From Onthophagus taurus (Eukaryota; Arthropoda; Insecta; Coleoptera; Scarabaeidae): a stretch of 64,000 nucleotides of DNA. Both the position numbers and the translations under genes were made by a program. The stretch's first letter is position 1, and each line of letters begins with the position of its first letter. Of this stretch, positions 1 to 64,000 are shown in pieces. The stretch lies in assembly GCF_036711975.1 (NCBI RefSeq), contig NC_091971.1, positions 10,299,501-10,363,500 on the forward strand, given 5' to 3'. Under the pieces are notes generated by a model. The model searched no databases, was not told the origin of the DNA, and saw only the letters and a list, made by a program, of their open reading frames with translations.

Positions 1-3000
1 TTTTAACAAAGTATCACTAGACTTCAACATATTTCTCTTTTCCACGTCCAAATTTTGTTCCTTTCCTTGTTTTTCTTTAACATATTGGGCGTATTTCTTT
101 AATAATTTTAAAGCTTCCTGTTTTAAATTAGCTTCTACATTAGTGGTTGATTCAATTTGTCTCGCACAATGAACGTTAATTACGGGTAAATTATTTGTAT
201 TTGCAACCGTGGTTGTATCAGCGGGTTTAAGCATCGCATTCGGCGGAGTTGTTCTTGTAATATTAATAGTTAAGCAACTATTTGGGAGTGCGGGAAGTGT
301 TAAAACATTTCTTGCAATTGTAGTTGATGTGGTTGTGGGTTTTGGTGTAGTTGGAGGTAATTTATTTGTTGTAATTGGGGGTCGTGTTGTGAATGTAGAT
401 TTTGTTGTAATTGCAGGTGGAGATGTTTGAATGAATTGAGGAAAACCAGGAATAAACGGTATTTGATTAAACCCCAAAGGAATCCCCGATAAATTAAAAT
501 TTTGGTTTGGTTTTGAATAAGCCATTACAGATGGTTGTGGAGGCATCAGTGCCATTATAATAACTTGTGGTGAAACTGGAAGCATGTTCATAACGCTTGT
601 AGTATCAGGAACTGTTGATCTTTGGATAGCGCGATCAAAAACTTTTTGGGTACTACTAAATGTTTCATAAACTTTCGAAGATACAAACGTTCTTAATTTG
701 TTTCTTATTTTACGAGTCGGAACTGTGTAAGTTTGAAATAATTCGTGAGGTAAAGTAGCCTCCATTTTTAAACGTTCCCTTTTAACGGGGATCTTAATCT
801 TTTTCGTCACATAAATGGCTTTCAATAAATCCGTCATATTAACGATTGGTTCCGAATTTCCGATCGCAAACGAACTTCTTGGCCAATTTTTCGCTGGAAA
901 TTCAGGTTCATCAGCATCTTCAAGCACTAAAGGAGCCGTTATAAACATGTATCCATCTTCTCTTGTCGCGTATTTATGCTTAAGGTTTGGGAGATATTTT
1001 AAAATGTTGTATAATGGAGGTTTTGAGTATTTTAATTCATCTGGTATCGCTTCTTTAAGGTTACAATTCGAATCAAAATAATCACATAAATGTCTTGTTG
1101 TATATCCAGTTGATGATTCAATAGCGGAAACATCGTCAAGAGAAATAGATGGTTCCAATACTTCTGATTGTCTACTTCGACTAGTTATTAAAACTATGTT
1201 GTTATCAGGGGTGTATACATCAGAATTTGTAATTACTTCAGGGTATTTATTTGGCGTTATCGACATGGTAAAATTATAAGAAAAGTTACCTACAGAAGTT
1301 GCTATAAATCCTTCAAAAGGAATTGGTGATGTTGTTTCTTCTGAACATATCCAATTACAATATTTAGAAACAGTTGGTGCTGTATTTGTTGTCAATAACG
1401 TCGTTAATAAAGTTGTTGTTGGTGTTGTTATTGATGGTGTTGTTGGTGTTGTTGTTTCTGGAATTTTTGATGGTGTTGTCGATCGAGTTGTTAATGAAGT
1501 CGTTGGTGTTGTTGATAAAGTAATTGATGAAGCCAAAACTGTTGAAGATGGCGTTGATGAACTCGTTACATCTTCATTAATTTTTACAGTGTCACATTCA
1601 CTATTTGTTATCTCACTACTTTCTTTAGCTACACCTGCTATACTTGAAAAAAATTCGTGATCAAATGAATTATTTGATCGGATTGAAACGCTAACACTTG
1701 CTAATGATTGTTGGCTAGATACTTCTGTTCCTGTATTCCAATCACTTACCGTCGTCATTTCAGGCGTTGTTTCTGTTGTTACTAAAGTATTTTCTGTACT
1801 ACAAGTTCTCCTTAATCTTTTTTTAATATGCCTTTTTTTAATTTTCCTTTTCTTATTACGTTTTGATTCGTGTTTATATCTTTCTAATACATTCATTATC
1901 TTCTTTAAATATTCTTCTATAGACGTCATCAACTCAATTTCGCGAGTTAAATTTTTATTTATTTTTGTATTGGTGATTTTTGGTTTATCAGTAAATTTAG
2001 AGAAAGCCATTGAATTAAAAGTTGAGTTGGGATTTCTCTGCGAATTTTGTGTTTTTGAGTCTAAAAAACTGTTTTTTGAATTCTTTTTTTTACGTTCTTT
2101 TCGATCTTCATATTCTAATTTTTTTCTGTCGGTAAAAATAATTCTAGAACTAACAAAACTTCTTTTATAATTTTTCGAGGGTTCCTCCTCAACGAAATGG
2201 TACAACATTTCCGGGAGAAGTTGTAAATCGTCCGATTCGGAGACTTCTTTAGGATCTTCAATCGTATTTGTATCATCTTTGATATTGTCGCTTTCTTCAT
2301 CTTCATAATCTTGGGCTTCAATTGGTGTGACATCTTTTTTTGTTACATCGATTAAATAATCAACTGGGGTTACATCTTTAATTGGTTTTGAAATGGTTGT
2401 TGGGATTAAAAATAAATTTTTGTTTTGTATTGATTTTGTAGATCCTTTTTTTTTCGAAATTTTTGTACTTTTTGATGTGAGATTTTGTGCGAAAGGTTCG
2501 ATTCGATTATAAATTGCAAAAAAAGGCGATGAAGGTTTAATATTTGCGTTTTTATAAAGATCTTGTATCGGGATTATATTTGAATGTTTCAATGAAGAAG
2601 TGGCTTTCTTCTCGGTAGAACATTTATTTATGGGAGAAATTTTCCCCATAACGTAAGGATTTGATGGTAATTCTTTAATAACTCCAGGATTTAAGTTATC
2701 AGAGTTAGCCAACCTATCTTTTTTCGGTGGAATTACTAAAAGCGCATATCCACCATTTTCATCATATGGTGCAGTTGTCCATGAATCACTATCTTCATTT
2801 GTTGTACTTCCACAAGAATCAGAATCAATAACAATATCCATTGGTCTATCATAAGCTTTATTACTTGCAACTGTAATTCCGTTCATAGTTTTAGGTGGAC
2901 CATTTTTTGTTTTGATTTCGTCATAATCAATTTCAGAGTTAGCTTCTTGACTTTCATCGCCTAGACACCCTTCTTTTAATACATAAATAGTTGCATTATA

Positions 3001-6000
3001 AGCTCCTTTATTATTACTGTTTACATCGTTGGTTGCTGTAGTGGGCGAATTTTCATTTAAAAACGTTATTTTTTCACTACTCATGTCACAATTATAGTCA
3101 CTATTACCATCATTTTCTGATAATTTACTTTTCTGAAGACACCCCAGAGGTGATGTAACGTTAGGGCCGTTATTACAACCTCTACTTTCCTTCAAATTTC
3201 TATCATCAAAATCTTCGTAATTATCTTCACGGAGCTTATTAGATCTTACTTTTTGAATATGAACGGAAACGTTTTTTTGGCCACCCTTGCTATATTTAGC
3301 CCCTAAAAGTTTTTTGACAGTTTCTTCAGAATCCTTTACACATGCGGCATCCAACGAAGTCCCTCTTTCTATAGAAGGCGTGTCAAATTTAGGCACAAAA
3401 AACTTTTCAGATTTTCTAACATAATGATTTAATTTATCTATTCCACCCAAAGTATCATTCATGTTTAATAAGCGATCTAAAAGTGCAGCTGTTGCATCTG
3501 TTGTTTTTGTGGTTACCGGCATATTCACAGGTTGATATATTCTATCAATACTGCTTGGATTCACTTGCGCATGTATCAACTTGTCTATATCTTCTACGAT
3601 GTCATTTGAAGATAATAAACTAGCCATGGCTCTTGAATCGGATTCGGTTGCGTCGTTCGCGAAGAAATTTTGCTTCGGGGCTGACCGCTCGAAATTTATA
3701 CTGGAAAATGGAGATCCTTTGCTGTAAGCTAGAAAAATTAGGAGTTACCTATATACGGTGCTTTTAATTCCGTGCCCAACGTTGAAATCTTAGAAATTAT
3801 GTGATACAAAAATAAGAATTTACTTATTTATTTCGGACCTTTTACAATTTCTGAGATTCAAATGGTGGGTACGGAATTTGGAAAAGAAATTTTACAGGTT
3901 GGAATGAACAGTTAATATTTTTTTATTTATATAGAATAAAAAATTGTAGCTGTAAAACCAACCTATTAAGAATAGAGCTTTTAAGAATGCAAAATCATGC
4001 GCGCACGAGATCCTCTAATAGACTTATTATTTTGCATAACAGAACATTCATAAAAGCTCTATTTTATTAATACTTGACTAACCTTCTAATTCTTCATTTG
4101 GAGATCTTTTAACTTGCATCGTTTTATTATACATAAAATCTTCATTTTGATTTAATTCATCATTACTTTTAGGATCGTCGTTATCAATTAATGAATCATC
4201 TTCGAAAGTTTCTGACTCGTAAGTATTAAAACTGGTTGTTGCATGTGAATTATTATTACTAACAAGATAATCGCCAGCGGAATCCGAGCCAGGTAGAAAT
4301 TCGGTTTCTGAAACTTTTGCTAATCGTTTTTCGGGATGTAAAATCTCATCGTGAAGTAAAGAGGTTATAATTTTTGGATGGGCTTGGTACTCATCGGAAA
4401 CAAACGGATCTAATTCTTCCGGTAAATATTCTTCTTCTAATTGTTCTTCACGTTTTTCCGGGTTTGGTGAAGTTTCAATAAGAATTTTTTTAATCGTAGT
4501 GATAGAGGGTGCTTTATCGCTAAGCTTAATTTGTCTTTGCCTCACTTTATCAGGTACAGGTTTGTTTTTTACATTCCCAAAAGGATTATTTCTATAGTAA
4601 TACGGCTTAATCGTAGGTGGGGTGTTTGTGGAATTAACTATTGCTTGAGCTTTCATTTTGGCTAAATAAATTAATTCATTTCCTTGTGTTTTTCCACCAT
4701 TTATTAATTTATCGATTGCATCAACTGGATCATCGGCTAATAATAAAGCGGCGAAAAGTTCGGCAGTTGAATCTTTGTATCTTGTGGGACTATATCGTTG
4801 TCTGGGAAGTGTTGGATGTAAAAGTTCGTTTGGTGCTGTGTACACGGAATGTGTGAAAACATCCATTAAAGAATTTTGGTTCTTTTTCGGTGCTCCTTCT
4901 TGGTTGGATTGAGGGGGAAAATTATTTGAGAAATATCCTCGACTTTCTCTCGTGTTTGAATAAGGATATTCGGGTGGTGATAGAGATACGTCTTGGAGTG
5001 AATCTAATTGAGTGTTTTGTTCTAATTGGTTTTTATAGGTTTCTGTTATTCGTTCTAAATTATCTAAATCATTAGAATTTATTAAATAATTTTTTGAATC
5101 ACCAGCTACGTTTTGTGGAGGTGCATTATTAGATACTCTTTCATCCAAAGCGTTATTTGATGTTTTAAAAATTCCTTCATTTCTCGTCGATAACAACTCT
5201 GTATTTATTTTATCCAAATTTATCTGTTTTAGATCTTTTCCAGAATTTTGCACTTGTAAAAAAGATTGAGTTTCAGAGTTTTCATCAATTAATTTTTTAG
5301 AATTCAAATAAGGTTTTGTTACAAGCTCAAAGTTTTTTCTTGACGCACTAAATCCGTTATATTTTCTTTTCTTCTTGTCTAAAGGATCATACGTTTCTTG
5401 CATGGATATATCAGCCGTTTTAAATAAAATGTTGTCTAAATCGTTCGTTGGTATTGTTGCGGGAGTTGTAGTAGTGGAAACAAACATTGTAGTACTTTTC
5501 TTAGTTGGTTTGTAAAACTCGGGTTCATCCGTTAAGGTTGTCATAAAATCTTGAATGCGTACATCGCCATTTAAAAGATCTCGAATAGTAAATACTATAG
5601 ATGTGAGTTCTTCCGTTGTTGTTGCTTCGGTGGTGGAAGATCTTTCCACAGTTGATGGTTCTGTTTCTTCTGTAGTTGTTGACATAAAATCTTGAATACA
5701 AACATCATGTTTTGAAGAACGCAAATTTTCATTTGAAGTAATTGGATAGACTATGTCAACGTCTTCTCGAGAAGGAGTTAATTTGATGTCGTTGTTCGCA
5801 AAAGTACTTAATGGTACTAAATTTTTAGATGATGATGCTTTTTTATCAACTGTCCCCGATTTTAAGTTGATATCATATTCTGAACATTTTTGAATTTTAA
5901 CTTCGTTATTATGCTCGGGTTGATAATCCTTAAATGCTTCCGGTGTCATTTCTCTCACAGTTACGCATGGATTTTTTTGTGTAAGTGGAGGTCCAGGTGC

Positions 6001-9000
6001 AATTGGGACGTTACCTGCATTTGGAGGTGGAACATTTCCAGCTACAACCCCATTCGGAGGAGCTCCAGGTGGAGGAGGAGCAGCTCCTCCAATATTTATT
6101 GCTCCTCCCATTCCTTGAGTAACTCCATTTGGTGGGGGAGGACTCCCTCCTCCGCCAATTCCAACATTCATTCCATTACTACCATCACCTCCACCACCAC
6201 CTCCATTACCACCGCCACCTCCATTACCACCGCCGCCCCCACCGGCTAATATCGTGTGTATATCTGCATTTGTTATATGACCATACATTGTGGGTGCGCT
6301 AAAATTCATATAATGCAATGCAGTTGTTGATCCTGGTTTATATTCAGTTGAAAGTGTGGTGGGGCATATTTCATCAGGGTCATAACACATCATTGCAAAT
6401 GGTGGTGGTGGTAATTTTAATGGTTGATCTTCAGCTGGTTGTCCTTCCGCTGGGTTTTGTTCACTTACTTCGTTATTTACTGGTGCGGTGTTTCCTCCAG
6501 AATTTCCAAGTGTTTGCTTAAAAGCTGCAGCAGGAGAATTTTCACCAGTAGCTGGTGAATTTCCAGCAGTTGGTCCAGACTCTGATTTTGGACCACCCTC
6601 CCCTGTTGGTCCAGAAGTTTGTCCCTGATGGGCATTAGCAGAATCAGTTACAGGACATTGCCCATTTCCCGGTGGATTTCGACGTGCAACATTAACTGTG
6701 TTAGATTTTAAATTTTGGTTTTCATAATGGACTAAAAGTTCCTTAATAGTAGAAGTACCCCGCTCAACATTCCCATTCTCATCATGACGTTTTTTAACTT
6801 CCGAAATGTCATTAATTAGAGTCGTTGCTTTTAATTTTTGAATAATTTGGGACTTTTTTAACGTAGTCGGAAAGAAGTTTTGATTACTTAAAGTACTTCG
6901 TCCTTTCATTATATTCGTTGGCAACCTTTGCGTTAGTGTTTGTGTTTCTTTTGTGAAAATAATCTCATCACTATCATCTAACGTCGGCTCCTGAAATGAT
7001 GTATCAGTGGATGTCTTTGCCTTATTAATATCTTTTTTATGTTCTTCATTAACCGATGCCTCATCTACATCATCACCTTTATCATACGATTGATCATCCT
7101 CAGCCTCTTCTTCTTCTTCTTCATTTGAATAATCGTTAGTGGAAACATCTAAAAATCTTTTTTTTCTGTCCATATCATCTGATATCTGTTGATCGGCAAA
7201 TTCAAAAATTGATTGTCGTCTTTGTTTATCAACATCGTCTAAAAATCCTGCTAATGAATCGTCGGTTTCTTCATCCCCTTGAAAATATGCGGTTGGAATA
7301 AGAATATCTTGAACGTGATTTAACATTTTCTTTTGTTGGGAATTTTTAGATGATTCTTCAGATGAGCAAGTTTTGTTTTGTGTAGTAGCTTTTTCGTGTG
7401 ATTTATCGCGAAAAGCTGCTTTTGGATCACTAATGAACCAATCGTCAGATCCTGAAGTGATGTTTGTGTTTGGCGGCACATCCGCGACAGGTTTAGCATG
7501 ATTCTTCGTCCCACCATAAGCTTGTTCACCTTGGGTTTGATTACTACCTCTCATACCAAAGCTACTATTAATTGGACCTAACCGATTACGTGATAATTCA
7601 GGAGATAACGTTGTAAGAACATCACTTGATTCAACAATTAATTTAGTAGTCGCTGTTATATTAGTACACTCACTTAATTCTTCAGTCGTGCCCCCAGATT
7701 GTTCTTTTATTGATCCAACTTTAAAAGCAGCCTGTGGCGCTTGATTTCCTTCTTTATCATTATCACTTTGTTTTGATAAATCCGTGTCAGTTTTGGAGCA
7801 CTCGTCTGAACTTGTTCCCGCTTTAAAAGCAGCTTGCGGCGTTTGATTTCCCTCTTTATCATTATAACCCGACTTTGCTGAATCCACATCTGATTTGGAA
7901 CACTCTTCTGAACTTGATCCCGCTTTAAAAGCAGCTTGTGGTGCTTGATTTCCTTCTTTATCATTATAACCCGACTTTGCTGAATCCACATCTGATTTGG
8001 AACACTCTTCTGAACTTGATCCCGCTTTAAAAGCAGCTTGTGGTGCTTGATTTCCTTCTTTATCATTATAACCCGACTTTGCTGAATCGGTATCTGATTT
8101 GGAACACTCTTCTGAACTTGACCCTGCTTTAAAAGCAGCTTGTGGTGCTTGATTTCCTTCTTTATCATTATAACCTTGTTTTGCTACATCCGATTCAGTT
8201 GTGGAGCACTCCTCTGAACTTGATTCTGCTTTAAAAGCAGCTTGTGGTGCTTCATTTCCCTCTTTATCATTATAACCTTGTTTTGCTGAATCCATATCTG
8301 CTTTGGAGCACTCATCTGAATTAAAAGCGGCTTGTTCTTTTGATGACCCCGCTTTAAAAGCAGCTTGTGGTTGATTCTCATCTTTATCGTTATCACCCTG
8401 CTTTGTTGAATCCATATCTGTTTTACACTCTTCTGTAGTACACGCAGCTTCTTTTACATCGCATGCGTCAGCTAATAATTTATTTCTAGGAGTTGTTGTT
8501 GTATTTGCACATTCATCTGGTGATTCGTTTCCCGATCCTGCTTTATAAGCAGCTTGGGGCGCTTCATTTCCCGCTTTGGCATTATCACCTTGCTTTGGTA
8601 AATCTAACTCTGTTTGTGGCCCGAATGTCATTGGGGTGGTTGTAACTTCTTCTATCCCTTCGGGAACGACCGTTACGCTGTTATTAATGATTACTTTAAA
8701 ATTACCGACTGGTGGTGCTTGAATGAATAAATCTGGTGGTTTTTGTGTCCAACTCGTAAAGTTTTGGGACGGTTTAGAATTTTGTAAATCATAGTATCCT
8801 GGTTGTTCCGATTGACTTATTACGTGTTCTGTTATGTTAGCTCTCATAGCAGCTTGAGGTTGAGTATCATCTTTCCCTTGTATTTCTTGTTTTAACGGTT
8901 GTTTTTGAGCTTCTTTCGATACAGCTTCTTTTTCTAGTATGTCTTGTAATAAGTCACACGTTGTCATGTTAGACGAGGTTGTAGTTGAATTTTTATAGGC

Positions 9001-12000
9001 TTCATCGAGAGATACGCGTGGAGTAGTATACACATTTGCTTCTTTTGGGGCATAAGCTGGTGCTGGTTCGTTAACAGAAGAATTTGAAGGGAGACATTCT
9101 TCAATATGAGGAATCGCACTTTCCACGTTAGGTACAACGTTAACAGTTTTATTTCTAAGAGCCATTTCTGGTTTTGCTGTTGTAACTTCTTGGGATTGAA
9201 CCCCCATTTGAAGAGGTCCAGAACGAGTAAAATTTTCTTCTTGGAAATCGTACGTAACATTAGATTTAGGAGAAACAGCTTCGCAACAGCCATCGGAATC
9301 TTTATTTTTATCCGGATACGTTTTGGTTTGGTTAAGTTTGTTGGCTGGTTCATGACCCGGGGGATAATATTGATCAAATCCTGTTACTTTTGGTACTTTT
9401 GGGGATGGTGATGGTGAATATTGCCCGTTTATTGCTGACTCTGTGGTATCATTATTGTATCCTGTAGCATCGCATTGAGTTGTTGTTGTAACGCAATCGT
9501 CTGATTCTCCATTATGTCCACGTCCTTCTCCGGATCGTGGCTTCACTCCTTCTTCTTTGTAAACAGGCTCAGATTGAACCACGTTACCTGTGGGATCATA
9601 AGATAATCTTATATCAGTTTCGACCGGGTTTATTGTAATTTCCGGGTCATTCAGTGTGGGTTGTGGTGTATTTAATTTTAATAGTGTTTTGAGTTGTTGA
9701 TCATATCCAACATAACCATTAGGAATAATTGTCTTTTCTTCTTCGTTATTCGAAATTCCATTATGAATTGATTTGAATTGGTTGAAAATGTATGAGTTGT
9801 TTACAAGAGAAGAAGGAGTGGTAGCTGCTATTTGAGCTAAAGTTTTATCAATAAGTTTAACATTAAACCTTGACGGGTAATTAATTTGATTTGTTGGAGG
9901 AATCTTTAAATCAACGTTCGATTTTGAAATATTAATGATGGGTTGTGAATTTTTTTGAATTGGAATTGCCGTAAAGTTTTGATTTATGTTATCTCTACCT
10001 TTTATATGTTTAAAAAATCCGAACGATAATTTTGTTGTTTCGGATTTTTCTTGGTCATTTCTTGGAATTAGTATGTTTTTGTTTGATTTGGTTTTATCGA
10101 CGTCATCGAAAAAGTCCATAATTAGTTGTGGGTTGAATTTTAATTCTTCATCGTCTTCGTCTGCATTATTAGATTTGCTTTGAAGCTTATTAGCGATTGA
10201 TTTTATAACGTCGGTGCATGTTTTTCCGAATAAATTTTGATTCGTTGCTATTTCCTTCTTTTTTATCCCACCTTTGGGCTCAACCGCAACTTTTTGGACA
10301 TAATCCATCGTAACGTCTTTTAATCCAAAATCTTCTTCTATAATCGGCAAATAAAAAGTGTATCCATGAATTAACTGCTCGATAGCTCCCAAAGTATTAT
10401 TCGCATCCATCAATTTACTTAATAACGGCGAATTTGGTAATGAATCATCATCGTCATTTATCTCCGGTCGTCCAGATTTGTGAATTTTGTTATCTTGTCC
10501 CGAATTTTCTGATAAACAGACACTACTTTTTTTCGAAGTATCTCCGCCAAATTTAGTGGATGCTGTTGATGATTTGATTCCGTTATGTTCGATTTTCTGC
10601 CCCTTCTGTCCTCCTGCTGTGGTATGATAATTAGTTTTTTTCAAGGGATAGGTAACTGGATTTACCCTAGTGATGAGTTCTGTGTACTCAGTTGTAGTTT
10701 CTGGCATGTCGGTCTCTCCGTGTATCAATCTATCTATTTCTGCAATCGTATCGTTTGATGATAATAACATGTCAATTAAATCTTTTCCTCTTCCTTTACT
10801 AAAATCGAATTTTTTTGTATCATCTGTTTGATCATCACTTTCAAAATTTATTGTACTTGTACGTCTTGTCGTCCTTGTTGTTTCCATTGATGTTGTAGTT
10901 TCCGTTGATCTTGTAGTTTTCGTTGATCTTGTAGTTTTCCTTGATCTTGTATTTTCTGTTGATTCAATATTTTCTGTTAATTCAACATTATCTGTTGATT
11001 CAGCATTTTCTGTTGATTCTACATTTTCAGATGTTCCAACATTTTCAGTTGTTCCAACATTTTCTGTTATTCCAACATTTTCTGTTGTTTCAACATTTTC
11101 TGTTGTTTCAACATTTTCTGTTGTTCCAACATTTTTTATTGCTCCAACATTTTCTGTTGTTCCAACATTTTTTATTGCTCCAACATTCTCTGTTGCTCCA
11201 ACATTTTCTGTTGTTCCAACATTTTTTATTGCTCCAACATTCTCTGTTACTCCAACGTTATCTGTTGAATCAACATTTTCTGTTAAATCTATATATTCAG
11301 TTGGTTTCATATTACTTATTGGCCAATGAGTTACTATCAATCTTGTAACTGTTGTTCCCATTATTTTCTTTGTTGTAGTTTTATTTATATTTTGGCTAAA
11401 ACTTTTTGTATTAATTGGTTTGAAAATATTTGTTTGATTTTTTTTTGAAGTTTTTTTTTCCACATTCGGTATAAACAACGGAAAATGGTAATCATCATGT
11501 TCATGATGATAACTTTTTATTGAATTTTTGTTAATAATCGGTCCATAAAACGACGAATTAATCGATTTAGTTCTTTTTTCGTGTTTTTCATAATAACCAG
11601 GTAAAGTTGTTTCCATCGGTTTCATTATTGTATAATAAACATTTTTGTTATCTCTTTTAGTTGTCCGATTTTCTTCATTATCTAATTTTATTTTTGTTTT
11701 ACCTTTTATATTAACAATATCTCCATTCGATAAAACATAACCAACGATTTTTGGAACATCATATTCCAACTCAACTTTATTAAAATTATTATAATTAATT
11801 AAATTCCTTTCAAAAACTCGTGGCGATTTCGACGTCAACAAATTAATTAATTTCGATCTCCAATTAGGTTTAGTTGGTTTTAAATGATATTTCGGCCTCT
11901 TTGTAGCTAAATTCCTCATATCAAAACCATCGGATGTTACATAACTTTCGGGAAAGAGAAATGATTGAGGAACCAACTCTGTAATATCGCCTTGATCTTC

Positions 12001-15000
12001 AGTTGCGAGTGCCATATTTGGGTTATTATCGTAATTTTCGGCTTTGAAAGTTTGTAATTGAGGAAAATACGTGTATAGAGTAAACGATTTTTTTGGCGAA
12101 TGCTTTGGAGTTTTGTCTGATTTAAATTTAGGCATATAATTGTTTGGAGTTGAAGATGGAAATACTTTAATTATTTTTAACGGAGCCTTACTTAATTTGA
12201 AATAATTCTTTGAATGAAAATCATCAAATTTTTTATTATTTTCTGTAGTAAGAAAATTTTTCTTTTTGCTATATTCCTTGTTATACGAATTCGGTAGATT
12301 ATGAAAAATTACATTCACTGGTTTTAATTTTGATTTAGTTGGAAATTTCTTCGTGGTTTTACTCATTTCATTTTTTAATGACTCAGTAATTGGAGGTGAT
12401 TCTTCCGATTTTATCGCAGAATTAGTTGACTCTGTTACTTTACTAGACAAAGAAGATTTTCTTGATTGTTCTCTTAAATATTCACTAATCAAATTTGAAA
12501 TTATAGATTGAGCAAGACTACTCAAACGCTTCTCAGTACTCATTTCTTCAGTTGTTGTTAAAACATTTCTTGAAGAAGTCGTACTAGATGTAAACAAATT
12601 TTGTATTGTATTCTCAACATTTGTAGGACTCGTAATTTCTTTAGAACTATCCTTAAAATTTGTGCTACTCATCTTTTCATATTTGTCAACATCACTACAA
12701 GACGTCTTTAAATCCAATTTTAAATCTTCATCACTTTCTCGAAAATCTTTCGATTTCATAGATTCCTCGTGTTTTTCAACATCACCAGATAACTTTAAAG
12801 CCGATTTTAACTCATCATCAAACGTTATTGTTGCGGCTACATCTTTTGTTATTTCTGATAACGGTTCTATTTTTAAACTATACGTTGATGGATATAGTAA
12901 GGTTGTTATTGGAAATGTTGTGGTCAATGATGATGAAGTCTGAGTTGTTGAGCGAAGTGTTTCACTTATTTTAGGTGTTACATTTATTATAGATGTTTTA
13001 GTTACTGTAGGTGTCTCATTTATTGTGGATGTTTCAGTTGTTTTAGGTGATTCAGTTATTATTGGTGTTGCTGTAATTGTAGATTTTTCATTTGTGCTTG
13101 ATGATTCAGTAGGTGTTTCAGTTATTCTAGATGCATCAGTTATTTTAGATGCATCAGTTATTCTAGATGCATCAATTATTTTAGACGCTTCACTTATTCT
13201 AGGTGCATCACTTATTCTAGATGCATCACTTATTCTAGTAGCTTCATTTATTTTAGATGCATCACTTATTCTAGGTGCATCACTTATTTTAGATGCATCA
13301 TTTATTCTAGACGCTTCACTTATTCTAGGTGCATCACTTATTCTAAATGCATCACTTATTCGAGATGCATCACTTATTCTAGATGCTTCACTTATTTTAG
13401 ATGCATCACTCATTTTAGATGTTTCAGTTGTAGATTTTGCAGTTTCAATTGCCTTAGGTGTTTCAGTCACATGCACTTCAGATATGGGCATTTCAGTTTG
13501 ATGATGTGTTCCAACATATTTTTCTGTTGCTGCTTCTATTCCTTTGATATCTTCAATCATCTTTAACGGTGCTAATGTAAATAAAGTAATAATTTCAGGA
13601 AGTTGTTCATCGTTTTGATCATTATACTCATAATTTTGAGATGATCGTGGTGAAGTTTCAGATTCCATAGGAATTAAACCTGTTCCTACATTTCCCACAT
13701 TTCCTACATTTCCTAAATTTCCTACATTTCCTATATTTCCATTTTCCCCATTTAAATCAAAATTATCCGATTCATCATTAACATCTGGTTCAACACTAGT
13801 TCCTATATAAGATTTTATTTGAGCCTCTAAAAGTTTAAATAAATTCTTATTTATTTCATTATTTGATTTATGATTAACTCGAACTTTTTTTGGTGTTATT
13901 TTAAGTATTGGAATCATCGTGTTCGCTTCATCTTCATTACGTTCATTAATTCTCAAAGGATTTTTCGTTAACCACATAGAATATTGTCCAGGTATTAAAT
14001 GATGAGGATAATCAGACTGTTTATGGTTTTTATAAGATCGTTTCCGATTAAGATACGTTTGATGTATCAGATGTAACAACTCTCGATTTCTACGATCCAA
14101 CATGTATTTATCCAACATTGTGCTCGTTTTCGTTGTGGTTTTTAACGTGTCTAAAGTAGTTGATTCTTTTTCGTGGTTAATTTGAGACAAATTAAAAATT
14201 CCAGGATCATTTAAATAATTTTTATAATCATCGTTCGTTTTTTCAGTATTTAAAGAATATTTTTCTGTTGATATATTAAATTCTTTTAGCAAATCTAAAT
14301 AATGATCGTAATTTTTAACCCAATCTGGAATATTTTTTGTGTAAGAATCTTTTAAAGCGTTTATTGGGGTATCTATCAAATTATCTATGAAAGTATCTAA
14401 AGTAGTTTTTATTGGAGTCGTACTTTCTTCACTTTTTTCTTCGTTATTTTTCATTTTTTTATTTTCTAATGCAACCAATGAATCAAAAACATTTTTAAAC
14501 TTACTAAATATATCTCCGGGTGATTCAGTTGTTGTTGAGGACAACTTTAATGATAATTTCCTAATTTTTAATATCGCATCGTTATGATTATGTTTTCCTT
14601 CTCTTTTTGATGAAACTCCATTATTAATTTCGTTTATTTCATTAATTTTGTTTATATCCCAATTTTTTGGTGTGGTGTGTATATTTAATGGATAAAGTGT
14701 GATTATGTAATTAATGTTACTATTATTCTTCGTACCTGATCTTTTATTACTTTCCCCTTTTTTTTTGAGAAGTAATTCCTCTTCTTTGTCATTTTCTTCG
14801 GAAGAATCGAGTTTCGTTGTCGTTTTAGGATGTAATTTTTTATTTTTTTTCTTAATATTTTCGTTAATTATTTTAAAAAATGTTGTTGTTTTTCGAGGAA
14901 CTATAGATTTATCATTGACGAAAATTGATCTTTTGAAAAGTCCCCGATCCCGCTTATTAAAATTATTTTCCGGAATATAATTGTGAATTTTTCTATAAGA

Positions 15001-15210
15001 ATATCGTTTCACCAACTCATTTGCTGATGGGTTTCTAACTGTGTATTCGAAATTTGAACCCACACCTTCCTCCCTAGATCGTCTTTCAACGTCATAACTT
15101 ATTTGTGGTGCGTTTAATTTTTTTAAATTAATTGTATCATCTTGCTGATAAATTTGTCCTGTTACCGCCGATAAAAGTAACAAACATGTCACTAAAGAAA
15201 TAATATTAGC
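1..15210 (-). CDS. Giant secreted low-complexity (mucin-like) protein gene, partial
   Basis: I do not recognise this gene. Two coding exons are visible. One runs 15210 to 4083 (11,128 nt), then a 354-nt intron (donor GTTAGT, acceptor CTAG), then 3728 down past position 1 with no stop. That gives over 4,950 residues in frame. Splicing upstream of 15210 is needed because a TAG lies directly before the exon in frame. The exon opens with a hydrophobic stretch (LVTCLLLLSAVTGQ) that looks like most of a signal peptide, so the ATG lies in an unseen upstream exon. The chain is rich in Thr, Ser, Asn, Lys and Asp, with many N-glycosylation sequons, dibasic sites and scattered cysteines. It holds several repeat arrays (listed separately) and five copies of a short module near LLSSNDTIAEIDRLIHG. 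I see no known globular domain. A cuticular, peritrophic or apical extracellular-matrix mucin is possible, but this is inference. Confidence 0.8.
3419..3637 (-). repeat. Two copies of the LLxxNDT-IDKLIH module in the giant gene
   Basis: Within the downstream exon, two adjacent segments read MASLLSSNDIVEDIDKLIH (about 3637-3566) and LLDRLLNMNDTLGGIDKLNH (about 3490-3419). They match three others in the 11-kb exon at 10787-10713, 10433-10364 and 4762-4692. Consensus: two leucines, Asn/Asp-Asp, a hydrophobic residue, three variable residues, Ile-Asp/Glu-Lys/Arg-Leu-Ile-His/Asn. Being the only part conserved between distant copies, it is probably a short helical motif under selection. Confidence 0.6.
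3972..4068. repeat. Small inverted repeat in the intron of the giant gene
   Basis: AATAGAGCTTTTAAGAATG near 3972 faces CATTCATAAAAGCTCTATT near 4050-4068, so the intron can form a hairpin with arms of about 19 bp. Next to the right arm is ATTTTGCATAACAG, a string also found at the right side of the hairpin at 63.69 kb. It could be a small fold-back or MITE remnant. Confidence 0.5.
5970..6245 (-). repeat. Gly-rich then Pro-rich coding tract
   Basis: This part of the giant exon encodes runs of five to six glycines separated by Asn or Asp, then short Gly-Pro blocks such as SPPPPNGV and APPPPGAPPNG. The DNA is imperfect GGN/CCN triplets, so replication slippage is the likely origin. The tract is flexible and unstructured. 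It is the only strongly GC-rich stretch in the gene. Confidence 0.85.
7700..8620 (-). repeat. Tandem ~35-residue coding repeat, about eight copies
   Basis: Eight successive units of roughly 105 bp encode variants of GNQAPQAAFKAGSSSEEC followed by KSDVDSAKSGYNDKE. The central copies (about 7850-8110) are nearly identical and the outer ones diverged, as expected for unequal exchange. Each of the first seven units, and not the last, carries one cysteine at the same place. The PQAAFKAG core also recurs outside the array in weaker form (AAFRDKS, PAAAFKQ, PQAAMRA). The reading frame is kept throughout. Confidence 0.9.
10960..11290 (-). repeat. Six-residue coding repeat (NVGTTE type)
   Basis: About 18 head-to-tail 18-bp units encode variants of ENVGTT, ENVGAIK and ENVESTE. 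They grade into Thr/Ser/Arg repeats (SRKTTRSTKTT) on the low-coordinate side. The frame is preserved and the unit is a multiple of three. The plus-strand reading of the same DNA gives a spurious Leu/Phe/Gln-rich frame. Confidence 0.85.
13110..13440 (-). repeat. Six-residue coding repeat (ISDASR type)
   Basis: Roughly 18 units of 18 bp encode ISDASR, ISDAPR, ISEASK and similar, alternating Ala-Ser or Ala-Pro with a charged residue. It is Ser-rich and probably extended. A short neighbouring array of NVGN/NLGN triplet repeats lies at about 13680-13740. Both keep the frame of the giant protein. Confidence 0.85.
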
Positions 15211-16700
15211 CTAGAAAGAAAAAACATAATCTGACACTCTTCAAATGAACAAATTTTTAAAAACTTACTTAAATTTTGGTTTGTTAGTATAAATTTTTTT
15301 AAATCTTCGCACGATCTTTTCTGTATTTTCTTAAGCGTATTAAATCTTTCGTTTCTGCTTAATTTTTATATTAAGTATTCCTCTTGACATTTTACGTGGT
15401 GACTTTTATTGGAAAGCTGTCACCAAATTTGATTTGTTTTTTTTTCGATTTCAAGGTTTACTATCTTTTATCTGGGTTAGGTTAAAGAAAACCTTTTACA
15501 GAAAGCCGGTTTTTATTCAGTTAAAAAAATTGCGGAATGCATTTGCATTATTACAACAAAAACTTCAAGGTTGTTTAAATAATTACATTTAATTTTCACT
15601 GCAAATTGTGTTTATCAAATCCCGTATTTAAACGATTGGCTTGTGTTTGTACTGTTTTTCCTTAACAATTATGCAAAATTAAAAAAAGAATAGTGAATAA
15701 AATAATAGCTTTAAGATTTTTTTTTGAAATTGCATTTAATTGGAGTTGTGAAGTCATGAGAGAAGCTATAATAAAAATTACGCTATACGCAGCTTTATGC
15801 TATTCAGCAACATAATCCATTTCTCGAATATCTCTTGCAAGAACTCAAAAATTTTCTTTACTAATTATCAAGGCCACGCAAAAAGGGGTTCAGTACTCAA
15901 TCAAGCAACTTTCAAAGTTATTCAAAATTATTTGCGCCTTATGTGCTTTGCTCAATTGGCTTCACCTCACAAATTGTAGTGATTTAAAGGGTTGTACCGA
16001 CGAATAAGGTACCATTATTATAAAGACCTAGAATAAGAAGCTGCCTTATCAGCCATCATCGACCACAATACCAGTAATGGAAGATGACAAATCAGATACA
16101 ACACAAGTGATATTAATGTTACACTATTGGAAATTAGATGATCAACCATTTCTATGAATCCCACGAAACTACATACTTGGGTTAATGGGTTGGAATAGAT
16201 TTTTAGTCTACTCTCTGATATTGTCATAGAGTGTCTCAACTCTATGATGACTGGAATAGGTAGATAACTACCAATATGTAGCAGCTGCCAGCGGTGGATC
16301 CAGATATGATACTATAAGCTCCAAGGAGATGTCTTCTTAGAGTGTTGTGAACTCATAGGGACGCCTTTTCCTGAATCACACCGTGCTTGAGAGACGCACA
16401 TGTTCATTGTGGTGTACATTCTCTTTTTGGCCGTGCTTCTCTTCAGTGGTTTGTTTGGTCTTGCCAAAATCCTGCGCTTGGCTAGTGGCGATACACAACT
16501 AACGCATATTCGCTGTATTTGGTGGTCCACCAAAAGTTTATTTTAAACATTATTCTGGATTTGTAATGCTATTGTTATTGAGGTTGGGTGTAAATTCTTA
16601 ACAGACTAAAGTGCATAAACTATTTTTATTACTTTTTATAATGTTTAATGTATCAGGAGTTATTTAAGCGTATGAACATACCACGATAGATGAAGTTTAT
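15211..16700. other. Upstream region of the giant gene, no clear gene
   Basis: Position 15211 is the 3' end of an intron of the giant gene (TTTCTTTCTAG on the minus strand). The exon with the initiator ATG should lie somewhere above this point, but I could not find a convincing ATG plus donor. The 16.0-16.55 kb stretch is more GC-rich, with broken open frames on the minus strand that resemble no family I recognise. Confidence 0.5.
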
Positions 16701-18211
16701 AAACTGACCGGCAAAAAAACCGGCCACTATAAATTAGCCAAAACTTCAAAGCTGGCTTTCTCGCGAACCGCGCATTCGATTTTGATGATTGGCTTTTTGA
16801 ACGAAAGGTTGATTCTTCGGTAATAATCCTGCGATAGAAATTTTCATTTAGATTTTAATTTGAGCATATACGGGCTGCAAGAATGAGAAAAACTTTTTTT
16901 TCTCGAAATTTGTAATACCCTGTGGGGTGCAACTGCTACAGCAGATGGTGTTAACTGGAATCAAACGGTAGCCCAATCTTTTCTGAACATCTTGTTTTTT
17001 TATTCACTCTATTATCTCTATTACTAACGAAGATGTGTGTTTTAAAGCGAACGCTTGTAAAAACAAGACAAACAAGCATAAAAAATCTAAGGTGGCGCGC
17101 TAGGTAGCGTACGTCATTTGTTTCGAATAGTAAATTGACAGTTGTTAAAGATTTTTACAGTCTTTTAACATAATAGCAATCCTGTTGTCATTGAGGATGG
17201 CAAAAGTCAGCAATACGTTGCCCATACGTTGGGTATATCCCGAACAACAGTTCAGTATGCCTGGAACCAATATGTGGAAACAGGAAATTTCACTAGTCGG
17301 CAAGGTTTCGATAGAAGACACTCTGAGGAATTTTAGAACGACAGCTGTAGAAACTCGGCATCGTCTTCAAATGGTGCGTGGGGTTGACGTAAGTGAAAGA
17401 ACTATTCATTGAAGACTTGATAAAAGTGATTTGACTGCAAGAAGACCTGCCAAAAGACCTCGGCTGCTCCAGAGACATCGGCAAGCACACGTCGTAATGA
17501 AAGGTTTGCGACCTGCACAATTTCGGAAAGAGTACCTTTCCATGGAGGTTCTATTCCCATTTTATTGGTGACGGATTCATGCTAATGCATGACAATGCGC
17601 AACCGCACGTAGCACGTGTGGTTAACGAATATCTTTGGGACCAACTTGAGAGACGCATTCGTCGTCGTCCTGTCCTCCCGGACAACCTTTAAGAGTTACA
17701 AATTGCTTTTAAAGAAGAGTATGCCGCAATTGCTCACTGACATCAACAACATGCACCATTTGAAGACGACACCGAGCTTCTACAGCTGTCGTTCTACGAT
17801 TGCTTAGAACAATAAAACGGTCATCAGCTACTATTGTCACTCGTCTTGTTTTCACAGGCGATCGCTTTAAAATACTGCATCTTCGTTAGTAACAGAGATA
17901 ATACAGTGAATAAAAAAACAAAATGCTCAGAAAAGATTGGGCTACCATTTGATTCCAGTTAACACCCTCTACCGTAGCAGCTGCACCCCACAGGGTATTA
18001 CAAATTTCGAGAAAAAAAGGTTTTCTCATTCTTGAACCCCGTATATGCTCAAATTAATATCCGAATAAAAATTTCTATCGCAGGATTATTACAGAAGAAT
18101 CAACCTTTCGATCAAAAAATGAATCATCAAAATCGAATGAGTGGTTCGCGAGTAAGCCAGCTTTGAAATTGTGGCTACATTTTAGTGGCCGGTTTTTTTT
18201 GCCGGTCAGTG
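16701..18211 (+). mobile_element. Tc1-like DNA transposon, fold-back form, defective
   Basis: The element is bounded by TA (16699-16700 and 18212-18213) and begins with near-identical termini (ACTGACCGGCAAAA and its complement). The inverted arms extend about 370 bp (16701-17072 against 17843-18211). A second inverted match follows inside (17331-17393 against 17735-17796). The plus strand encodes a helix-turn-helix region (LGISRTTVQYAWNQY) and later MHDNAQPHVARVVNEYL, which carries a catalytic Asp of a Tc1 DDE transposase. This runs straight into WDQLERRIRRR, so the segment with the last acidic residue is missing. The right third encodes a second N-terminal transposase piece on the minus strand. 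It therefore looks like two partial copies joined head to head. It cannot make its own transposase. Confidence 0.85.
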
Positions 18212-18213
18212 TA

Positions 18214-20187
18214 TATCATGAAACTCAACTCAGAAAATTTAGAAACACAGAAAGTCTAAAAAAGGTAAATTTAAAGTATGTGTATTGAAATTAATTTTCA
18301 GTTTAGGTACATTTTTCAGATACCGAGAAGAACTACGTGATCTCTTGCACACTGCTGACAATTCTCATTTTTTCTTCAACACTAAAGCTAACTCGCAGTC
18401 TAAACCTCTATATGCAACAGCCAGATTAGGTGTCGTCGCAGTGAGATATCGATGATAAAACCAGATATTCAGGAATCAGACGGGAGGGTATTCTTCTTAG
18501 GAATTCTTCATACTCACTCTAGGACGTATATAACTGAGCGCATTATTCTTTAACGATTTCATTTAATCGTTGTCTAATTTTCTCTCACCTTTTGTAGTGG
18601 AAGAATGGCATGATCTAAGATTCTGGCCAAATAACAACACACAGAATTATCTACTTTGCTTATGTTGTTAAGGTATTTATTAAAATACTCGTGGCCAAAA
18701 AAAGACTAATTGAGGTAATTATCGTGGTGCAATCTATTTTACCATGGTTTACTTTAATTCTACTCTACCTTTTCTTTTTTGTACTGGCTCTGACTTTTCA
18801 GAAGCACCTCTCCTCCAACACTATTGAGTCAGTCAATAGAATACCTGCCACAATGCATACAACTAGATCAGAAACCGGCAAAAGAAAGCTTCTAATAACT
18901 TAAGTTTTAACCCCGTTACACGACTTTCTGGGCGATAACAAGAACTTTCTGTTTTCGGCAACTTTAATTCTAAAAAAATATGTGAGGGTGATCTGAGAAT
19001 GTTCAACCGTACATCGCTGTTGATAAATTTGTTGTTCAAAGATTAAGATTATTGAAGCAATTAGAATAAAATTTCACAAAATTAAGTAATTTTTAATGCG
19101 ATTTTCGAGTAAATAAGTATTAATTTTAAAACGATTTACTTTCCCCACAGCAAATTTCACCATAAAATCAATAACCTTGATATTTGCACTAAGAAATTGT
19201 TACTTTTCACTTAATTGATTGGACAAACGCAAGCTATATTTCATGGGAATTACAAAAATTACAATTTCTCAAGCTAAAAAGTAACGTTTACTCATCTCGT
19301 TCGCATCAATTTCTATTTCGACTAAACAGTATCAGAAATTGTGGCCGAGTTTATCATGGTTCTAGTTTATAATTAAACACAGATTATTTTGAAATTATCG
19401 TAGAATTTTTATGGTTACATTAATTTTCAAACAATTTTCTACACTTATATGCTTTAGCCCGATCTTTATTACCTAATCAGTTAACGGTTTTAGAAATTTC
19501 ATAATTATCTTTTAATAGGAAATTTTAAACCGTTTACTCATCTCACCACATTAATTTCAAGGAGCTAGAGGAAGTTGTGGTGATAACGCGTCGTAATAAT
19601 AAAATTGTTTATCATTACTAAATAAATCATAAATTATGGTTTAATTATTTTTTTCTTCAAGACGTTTTAATTAAAAATTTTTCAGAGAATATCTCCCTTT
19701 GTTTTCAAAGTTCTGAATAAGTTCGTTTTAACTGAATCACCTCAGTGAATGTCCTTGTGAATTATTGAACCATTCCACGTAGTGAAATGCACCAATTATG
19801 CGTTCCACAAAAGCATTTTAACGATTTTTACATTTTCTAGGAAATTACATGTACGGAAATAGCAAAAAAAGCTTAATTTATTTTGCGATAAAATCTTAAT
19901 TAATTCTAAATAAATTTAAATTATGCAATGATCACAATTAATAATTTCAACTGTCGTAGGTTGATTACAATAATTTTTCCCGGAAGCTTGTGTGACGTCA
20001 CTAAAATCCCAACAGTGTTGTTTTCGATGAATCCCAACAAAAAGACCGCTTCAACTCCACTGAACTGAAGCCAGAAAAACCACGTTTATAACAGCGTGCC
20101 AGTTACGGTCAGACCTCATTCCAACTCGAACCGCGTTCGTGTATTTAAACGGTATAAATACTTTAAAGTAAAATATTTCCGTTCAGT
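18214..20187. other. AT-rich intergenic region upstream of ninjurin gene 1
   Basis: No supported gene. One hydrophobic open frame at 18691-18903 lacks splice context and similarity. The last 250 bp are richer in GC and probably hold the ninjurin promoter and 5' UTR. Confidence 0.5.
19993..20000. promoter_or_regulatory. Palindromic CRE/ATF-like site (TGACGTCA)
   Basis: A perfect TGACGTCA octamer lies 188 bp before the ninjurin ATG in an otherwise AT-rich upstream region. CREB/ATF bZIP factors bind this sequence. Position and perfection make it a plausible promoter element. Function is inferred. Confidence 0.4.
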
Positions 20188-20996
20188 ATGGCTAATAGTG
20201 TTGTTGACGATAAAAAGTTAAAAAGTGACGAAGAAGCGATGAAACCCTTAAACAACGATTATGTTCCGTTAAATGATTTGAATGATCCTATTAATTCATA
20301 TTCCGCTCATGAAATTATTCATGGAACCGAAGATGATATTGACCACGGAAACACAACTAATGGACATGATTCGCATGATCCAAGAGTGGATATAATTTTT
20401 AACAGAGCTGGAGAAGGTGAAGATGAAAGACCAAATGGAACATCTTTAAACGTAACCAACGGCGATTTTAATCGACCCTTTGATATCCGATCAGAATTTG
20501 GAGGAATCGCCGGAAGTGAATCTATCCCAGACGTTAACATTTATCAACATAAAAAAACTGTTGCACAAGGAATGATGGATTTAGCCTTATTTTCTGCGAA
20601 TGCTAATCAACTTAGATACGTCGTCGAAAGTCAGGACCATCCTTATTTTTATCCTGGAATCATTTTGATCACTATCAGTTTGCTTTTCCAAGTAAGTAGA
20701 ATTTATTAGACGCTTAATTGGAACTAGTTAAGATTATAATCTTAATTTTTCTCATTAAATTCTTTTTTTAGGTTGCGGTGGGAGTCGGTCTTCTTTTAAA
20801 CACACGATACAATGTTAAAGATAAAAAAGAAATTTGCATTGCAAATAAAATCAGCAATTTCACAATAGTTGGCATTTTCTTGGTTACCGTTATCAACGTT
20901 TTCATCTCCGCTTTTGGTGTAGCATCTGGGGGATCCCCAGCACCCGTTCCATTACTACCAAGAAGCGGTGGAGAGGAAGATACAACTTTACTTTAA
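20188..20996 (+). CDS. Ninjurin family membrane protein (two exons)
   Basis: Exons 20188-20691 and 20772-20996 join in phase (donor CAA|GTAAGT, acceptor TTTTTAG) to give 242 residues. A long acidic, unstructured N-terminus (about residues 1-112) precedes the ninjurin domain. It starts at DVNIYQHKKTVAQGMMDLAL, the amphipathic helix region, followed by FSANANQLRYVV and a first membrane helix (PGIILITISLLFQ). Exon 2 encodes the linker LLNTRYNVKDKKEIC and the second membrane helix (FTIVGIFLVTVINVFISAFG). Ninjurins are small plasma-membrane proteins. Mammalian NINJ1 oligomerises to rupture membranes during lytic death, and Drosophila ninjurins act in adhesion and stress responses. The domain is complete. 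Which fly ninjurin is the orthologue cannot be settled here. Confidence 0.93.
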
Positions 20997-21163
20997 GTTA
21001 ATCTCAAAATTTAAAATAAGTTCCAGAATATTAATTTATCAAAAAAAAAAAAAAATAGTAATAACGCGTTTCTAATTGACAATTACCAACTGTGATATTT
21101 GTTTTTAAATTTTAGATTACAATGTTGCAATTATCTTTTTTATGTAATTTTTTATATTGTATC

Positions 21164-21169
21164 AATAAA
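21164..21169 (+). terminator. Poly(A) signal of ninjurin gene 1
   Basis: AATAAA about 168 bp after the ninjurin stop codon, in a T-rich context. Confidence 0.6.
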
Positions 21170-22849
21170 CACTCTGCTTATCTGAATATTTTGATTTTTA
21201 TTGAAATTAACATTAATTTTAATTCAACGTGCGCTGCTTCATTATAATTTTAAAGATAAGGGAATAATATTGCGATTATTTAAATGTGGTCATCAATGTT
21301 ATCTTTAATTTCCGCCTTTGTTATAGCGTCTGTGAAAATGACACGTGTCTCTTTGTTAACAAAAGACTTGGAGAAAGAAACAAAGAAAAGATTTTTTTAA
21401 TTTTAATCGGCTAAAATATATTTTGAAATATAAACATAATATAACAATGATTAGATGATATTATTTATGAAATTTCACAACTTGTGACAATAATAGGTTT
21501 TTACACAATCCTATTTTCGGCAACTAATTAATTTAATAACATACAAGTTAGCAGATTGATGACTTCAAAAACTGGTTGTTTAGTAGCTAAAATATGTGGT
21601 TGATTGCTGTGCTATAATTTAATAATAAATGGTCATTAATGAATAAAACGTTTCAACGCGAACTAAATATAGAGTTAGACCTTAAAGTAGACATCTTGTG
21701 CGTCTTAGCAATCCGTTAACATCCAATAGGAGTTAATAGTTCGATTCAATTCCTAAGGTATCAACTTTAATTAGATCAATATCAATTAGAAAATCCATTT
21801 TACCAGTATTTTAAGATTGAAATTTAATTTAGAAAATTATTAATGACTGAAATTCACAACATCATCTTCAGAAATGTCGTCATTAACAAAAATTGTCGTT
21901 CAAATAACGATGTACTTCAAGCCTATCGCAAGTTCGCACAACAAATAAAACTTTTCATGTACAAATATAAATGTATAATTGAAGATTTAAAAATATAACA
22001 CGTTAAATCAATACGTTAAAATAAGATATGATAAATTTTATTGCGTAACTTCATGTTGTAACGTCCGTATGTTATTAAATATCACAGTTATTCAGTGGTT
22101 TTGCTTTCTATTGACTTTCCTATGTATTCAAAGAAAAGTGTTGTAATCGAGCTAAAATTCGATCTCAAGATTTTGATGGATTTTTACATCAACGAATTAG
22201 TTTGTGACTATTAAACAGAATCGTAGATCTGTCCGGGAGTGGTACTTTATATAAATACACATCGAATCTATTTTGCGCAGTAAAAAGTTGCATAAACATA
22301 CACTGAGTATTTATAGCTAACCTATTTGTAGTGTTAATAGGGGTAACAATATAGCGAATAATAAATTTATTGATTGATTTTTATCTTTAATTTTCAATTT
22401 TTGTTCTATTATTTTGAAAAAGATTCTTTGTATGATTTCTCCCATACTTTAGTTTAGTGCGGAACGTTTTCGGCGGTTCTAGTTGTTGCATGTGCAAAAA
22501 CTCCAAATTGTTTAGAACGAGGTCCTAAGGATGGCATTTAATGCACCTTGGTTTGTTCTTAGTTAGCTATTTTATTATGGCATTCATTCCATTCACTACA
22601 CAGGAAATTTCCGGACGTTATCGAATGTCATTTTGCACAGCCTGGGTGAATTCCGAAATTTAATAAAAGAAACTCGATGTCATCGGTCTACAAGAGAACA
22701 CATGTAGGTATACTATAACAGAATAAAAAGCTTCATACGAAATTTCAAGGCATAAAACCCTAAATGATGCACATTGAGACTCAAAGGAACGAGACGCTGT
22801 CAGGCAAAAGGATGAAGAAGCAGATTCTGTAATTGTAGTACTCTCATGG
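21170..22849. other. AT-rich region with no supported gene
   Basis: I see no open frame with coding character, tRNA or clear transposon in this stretch. Confidence 0.5.
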
Positions 22850-23480
22850 AAGAGAAAGGAGAAAGGCGCAAAGAAACCATTAGAATCTGTCTATCACTGA
22901 TGCCCAATCAAACGATATCAAAATCTTCTTGGAAGACTCAAACTCTAAAATAGGAAAAAAGAACCAATACAAAGCATTAATCACTGATAGTGATCCCGCC
23001 AAATCTGACGGCATTGATAGCACAGTATCAGTGCTTATAATATCTTCCGCAGCCCATTGGTAAGACATGTCGGAACAGTTTTGAGCATATTGCTTAAATC
23101 TGTAAATGGTTGTTCTAGCCACTTTCTCTATATGTAAATGCAGAGGAGTTAGGCCATGCAAAACTTCCATTGCTAGAGTTGGCGTTGTGATTATCGCACC
23201 AGAGATAGCTAATTCAGCTACCCGTCGAATTCGTGAAAGTTTACTGATAACTGAAGTCTGTCAGACTTTCCTATACCCAGTTTGTCAGGGGTACGACCCC
23301 AATTTTTTCCACAAAAACTGCGACAAGTCCATAAGGATAGTCTAGCTTTGTGCAAAATTCCCCGCAAATATCCATTCCATGACAAGGTTTTGTCTAGGAT
23401 TACTCCTAGATATTTGACTTCCTTTGAGAAAGGAATTTCTTCACCTTGGATAGTTCGGTTCTATACCTTTTAAACGAGCT
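22850..23480 (-). mobile_element. LINE fragment (reverse transcriptase C-terminus), decayed
   Basis: On the minus strand, KYLGVILDKTLSW and ARLSLWTCRSFCGKNWG (around 23440-23290) are followed by MEVLHGLTPLHLHIEKVAR (from 23170). This is the order seen in the thumb region of R1/Jockey-type LINE reverse transcriptases. Several frameshifts separate the pieces. At 22860-22975 the plus strand carries a short piece (EDSNSKIGKK) matching the LINE endonuclease relic at 24.0 kb, so two different LINE remnants abut here. Confidence 0.65.
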
Positions 23481-23870
23481 CTCTTTTGGTTCGATCTATA
23501 AAGAAGAATGCAGATAAAGCCGCAAGAAAGAAAGGATGCACTGACGTTAGAGAAGGATGAAGCCGCTACGAAAAAGATTAAAGATTCGGTTCATTATAAA
23601 AACCCATGACCTTGTCTCGAAAAGCTTTTATTATTCTAAAAATTCTTTATTTTCAAATAATAGGATATAAGATATAAATAAAATGCTTGTGTTTAGAAAA
23701 TTTTAATCTAAAAATAACTAAAATAAATATGACAAAACACCTGGTTTATTATCCAAACTGAAAAATAGACAAGATTTATTACCAAAAAATGTTAAAATGA
23801 TTTTTTATAAACACCATAATATATGTATAAGTGTCTTTGCACCATATTTATGAAGTTTATGAAGAGCAAA
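23463..23870. repeat. Dispersed repeat, copy 1 (partner at 25.7 kb)
   Basis: Begins TACCTTTTAAACGAGCT and shares AGAAAGAAAGGATGCACTGACG, the Lys-rich AACGAAAAAG region and a tail around ACCAAAAAATGTTAAAATG with 25683-26055. The two copies differ by indels. The class is unknown. Confidence 0.6.
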
Positions 23871-23999
23871 TTGTTGCAACGATGAAATTTGTAACCCTTT
23901 GTGAGTAAGTTCATGTAATAATTGTATTACGTAATTATTTATGTTGTATTTTGTTTTGTATGTGTCGTTTATATGACTATATGTGCACATGCTTTCAAG

Positions 24000-24830
24000 G
24001 AAGAGAAAGGCGCAAAGGAACCATTAAAATCTGCCTATCAAAATCTTCTTGGGAGACTTAAACTCTAAAATAGGAAAAAAAGAACCAATACCAAAGCATA
24101 ATAAGTAAACACAGCCTACACAAAGAATCAAATCACAATAGCATTTATAGAAAACACCAATCTGACATAATAGAGGTTGAAGTAGGCGAGGTACTAACGT
24201 CGACTCTGTCTATTACCTGGTAGTACGTATGGTCAAAGCAAGAATTGCGAATACCAAAAAGACAACAATATAAAATTACTAGAAATTCAACCTACAGAAT
24301 CTCAAAAAGAAGAACAGAAATGGAACGTACAAAGAGATTTCAAAGAAAAGCAGCGGGCAGTTCAATGAACTGATTTGACAAAGAGTGGAGAAGGGAAGAA
24401 GAGAGGACTGATAGATGGAAAAAGGAAGAGGTCATAAACAGTTAACTAAGGGAATTAGAGAAACTAAAAATATATTCGGACACGACAATATTATACCAGA
24501 ATCTAGATAGGAATAGTAAAGGATTTAAACTTACGACAACACTGTGCGGGAACATTCTGATGGAGCTAGGCAAAATATTGGAAAGATGGATGGTTTACTT
24601 GAAAGAAAAATTGGAAGCAGAACAAGAACAACGGAGCGATAGAACTTTGAATTATATACAACATATAATGATACACACATCGTCAAATTCATCAAAATCA
24701 GCTTCTTGCGTTCAGGTGGAATCAGGTGGAGAGGGACATTACATCCTTCAATATCACCAACTGTAAAAGAAAAATGCGAAACGGAATATAATGGGTGCCA
24801 CGCCACTGATGATTAATCTACGAGATAAGT
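24000..24830 (+). mobile_element. LINE fragment, endonuclease to linker (RTE-like)
   Basis: IFLGDLNSKIGKKEPIPK resembles the GDFNAKIG block of LINE apurinic endonucleases. Further on, ILMELGKILERWMVYLKEKL (about 24555-24620) matches the segment found just before the reverse transcriptase in RTE/BovB-type LINEs (ILERWKEYFEELL). Stops and frameshifts interrupt it and no reverse transcriptase follows, so it is dead and truncated. Confidence 0.55.
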
Positions 24831-25682
24831 CAAAAAGGTTAAAATCAAAAGAGGACAAATAAACCTGCAGTTTATAAAGACTTTTCATATCATTCTGGCA
24901 TAGAAAGAAGTGTCTATACGGCCATTTTTGACGTAGATCTAAAAGTTTATTTAAAAATATATTCGTGGCCAAAATAAATCATTATTTAATTGGAGAATGA
25001 TGAAGTAAATTTGTTAATTTACAAACGATTAGTAAAGAGGCTAATAAAATCCGAATCTGCTATGTTATAACATTGAAGCTATTGGAGTTACAAACTATGT
25101 AATAGTTTCTGACGTAGACCGTGCTAGGAGAGATTTAATATCTGTACAGACCATTATATCACCAATTACTTATGACAGTTGTTATAAATTGGGCACAAGA
25201 AATGTATGATATGTTTGTACTTGAAATACGAACTTTTTTGCTTCACCCGATTCTGCATCTATATGGTAATGATATATGTGTAGCTATAAATCAAAGTTTG
25301 GAAGTTATAATTAAGTTTCAAGCAATCCAGTATCAACACAAATATAATTTGAGAACTCAATATGTTTTGCCATATGTTCAGACGTCCAATAGTGGACAAA
25401 AAATTGATTACACCCACTAAAAAAATAAGGAGCCGTTATTTTTTCCAAAACCCATTTTTGTATCAACCCTATTTCTGCATTGTAACATATTTTTGGCCAG
25501 GTATATATAGTGTCCTTGAATATATTAAAGAACCTTTGAGTGTCCAAAATTTAGAGAGTTGGTGAAGATGCTACATAACACCGTAACTCGTATAAAGTCA
25601 AAATAACCATGGCAAACAATAATGATTCATGCAAAACATGAAAAAGAATGCTAATAACAGCATCAGTGTAAAAATTATTCCT

Positions 25683-26055
25683 TTACCTTTTAAACGAGCT
25701 TTGTTTTGGCCCGAACTACGAATGCAAAAAAAGCTAAAAGAAAGAAAGGATGCACTGACGTAGAGAAAGATGAATTGAACTTAATGACCTGAAATTCCCA
25801 AAACTTTATCGGTGGGAGTCTACAAGGTTCGAACTGAGCCGTTACGAAAAAGATAAAAGATTCCATTCATTATAAAAACCCAATATAACTTATTATAATC
25901 TAAAAATAAAGAAATTAAATATGACAATACACCTTGTTTGTTATCCAAACTAAAAAATAGATAAGATTTATTACCAAAAAATGTTAAAATGATTTTTTAT
26001 AAACACCATAATGTATCTATACATCTCCAAAAATATATTCACACCATATTTATGA
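25683..26055. repeat. Dispersed repeat, copy 2 (partner at 23.5 kb)
   Basis: Same family as 23463-23870, including the shared tail with ACCAAAAAATGTTAAAATG and TTTTTTATAAACACCATAAT. It contains an insertion of about 60 bp relative to copy 1. Confidence 0.6.
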
Positions 26056-26807
26056 AGATTTCAAGATAATCATTTATGGAAAAACACGAAGATATTGATC
26101 TTTATTATTTATAAGTAATAGTTGTGGATCACTTCTCAAGGTTTTTGATTGGTAATTTAAATCTAATGTGGTTTCCTGGTGATTTCCCGAAGCTGTAATT
26201 TTATCTAGAAAATAGAAATTTGATATTGTTCTAGTTTCTAAACGATTTTTTAAAGAAAATGAGGGAATTCATGAATCATCGGGAAAAATTTGGTCCATTT
26301 ACAAAAACCCAAGACCTTGTTCCCAATAAGTCTCACTTCATTTGAAATTTTCAACTTTTAAACAAAATCATTTCTTCTTAAAACGAAATAGCGGTATTTA
26401 ACAAATTAAAACTTAACAACAAAGGAATTTTAATCCCGTAATAAATATTCATTTCTCCTTTTCATTTGCGTATACATCTACGCAATATCTCTTCATTTTA
26501 CGTCAATAAATTATAGTATTATTCACCAATGTTAAAAAAAAAACCTTGAAACATTGCAAAAGGAAATGAGATTCTATCTAAAACTAATCCTATTTAGCTA
26601 TAATCCCTAGAAAGAGATGACGCCAAAGTTAGAAAACCCAAATTCCATGAAAGTTGCCTTGAAGAATCATTTACTATATTCAACTTGCTTCGTAGAAGTT
26701 CTTTGACCTTAAAGTCTATTTATACCTGTTGCTCCTATTAAAATAAAACCGTTAATTTTACCTGATTTTTCTCCTCATTAGGTTGGTAAAGTGAAGGATT
26801 TTTAGAT

Positions 26808-28123
26808 ATGGACAGAAGTGATTTAAAATCTTCCGCGGGAACATCGTCAAAGCAAACCGATTTTTTGCAAAATCCAGCTCGGAATTCATCAAACGACGCA
26901 GTATTGTTAATAGATTTTGGATCAAGTGAAAACAGTGAAGATTTAAATATGGGAGGCGAAGAAAAAAAGGAAGATGAAAATTTTGAAGCTGATTTTGATG
27001 GATTTTTTAAAAAATCGCCCAATATAGCTATAAATATAACTGAGGATAGTGATGAAAGTAATTTTGAATCTTCTGACAAAGATCTAACAACAAAATCTCC
27101 TGGTGGATTTTTTAGTGTTGATTTTGAAGCAATCCCAGATGTGAATGTTTATCAACACAAGAAAACAGTAGCTCAAGGAATGATGGATTTGGCTTTATTT
27201 TCTGCAAATGCTAATCAATTACGTTTTGTCTTTGAAAATCCTAATCAATTTTACTATTATCCAGGAGTTACATTAATTTTAATGAGTTTGATATTTCAAG
27301 TAAGTTCTAATTGTTTTATTTTACTCAATACTTTAATAGTTAATAATCAATTAAGTAATCAACTAAAACAAAGAACCAAATTGCAATTGAAAATCATATC
27401 AAAAATCAAACAAATTCGTCCTTTAAAATGTAATCTTTTTAACAATAATTTTTTATTTTAGAATCTTTAAATATTACTCAAAATACTATTAATAGTATCA
27501 GTATTATTCATGATGTTAGCTGAATTAAACCACAAACTTGATAACAAAGAACAGAATGAGAAGTTTGATAATTATGTTAGTTCTTGTTCTGAGACCCTAG
27601 AGGTTAACACAGAAGAATTTCATCAAATTATAAATTCAAATTCTTCTGATAGCATGTTCAAACCAGTTGATGTTCATTTTTATCAACAAAAACAGACGGT
27701 TGCTAAAGGATTTTTGGATATCGCTTTATTTTCAGCAAACACAAATCAGTTTAGGTACATTTTGGATTCTGGTTCAACTGAACATCATTATTATTATTGC
27801 GGTTTGGTTCTTATAACAATTAGTTTAGCTTTTCAAGTAAGTTTAATTCAAAAATACTTATTTCAGTCTAATACATTTTTTTAAATTTTTTACAGGTTTT
27901 AGTTGGAATTGGACTCATCTTAAACACAAGATACAACGTAAAGAATAGAAGAGAAATATGTTTAGCAAATAAAATCAATAACTTTACGATTATAGGAATA
28001 TTTTTAATTACTATTATTAACGTTTTTATATCCGCGTTTGGAGTTGCCGCCAATTCAAGTAACGACACTACCAACCTAAATTTGAGTGTAGTTCCTAAAG
28101 CTGCTAATTATTCACAACAATAA
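26808..28123 (+). CDS. Ninjurin family protein, isoform using the first alternative exon
   Basis: Exon 26808-27299 begins with ATG and ends CAA|GTAAGT. It has no private second exon. The only matching downstream exon is 27896-28123 (acceptor TTTTTACAG), which joins in phase 0 to give 239 residues. The first exon encodes an acidic N-terminus, then DVNVYQHKKTVAQGMMDLAL and a first membrane helix (PGVTLILMSLIFQ). The shared exon encodes ILNTRYNVKNRREIC and the second membrane helix (NFTIIGIFLITIINVFISAFG). The ninjurin core is almost identical to that of the gene at 20.2 kb, so the loci are paralogues. Producing this isoform means skipping the exon at 27510-27836. This splice is inferred from sequence only. 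Confidence 0.82.
27510..28123 (+). CDS. Ninjurin family protein, isoform using the second alternative exon
   Basis: Exon 27510-27836 has its own ATG and ends CAA|GTAAGT. It joins the shared exon 27896-28123 in phase 0, giving 184 residues. Its N-terminus is shorter and the core more diverged (VHFYQQKQTVAKGFLDIAL, then YYCGLVLITISLAFQ), but the ninjurin pattern is complete. An acceptor-like TTTTATTTTAG sits about 50 bp before the ATG, so the exon may be spliced to an upstream leader. Both alternative exons end at the same codon position. This makes mutually exclusive N-terminal and first-helix cassettes likely, with or without separate promoters. Confidence 0.82.
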
Positions 28124-28335
28124 TAATTTTAATGTACGAAATTAAATTATAAACCAAATAAGTATAGTTAATTAATAATGAGAAAATTAAAATTTATTTA
28201 ATATATTTTTTTATAAAAAAACCTATAAATTAATTTTCCCCTAAACACAATTTAACTGTCAAATCTGACGTATCAAAAAAAAACGTATTTAAACATTACA
28301 AAAATCGAACCAAATGCTAATTTTCCGCCCGTGTG

Positions 28336-29700
28336 ATGTTATCGAGGGTGTACAGGACTGAATCTGAGATAAGAAAACGTCAGATAAATACTTTAAAGGT
28401 GTTCAATGACAAGTAAGTGACCGTAGAAAAAGAACCTAACCTCGAATATCGACATCAAAAATTAATTGCAATTAATTCTTTGTTGTAGTGTAAATGAAAT
28501 TAATGAAGGTAACGAATATCAGGTATCATTTCAAGCTGGAGGGAATGATTTTTCTTTAGTCATAAGCCTTACAGCCGATTTTCCCAATGAAAAACCGATA
28601 CTAAAAATTATCCCTTTTGTGGTTCATCCTTGGGTTAACGGTGATGGTGAAATAACATCAGCACCGGGATTATTAAATGTAAGTTTATAAAATATTAAAG
28701 ATTTAATGGTTAAAATTATTTTTGTTAGTTCACGGTTCATTCTGATTTGGGACGAGTCGTGCAGGCTGTTATAAGAGAATTTGAACGTAATCCCCCTCCT
28801 TTGGTTTCTGAACAACTAAATAATAGTAATATTACATCTCCAACAGTTCCTATGGGAGGTTAAAATAATTAATTTTAATAATTTAAATCAATATTTAAAC
28901 AAATTATTTTAGAAATAGATAATATGGGTAGAGTGAGTCCTAATTACCATTTAAATTACGTAAATAGACTTAGTTTTTCACCCCCTACTTCATCCGGATT
29001 TCAAACTATCGCGTTTCCTGAATTAAACAATTTAAGTTTGGACGAGTTGCAGTTTTTAAATGAAAATGAAGATAGATTGGAGGAGTTTTTGGAAAATTTA
29101 CCTCAAATGAAAGAGATGAATCGACGTTTAGATGATACAATATTAAATGTTGAAGAAATGGCAGGTAAAAAAGGTGCTTTATTTAATTGTTTTCTTAATT
29201 ATTCGGATTAGATTCTAATTTAAGTAAAGAAGAACAATTAGTGAACCTACAAAAAGGTATTGATGAAAGAATAGAAGAAGTAACTAAGTTAGCATTTGAA
29301 AATGAACGATTAAATGTTAAGTATCAAAGTTTATCTGATAAGTATTCACCAAGAAATATTCAGGTAATTCATAAAAAATGATGATATACAGTGTGTTAAT
29401 TAATTATCCTACCCAACGTCATCATAGCAAGTATGCAACCAATATACCAATAGTGTGATGTTGGTTGCACTATATAATAATTAATAATAAACGTTTATTT
29501 TATAGGAAGAATTAAAATTGGCTGCAGAACAATCTGAACGAGATACTGAGAAAATAGCCGAATCATTTTTAAAAGGTGAAATGGACGTTGATAAATTTGT
29601 CACTCTTTTTATGCAATCAAGAGCTTTAACTCAAATGAGAAAAACTAAGGAAGAAAAATTATCTCAACAGCTTGAAAGTTTAGAAAGGGCTGGCTTTTAA
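28336..29700 (+). CDS. Vps37A: Vps37A, ESCRT-I subunit (six exons)
   Basis: Exons 28336-28412, 28489-28678, 28729-28858, 28913-29164, 29212-29363 and 29506-29700 close in frame to give 331 residues. The N-terminal part (EYQVSFQAGGNDFSLVISL, then FPNEKPILKIIP and a TVHSDLG segment) is the UEV-like domain of Vps37A. The second half holds the Mod(r) domain (LDELQFLNENEDRLEEFLEN, a coiled-coil middle, then AESFLKGEMDVDKFVTLFM). ESCRT-I sorts ubiquitinated cargo into multivesicular bodies and helps recruit downstream ESCRTs. Length is close to that of other insect Vps37A proteins and below human (about 400). The gene starts 213 bp after the ninjurin stop on the same strand, so their promoter and 3' end almost touch. 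Confidence 0.93.
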
Positions 29701-29818
29701 AAATTATTTTTTAGTATTTTTCCGCTTTACAACTGTGATTTAATCTTGTTCTTTTATTTTCGATATTATAAGTTCTGTTTATTCATTTTTTTTTCTGATA
29801 TATTTTATTTATTAGTAA

Positions 29819-29824
29819 AATAAA
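29819..29824 (+). terminator. Poly(A) signal of Vps37A
   Basis: AATAAA about 119 bp after the Vps37A stop codon, followed by AT-rich DNA. Confidence 0.55.
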
Positions 29825-30099
29825 ATCTTATTCAAATAAAATAAGCATGTTTTTAAGTTTCCTTAAAGGGTTCAGATCAAGTCTTTGAAGATATAACAAC
29901 GTGCCCAAGGAAAAAGCAATTATGCGCTCATAAAATCGTTAAAAAGTGTTGAAATTAATTAGAAGTATTGTTACGTGCAATTTGGGTTGCCTATTTCATT
30001 ATTTAATCTTTTATTGTAAGTGCGCTTTGAAAATTTAGTGTCCGTTGATACCATAGACGTTAAATTCAAAAACACACAGCTTCTGAACAAGATCGGATA

Positions 30100-30780
30100 T
30101 ATATCATGGATAACGACCCGAAACTGCAGTTAGTTTTGAGTGAGAATTCGGTCAAAAACAGAAGTCTGACAGAGAGTTTCTAGGAGGAGAGATGGAGTGA
30201 AGAGTTCGTAGTTGAGTGAATTTTGAGTTGGGGTTCGGTCAAGAGTTAGAGTTCTGAGAAAAGTTTTTCCAGTGCAGCTTAGAGAAGTAATTCGAAATGA
30301 GTACTTTCCAAGAAGTTAATTCGTAGTCTAATTTGTATGTAGGTGTTCAATATTATTGTATGCATTTTGAATCAATCCATAAGATTGCAAAATACATTTA
30401 ATTCTTGTCTTAGAGAGCGGCCCTCTCATCACCGCGATTGCAACTTACACCCTTAAAAGGCTAGGTCTTTAATGATCCTTAGTATTGCTCCAAAGTCTTG
30501 TTCCTTTAGTTTCCTTGAATTTCCAAGAGCAAAGATGGAATGAAGAGGTCGTGGTTGAGTGAGTTTTGAGTTGCGGTTCGGTCAAGATTTAGAGTTCCAA
30601 GAGTGGAATTCAATGAACAATTCGACGGAAGAACTTTTCCAGTGCAGTTCAGAGAAGTAGTTTCTAAGGAGACATTTGGTAGTCTGGTCCAGTGGAGTCA
30701 AGAAGAGAGTTGAGAAGAATTAAGTTGAAAAATTTAATTTTCGGTCAAGAGAAGTCACTCCCAAGAGAAACCCTTACTTC
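30100..30780. repeat. GA-rich repeated segment, two partial copies
   Basis: The motif run GTTGAGTGA, TTTTGAGTTG, GGTTCGGTCAAGA and CCAGTGCAG occurs twice (about 30180-30330 and 30520-30690) in the same order. Text near 30340-30420 (TCAATATTATTGTATGCA and TTTAATTCTTGTCTT) recurs at about 31885-31950. It is probably dispersed repeat debris. I cannot assign a class and see no coding. Confidence 0.45.
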
Positions 30781-31323
30781 CAAGACACTTTTAGATTCAT
30801 ACTTGAGTAGGTTATGATCAAAAGCGGCCAAATCCACAATTTGTCATTTTCGGTTTTATTTTATTTTGCAACTATAGATGTCTAAACAGACCATATCTCA
30901 TGGAAATTGTTGTCTAAATTTTGATCTGAGTTGCAAAATCGGCCAAATCCACTGCTGTTTGTGCATCAGAAGCGGCCAAATCCATCGTGCATACGTTAAA
31001 GCAGTTATGATCATATGTTCGGCAGCGTTGGTTGATGGTATTTATTGTCAAATTTTAACCGAATTCGTCACTTCGAACTTGTTTCTGAAGAAGGTTGCAA
31101 CATGGCATCCGAAACGTCAAACATTTTTTCAAAAAACGCACGGCTTAACCCGAAAGTTTCTAGTTCTAGTGTTAGCTCTAGTTTTAGTTTAATTAACACC
31201 GGCCGTGAAAGCCTTCATATTTATAGGATAAAATTAATCTTTCCACAAAACGATGTGTACATAGAAGCGCTGTTAAATCGACAGTCACTCCTCCGAAAAT
31301 TTCACCCCTTATGTACGATCACA

Positions 31324-31411
31324 GTGTCGTCGAAGAAATGAAATTTACAGTTTTCTGCAAATGACGGGGTAGTATTACAGAAAACTGTAAATTTTATTTC
31401 TTCGACGACAC
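31324..31411. mobile_element. MITE, short copy of a TA-flanked GTGTCGTC family
   Basis: Inverted termini GTGTCGTCGAAGAAAT and ATTTCTTCGACGACAC enclose about 88 bp. TA follows the right end; the left TA appears as CA. It is related to the 426-bp copy at 35177-35602. The 107 bp after the element (to about 31518) also match the flank of that copy. Confidence 0.65.
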
Positions 31412-32173
31412 TAGAAAAGTTTATTTTTAACTTTATTCTAAAACAATAAGAAATAGACCTATCTAACCCCATATTTTTGTAATCAGAAAAAAATAACGAA
31501 TTTAATAAGCGAATAATCAATGTTGTTTCCATTTAAATAAACGAAAATTGGGATAATCTCAAAATCTAAAACCGAAAAAAATTTTTGTACTGCGTCATCA
31601 AATTCTCTGTAAAAAGTGTCCATATAATGTCTTCGTTATAATACTCCACCTATAATAATAACCAAGATAATTGCACTTGTTGGTTTTATGATATTTTCAA
31701 TTTTGCCCTCTAGGGGAAAAACAAAAGACGATAGCGCTTTGAGGTTTTCGACATTGGAATTTATTTAAAAAAAGAGATCGAGACATGTAAGCTACTTTTT
31801 TTTTAACTTTTATAGTTTCTGAGATAGCCTATTCGGACATCGAATTTGAACCACCTGTACAATTCAAAAATCGATTTGGTGGCTGTATATAGGTGCTCAA
31901 TATTATTGTATGCACTTTCATTGATTGCAAAACAAATTTAATTCTCGTCTTCCAATGCCTAGTGGACGCATAACGAAACAATTTACTTCGAAGCCAATGT
32001 TGATTACTGGTTTTGCATTTAAGTCTATTCGACCACAGCAACAAAACTAACCGAGTTTAAACTCAACACCTTTTGGTCCATCTTTCTCAAATTGCATAGT
32101 GTCTTTACATTTATCCAAGAATTTCCTGGCTCTTCCATTTTCTGGTGGACTGAACGAACAGTGAATAGTTGAA

Positions 32174-32590
32174 GCTTTTTTTTATGAAAAAGGAGCAATA
32201 AAAAAGTCAATTTTATAATGTTTAATTAAACATCTATTTGGTATTAATAATTAAAGCTACAACACATAAAGAACATGACAATACGACTTTTTTCAGACAG
32301 TCAAGCCGCTCTCCACCCGCTGCAGGCCGTGAAAACGGTGTCTGCTCTAGTTAATGACTGTAAAAGAATTTTAAACACACTGAGTTGTGATAACAGTTTC
32401 TCTGATCTGGGTCCCAGATCACTCTGAGGTTGCTGGCAATGAAGTGGCAGATGAGCTATCATGAGAGGGCAGCGCTAAACCGTTTGTGGGGCCAAAGCCA
32501 GCAGTTGGTATATCATTGCTTTTTTTATGAAAAAGGAACAATAAAAAAGTCAATTTTATAATGTTTAATTAAACATCTATTTGGTATTAA
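32174..32590. repeat. 74-bp direct duplication around a LINE RNase H relic
   Basis: Positions 32174-32247 and 32518-32590 are almost identical (GCTTTTTTTATGAAAAAGGA to CATCTATTTGGTATTAA). Between them, about 32290-32510, the plus strand encodes SDSQAALHPLQAVKT and, in another frame, WVPDHSEVAGNEVADELS. These are the active-site region and final helix of a LINE RNase H domain. The duplication is much longer than ordinary target-site copies. Confidence 0.65.
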
Positions 32591-32740
32591 AGCTATTACA
32601 ATTGAGAAAAAATACTTAAATGTATAATTAAAATAGATATGGGAAATGTTGTGAGTAAAAATAAGACATTACTTTTAAAAGTAAAAAATAAAATAATCCG
32701 ACTAAACAAATTTCCTAAAAACTAAACAATATGAATTATT

Positions 32741-33856
32741 TTAAAAATCTGCTTCAGTACTAAAATCTTCTATATCATCTTGAGCAACACCAGCTTTTTG
32801 GTACTCCCCAACCTTTTTCTCAAAGAAATTAGTACGCCCATCATCAGATATAAGATTCATAAAATCAAATGGATTAGTTGAATTGTATAATTTTTCACAA
32901 CCAAGTTCAGTTAATAAACGATCGGCAACAAACTCAATGTACTGCGACATTAAATTGCAATTCATCCCGATTAAACTAACCGGAAGAGCGTCAGTTAAAA
33001 ATTCCTGTTCAATTTCAACCGCATCGCGAATAATACTCGTTATACGTTCCTTTGACGGCTTTTGAATAAGATATGTAAACAATAAACAAGCAAATTCGTA
33101 ATGTAAACCTTCATCGCGCGAAATTAATTCATTAGAAAACGTTAAACCGGGCATTAAACCCCGCTTTTTCAACCAAAAAATAGCTGCAAAACTTCCCGAA
33201 AAGAAAATACCCTCAACGGCCGCAAAAGCAACTAAACGTTCCCCAAAAGTCGCGTTTTTACTACTAATCCAATTTAAAGCCCAATCAGCTTTCTTTTTAA
33301 CACAAGGAAGCGTTTCGATGGCGTTAAATAAAAATTCTTTTTGTTTTGGGTCAGAAATATAAGTTTCAATTAACATGCTGTACATTTCAGAGTGAATATT
33401 TTCAATAGCAATTTGAAAACCATAAAAACAACGTGCTTCTGTTACCTGAACTTCTTGACTAAAACGTTCAACTAAATTTTCGTTTACAATTCCATCAGAA
33501 GCAGCAAAAAAGGCTAAAACATGGGAGATAAAATGACGTTCATTATCGGTTAATGTTTGCCAATGATTGAGATCTTTCGAAAGATCTACTTCTTCGGTGG
33601 TCCAAAATGAAGCTTCCGCCTGTTTGTATTTCGCCCAAATATCAGGATACTCAATGGGAAAAACGACGAAACGTCTTGGATTATCACGAAGTAAAGGTTC
33701 AATTTTTGGATCGAAATTCATTAATTCATTGTTATCCACGATGGATTTTTGGTTTACGGCTTGTTTTTCTTTGGAATCTTTCATGATGTTGACACCATTT
33801 TCAACCAACACCTTTCTTAAGGGTGAAAGATCGATGTTTTCTTTATTCGAAGGCAT
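32741..33856 (-). CDS. RnrS: Ribonucleotide reductase small subunit (R2)
   Basis: A single 371-residue open frame makes the R2 subunit that, with the large subunit, reduces ribonucleotides to deoxyribonucleotides for DNA synthesis. Diiron ligands and radical site are visible: the Asp in TEEVDLSKD, Glu in [25 protein letters not shown] (radical Tyr, Glu and His), AVEGIFFSG and [10 protein letters not shown]. The C-terminus (EDFSTEADF) matches the tail that binds the large subunit. I start at ATG 33856-33854 (MPSNKENI). The preceding TTTTTGTTAG looks like a splice acceptor, with a donor-like CA|GTAAGT near 33925, so a non-coding first exon is likely. Length and motifs indicate a functional gene. 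Confidence 0.96.
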
Positions 33857-33998
33857 TTCTAACAAAAAGGCGATAAATTAATAACCAAAATGACTATTTA
33901 TATACGAATAAAAATGTTACTTACTGAATGCTGAATAATTTTATTTGGGTTTTTGGTTATGTTTAAAATCGGTTTTCGAGGGAAACTGCTGCATTTTA

Positions 33999-34038
33999 GC
34001 GGGAACGCTGTTATATACTTGGTAGGTTTCGCGCCAAA
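33999..34038 (-). promoter_or_regulatory. E2F-like sites upstream of RnrS
   Basis: GCGGGAA (33999-34005) and the palindromic TTTCGCGCCAAA (34027-34038) both fit the E2F/DP consensus TTTSSCGC. They lie 140-185 bp before the RnrS start. A third match, GCGCGGGAAA, is at 34411-34420. In Drosophila RnrS is a known E2F target at the G1/S transition, so these sites probably confer S-phase expression. Function here is inferred. Confidence 0.6.
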
Positions 34039-34785
34039 TTCTTTAAAGGTCCCTTTTAACGATTTTCATTGGCTCTAAATGGGGAAATTTGTAAACATAA
34101 CCAATCAAAACTTAGAAATCCTGGCCATATTTATTTTCCACATGACTAAGTTGAGCCGTAACTCACACAAATTCGTTTTTAATGATGCACATGTTATTAA
34201 ATTAAAATAAAATTAATTATTCATCTATCTTAATAGATAAATTAAGCGAAAAATGTTGTATTATTAAGTTTTAATTAGTATTTATTGCTTTAAATTGATG
34301 AAATTAAAAAGTAGCGAATTGTAAACAAACGTATCAACTATGACTTAAACTTAATATTCTTTTTTGTGTAATTCAAGGAAATTAAATGTTGCGTAAATGA
34401 AGATAATAATGCGCGGGAAATTAACAGAAAACAAGCCAGTTGTTGATTTACTTAGATTTTAGATTGTATTAAACAAACACGAGAAATACTTACTTGTAGC
34501 AGGTTAAAACAGGCTAAAAATATCGTGTCATATCATAACACAAACTAGTGATACTGCAACTCTATTATCTAATAAACAATCTAATCCATTTTAATGTTTT
34601 TAAAATAAATAAATAAATTAGATGTTGTGTACTCTATTAGGAAATAAAATCCAATTGACTTTGACAAATAAGTATTTCAAAAGTTGCATTTCACCCAATT
34701 TCACCTTATTTATTGCATCGTTTTTATGCCATGCAAAAGTCTGCGAAATACTGCTAGACATTAAGCAAGCTTACAGCCTGGGGAC

Positions 34786-34960
34786 GTACCAGAGTTGGGT
34801 AGTATCCGGTTACTTTTTGAGTATCCGATATTCTGTATCCTTTTCAAATTTTTGTATCCGGTATCTGTGACTAAATCTGAACGTATCTGGATACCTTTTA
34901 ATTGAGTTTTCTTATAACCTATTCTGTTATTAGTGTTATTACACACGTACATATATACCA
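34786..34960. mobile_element. Possible hAT-like transposon end or MITE
   Basis: ACCAGAGTTGGGTAGTATCC followed by repeated GTATCCGG/GTATCCGA strings resembles the CAGNGTTGGG ends of hAT elements with subterminal repeats. No matching right end was found, so the call is weak. Confidence 0.3.
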
Positions 34961-35176
34961 GAGTTTTAAATCCCCATTTTTTTCAGTTTCTTCTACTATT
35001 GTACATCTTTTGTGACTACATCAATAATTGTCGCTTTACATGTTGGAAGTTAGTTGTTCTTCTCTTTTATTATTGTGGGAAAATCGGGGGCTCTCTCTCC
35101 GACTTCAATTTGTACACTAAATTTCCTTTTAGAAAAAATTCAAAGAACTCACTTCCTAGCAAGAGTAATTTTTTTA

Positions 35177-35602
35177 GTGTCGTCAAAGAAATTAAATTTA
35201 CAGTTTCCTGTAAATTACGGTACTATAAAAATTATTCTACTAAAAATTTATATAAAATTTACTTTATTTTCTAACATGTTAAACTTTTCGTAATCCATCT
35301 TAAAAAGCAGGATTTTTAATTAGGCCCTTCAGAAAATTTTTGAATACAAACAAATGTTGCTGTTTATTTGAATTATAAAAAAAAACTATATGAGCGCCAT
35401 CTATCAATAATTTATTAAGTCATTTAATAATAATATTAAATATTAATAAAAATATGAAATAATGCAATCTATTCCAACTTTTGTGTAAAACAAATATAAA
35501 TTAAATAGTTCAACAAATGTATTTGTTTCAAATATCAGAAATATGCTTTTTTAATTTTTAGTTATAATTTACAGGTAACTGTAAATTTAATTTCTTTGAC
35601 AC
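35177..35602. mobile_element. MITE of the TA-flanked GTGTCGTC family, full copy
   Basis: Termini GTGTCGTCAAAGAAATTAAA and TTTAATTTCTTTGACAC are inverted. TA flanks both sides (35175-35176 and 35603-35604), so the element is about 426 bp and probably a Tc1/mariner-type MITE. The interior is AT-rich with no gene. Confidence 0.7.
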
Positions 35603-36129
35603 TAAAAAAGTTTATTTTTAGCTTTATTCTAAAACAATAAGAAATAGACCGGTCAAACCCTATATTTTTGTAATCAGAAAAAAATAACGAATTTAATAAG
35701 CGAATAATCACTGGTTGACAATAGTAAACTAATGAAGTATAGATGACTATAGTGAGCCATTCGTGGTTTAAGACCCCAGTTCCTTCTTATAGTTAGCTTA
35801 GTTACACAACGTTCAGAAATATGCTTAAATCAAGTCAAATAAAACACAGTATACTTTTTTACTGTTTTTCTTCATTTTTAGCCTTAAAAATACTTGCAGC
35901 TGACTTATCGTTATCGTGTTGTTGCTTATGTTGTCTTCTTTGCTAGGGTTAGTTACTAAATTGAATAAATACTACTACCTTTATAGAAACAATCCTTGTT
36001 TGAGTTTTTCTGACATTTATTCACTTAATGCATTCGAGATAACAGTACTTCAAATTCTTCACTCTTTGCAAATCTTCAAATATGTAAAAGATCTTTTAAG
36101 TACGAATCCCAGTCGTTCCACGTAATTTA

Positions 36130-36743
36130 ACCAAAACTGATTTATTATGGTCACTGAGAGAATTGGCATGTTATGGACAGACCACAGAATGCGGTCTTTT
36201 CGTTATTCTGTGGTACAGATTATTTAAATTGATTTGATTGGTCCATTCAATGTATATTTGAAGTTTCGATTGAGGGAGATGAACAGGATGTTTGCACGAG
36301 GTAATCCTGCAGGAATGTCTGGATGGGAGGAGAGAGCTGAATGGGTTTGTGGATGAGTAGTGATAAATTAATTGATGGCAGGCGAAGGAAGCTGCATGCC
36401 ATAAGACAAATCGGGTGTCATCATATTTTATACATGGTCAAGACATTAAGCAAAATTTCCCTAGAGTCATAAAACGATTACTATAGCCATATTTTCATTC
36501 AAACATTTTATTTGGTAATAAATGTAATAAATAAAAGTTTAAGACAAGCATTTTTGGCACAAGAAACTATTGCCTAATACATTTTTGACATTGTAAAATT
36601 GAATGCAAGAATATTTGGTATCATCAATAAATAAACAATAAAAAAAATCTGTTTTCTTAATTTATTTTTTTATATTATTATAAACATAACATCAGAAACC
36701 CATTGTTTAAATCACATATAACCTAAACTTTCGGTCCCTTCAG
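36130..36743. other. Intergenic region downstream of RpL4
   Basis: No gene seen. The minus strand carries AATAAA at 36666-36661, a likely RpL4 poly(A) signal 78 bp past its stop. A short hairpin (CCACAGAATGCGGTC, then ATTCTGTGG) lies near 36180-36212. Confidence 0.5.
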
Positions 36744-39390
36744 TTACTTCTTAGCGGGAGCGGCCTTCTTCTTCGTCGCCGTCTTCTTGGGTTTACCCTG
36801 TTTGGCCTTCATTATCAACTCTCTTCGCCTTTTTTGAAGTGCAGCCGACTTGATAACTACGTTATCCGGACTCAAAGTGATACCCCGTTTTTTCGCAACT
36901 GCTTCTTGTCTAGCAAACTTCCTTTTTTGTTCAGACAAAATTGCTTGTCTCTTCAATACAGCAGCATATGGATTCAAACGTAACATTGCCCTAGCGTTGG
37001 TGAGAGGATTGAGACGACGCACAGCGCGAACAATCTTCTTTCTAAAAATTTAAATAAAAAAGATAAGTAATTTTAAGACAAAACAATTTCTATAAAAATT
37101 AAGTTGGAGTTTTAAACGAATCAGAATTTGGTTTTAACAACACAGTTATTTCAGAACCCAATGCTCTGAATAAAAAGGTTTCATCACTTAACAATATAAA
37201 TGAAAATATTTGATTAAAAAATTACGAAATACGTACTGTGGTGCACGAAGTACACTCTTAATTTCTTCAGCTTTCAACAAACGAGATAAATCAGTGTTGG
37301 CCATTTTGGGTTGGGGCAAATTGTAACCTTTCTTTTCAACAGAAGAGTTTTTCCAAGTTCCAAACAATTTGTCCAAACGTTGGAAAGCAGATTCGGTCCA
37401 GATTATAAAACGACCTACGTGACCGCCAGGGGCCAATTTAAGCAAATTCAATTTTTCAACGCTAATTAAATCAATTCCAGGGATGTTACGGAAAGCGCGA
37501 CGAAGACCTTGGTCTTTATGGTAAACAATGAGGGGGCCTTTACGTTGGATACGTCTCCTATTACGCATTTTACCCTTTCCAGCGCGGAATCTTTGCGATT
37601 TATAAACCTATAATTAAAAAAAATATATTTTTTGCTGTTTAAAATAAAATGAGGGTTAAAATGATGTTTTATTATTCTTCAGTAGTTTTGATTTATAAAA
37701 TCATTAAAACTCATAAACACGGACCAAAACTAATTCATCATTTAACTTAACCTCATTTTTCTTATTTTTGGACCTTAAATTACCTTTTGGATATCTGCCC
37801 AGGCTTTAACACGTCTCAAAAAGATAACCGCTTGTTTGGTCTTAGTTAATTCTTGAACTTTATCAGAAACAACGAGGGGCAACTCTGGAATCTGATCAAT
37901 AACATGTCCTTTGCTCATTACAAGGGCTGGGACTCCGCTGGCTGCTACAGCCGAAGCGAGGGCATAACGACGTTGGTTGATATTAACACGTCTATGCCAG
38001 CGACGCCATGGTTTCGTTGGGGCGAACATTCGTCCACCACGACACATATTACCGAAAGCACCCTGACCGGAGCGATGGGTACCTCCACCACGGACACGCG
38101 GAATACGGGCGACAGCGCGACCAGTACCCCATGATTCAGCAGAAGTTTGATGACCTAAAAGAGTTTGTTTTAATACAAATTGATTTATGGATTAGAATTA
38201 AGAAAATATAAATTGAATTAATCAGAATTTGTATTTAACAACATGGTGTGTTCAGAACCCAATGCTCTGAATAAAAAGGGTAACATCACTTAAATCTTGT
38301 AATTCCTATTTTGACAGCTGACAATTAAAACATAACCTTAAAATTCAAAATGTCAAATTTAAGAACATCAATAAAGTAAAAATGTTAATAATATCAATAA
38401 ATAAATAAAAATATAATAAAAACAACATGGTATGTTTCTCTGAATGAAAAAATATACTATTCTATAATTTTTTTTGAGATTCTCCTCTTAATAAGTGACA
38501 ATTAAAACATAACCTCAAAATTTGAAATGTCACATTTCAGAACATCAATAAAGTAAAAATGTTAATAATATCAATAAATAAATAGAAATATAATAAAACC
38601 AACATGGTATGTTTCTCTGAATAAAAAAATATACTATTCGATAATTTTTTTTGAGATTTTCCTTTTAATAAATGACAATTACAACATAACCTCAAAATTT
38701 GAAATGTCAAATTTAAGAACAACAATAAAATAAAAATATAATCAATAAATAAATAAGGATATAATAAAAAACACTAAAAATAAATTTTATTCAACATCTT
38801 TATAATTTTACTAATATTATTTAAAGATTTTTGTGTTTTTTACCTGCTTTATCACTGACACAATATGCTTGGCGATGATTGAAGGAAATTTGTTCGTGAA
38901 CGAAATTCACGACATCAGGCCTAATTGGGGCCTTGAAGACGGCCGGCAAACGAACAGACTTGCCTTTAACCTCTTCAGACTTTTCGCTGTAGATACTAAC
39001 CAAAGGGCGTGCCGTTGATAACGACTATAAAAATAATAAAAAAAATCTTTTAGTCCCCATCCAAAAAGAGTTAACTCAAAGTATTGTTTAAGAATAAGTA
39101 ATCAGTGCTTTTGTAGGGTGAAGTCATTAAAACTCATAAACACGGACCAAAAGCTGTACCTCATCATTTATAACTCAACTAATCTTAAAAAAGGATGTAA
39201 AAATTAAATAAAATTGAAGAAAACCTTTTATCTCACAACATGGATGAAAATATGGTTAGAACACACGTGGCCGGTGTATTTTTTGATTTATTTGGCAATA
39301 ATTAGGGAATATGTTTTAATTTTTTATTGTCCCCGTGTTGGCTGAAACTTATTTAAATAAAATAAACAGTATTTGAAATAAACTTACCAT
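36744..39390 (-). CDS. RpL4: Ribosomal protein L4 (uL4), five coding exons
   Basis: Coding exons are 39390-39388 (only the ATG), 39024-38844, 38154-37784, 37607-37237 and 37041-36744. They close in frame to 407 residues. uL4 is a large-subunit protein whose internal loop lines the nascent-chain tunnel. That loop is visible as [20 protein letters not shown] and [20 protein letters not shown] Lys-rich C-terminal tail ([14 protein letters not shown]) is typical of animals. Splicing directly after the initiator ATG is common in ribosomal protein genes. A pyrimidine run CTTCCTTTTG near 39465-39456 may be the 5' TOP start. Each intron holds a box C/D snoRNA candidate. Confidence 0.97.
37117..37191 (-). 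ncRNA. Box C/D snoRNA in RpL4 intron 4 (28S guide)
   Basis: On the gene strand: box C GTGATGA (37187-37181), box D CTGA (37124-37121) and internal D' CTGA (37154-37151). The guide before D' (TTCAGAGCATTGGG) is complementary, with one G-U pair, to the conserved 28S segment CCCAGTGCTCTGAA (recalled from memory). A related copy lies in intron 2. It probably directs 2'-O-methylation of 28S rRNA. Confidence 0.72.
37675..37746 (-). ncRNA. U18: U18-like box C/D snoRNA in RpL4 intron 3
   Basis: Box C ATGATGA (37741-37735) and box D CTGA (37682-37679) bracket the guide TTTTGGTCCGTGTTTATGA. Vertebrate U18 carries the same guide core (TTGGTCCGTGTTT before its D' box), pairs with 28S AAACACGGACCAA and also resides in RPL4 introns. 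The D' box reads ATGA rather than CTGA. Confidence 0.85.
38218..38293 (-). ncRNA. Box C/D snoRNA in RpL4 intron 2 (paralogue of the intron 4 copy)
   Basis: Box C GTGATGT (38289-38283, one change from consensus), D' CTGA (38255-38252) and box D CTGA (38225-38222). It shares the guide TTCAGAGCATTGGGTT and the segment GTTGTTAAA with the intron 4 snoRNA, so the two are recent duplicates. Confidence 0.68.
38300..38770. repeat. Tandem ~180-bp repeat inside RpL4 intron 2
   Basis: About 2.5 head-to-tail units share GACAATTAAAACATAACCT, CATCAATAAAGTAAAAATG and CAACATGGTATGTTTCTCTG. The last string matches the snoRNA just upstream (ACATGGTGTGTTC, CTCTGAATAAAAA) with its guide region removed. The repeats therefore look like amplified snoRNA-region debris that lost the guide. 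Confidence 0.7.
39098..39172 (-). ncRNA. U18: U18-like box C/D snoRNA in RpL4 intron 1
   Basis: Box C ATGATGA (39167-39161), guide TTTTGGTCCGTGTTTATGA and box D CTGA (39105-39102). Guide and D' box are identical to the intron 3 copy, while the rest has diverged, which suggests selection on the guide. Confidence 0.85.
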
Positions 39391-40066
39391 CTTGTCGATC
39401 ACTTAAAACTATTTTCTGTCAAGACACACATCAAGCGAACACAAAGTCCGCCATACAAAAGGAAGTTTCTCGTAGGCGATTCGCTACATCTCCGATGGTG
39501 GCGCTACCATCTTCCGGTTCATTCGAAATTTCACTTTATTAAAATAATTAATTAAAGATTTAATTTTAAAAATAATTACTAATTGATTTTAAATCATTTA
39601 TAACAACAAATTAATCATAAATTTAGGAAAAATAAAAATGTTTTATTGCAAATAATAACATTACTTATTTCACCAATAGATGGCGCGTTTCATTAATCGT
39701 TTATCACATAAAATTAATTAATCGTGAAATATTTAATTATTATATATAACATTTAAGTATTATTAAATGTTGTGTTATTTAGTAATAATTAAATTGACGA
39801 AGAATAAAAACGATATTTAAAAAAATTTGTATTAAGGTTAGTGCAGCAATTAATCGTTAGATGGCGCATTTTAAAATTTATTTAAATTTGAAATATTAAT
39901 ATTATTACAATAATTAATTACTATTTCATATATCATTTAACCACGTGGTGTAACTACTTTGTAACAATTCGCAAAACTTGTTAATTATTAAAATCTAACA
40001 ACCTGTATATGTGTACTATGCAGAAACTATCCATTAAAACTTTGTTAGCAACTCAAACGTGTAATT
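39391..40066. other. RpL4 promoter region and AT-rich spacer
   Basis: The first 100 bp (to about 39490) hold the likely RpL4 transcription start and GC-richer promoter. Beyond this the DNA is AT-rich up to the 3' end of the receptor gene. Nothing else is supported. Confidence 0.5.
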
Positions 40067-41563
40067 TTACAAATTAACCCTTCTCAACACCATGTAATAC
40101 GAAGCGGACGCCCTTAAAATCTGTAAAAATTTTAAAAATCCCTCTTTCCCTTTTGAATTAGATTTTAAATTTCATTCCAACGTACATTTACGTAAGTTTC
40201 CAACGTTAAATAAACGAATTTCCCTGCTGATAATTTTAAAGGACGTTGTGCTCTTTGTATCATTAAAACCAAATATTTTTGTGTTTCGACGTCGGTCACT
40301 ATCCAATCAGAAGTGTACGCTGAATTAGCTACATCTAAACTTTCGACTCTTACTTCGTTTCCATTCCAACAATACATAAATAACTGAAATAGCATTAAAG
40401 CTAAGTAACAAACCATGCTGAAGAATTTCGCTGAGGTTACTTCATACTAAAAAATTTTAGGATCAATTTATTTCATAAAAAAATCTAAATCCAATTTACT
40501 AATGATAATTGAAATAGTTGGAAACACATTAATAATAAACTTCCTAAAAATTGAGCCAACATTAAATAATGGAATTCATTTTCGACGTTATCTGAAAGAG
40601 AAATTATGTCTTGGTGATGTTGGATACATTCACTAACATATTTTCGAGCAAGTTTTTGTGCTTTTGGTGGTAATTTTTCAATTTCAACATCATTTTGTGT
40701 TTTATAACTCGAATTATTCTAAAAACATTGAAACAAAGAACTAAATTAACTGTAATAATTTAATAAATACCTTTAATTTAGCTCTTTCCACATAATGTTG
40801 TAAACTATTCTTTAAAATTAATAATTGAGCTTTTAAATGTATCATAAAACTAGCGATTAAAGAATCACAAGTAAAAACCAACAATCCATACAGCCCACAA
40901 CTAATTATTTGGTAAGAAAAACCAACTTCGTAAAATGGGCTTTTATTAGTATCGAAAGGAAACCAAGTAGTGTAAGGCATAACTTGAACGTGTGTTAATA
41001 ATGTTTGATTTAATTTCTCATCGAAAATTTCATTGAAATAACCTTTATTAAAACCGGCGTAAAATCCTCTATTTGCCACAATCATAATAACGAGAGAATG
41101 AAAAACATATGTTTGCCAATTAGAAATGTTTATCGCATTCTTTATTATTTCAAATTCCAACTTTCCGCCTCTTTCGTAATTCGGTAAAAAGTAACCTTTT
41201 TCTAATATTTCGCAGTAATATTTAATACTACCTCTGTGTACTAAAATTACTATCGTTTTACATAAACCTAAAATAAAATAATAAATTACAAAAACAAATT
41301 TAAACAAAAATTTTACCGGTGAAATGAGTGACCAAATAACAAAAATTGAAAGTCATATTATCCAAATCGCCCCAATTAACAATTAAATCCATCGCTTCCG
41401 TTATAATGTAGATATAAACGATGATCGTTAAAAAAATTGTTGAGTAAATGTTATAAAGTTTCTTTGAGAATTCGTTTTTGAAGTCGCCAATGTGGACACC
41501 GAGTAATTTTAAAACAAAGAGATGTAATTTGAAGTAATTTCTCGGGGGTTTTAATGAATCCAT
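40067..41563 (-). CDS. Odorant receptor (7tm_6 family), gene A
   Basis: Exons 41563-41317, 41267-40771, 40718-40500, 40446-40192 and 40120-40067 join in phase to 423 residues with consensus splice sites. Insect odorant receptors are seven-helix ligand-gated channels that pair with Orco in olfactory neuron dendrites. Supporting features: length, alternating hydrophobic segments, an EKGYFLPNYERGG segment after helix 2, the YCWNGNEVR motif near helix 6 and a typical C-terminus (QRAQRPLKLSAGKF, then ILRASASYYMVLRRVN). I start at MDSLKPP; an in-frame Met ten codons upstream is less likely. Exon 1 is 247 nt, exactly as in the two other intact receptors here. A TATTTAAG box lies about 55 bp before the ATG. 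Confidence 0.93.
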
Positions 41564-41982
41564 TTTGTACGAATGGATATAAGAAAATGACAAGAAATTG
41601 CCATGAGTAAAGAGTAAGGGTGCTTAAATAGTAAGGTAAAGCAGAGGAAGGTATGTAATTATTGGTCTTTTAAAGCGTTGTGTAAAGTGTAAAGAGTATT
41701 TAAAGGAGGTTTAAAAGTTGTTAGGAGTTCTTTTAAAAGTTTTGTTTTGAGTTTTATTGAAAGAAATTATACGGTCTGGAAAATTAGATGTTTAACAAAT
41801 TAGTTGGTCTATACTCGACTTTTTCCCTTACTTATGATTATTTTAGATGATTCTTGATTATTTGGTTTTATTAAGTACTTATATTATCAAGATAGATATG
41901 TCGATTATTAATATAAATGAGGATTTCAAGTAATTTTGGTAATAAAGATCTGGAATTTTGAGTTAATGCACTCAAAAATAAG

Positions 41983-42054
41983 TCCCAGATAGTATAGTGG
42001 TCAGTATCCCCGCCTGTCACGCGGGAGACCGGGGTTCGATTCCCCGTCTGGGAG
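41983..42054 (+). tRNA. tRNA-Asp (GTC), copy 1
   Basis: The 72-nt cloverleaf closes: acceptor TCCCAGA/TCTGGGA, anticodon stem CCCGC/GCGGG around CTGTCAC (anticodon GTC at 42016-42018), T arm CGGGG-TTCGATT-CCCCG. No intron. A T-run follows for polymerase III termination. It differs from the other two copies at one D-loop base (C). Confidence 0.97.
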
Positions 42055-42950
42055 ATTTTTTTGTAACGTTGAAACAATTATAAGAAAATCAAAATTTTTG
42101 AAAGTAATAATAATAAGAAATATAACACAATTTTAGGAGTTTATCATCCTAAAGGAGTTTTATAGGCAGAAAAGACATCGCGCGGTTTCTGCCCATTTCC
42201 AGTAAATAACATCATCTTTTGTATGTCACGTAATTAAAAGCGCAAGTAGGATTAAAGTTAGAATCATAAATATCCATATAGCGTCTTACCGAAATTGTAG
42301 TCTTGGATCAAAAAGGTAAACTTCAAAACCGTGACCTCTGAGATCAGCTCATTTCCAAAACAGGCATTCCCATTATTCTTCAATTGTAGTCACATATTTG
42401 GACTCAACTTTTTATTGAAATATATCCAAACTTGAAAAATGTCTAAAATATGAGATTTATTTGAAATATTTCAAAGACAACTTTATCTATAAATTAAGCA
42501 GGCAAAAGTTAAATGTAAAAATCAAATCTAATGAAATACCAAAAAGGGTAGCAATGGCGAAACTACTGATGCATAAAAGAAAGGTCAAAAAGTTTTATAA
42601 CAAAATTGCAGATATAACAGTAATCTTTACAGAGAGATAACGTGATGACTATCGTGTTTGATTATATACAGAACTTGTCTTTTATGCCAGTGCTGGAAAT
42701 ATTTTATCTTAAAAAATGATGGTATTATGTTTCCAGTATTTATGATGTAGGCCGTGGAAACTTCACCTTCTATACATGAGATCCCACAAGTTATAACTTA
42801 CCATGCTACAACAAAATAGATCATACTAGACTTTCCAAGTATGACAAGTTAAGTTTATAACCAGAAATGTTTTGTTATTATTTCAACGTTCTTTCATTAA
42901 GAAGTTTCACAATAACTTTGTCAAGGTTGATTGGTAAAGGAACATTCCAT
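42055..42950. other. Spacer after tRNA-Asp copy 1, no gene
   Basis: AT-rich DNA with many stops in all frames. Its relation to the retroelement remnants that follow is unclear. Confidence 0.4.
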
Positions 42951-43039
42951 GACTTTCAAAAATTCATAACTAATTAATGCGTTCGTGTATCAATTTGAAA
43001 TTTTGAGAAAAAGTTGTTTTCATTGAGGTATATAATAAT

Positions 43040-44250
43040 GGCTAATGGTAATACAGCTATACTTCTAAATATTTATTTCCATATTTTTTTTAATTTTTGA
43101 GTCTAGCTCTAACCATGGGCATTGAAAGCCAGAAGACTAAAGGTGACTACAATAAAATGTAGAGGAAGAAGTAAAAAAATGAGTATTAATTTTGTCTGTA
43201 AGTCTGTGAAGTGATGTTAGAATTCTCTGAATCGACAACCTAGCATGCACAACCTACTCAGTCATTGCTTAGTCGTTATGGACTTTTCTCACACTAATTC
43301 TTAAGCTACTGCTAAAAAATGTAGTTTCCTGCTATCTGTTGGAATTCTTCCCAAAACTTTTGTATAGAATGTAATTGTTTGTCAGATTAATAGTTTAAGA
43401 CTATAAAGTAGCACTAAAATCACCTTTTCAAATCTCCCAGGAGAACCGATAACAGCTCTTGCGTTTTGTTTAGCCTTTTATCTCTGCCACCGCTTTATCC
43501 ATGTTATATCGATTGTATCTTTTATTTTCACTACATTTATGCGTCATCAGCATCTTGTCATCTATAATAGTTACACTAACTCCGAAAAGAAAACTTGATT
43601 AAATTACTTATCCTTTCCTTTTAGTCTGTATCTTATAAACTCATTACCTTCACACAGCTTAAGAGTTATTCGACGTGATATTGGATTTGTTGTTGCCGTT
43701 GTCGCTCATTGTCGGCTCAATTATCAAATCTCAATCAATTGCCATTTCAACGTCTTCCTCGGTATACTGGTTTCCAGTCTATACTCCTGGATCTTTTCAA
43801 CATTTCGATATCTAAATATACATATGTATTTATTGACAACCTGAAACATTAAGACTATCTGCTCAAAAATAAGTTTCAGATAGTATAAAATACTATATTT
43901 TACCCTATACTTCGCTTTAGCTTGTATACGGGCCAGAGCGATAGGAATAGTAGAAAATGGAGCACGTGAATTGGGCCTGGAGCTGAATTATAAGAAATGT
44001 GGTCCGCTTGATGTATGAATGAAAACTCAAGAGCAGCTCGATGAAGATTATAGACCACAAATTCGTAAAGCATACAAGTATTTGGGTATCCACCAGATAG
44101 AAAGAGACTCGCAAAATAACTACGGACTACTAACATCAAAAATTATAGAAAAAGCAGCACAAATAATGAACTCAGGCCTAAACGCATCCCAAAAGATAAA
44201 ATTGTTCAACACAGTGGTGGTAGCCGCTCCATTTTCTACTATTCCTATCT
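43040..44250. mobile_element. Retroelement remnants of the tRNA-Asp unit, copy 1
   Basis: 43040-43850 is largely duplicated at 48945-49660 (for example GAGTCTAGCTCTAACCATGG). From 43930 the plus strand reads RIVENGARELGLELNYKKCG, then KAYKYLGIHQIERDSQ and SGLNASQKIKLFNTVV. This resembles the thumb of an R2/Dong-type LINE reverse transcriptase, truncated. Just before it, 43874-43887 copies the first 14 bases of tRNA-Asp. Confidence 0.55.
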
Positions 44251-44251
44251 A

Positions 44252-45472
44252 CAGTATGTCCCCGGATCGAGTTACAAAGAGGAAAAAAATTTTTGTTACT
44301 GATTTTTCAAACTTATCTCAACATAAATAATGCGTCGGATATGTTCAAACCACTAAATCGCACGAACTTTATATTCTAACTATAGAAGTTAACTAATTAT
44401 TCCCATTTCTATGTAAAAATTATATAGAAACCAATAAAATAAAATAAAAGTTACAACTTATGTTAGTGAAAAATATACGGACAAATCAAATTAAAATATG
44501 GCTAATTGAATCAAATATTTCAAATGTAAATTTATGTAAAAACACACTATGTAAGTAATAAATATTATTTATTTGTAAGTGAACAAATCCTCATTCAAAC
44601 AAATTCCCTCCCAATTCGGCACACATTTGAAGACGAGTTCTAAATTCTTTATAAGAAGTACGAATTTCCGCCAGTGGTAGAGATTCTATCGCTTTAATTA
44701 TTCTTAGTTTTAATAGTTCTGCATCATCTTGTAATGGTTCACTGTAAACAATTTGTTTCAATCGTCCCCAAAAATAAAAATCCATAATTGTAAGATCACG
44801 ACTACGTGCTGGCCATCAAATAGGACCATTTCGTTCAATCCATTTTTGACGAAATTGTAATTTTAACCATTTGGCACAATGTGTGAATGGTAAGCTGGGC
44901 AACTGTCTTGCTGAAAGTACATTGACCGTATAAAATTTAAGGGTAATTGGATTTACATCGCTCCAATAACGACAATGCTGGGAAGAAACAATGTCATTTG
45001 TTGAAAAGCTATCTGAAAAGCAGCGTCTTCCTCGTTTAGTCTCTTTGTCTGCCTTTTTATGGATAATACAGAACCCGTTTCCAAAATTTTTTTCATTTTG
45101 TGTCCGGATATTTTTGTTGGAATTTTTGTATAACTACACGAAACCATGATTCCCTAGTACCATAGCACAGTACTAAATAAATTCTCTCTTTCACGGTTAA
45201 CATCGCATGACAAGACTTAATCTCACCAACATAAGTTGTAACTTTTATGGTTTCTATGGTTACATATCATAAATTGAACTTGAAAAATTTTCAATTTAGA
45301 AAAATTTTTACATAAAAATTTGAATAATTAGTTCACTTTTATAGTTAGAGTATAAAATTCATGCGATTTAGTAGTTTGAACATATCCGATGCATTATTTA
45401 TGCTGAGATAAGTTCGAAAAATCAGTAACAAAAATTTTTTTTCTCTTTGTAACTCGATCCGGGGACATACTG
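44252..45472 (-). mobile_element. Tc1/mariner-like transposon with internally deleted transposase
   Basis: TA at 44250-44251 and 45473-45474 flanks inverted ends CAGTATGTCCCCGGATCGAG with arms of about 160 bp. The minus strand encodes a decayed transposase from about 45203 to 44591: MLTVKERIYLVLCYGTRESW (N-terminal helix-turn-helix region), MYFQQDSCPAYH (second catalytic Asp) and LTIMDFYFWGRLKQIVYSEP (third catalytic region). The segment with the first catalytic Asp is missing and there are frameshifts and stops. At 1,221 bp it is a non-autonomous relic, inserted in the LINE remnant. Confidence 0.85.
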
Positions 45473-45699
45473 TATATATAGGATAGATATATCTATATCT
45501 CGTATACAAGCCAGAGCGAAGTATAGTGGTCTATACTCCACTTTTTAACTATAATTATTTTAGATGTTTCTTGGTCATTTGATTCTATTAAGTACTTATA
45601 TTATCAAGATAGCTATGTCGATTATTAATACAAATGAGGATTTCAAGTATTTTTGGTAATAAAGATCTGGAATTTTGAGTTAATGCACTCAAAAATAAG

Positions 45700-45771
45700 T
45701 CCCAGATAGTATAGTGGTGAGTATCCCCGCCTGTCACGCGGGAGACCGGGGTTCGATTCCCCGTCTGGGAG
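45700..45771 (+). tRNA. tRNA-Asp (GTC), copy 2
   Basis: Identical to copy 1 except G at the variable D-loop position. Anticodon GTC at 45733-45735. The 5' flank back to about 45528 is highly similar to that of copy 1, and the 3' flank to that of copy 3. Confidence 0.97.
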
Positions 45772-46219
45772 AATTTTTTTACATTTTAAAATTTAAGATA
45801 TAATTAAATTATTATTTTTAATTGATTGATTAATTAATCTTGTTAGTTACAGCCTAAATGTTTGATATAATCATGATTAACACGTTAACGACCAGTCCTA
45901 AATTTTGTAAATTTACGTCTGGACCGGAGTAGTTTTTTGTTGAATGCTAGCACAAGGAAGTACAATAATATTTTTTCTTTGGACAATAACTTGTTTGGAA
46001 AGAGTTTTCAATAAAAAAAACATGTGCACCAAATTGGTACACGCAGTCTGATTAAAAAGAAATATATGTTAAGTTTACCATAGACCATGTGTACCATAGT
46101 GGGTCTCGACCAAAATCATTTATTCTACATTTTAGTTAAAAATAAAACAACATATTCCATTATGAATGTAAAATAACATTTTCAGTATACAAAAAAATAT
46201 AAATACGTAACATTATTAT

Positions 46220-48007
46220 TTAATTAACGAACGAAGTATGGCGCTCAAAAAAACAACTTACACACATATACGTCGCATTTTCAGAGCATGCACGGCAAAA
46301 AGAATAAACTTTTTTGGCATTTTTCATCGCCGAATGACGCCCTTCTCTTTCTGAGTACTTTTTATAGCAAGCTGAACACCTGCCCCGAGTTTTTTTATTT
46401 TCTATAGAGTGTTGCACTTGATTTTCAGTTTTGGGTTGGTTTTCCACAGCCAATAAGGCACAAACGATATTTTCGCGAAATTCTGTGATACTCATGTTCT
46501 TTCCAGTTACTTCTTTGAACACGACCATGGCATTAACTAGAACAGTGTTTGTCAATAGTTCAACTACAATTTTCCGGTACCATTTGATCCCTCGGCGTAC
46601 TGGAGAACTATAGGAAGCTTTTTGATCTGAAATATCAATAAAGCCTTTAGCTGTATTATATTCCACTATGGTTGATGGTTTTAGAACAGAGCCTCTTTTC
46701 GTTGGAACTTCAACCATTTCTGGGACAGCTCTCGTTGTCAGAAATAGAACATCGCGCTTATCTTTCCATTTTGCTACTACAACTTTTGTGTTGCTTTGTT
46801 GCATCTTTATTTCGCCCTTTTTCAATTTGGCACTTGTGACTGCCTTCGGATTAAGTTTTCGGTTTTGACGCAAAGTACCAACCAAATGTGTTTGGTTATC
46901 ATTCAGTTCATGTGCTAGACCAACACTTGTATAGAAGTTGTCAGTATAAAGGGTTCTTCCCGTATTGAGAAGAGGTTCCATCAGTTCCATGACTACTCTT
47001 GTAGCCAATGGCTTATCAGAGGTTTTTATACCACCACCACCGCCATATATTTTAACTGAATAAGTATAGCCTCCATCAACACAAAGTTTAAAAAGTTTGA
47101 CACCGTACTTGTGTCTTTTGCCTGGAATGTACTGGAGGAAGCTTAACCTGCCCCGAAATGGAACCATTGTCTCATCGATGCATATCTTGTCCTTTGGATT
47201 GCAAAGATGTTGAAATTTTCTATTTAACATCTGTACAAGTGGAGAAATCTTATATAATCTGTCACCTGATGGGCAATTTTCATTATCAGAAATGTGTAGG
47301 AAATGTAACAATGCCTCAAATCGATTTCTACTCATGCGACCCAACTTTGCAACTTCGCTTTTATAAAGGACCTTTTTACTCCAATAATCTCGAAGCGTAG
47401 GTTTTTGATCAAGTCCCATCCAAATAATAATGCCAAAAAAACGCATAAGTTCATGTGCATCTGTATCATACCACTTAGACACAATGGAGTGTTCACTGAC
47501 TGTCTCTTCACATATACCATTTAGTATCTGTTGTTCGGCGTATCTGTTTGTTTCCGTAACTAGTAAATCTTGAACTTCTTTGTCGAAAAATAAGAGGAAA
47601 AAATCAACAGGGTTTTGGTGATTGATTTTTTCTTGTCGAAATCCGGGTCTTCCAGAATATACAAATTTATTGAGTTTATCAGATACACAAACTTCACTCC
47701 ACACTACATAATTACTTCTTGGAGCAACAACAGAATCGTCACTTGAATCTTTTCCAGGTGAATTAGGCCTATTACTAGGCCCAGGTGTAGGTTCTATTTT
47801 TCTTTTTTTACTTGGCAAAATAATGTCATTACTAGTTGTACTAGACTCAGAGTTCGAACCTTCGTCTACTTTGAATGTGCGGTCTGCATCTGAATCATCG
47901 TATGTGCTTTCGATTTCACTACATTCAAAGTCGCTCTCTTCCAATATTCGTCGAAGTTCTTCATCAGATAGTTCTTTGCGCGTCATATTTCTATTATACA
48001 GATACAC
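46220..48007 (-). CDS. piggyBac-family transposase
   Basis: This 595-residue, single-exon frame is typical of piggyBac transposases. An acidic N-terminus (about 1-100) precedes the DDD catalytic core, with the expected contexts IDETMVPFRGR, TLYTDNFYTSVG and KGFIDISDQKASYSS carrying the three Asp residues. A C-terminal cysteine-rich domain (CSACYKKYSEREGRHS, then CRACSENATYMCVSC) is the zinc-binding cross-brace that recognises the ends. No stop or frameshift interrupts it. Translation could also begin at the Met at 47986 (MTRKELSDEE). With intact ends and TTAA copies, the element could be active or recently so. Confidence 0.95.
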   Translation of the reverse strand: MYLYNRNMTRKELSDEELRRILEESDFECSEIESTYDDSDADRTFKVDEGSNSESSTTSNDIILPSKKRKIEPTPGPSNRPNSPGKDSSDDSVVAPRSNYVVWSEVCVSDKLNKFVYSGRPGFRQEKINHQNPVDFFLLFFDKEVQDLLVTETNRYAEQQILNGICEETVSEHSIVSKWYDTDAHELMRFFGIIIWMGLDQKPTLRDYWSKKVLYKSEVAKLGRMSRNRFEALLHFLHISDNENCPSGDRLYKISPLVQMLNRKFQHLCNPKDKICIDETMVPFRGRLSFLQYIPGKRHKYGVKLFKLCVDGGYTYSVKIYGGGGGIKTSDKPLATRVVMELMEPLLNTGRTLYTDNFYTSVGLAHELNDNQTHLVGTLRQNRKLNPKAVTSAKLKKGEIKMQQSNTKVVVAKWKDKRDVLFLTTRAVPEMVEVPTKRGSVLKPSTIVEYNTAKGFIDISDQKASYSSPVRRGIKWYRKIVVELLTNTVLVNAMVVFKEVTGKNMSITEFRENIVCALLAVENQPKTENQVQHSIENKKTRGRCSACYKKYSEREGRHSAMKNAKKVYSFCRACSENATYMCVSCFFERHTSFVN

Positions 48008-48238
48008 ACAACCAAAACACTTAATAAATCACATATAATCACTATAGAAGAAAGCAGTACAGTAGCCTACAACAACAATAAAATGAATTCTAACCTAAAA
48101 TTTGACGTTTGTTGTTGACGGCACATTTGCAGATTTGACTGCATTTGACGTTAAAAATTCAATGACCAATTCAATAATATTCCATTCTTATAAAATTATA
48201 TTAAACTTATTAAATTAACAATAATGACTTTTTATAGT

Positions 48239-48334
48239 TTTTTTCAAATAAAACAGGCTTCAACACTATTTTTTATCCTCTAAAAGCATAAGGAGGATAA
48301 AAAATAGTGTTGAATCCTGTTTTATTTGAAAAAA
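48239..48334. repeat. Long hairpin inside the piggyBac element
   Basis: 48239-48280 and 48293-48334 are inverted copies with one mismatch, separated by a 12-bp loop. The arms include CAAATAAAACAGG and CACTATTTTTTATCCTC. They lie in the 5' untranslated part between the transposase start and the right terminus. Confidence 0.85.
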
Positions 48335-48689
48335 TTATAAAATTACGAGGATTATCCTCATTATCAAGGTATTATAAGAAGAATAATGCCTTTTTTTAAA
48401 CGCTGTAATAAATAAAAAAACCACAAATGATTTTTCCAACCCAAGGCTATCTTGTATTTCCCAGGTACCAGATCTACCAAACACCGTATAATTAAACACT
48501 ATAGCTGCGTCCCTGTTAGGCCCACACGAGTTGAAACATTACATTTTCCTGTGTCCAAATAGGGTCACGCGGTCTCCCCAGAAATCAGAGTGCGCACCAA
48601 TATGGTGCACATGGTCGTTAACGTGTTAAATTAAGTATAATTTCCAGATAGTATCATTCTAAAACTTTATCACTGTGTTAGTGTGTGCC

Positions 48690-48962
48690 AGACTGGACGT
48701 CGCGCCTTTATTTCTTTAGAAGGAGATATTTGTTTATCCCGTTAAACTTATTATATTTATTGAAACTGTCTAATTGTAAGATCGAAACCAAAGCAGTTTC
48801 AGGGACCGAAATTATTATGTCATCAACATACTTCTTTAAAAAAGGCACTTCAAAGTTTATCGTAGGTAAAATTTTGTTTAACACATGATCCTTCACGATT
48901 TGAGCCATAATGGGAGAAATCGGAACACCCATGGGTGTACCAAAAATATTTATTTCCATATT
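48690..48962 (-). mobile_element. Penelope-like reverse transcriptase fragment, copy 1
   Basis: The minus strand reads FGTPMGVPISPIMAQIVKD followed by VPFLKKYVDDIIISVPETA. This is the reverse transcriptase block with the YVDD catalytic pair in the arrangement of Penelope-like elements. Only about 85 residues remain. A near-identical copy lies at 50393-50645. Confidence 0.7.
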
Positions 48963-49990
48963 TTTTTTAATTTTTGAGTCTAGCTCTAACCATGGGCATT
49001 GAAAGCCAGAAGACTAAAGGTGACTACAATAAAATATATAGAGGAAGAAGTAAAAAAATGAGTATTAATTTTGTCTGTAAGTCTGTGAAGTGATCTTAGA
49101 CATCATTGCAAAATTGATCACTGTGCTTCACCTTCTCTGAATCGACAACCTAGCATGCACAACGACACCTACTCAGTCGTTGCTTAGTCATTATGGACTT
49201 GAGCCATGTTTTCTCACACTAATTCTTAAGCTACAGCTAAAAAATGTAGTTTCCTGCGATCTGTTGGAATTCTTCCGAAAAGTTTTGTATAGAATGTAAT
49301 TGTTTGTCAGATTAATACTTTAAGACTATAAAGTAACACTAAAATCACCTTTTCAAATCTCCCAGGAGAACCGATAACAGCTCTTGCGTTTTGGTTAGCT
49401 TTTTATCTCTGCCACCGTTTTATCCTTTCCTTTTAGTCCGTATCTTATAAACTCATTACCTTCACACAGCTTAACAGTTATTCCACGTGATATTGGATTT
49501 GTTGTTGCCGTCGTCGCTCATTGTCGGTGTTGGGTTCGTTTCTCAATCTATCATCAAAGCAATTGCCATTTCAACGTCTTCCTCTGTATACGGGTTTGCA
49601 GTCTATACTCCTGGATCTTTTCACCATTTCGATATCTAAATATACATATGTATTTATTGACAACCTGGAACTGTAAGACTATCTGCTCAAAAATAAGTCC
49701 CAAATCGTATAAAATACTATATTTTACACCATATTTCGTATACAAGCCAGAGCGATAAGAATAGTAGAAAATGGAGCGGCTGAATTGAGCCTGGAGCTGA
49801 ATTATAACAAATGTGGTATACTTGATACATGAATGAAAACTCAAGAGCAGGTCGATGAAGATCATAGACCACAAATTCGTAAAGCATACAAGTATTTGGG
49901 TATTCACCAGATAGAAAGAGACTAGCAAGATAACTACGGACTACTAACGCCAAAAATTATAGATAAAGCCGCACAAATAATGAACTCAGG
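48963..49990. mobile_element. Retroelement remnants of the tRNA-Asp unit, copy 2
   Basis: Parallels 43040-44220: the same GAGTCTAGCTCTAACCATGG block, the same piece of tRNA-Asp 5' sequence (49698-49711) followed by AAATACTATATTTTAC, and the same decayed LINE-like reading (ELNYNKCG, KAYKYLGIHQIERD). It ends near 49990 in an unrelated 80-bp stretch before tRNA copy 3. Confidence 0.55.
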
Positions 49991-50156
49991 CTATTTTCTT
50001 GGAGCATAGCTTCCACGACTGGTTTTCGCTTAACCTATATTGAACTAGTATTTCCTATAGCTATTGCTCTTTTGTCGATTATTAATACAAATGAGGATTT
50101 CAAGTAATTTTGGTAATAAAGATCTGGAATTTTGAGTTAATGCACTCAAAAATAAG

Positions 50157-50228
50157 TCCCAGATAGTATAGTGGTAAGTATCCCCGCCTGTCACGCGGGA
50201 GACCGGGGTTCGATTCCCCGTCTGGGAG
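50157..50228 (+). tRNA. tRNA-Asp (GTC), copy 3
   Basis: Identical to copies 1 and 2 except A at the variable D-loop position. Anticodon GTC at 50190-50192. The similar 5' flank begins at about 50071 (GTCGATTATTAATAC). Confidence 0.97.
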
Positions 50229-50392
50229 AATTTTTTTACATTTTAAAATTTAAGATATAATTAAATTATTATTTTTAATGGATTGATTAATTAATCTTGT
50301 TAGTTACAGCGTAAATGTTTGATATAATCATGATTAAATTAAGTATAATTTCCAGATAGTATCATTCTAAAACATTATCACTGTGTTAGTGT

Positions 50393-50645
50393 GTGCCAGA
50401 CTGGACGTCGCGCCTTTATTTCTTTAGACGGAGATATTTGTTTATCCCGTTAAACTTATTATATTTATTGAAACTGTCTAATTGTAAGATCGAAACCAAA
50501 GCAGTTTCAGGGACCGAAGTTATTATGTCATCAACATACTTCTTTAAAAAAGGCACTTCAAAGTTTATCGTAGGTAAAATTTTGTTTAACACATGATCCA
50601 TCACGATTTGAGCCAGAATGGGAGAAATCAGAGAACCCATGGGTG
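50393..50645 (-). mobile_element. Penelope-like reverse transcriptase fragment, copy 2
   Basis: MGSLISPILAQIVMDHVLNK and FLKKYVDDIITSVPE on the minus strand, almost identical to 48690-48962. Similarity to that unit stops shortly after 50665. Confidence 0.7.
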
Positions 50646-51054
50646 TACCAAAAATATTTATTTCTTTATGTACACACTCATCTTAGTGAGGGGCCTTCAT
50701 TTGTGGCACGTGTAGTAGTTATAGTTGTAAATGTTCAAAAACGTTTTCTTTCCAACTTGCTAAAATAATAGGAATTGGTAATTAGGCAAACTTATTTCTA
50801 CCATTCGAAATTTAGAGGTTGCAACAAAAAGTATTAAATATTATATTAATAATAAAATATAGAGTAATTAAAAAATTATTTATCAACTTTTTCATTATTT
50901 AAAATGTTTTGTTCAATTTAAAACTTTTTGATGAAAATACTTAATTTTGTACTGCATTTCATTGCAATCGATCTAAAACTCAAACGAAACTTTTTCAAAC
51001 ATACGTTCCACATTCGTTTAAAAAATTTAATCCATCCATGCGAGTATAAAAGCT

Positions 51055-51060
51055 CGACGC
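51055..51060 (+). promoter_or_regulatory. TATA box of odorant receptor B
   Basis: TATAAA lies 85 bp before the ATG, with initiator-like TCATTC about 20-25 bp downstream near 51078. A TATATAA-type box also precedes receptor C (TATAAATA, minus strand, 57087-57080). Confidence 0.5.
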
Positions 51061-51144
51061 TTTTGTTCATTTCGATCATTCGAGAAAAAATTAACTCAAA
51101 ATAAGTATCGGTAACATTAATAAAGATTATTAATCGAAATTAAA

Positions 51145-52638
51145 ATGGTCGAACAAAACAGTCCAAAAAATTATTTCAAAATGCCAGTAAGAAATCTGTT
51201 TTTAAGCGGAATTTCAATTTATGACGTCGAAAATCCTTTACTAAGAAAACTCCATCGAGTTTATTCGGTGATTCTTCTTTTAACGTGTGGGTATGGATAT
51301 GTTATCACCGAAATTATCCACGCGATTAAACATTTTCAAGAATTAGAAGTTTTAACGTTAACTTTATGTTACATTTTTGCACATACTATTGGTAAGAAAA
51401 TTTAATCTTGTTTTGTTTTTATTTTAAACTTTTTTAAAGCAATTGGAAAAATTGTTGTCCTCACAATTCGAAGAAAACCCATTGGAAAATTTCTTAAATC
51501 TTTAGAAACTGGGGTTTTCTTACCAGATATTGAACGTGGGGGGGTTGAAGAAGTTAATATTATTTCTACAGCTGTTTTACAAACAAACACCCAAGTAAAT
51601 TAATTTAATTTAATTTAATTTATTATTATTCATTTATGTTTTTAGGCAAAAATATTTGGAATTGTGGTAGTTTTAATGTTAGCAACAAAAATTATTCCTT
51701 GCATAAGAAATCCAACAATAACAAGATTTAAGGCGGATAATAAAACCGAAATAATCCCAGTTTTTCCTTATCCTTCAACCCTTCCTTTTCACGTAGATTA
51801 TGGGGCGACTCCTTACTATCAAATTGCGTTTTGTTATCAAGTTTTTAGTATAGCTCTTTTCGGTTGGTATCTTGGAAACACAGATACAATAATAACGGGA
51901 TTAATGATTCATGGAACGGCTCAATTTAGGATTGTTATAAACGCAATTTTAACTGTAACCGAAAGAGCGGCTCGGATGACGCCAAAAAACGAACCAATTC
52001 ACGATAAATTAATTATGCTAAATTATGTTGATAAGAAGAATAATTTGCATTTAATTGAAACGTTCGAAAAATATCAAGGAAAGTATATTGAAAATTTAAG
52101 AAAATGCGTTCGAGGTTGTGTTATCCATCACCAAAGCATTATTCAATTATTAGATGATATAGAAAAAACTTTTAGTTTACTATTTTTAATACAATTCTTG
52201 GGGAGTTTGATGTCGTTGTGTGTTGGGCTTTACCAAAGCTCGGTTTCGCCAATTTCCGATCCAACATCCGTTAGCATGGCTTCGTTTACAACTGCAATGT
52301 TTTTTCAGTTATTAATTTATTGTTGGAATGGAAACGAAATTAGCGTTTACAGCGTCTTAGTCGCTAAAGCAGCTTATAATTGTGATTGGCTTCAAGCTGA
52401 TAAAGATATTAAAACGAGCATAATGTTGATTATGATGAGGGCGCAAAGACCTTTGTATTTAACGGCGGGAAAGTTTTCGAAAATTTCTTTAGAAACATTT
52501 ACAGCTGTAGGAAACTCAATTTTTAAGTTTTCATAATAATTTAATGATAAATTTGTTTTTTAGGTTTTAAGGGGATCTGTTTCGTATTTTATGGTTTTAA
52601 ATAAGATGCAAGAGGAACAAATGGAGACTGCGAAATAG
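51145..52638 (+). CDS. Odorant receptor (7tm_6 family), gene B
   Basis: Exons 51145-51391, 51440-51594, 51646-52506 and 52564-52638 join in phase to 445 residues. The first exon is 247 nt, as in receptors A and C, but the intron pattern differs: an extra early intron after codon 134, and the later central introns absent. Family marks: LETGVFLPDIERGG, YYQIAFCYQVFSIALFGWYL, HHQSIIQLLDDIEKTF, YCWNGNEISVYS and a C-terminus RAQRPLYLTAGKF then VLRGSVSYFMVLNKMQ. All helices look present and nothing interrupts it. Expected role: tuning subunit of an Orco-containing odorant channel. Ligand unknown. Confidence 0.94.
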
Positions 52639-52734
52639 TAATGCTTTTATTATAAAATTTTTGCTTTTTATTTAAACTTTTTGATTCATGTTTTTCAAGA
52701 ACATGAAATAACTTTGTTAGAACGGACTTTGTAG

Positions 52735-52805
52735 GTCTGAAGACGCACGGCTAAATCCAAAACTTTCTAGTTCTAGGTAGGTCTAGTGTTAGTTCTAGTT
52801 TTAGT
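52735..52805. repeat. Dispersed repeat with TCTAGTTCTAG motif (also at 31.13 kb)
   Basis: ACGCACGGCT and TTTCTAGTTCTA with GTGTTAG, TCTAGTTTTAG occur both here and at about 31135-31190. It is a short remnant of a shared repeat of unknown class. Confidence 0.45.
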
Positions 52806-53219
52806 TGTTATAATGCAGTATGCAACGTTGTAGATAACTGTTAGAATTTGTGTGCATTAAAATAACAGTTTATGGTGTAAATAAAAAATTTTTCAATACC
52901 TTAAAATGTTCTTCTAAATCTCTACTTTCATGTCCATATAGCTATAGAAGCACACTATGCAAAATACAAAATATACCGAACATGAACCATTACTATGTTT
53001 TTTAATTTACGATTTTCCACATTTTTTTGGGATATCTAGAAAACTGGACGTGATGGAGAAAAACTAAAGACAGCTTAAGAATCAGCTTAAGATTCTACGT
53101 TATAAAAAATATCACAGTCATCTCTCAGTCTCTCATTATCATATCTAAATCATCATCATTCTAAATCCCTCCTTATTCTAAAATAATAAATTATTAATAA
53201 CAAATATTTTTCAATAATT

Positions 53220-53866
53220 AATTAAATTCATAATAATCCCATCGGCGACTCCAATAGTTAATCCAAAAATCGCACAACATATCGTTTGGTAAATTGAAAT
53301 TAATTCATGTACAGGTGAATAGTCGTTTTTAAATGGTATAAAACAAATGAATGGCTTAGTAGCGATTTTAATTGTGCGGTTTGTTTGACTTATTTAATCG
53401 CAAATTTCAACAATTTGTATATCAGCTAAAATCCTGTTGCCCCATGATTATCACAACGAATATATAAAAAAAATAACACTGTATAATCGATGTAGTTATA
53501 GCATTTTTAATATAGGTACTTTCCATTTTACCACCTCTTTATGGGTTTGGTAAAAATCGCCCAGAAAAATGAAAATTAAAAAATTTTACGAAAAGCTACA
53601 ATTTGAATTAATTAAAATTATTTATTAAACATTGAAAATTTAATTTTACCTAAAAAATGGCTTATAAAATATGTAATAATAAAACTAAATGTGTTCACGT
53701 TAAAATCATATATAATCTCTAAAAGTTTTAAAAGAGGATAAAGTGTAGCTACAAAAATGTACATTGCCAAGCAATAAATTATGTAAATCCATTTCAATTT
53801 AAAATTAATTTCGTTCATGGGAATCCCGAAAAATAGTAATATTTCGAAATCAATTTCTTGACCCAT
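53220..53866 (-). pseudogene. Odorant receptor pseudogene related to gene C
   Basis: An exon 1 relic (53866-53650) encodes ILLFFGIPMNEINFKLKW and the following helix. It is 30 nt shorter than in gene C, with ten codons lost near the start, and still ends in a GT donor. Part of exon 2 (about 53560-53220) matches gene C but carries frameshifts and stops. Exons 3-5 are absent. It is a dead tandem copy lying between B and C. Confidence 0.85.
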
Positions 53867-54082
53867 TTTTAGATTAGTGACATCGTCGGATTAGCCATCA
53901 GTCTTCTCTCTTTAGAAGAATATTCTATGGTATAGTATTAAATGGCTACTGTGAGAGTGATGGTGTGCTTCAGATGTAACCTCTGAATGTTAGGAATATA
54001 AAGTGCTTGAAGTGGTTCTTGATTTGGGTTATTCCCAGACATTTTCATATTGATGTGGGAGAAATGGTGGATGATTGTTTTG

Positions 54083-55080
54083 TTATTTCTGAAGAAGGGA
54101 CATGCATTGAAAGGAAAGGAACAAAAAACTGAGCTTTCGATGGGTTACATCAATAAGCGAATGGCATACAGATGTCCGGACTGCATGTATGTAGGAAACC
54201 TTCCGCATACAGCACCTAGGTCCCAACGAGCCCCTTGTACATCCTCCTGCACTCTCTCCGGCTACATCAACCAGCGTAAGGAATTTCCGAAGGCTACTTA
54301 GGATACAGCTCAGAGGTGTGTTCCTAATGCCATCTATGCTTGGCCATTCCCTCCGAAGTCTCTCATTCTGAGGTCTTGTAGAGTGGGGCAATCACACAAG
54401 ATGTGTCGAAAGTCTTACGAAAGACAAGGCTGCCTCTGCTGAGGGATAATGTAATACTTCCTTAGACAGATGACAGCCCTTAACTCTATCTCACCAGTTC
54501 ATTAACTTTTTGTGGGTAAAATCTTTAATTATCTCAATCTGAGTTGATAAGAATGCAGCGATTATCAGATGACAACCCATAACAAGTCCTGAGGTAATTG
54601 TTATTCTATTTAGGGCTAAAATAGCTTTTCTACTGTCAGTGTAAATTGTAAAAGTCTTACCTAGCAAGTTTGATCTGACAATAACGTTAGCTTCAAGTTG
54701 TGTGGCGATTAACTGTATGACGGTGGTACTTTTACCTAGAGGTTCAGATACATGGAGTCTCAGATCGTACGAGAAGACTCCGGCTCCAGCTCCTTCCCGT
54801 CTACTTGAACCATCAGTGTAGATATTAAGGCTGTTTTCTACCTCTACTTCTATGGAACTGGGGTGGGTGAGATATTTCTTCGTAAAAATGTGTTGTAGGG
54901 CTGTGAAGTCCGTTTTACATTACCTTTTTTAGTAAGCCAATTCGTCGTTCAGAATCCGGAATGTACATATGTCCAGGTTGAAGACATCTGTGTTATTGTT
55001 GGATATATCATGGCAGAAGATTTTCTATAAAGAAGATGGAATTGGAGATCCTTGTGGGCAGCCTTCTTGTATGGAAAAGA
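54083..55080 (-). mobile_element. LINE fragment with reverse transcriptase end and RNase H
   Basis: The minus strand reads IQEGCPQGSPISSSL (reverse transcriptase motif) near 55070. Then come LNIYTDGSSRREGAGAGVFS and FTIYTDSRKAILALN (RNase H core with the two Asp contexts, about 54840-54610), followed by a Cys/His-poor tail down to 54083. Several frame changes are present. It is of the Jockey/R1/LOA group that carries RNase H. Confidence 0.7.
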
Positions 55081-55149
55081 ATATTCTTAAAGGAATTATT
55101 TAATTAAGTTTAGGAGATAGCATTGAATTTTCAACATATTTAGCTTTCA

Positions 55150-55435
55150 CGCCACACCGAATCGAAAACCGTCCGGTCATCTCCCCACTCTTCTCTATCC
55201 ATATCCTCCTGTTCAAAATCTCAAACCTCGAACTTATGGCATCACCAAGTACATATTCAGATACACTACCTTCTGATCATTTTACAATAGCACCACATAC
55301 TTCTGGATTAGCTTCAAGTTGCTGAAGATATTAAAACGGATATAATGTTGGTTATGATGAGGAGGGCTCAAGGGTCTTTGTTTCATGGCGGGAAACTTCT
55401 TTAGAAACATTTGCAGCACTAACAAAGTTTATTTT
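55150..55435 (+). pseudogene. LINE endonuclease scrap followed by an odorant receptor exon relic
   Basis: 55150-55315 contains ILFKISNLELMAS and LPSDHFTIA, resembling the SDH box of a LINE endonuclease. From 55310 the plus strand reads EDIKTDIMLVMMR and a decayed AGK..LET segment, matching the end of exon 3 of receptor B (KDIKTSIMLIMMRAQRPL). So a second receptor copy of the B type once lay here. Confidence 0.55.
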
Positions 55436-55500
55436 TTTATGTTGCTCATACAATTTTTAATACAATATTTTTATTATATCTACACTCTTTTCTATTTTAA

Positions 55501-57041
55501 TTATTCTTCTTGATTCATTTTCTTCAAAAACATAAAATAAGAACCAGAACCTTTCATCAGCTGGAAATAATAATAAAAAAATAATTATCATTTGAATGAA
55601 ATGATACATTTTCTTATTACTTACACTCATAAAACTCTCCAATGATAAAAAGATAAATTTCCCAGCAGTCAATCTAACCGGTCTTATTGACCTAGTAATC
55701 ATCAACAAAATTGATTTTTGCGTTTTTAATTCGGTGACCAACCAATTTGAATGAAAAGCGACATCAGCGATTTCATCGGAAATTAATTTCACTTCATTTC
55801 CATGCCAGCAGAATAATACAATTTGAGTTGACATCAAAAATAAGTAACAGGACATCGTACAAAATGGTATGGAGAGAACTGGGAACTAAAAATTGTAAAT
55901 TTATAAATAAATATAATCAAATAAGAATAACTTACAATTGATAGTTGATATAATTGCATGCAAATTAATAAACAGCTTCCTGCAAATTGAACCAAAAGCA
56001 ACCAACTAAAAGTGTGTTCACATCCATCAGCTAAATCTAAAATTTCTTGGTGATGTTGTATGATATCGCTGATACAATAATCAGCGTATTTTTGTGCTTG
56101 CCCAGGAAGTTTTTCTACGAGGCAAAGTCCATTGGGTAATTTTTTAGGATTCTTATACTTTTCTAAATCAATTTCATATCCGTCTTTATTCTAAAATAAT
56201 AAATTATTAATAAAAAAGTATTTTTTAATAAATCATTCGAACCAAAAGTATTTGGGTTCGGTCAAGAAAAGTTTCCAAACTATGTATTAATATTAAAAAT
56301 TGTGCTTTAATGTGTGACATAAATCCATAAATGATCGCATCAGCAGCACCGATAGTAAATCCAAATATAGCACAACACATCGTTTGATAAATTGAAATTA
56401 ATTCGTGAACAGGTGAATAGTCGTTTTTAAATGGTATGAAACAAATGAATGGCTTAGTAGGGATTTTAATCGTTTGGTTTGTTTGACTTATTTCATCGTA
56501 AATCTCAACGATTTGTGGATCAGCTAAAATCGAGTAAAGTGCTCGTTGCCCCACGATTATCACAGCAAATAAATGAAAAAAATAACATTGTATAATCGAT
56601 GTTGTTATAGCGGTTTTAATATAAGATCTTTCAATATTACCACCTCTTTCAGGATTTGGTAAAAAACGACCAGTTTCTAATCGATTGCAAAATTTACTTA
56701 TATCACTTCGAAAAATAAAAATTAAAAATATTTTACAAAAAGCTACAATTAGAATTTATAAAAATTATTTAATTAAAATTAAATGTAACCTTACCCAAAA
56801 AGTGGCTGATAAAGTATGAAATTATAAAACTCAATGTATCAACGTTGAAATCATATATAATCCCTAAAAGTTCTAAAACAGGATAAAGCGTGGTTACGAA
56901 AAGATGCATTGCAAAGCAGTAAATTAGATAAATCCATTTATATTTAAACTTAATTTCGTTAATAGGAATTCCGAATAACAGCAATATCTTGAAATGAACT
57001 CGAAAATAGTTTTTGAGATTTAAATCAGATTCTTTGCCCAT
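55501..57041 (-). CDS. Odorant receptor (7tm_6 family), gene C
   Basis: Exons 57041-56795, 56742-56243, 56190-55936, 55885-55625 and 55560-55501 join in phase to 440 residues. Four of the five intron boundaries match gene A in position and phase. Marks: RLETGRFLPNPERGG, ELISIYQTMCCAIFGFTIGA, YCISDIIQHHQEILDLADG, FCWHGNEVKLIS, and the terminal RPVRLTAGKF then LMKGSGSYFMFLKKMNQEE. One oddity is the donor after exon 2, GTTCGA, which is weak. A TATAAATA box lies about 40 bp before the ATG (57087-57080). No stop or frameshift, so it is probably functional. Confidence 0.93.
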
Positions 57042-57779
57042 TTTGATAAAGAAATAAACGACTAAAGTGTTTCCACGTGTATTTATAATCCTACGAAAGT
57101 TCGCGAATAATTAACGACTTTTAAATATTAAAAATTAATAAGAGAAGGTGTCATTTTTGAAACATTTTTGAGTAATTATTTAATAACCGCTTGGTGCATT
57201 TTGATTTATTAAAATCTCAGTTTGCAAACTATAATTAAAGGTGACGTTTGTTATGAATTTATGATGCTTGTAAATGGAGCTGAGGAATAAAATTTACAAA
57301 AGTTATAAGGATAAGAAATAAATAAAAGGATTTTTACATCTCGCCCCACTTTCTCAACATCATTCTCATTATTTTAATCATTTCATCTCATTCTCATCTC
57401 CTTTCATTTTCTTTATCGTCTCTAACTTACCTTTTTTTCGGCATATCTTAATAAATAACTTTGAAAATTAATTAAGATTAAGTGGTTCGCTATTTTCTTG
57501 ATGGTATCAAAATTGATGCATTGTCATCAAAAAGTTGTGAACTGATTTAGTAGATTTTGCCAAATATTACTCAATTTTTCTTAATATGAGAAGTAGTTGT
57601 CATCATCATTCATCAGCCCTTAACCTTCCACTGGTGAACATAGACCTTGCTTATTTTTGTCCAATTCTCTCTTTTGATATCGTCAGTCTAGTGTATGGGT
57701 TCTTGTCTTATCTCTTCTCGGTCTTCACTTAAACAGTCTCTTTATTCATCTTTCATCATTCTCTTTCTCCACTCAGACC

Positions 57780-58095
57780 TGGGCTCCATAAAAAGGGTGG
57801 TGAGCAATTATAGAGGGATCACCCTGTTGGACACAACTTTCAAAATGTATGCAAAGAAACTGTTGGGGGGGTTGGAAGAGGAAATGGAGAGGGGGGAATT
57901 CTTGCCGGATGGGCAGGCGGGATTCAGGAAGGGAAGAGAAGACAGGATTGGGGATGGGGGGAAAGAACTTTTGGGAGGGATGTGGGAAAAAGAAAGGTTA
58001 TGTTTGATAGCTTGGTAAGGAGCACAATGATGTACGGCGCAGAAATATGGGGATGGAGAGAACAAGGTTTGCTGGAGTTTTTTAGAAATCGTTGC
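57780..58095 (+). mobile_element. LINE fragment, internally deleted
   Basis: IKRVVSNYRGITLLDTTFKM and FLPDGQAGFRKGRE are reverse transcriptase motifs of R1-like LINEs. About 40 codons later LFDSLVRSTMMYGAEIWGW, which normally lies several hundred residues further on, follows in a shifted frame. A large internal deletion is implied. The stretch is unusually G-rich for this window. Confidence 0.75.
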
Positions 58096-58099
58096 GGTC

Positions 58100-58550
58100 A
58101 AGGTACGTCTTAACTGATAATACGCATTGGCCAAATGTTTTAGACAGATTGGTAAATTACTTTTGATGATTTCCTTCAATTTGCCATAGACTGCCCATGC
58201 AAGATTTATTCTTTTTTCTAATTGGCTTGTTTGATTGTGTTCGAAGTCTTTATTTCAAGCCCAAGGTATATATAGTTCGATACAAGTTTCACCTTATTAT
58301 CTCTAATGCTGATATTTTCACTAGGAGTTAGATTCATCATGTATTTTGTTTTGGTAGCGGAGATTTTAAGCCCTACATACTCTGAGGAGGTCATGCAGCA
58401 TGTCTGTATGTATGTCTGTCTCCTTAAGAGTGTCAGAAAACAAAACTGCATCGTTGTTTCTAACCATCAGAAAATAACTGGATGTGGTTCCACATACTTG
58501 TCTCAAAACAGCAAGATTCATTGAAAAAGAATTTCTATTTTTGTATCGCA
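58100..58550 (-). mobile_element. LINE reverse transcriptase fragment, RTE-like, copy 1
   Basis: On the minus strand, GLKISATKTKYMMNL, KLVSNYIYLGLEIKTS and INLAWAVYGKLKEIIKSNLP are the palm-to-thumb segment of RTE-type LINE reverse transcriptases. A second copy of the same region lies at 61450-61870. Confidence 0.7.
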
Positions 58551-59343
58551 TTTAACTTTAAAGACTTGACATATCTTAAGATCACAAAAAGTTTCTTCAT
58601 TTAACATGATGATGCTTGACATGACAAAGCTTACATGACTTTTTTGGCTAAACCATTGTAAAGCTTTTTGAACAAACAATCTCTTTATGCTTCGTAAAAT
58701 TATAACCAAAGATTAGAAAACAGTACAAAAAGTGATCAAATTTCTTTGTAGACAATAATCCTAAAGTTTAAATTACTTTTCCGACCACCAACAGGTATCT
58801 ATGGTTACTTTTAAACTCAAGATGAAGTAAGGTGTGATTATAAAAAGGTTAAGACCACTCAATTTTGGTGTGATTCATTTTAGAAATCATCGTTTAATCA
58901 TAAGTTCGAAATTGAAGAAGATACTTATTTATTAAAACCTTAGTTTGTGGAGTAACAATTAGTGTAATGAATGGTTGGTGTTTGTTATGAATTTATGATG
59001 GTTTTCAATGCAGCTGTTAAAGTTTCTCAGAAACAACTCTTTTAGTTCAATCAAAAAATAAAAAGTGTGATGTCTCATTTTATATTGTTATACTAATAAT
59101 TTACTAAATAATATTTAGTTATTATAAATTGATTGTAGTTGCGTTAATTTTATATTGGAAATATTGTGGCGCGAAAAAATCACGTTGCAAGCACCGTGAC
59201 AACAGCGAACGGATTCCGTCAAGCGACAACTTGTTCTGATTCGCGTTTAACCGTTTCAGAAGTATCACTGTTGTGCCACGAAGAGTGCTCCTTGTGATCG
59301 CGATAAACAGTTTATATTTTCATAATTTCTTATTCACCATGCG

Positions 59344-59383
59344 ATGGGGTTTACGTTATTGAGAGACAAATTAAGAATCTATT
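59344..59383 (+). CDS. Possible first coding exon of a gene continuing downstream
   Basis: About 200 bp of GC-richer DNA ends in ATGGGG, reading MGFTLLRDKLRIY, and then a strong donor (T|GTAAGT at 59384). Base composition and donor suggest a 5' exon on the plus strand. No matching second exon is visible in the remaining 4.6 kb, so it would have to be far downstream. Product unknown. Confidence 0.35.
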
Positions 59384-60189
59384 GTAAGTAAAATTTAAAA
59401 TATTTTATTAATTTGTTTTTGTAAAAATTTTGATTTTGTTAAAATTTTAATTTTAAAACAACGTTTTGATTTATTTTATTTTAATTTAATTTTATAATAA
59501 AAATAATAAAAAATTATTAATTTTTTTGTTAAAAGCGTAAATAATAAAAGGTTGTTTAATGTTACATAAGTTTTGACCTATAAATTGATTATGAATAGAA
59601 ATTTAAATAAAATTGATTAAGTATTCGCATTCTTTCCAACATTTTTTTTTAAACAAAACGCCGTCTCATAATTATTAAATTATTTAAATTAAACTCTTTT
59701 TTCCTTCGTTACGTAATAATAAATTTTATTATCACAGTGCTTTTAAAATACCAACAATAAGTATTCATGAATATTTTGAAAACAATAAAAATAAAAAGAG
59801 AAAAGTTTCAACTTTTGTTAAGTTCCTCTTTTGAGATGGAAAATCTAATTTTAGTTTGCACGTTTGGCATAACGTGGAGAGAAATAATATCCTGGGTTTC
59901 ACCCCGACAATCCCAAGGGTACATGTAAATAAACGTGAACCAATTAGTGGCACTGAAAAAGAATACAAAAGGTAAACTAACTTGGTAAAGGTATCGGTAC
60001 TGTATAAAATTACGTTCACGTTCCTGGATTATGTATCTATAGTTACCTTTAAACCTGTAACACGTTTTTAATTAAAATATTCGAATTTATTATAACTATA
60101 TACGAGGAATTTGACAAGTTAAATTTGAAAGAACATTATATGCTTGATTTTTATAATTTCTTAAAAACATAAAGGTTTATATCTTATCT

Positions 60190-60425
60190 CCAATTTAAGC
60201 TGTTAAGAACTTAGTAGTTGGGACTCTACAATCTAAGCTGTTATAGATTTAGAGCCAAGGACGTTTGTGGCCGAGACATTTCGATCTAAGCTGTTAGCGA
60301 GATGTAAACCGAGGTCTCTTGTAAATATAAGCTATTATGGTCTTATTAGATGAGGTTCTAATATCTAAGCTATAAAAGATTTAGTTGAGGCTCAATAATC
60401 AAAGCTGTTATAGACTTAGACAATC
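60190..60425. repeat. Degenerate minisatellite, unit 35-55 bp
   Basis: The core TCTAAGCTGTTATAGA(TT)TAG recurs about six times with variable spacers containing GAGGCT/GAGGTCT. The copies are strongly diverged. Confidence 0.6.
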
Positions 60426-61059
60426 ATATTACACTACCATCAACTAATTTTAGATAATTATAAAAGATTTGGGCTCTTACAAATGATATCGATTTATTTA
60501 ATAGCAGTAAGTAAAAAAAAAGTAAAATTTGGGTGAAAAGTGTGTTATAACAGAATCGTAATAAACATTGGTATTTTGAATCGGAACGAAATGGAACGAG
60601 AACACTGTATATAGGGTATTAACATGTCGATTCACTGTGCACTCGGGTATTTATCGACATTATTTGCTATTCCCCACGAACATATTAATCGCCCCTTAAA
60701 ATCGGATGCTTAGAGAAATACCTCTTTAAAGTTGGTTATCGCAAATCAAGGGCGATAAAGCACAGATTTAGAAACACTGTTCTAGAACAACCGAAAAAAA
60801 AGAACAATAATAATATATTTATTGAAAAAATCACAAAAAAAGTAAAATATTATAGTCTGCCTGAAGAGTGAATCTTCGAATATTAGAATCCTCCAGTTTT
60901 CTTGACAAAACTGGATTTCGATTACAAGCCTTCGAAGTTTTATTATTTAATTCCATTTTATTCGATCCGATGCGCAGTGGGATATTTGTCGATTTCAGCT
61001 GGACAAAAATGTATTTATTTTTTTGAGATTGCTACACTGCTACAATAATATTTGTGAAA

Positions 61060-62250
61060 CATTATTTAGCCTAGTTTTATCATATTTGTATAATATGTGA
61101 GAACTAATAGAGCAGATCGTGGTTTATCAATCCTGATCTTGATTATGACTCAGACCATCAACGTGATGGAAAAAAAGCAAAATAAAAATGGTGGTGAACC
61201 TCACACTATTAAAAATGGTGTAAGAAAAGAGATTTAAAACGATTTACAAGTGCTGCTGTCTAAGGAAGTATTCAGATAATTATTTTAGCATTATTTTAGA
61301 AACTGTCCGAATTGCAGACAGAGTATTTTTTTATCCAAGATCATGTCCAAGAGATGGTACTGGTAACAAGTTAAAACCAAAGTTTTTTACTATTTTAGCC
61401 ATGGTGAGGTAGAGAATGTAAATGTATGCAAAACATTATTCGTAGGATATTAGAAATACGCATTGGCCAAATGTTTTGCGTTTTAGACAGATTTGTACGT
61501 TTGATGATTTCCTTCAATTTGTCATCTTCTTTTCAATTCGCTTATCTGATTGTACTTCGATACAAGTTCCACCTCATTATCTTCAATGCTGATATTTTCA
61601 CTAGGAGTTAGGTTCGTCATGTATTTTGTTTAGGTTGTGTAGATTTTGAGCCCTACACTGGCACATACTCTGAGGAGGTCATGCAGCATTATGTCTGTCT
61701 CTTTAAGATTGTCAGAAAACAAAATTACATCGTCTATAAAATTTGTTTTTAGCCATCACAAGACAACTGGATGTGGTTCCACATGCTTGTCTCAAAACAG
61801 CAAGATTCGTTGCTGAAAGCATTGAAAAAGAATTTCTATTTTTGTATCGCATTTGACAACCTCAAAGATTAAGAAACATTATTAAGACTAGTTTTATAAT
61901 ATTTGTATAATATGTGAGAACTAACAGAACAAATCGTGGTCTATCAATCCTGATCTTGATTATGATTCTGACCACTCTCTGTTCAAGAAAAGAGATTTAA
62001 ACCGCCCAACCCAGATAATTCTTCAGGATCAGCGTTCCAAAAATTCCTTACATTATTTTAGAAACTGGCCGAATTGCACACAGAGTATTTTCTTGCGTGG
62101 AATAGAGCAGTCCTCGAATCCAGTGAGATCACGATCCAGGAGATGGTATTGGTAATAATTTAAAACCAAAGTCTTTACTATTTTAGCCATGGTTAGGTAG
62201 AGAATGTAAAAATATGCAAAAGGGTATTCGTAGGATATTACAAATTACTT
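61060..62250. repeat. Direct duplication of ~390 bp flanking an RTE relic
   Basis: 61060-61450 and 61880-62250 share GTATAATATGTGAGAACTAA, CTATCAATCCTGATCTTG and ACTATTTTAGCCATGG in the same order, with an insertion in the second copy. The RTE-like fragment lies between them. Confidence 0.65.
61450..61870 (-). mobile_element. LINE reverse transcriptase fragment, RTE-like, copy 2
   Basis: Nucleotide match to 58128-58560 (GCATTGGCCAAATGTTTT, ATGCTGATATTTTCACTAGG, GGATGTGGTTCCACAT) in the same orientation with small indels. No intact frame. Confidence 0.65.
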
Positions 62251-63560
62251 AAACATCAGCAAAATTGATAAATTTCGATGTTATTCACCACATTAAAAGT
62301 TTTCTTTGAAAGGAGAATGCAAATAAAAAGTATCTAAATCCTAACCTTCTTTCAAAAAATTGAACTCGTGCATAATAAATTATTTCATAATGATGATGAA
62401 CCTTACCAACTTGTAATCAAACTTACTTTTAGACTTTTGATTTATAAAAGCCACTATCATTACCAAACCTTCTCTCTACCTTTTTGTACATGTATACTTA
62501 AGATGAGATAGAAGAAAGCAGAAATTCACCAAATATTTTGTTGACAACTACTTAAGTGGAGCGTACAGAACTATAATCGCATGATTTTTCTTTCTGACTA
62601 AAACCATTGGAACATTTAATGGCTTTTACTCTGCCAAAACTTAGAATCCTGATCTGATTGAAGGTGTTTGGACATTCATGCCAGCTCAATGATACCGACT
62701 TTGGCATCACTGATAAGGAAAATGCAACTGAATACGAAAGTAGTTTTAATGTTTAGAAATTTCTATGCGATAAAACTTTGTAAAACTATAACTAATAGGG
62801 AAAAGGTTGCAGAGGAACTTGTTGCTGGTGGCAAAAAATCAGTCGAAATTTAAAATATGATTTTGTATCTTAAGACTTTTGTGAGTGCAAATTTATATTC
62901 TCTTATATCTTGATCGATGAATGTAGTGTAATGTATTTATTGTTTCTCTTTGTCTAAAACCTTCAAATGTTACATAATTATCCGATTTTCTATTCTGAGA
63001 TATTACATAATTTTGTATTGTTTGTATAAACTTAAAATACTCATCTTTTAAAACTTTTTCAAACTAATATTTTAGCTATCTTATAAAATTTCTTTTCAAG
63101 GTCTATAAAAACTCCACTTTATAATTTTACTTAAAATCAATAATAAATCGAAAACTAAACTAAACTTGTTTAAAATGTTGAATTTATTTCCCACATGACA
63201 CATTTAACATGACTCCAACCATAAAACAGTTTACGTAACAGCAAAATGTCGGATTCGAAGTGTACATAAATAACTCCTGAACGTGTGTTGTCTACACGTG
63301 ATGGCAAATGTTAATGTCTCTTTGCCTCCACGACAGGGGACGTTGCGTTGCGTAAACCACCTCAACGATTTAATTTCGATTCCAATCCCTTCGAAACGGG
63401 CCGTTTTCCGTTGCATAACTTTTTGTTTTCAAGAGGGTTTTTACTATATTTAGCAACATCCACCAATTCAACCCACTTATTTTCCCTTTCGCGTTTTTAT
63501 TTTTTCCTTTTCTTTCGCACTAATCTAGTTTAAGTGCTGGTCGTAATTTTTCTTCACCTT
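62250..63560. other. AT-rich region with no supported gene
   Basis: No frame with coding character. The last few hundred bases are less AT-rich and could be regulatory. Confidence 0.4.
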
Positions 63561-63570
63561 TTTTAAACGT

Positions 63571-63704
63571 CGCTGTTATGCAACGGATCATAACTTACGA
63601 TGAAACGAAATGAGGAGGGAATCTTTTCTTTCGTTCGTTTGGTATTGAAAGATTTGAGGGGATATCTTTCAATACCAAGTACAAACGATTTTGCATAACA
63701 GTTT
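63571..63704. repeat. Nested inverted repeat (hairpin)
   Basis: Outer arms CTGTTATGCAA and TTGCATAACAG (11 bp) enclose an inner perfect 15-bp stem TTGGTATTGAAAGAT / ATCTTTCAATACCAA with a 10-nt loop. The right outer arm string ATTTTGCATAACAG also occurs near 4030. It may be a MITE-like remnant or a structured regulatory element. Confidence 0.6.
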
Positions 63705-64000
63705 GGACACGTGATCGCTGAGGGAGATCGGTCCGTATTAATTCTTTTTGTATATACACGTTTCTCGACCCGGTGTCCGATGGATTTTCTTTATTACTTA
63801 CTGTTGATGGCCTTCACGTTCTAAAAGATCCAATTCGAAAGGTCGACGATTTTAAATAGCTATTTGTTTATTGGTCACGATTTATGAATAAGTTATTTCT
63901 TGCACTTTTTTAATTACCCATAAAATAAAAAAAAGAACTTACGGATTATTATGAAACAAAAATTTTAAACCTAATCAATCATTCTTAACCAAATTGATCT

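Follow-up and report, generated by a model that had tools for sequence, protein, structure and literature searches.

Introduction

The closest described counterpart of the locus reported here is RPL4 of the chicken, for which the table of a snoRNA survey (PMC2653536) records two families, U16 (introns 1 and 3) and U18 (introns 2, 5 and 6). A first-pass annotation of the DNA studied here had stated that U18 in RPL4 introns is shared with vertebrates, and as far as the chicken is concerned this table bears it out. The same table lists U40/U46 in introns 2 and 3 of RPS8, assigns 28S A3249 to U40/U46 (snR63) and A3274 to U15, and the authors of the survey explain nearly all paralogs in the chicken by intragenic duplication (PMC2653536). 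More widely, passages of PMC3511168 list the U18 family for human, yeast and plant and describe a drift of snoRNA positions between host genes of broad expression. As to placement, C/D snoRNAs are stated to prefer sites about 50 nt upstream of the branch point (in a passage of PMC8162545), and animal hosts mostly to carry one snoRNA per intron (in a passage of PMC11028025). Here we describe an insect RpL4 gene with a predicted guide in every intron, in which the partner family of U18 differs from that of the chicken.

Results

RpL4 and its four predicted intronic box C/D snoRNAs

The window, that is, the whole 64-kb stretch of Onthophagus taurus DNA that was analysed, contains an RpL4 gene (Table 1) whose five exons, joined at GT-AG sites, encode an intact protein. 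Drosophila L4 is the best solved match of this protein, with residues 1–399 aligned to residues 1–400. The introns are 363, 689, 176 and 195 nt long in order, and each holds one predicted sense-strand box C/D snoRNA, which is U18 in the first and third introns and a member of a second family, here called family B, in the second and fourth. Exons 3 and 4 are equal in length, at 371 nt, and the protein is without internal similarity.

Table 1. Features of the RpL4 locus, in positions of the 64-kb window.
Feature	Position	Strand	Remarks
RpL4 host gene, ATG to stop	36744..39390	minus	splice sites, 407 aa; Drosophila L4 match
RpL4 exons	exon 1 ends 39388; then 39024-38844 / 38154-37784 / 37607-37237 / 37041-36744	minus	
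RpL4 introns 1-4	39387-39025, 38843-38155, 37783-37608, 37236-37042	minus	
U18 copy (predicted), intron 1, C box to D box	39102..39167	minus	D' box ATGA, D'-guide TTTTGGTCCGTGTTT
Family B C/D snoRNA (predicted), intron 2, C to D box	38222..38289	minus	C box GTGATGT, D'-guide TATTCAGAGCATTGGG
U18 copy (predicted), intron 3, C to D box	37679..37741	minus	relaxed Rfam plus box/guide scan
Family B C/D snoRNA (predicted), intron 4, C to D box	37121..37187	minus	C box GTGATGA
177-nt tandem units of intron 2	38297..38827	minus	second and third units 89% and 62% identical to reference unit
Decayed B copy 1, in 177-nt tandem unit of intron 2	38421..38450	minus	guide core and D' deleted, C/D boxes lost
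Decayed B copy 2, in next tandem unit of intron 2	38598..38627	minus	same deletion
U18 flanks, intron 1, able to form a long interrupted external stem	39043..39206; arms about 39170-39206, 39043-39079	minus	-19.9 kcal/mol
U18 flanks, intron 3, able to form an external stem	37639..37765; arms about 37745-37765, 37639-37661	minus	-13.3 kcal/mol

The loci were found by a purpose-written scan for a C box (RTGATGA or RTGATGT), a D box (CTGA) and a guide of at least 11 bp, with at most 2 G-U pairs, ending no more than 2 nt from a D or D' box. Both strands of the whole 64 kb were compared with the readable rRNA, which comprised 490 nt of 18S and 4,110 nt of the 5.8S-to-28S region; snoRNAs for other parts of the rRNA escape such a scan. 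Its 10 matches represent four loci, one per RpL4 intron and all in the sense orientation, and at these thresholds there was no further C/D locus on either strand of the 64 kb. The arrangement proposed in the first-pass annotation, a box C/D snoRNA in each RpL4 intron with two families in ABAB order, thus emerged again from the scan. All four candidates have the C box RUGAUGA and the D box CUGA tens of nucleotides apart on the sense strand, with one mismatch in the C box of the intron-2 B copy, and the guides directly upstream of the D' box span 15 bp in U18 and 16–17 bp in B.

When boxes and register were required, the best guide scores were 14, 14, 13 and 13, and none of 20 one-strand Markov shuffles, the best of which scored 11, reached them. 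With the boxes ignored, complementarity alone (12 and 12.5) was not above that of shuffles (12 to 13, the best of 12 per intron), and intron 2 has a stronger rRNA pairing (13.5) away from its snoRNA. Because guide pairing by itself does no better than shuffles, the case rests on boxes, register and repetition together.

Covariance models gave a divided answer. At gathering thresholds, Rfam found only three tRNA genes and no snoRNA in the 64-kb window. At a relaxed threshold, SNORD18 matched in intron 1 with 36.4 bits (gathering 41) and snoU18 in intron 3 with 41.9 bits (gathering 47); these copies miss the curated cut-off, which is a score convention and not a structural feature. Exact matches of the guide plus D' box lie in these two introns as well. 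The Infernal-type check that the first-pass annotation had suggested for the introns placed U18 at a relaxed threshold, with scores below gathering, and gave no convincing family for B. The best Rfam matches of the B copies, to snosnR61, reached 24.7 and 23.5 bits against a gathering threshold of 45 and came mostly from the boxes. The snoZ6 model, nearest by guide letters, some of which it has in common with B, gave 17.1 bits (gathering 35), and Rfam listed no SNORD46 match for the B copies at the relaxed threshold. Since Rfam yielded no sequence match of B to U40/U46/snR63, we do not file B in that family.

Two other parts of the window were noted in passing. Intron 1 has G+C-rich patches, CACCGGCCACGTGTG and ACACGGGGACAATA, in 39215-39345. 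This G+C-richer interval was considered as an extra snoRNA and rejected: its Rfam matches were weak and all on the opposite strand, and its fold was no better than that of shuffles (138 of 200 at least as good). Beyond the gene, three tRNA genes that are nearly identical (starting points 41983, 45700 and 50157; anticodon GTC, Asp, assigned by eye) sit in 41801-50664, a patchwork of segmental duplications that are 88–98% identical.

Predicted targets of the guides in 28S rRNA

The U18 guide pairs with 28S AAACACGGACCAAGG, with a duplex energy of -22.1 kcal/mol, and is directed, as expected of U18/SNORD18, to 28S ACACGGACCAA; the genome contains the target string GAAACACGGACCAAGGAG 10 times without mismatch. 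The D' guide of family B pairs with 28S of the same genome at GCCCAGTGCTCTGAATG, over 17 bp with 3 G-U pairs or 16 bp with 2, with an energy of -28.8 kcal/mol. Its target string CCCAGTGCTCTGAA, which the first-pass annotation had correctly named as the 28S partner of the second family, occurs at five places in the genome, four in 28S and one in unrelated sequence.

By the D+5 rule, the methylated residue pairs with the fifth base from the D or D' box. The rule points U18 to the A in 28S GAAAC[A]CGG. Counted from D', the fifth base of the family B guide is paired with the C that precedes the A of CCC[A]GTG, so that the predicted methylation site would lie one base off the classical A if D+5 holds strictly. 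The yeast sites Am2256, Am2280, Am2281 and Gm2288 fit a register in which the classical site is the A of CCCAGTG. By position arithmetic, the 25 nt that separate A3249 from the U15 site of the chicken also fit the A of CCCAGTG in 28S here (PMC2653536).

Each of the four 28S copies with the B target is interrupted a short way downstream of it, close to the conserved site TATGACTCTCTTAAGG, and the junctions differ from copy to copy. R2-type elements insert at TATGACTCTCTTAAGG.

Copies elsewhere in the genome and the RpS8 locus

Genome searches covered the readable stretches of the 290.8-Mb assembly and give lower bounds. They found at least two exact matches of the U18 guide plus D' pattern YTTGGTCCGTGTTTNTGA and at least two matches of the family B pattern, in both cases located in RpL4. 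With the SNORD18 model, the RpL4 copies ranked first (36.4 and 33 bits) and the third match had 25 bits (60 of 46,769 preliminary candidates scored); this third match is probably noise, because 10 of 14 control genomes also match at the same loose E-value. A U46-like guide pattern, AGAGCRYTGGG followed by 1–2 nt and CTGA, was present at four places, including the two B copies; that search is blind to other spacings and to boxes other than CTGA. We rejected the remaining two places, judged by eye to be an enzyme-like coding exon and a reverse-transcriptase-like reading frame. The snoZ6 model had no match in the genome, but since it missed the B copies too, this result is uninformative.

The RpS8 locus of this genome was recognized first by a family match and then, by eye, from its reading frame. 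Under box rules laxer than those of the 64-kb scan, its introns contain C/D-like sequences, with 77, 70 and about 70 nt between their ends and the 3' splice sites. The guide of one pairs with 28S over 13 bp, that of another is weaker (12 bp with 2 G-U pairs), and the third sequence was picked by eye. The RpS8 locus lacks any 9-base stretch of the perfect B guide. The 13-bp D guide (AGTCATAGTTACT) targets 28S close to the TATGACTCTCTTAAGG insertion region.

Position in the introns and possible flanking stems

From the end of the D box to the 3' splice site, the distances are 77, 67, 71 and 79 nt in introns 1 to 4, and they cluster despite an about fourfold range in intron length. Under uniform placement, four positions within a 12-nt range have a chance of about 5e-4. 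A site 67–79 nt before the 3' splice site is the usual place for C/D processing. Pairing of the flanks was strongest around the intron-1 U18 copy (0 of 300 shuffles as low), followed by the intron-3 U18 copy (1.7% of 300 shuffles as low) and, more weakly, the intron-4 B copy (2.3% of 300). For the intron-2 B copy, the flank stem was not above shuffles (39% of 300 as low).

Divergence, duplication and decay of the copies

The two U18 copies are identical at 51 of 66 aligned positions and the two B copies at 58 of 68. In each family the guide plus D' core is unchanged (19/19 and 22/22, respectively), and the rest agrees at 32/47 and 36/46 positions. Both ends of the local homology between the B copies lie no more than 5 nt from the C and D boxes. 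Between the U18 copies, homology begins some 13 nt ahead of the C box and does not reach the D box.

Family B was duplicated in tandem inside intron 2, and the additional copies decayed there. Both remnants have one common 11-nt deletion that took the guide core and the D' box, and both have lost the C and D boxes. From their ends to the splice site we estimate 244 and 421 nt, which is one and two 177-nt units more than for the live copy. Only 2 to 25 of 1000 shuffles match B as well as the remnant fragments do; a possible third remnant in intron 2 was not above shuffles (246 and 460 of 1000 as good). The intron-2 repeat has five matches in the genome, three in intron 2 and two weak ones elsewhere.

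We consider it very likely that RpL4 is a multi-snoRNA host in which U18 and B, as predicted guides, go back to old intragenic duplication, with later decay of the tandem B copies. A possible though doubtful alternative is that the copies moved between introns by retroposition, as snoRNA retrogenes, and not by duplication at the DNA level. A retroposed unit could give the sharp homology ends of both pairs, and mobility of snoRNAs within genomes is reported in a passage of PMC3511168; however, old DNA duplication followed by decay of the flanks gives the same picture. Moreover, retroposition should scatter copies, whereas neither family was found outside RpL4 in the genome searches, and the one duplication with preserved flanks, directly visible in intron 2, is a tandem duplication of DNA.

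It is unlikely, in our judgement, that each family has a single active guide while the remaining copies are decaying pseudogenes that persist by chance. The intron-2 B copy could be seen in this light, given its GTGATGT C box, its weak flank pairing and the two dead B copies already held by the same intron, but all four copies keep the guide, the D' box, the D box and the position relative to the splice site. Far less probable still is an origin that the first-pass annotation had suggested, a duplication of one intron-exon-intron block containing U18 and B that made the ABAB order in a single step. That order and the similar divergence of both pairs outside their cores would suit such an event, but the RpL4 protein, searched for an internal repeat, has none and is collinear with Drosophila L4 over its full length, and no flank similarity extends beyond the snoRNAs; with no protein repeat and with intron homology ending at the snoRNAs, block duplication is not supported. 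That the four loci are chance C/D-like sequence in A+T-rich introns is hardly credible. Pairing scores no higher than those of shuffles would fit it, but shuffles fail to match the real scores once boxes and register are required, and the two genome copies found per family all lie in RpL4.

Discussion

The four-snoRNA arrangement of this RpL4 gene is real, well supported by sequence and ordinary in kind, with guide activity as a prediction. In the model that we favor, old intragenic duplication with later decay, the RpL4 pre-mRNA would carry one box C/D guide per intron, 67–79 nt before the 3' splice site. As in known C/D biogenesis, the snoRNP would assemble during splicing, and debranching and trimming would release the snoRNA. 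The U18 copies, whose pairing is seen directly, would direct 2'-O-methylation to the conserved A of 28S GAAAC[A]CGGACC. The B copies would use their D' guide on 28S UGCCCAGUGCUCUGAAUG, a stretch served by U40/U46 in vertebrates and snR63 in yeast, and by strict D+5 would direct methylation to the C that adjoins the classical A on its 5' side. Selection may have kept boxes and guides after the duplication while the flanks diverged.

Intron 2 amounts to a small natural experiment, with a B copy that looks live at 67 nt before the splice site and dead ones farther away, at about 244 and 421 nt. These live and dead positions fit the position rule reported for vertebrates, and distance to the splice site may have caused the decay of the tandem copies. 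A broader proposal, that in this insect lineage a D' snoRNA in RpL4 replaced the guide for the U40/U46 stretch and shifted methylation from A to C, that RpL4 and RpS8 swapped guides, and that splice-site distance sets copy survival, strikes us as improbable.

Literature searches on RpL4 snoRNAs and on Me28S-A2564, a Drosophila snoRNA, did not find the arrangement reported for insects in the portions of text that they returned; it may still be published. The main text of a preprint on Drosophila S2 cells (PMC13228274) makes no mention of RpL4 or U18.

Among known systems, the U18 copies are closest to U18/SNORD18 (RF00093, RF01159), with which they agree in box layout, guide core GGTCCGTGTTT and 28S target. 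The RPL4 host is the same as in the chicken table (PMC2653536); the differences are scores just below gathering and two copies found here compared with three in that table. Family B is aimed at the same 28S stretch as U40/U46/snR63, as judged by position arithmetic from the chicken table (PMC2653536), but it is hosted by RpL4 and not by RPS8, and its antisense element precedes D', whereas that of U40/U46 is listed before D (3'). U40/U46/snR63 aim at the A of CCC[A]GUG, and B, by strict D+5, would aim at the neighbouring C. A different partner and host for B fits the drift of snoRNAs among hosts described in PMC3511168.

The association of RPL4 with U18 thus looks old or repeatedly favored, while the second resident changes: the partner of U18 in chicken RPL4, U16, targets 18S, whereas the partner found here targets 28S. 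By analogy with the chicken gene, an interleaved snoRNA pair in RPL4 is already known in kind, and because U16 and U18 are interleaved there (PMC2653536), the ABAB alternation is less surprising than the first-pass annotation had held. What is new is the presence in RpL4 of family B, for a 28S stretch served from RPS8 in the chicken, together with its one-base difference in predicted register and the decayed tandem B copies of intron 2.
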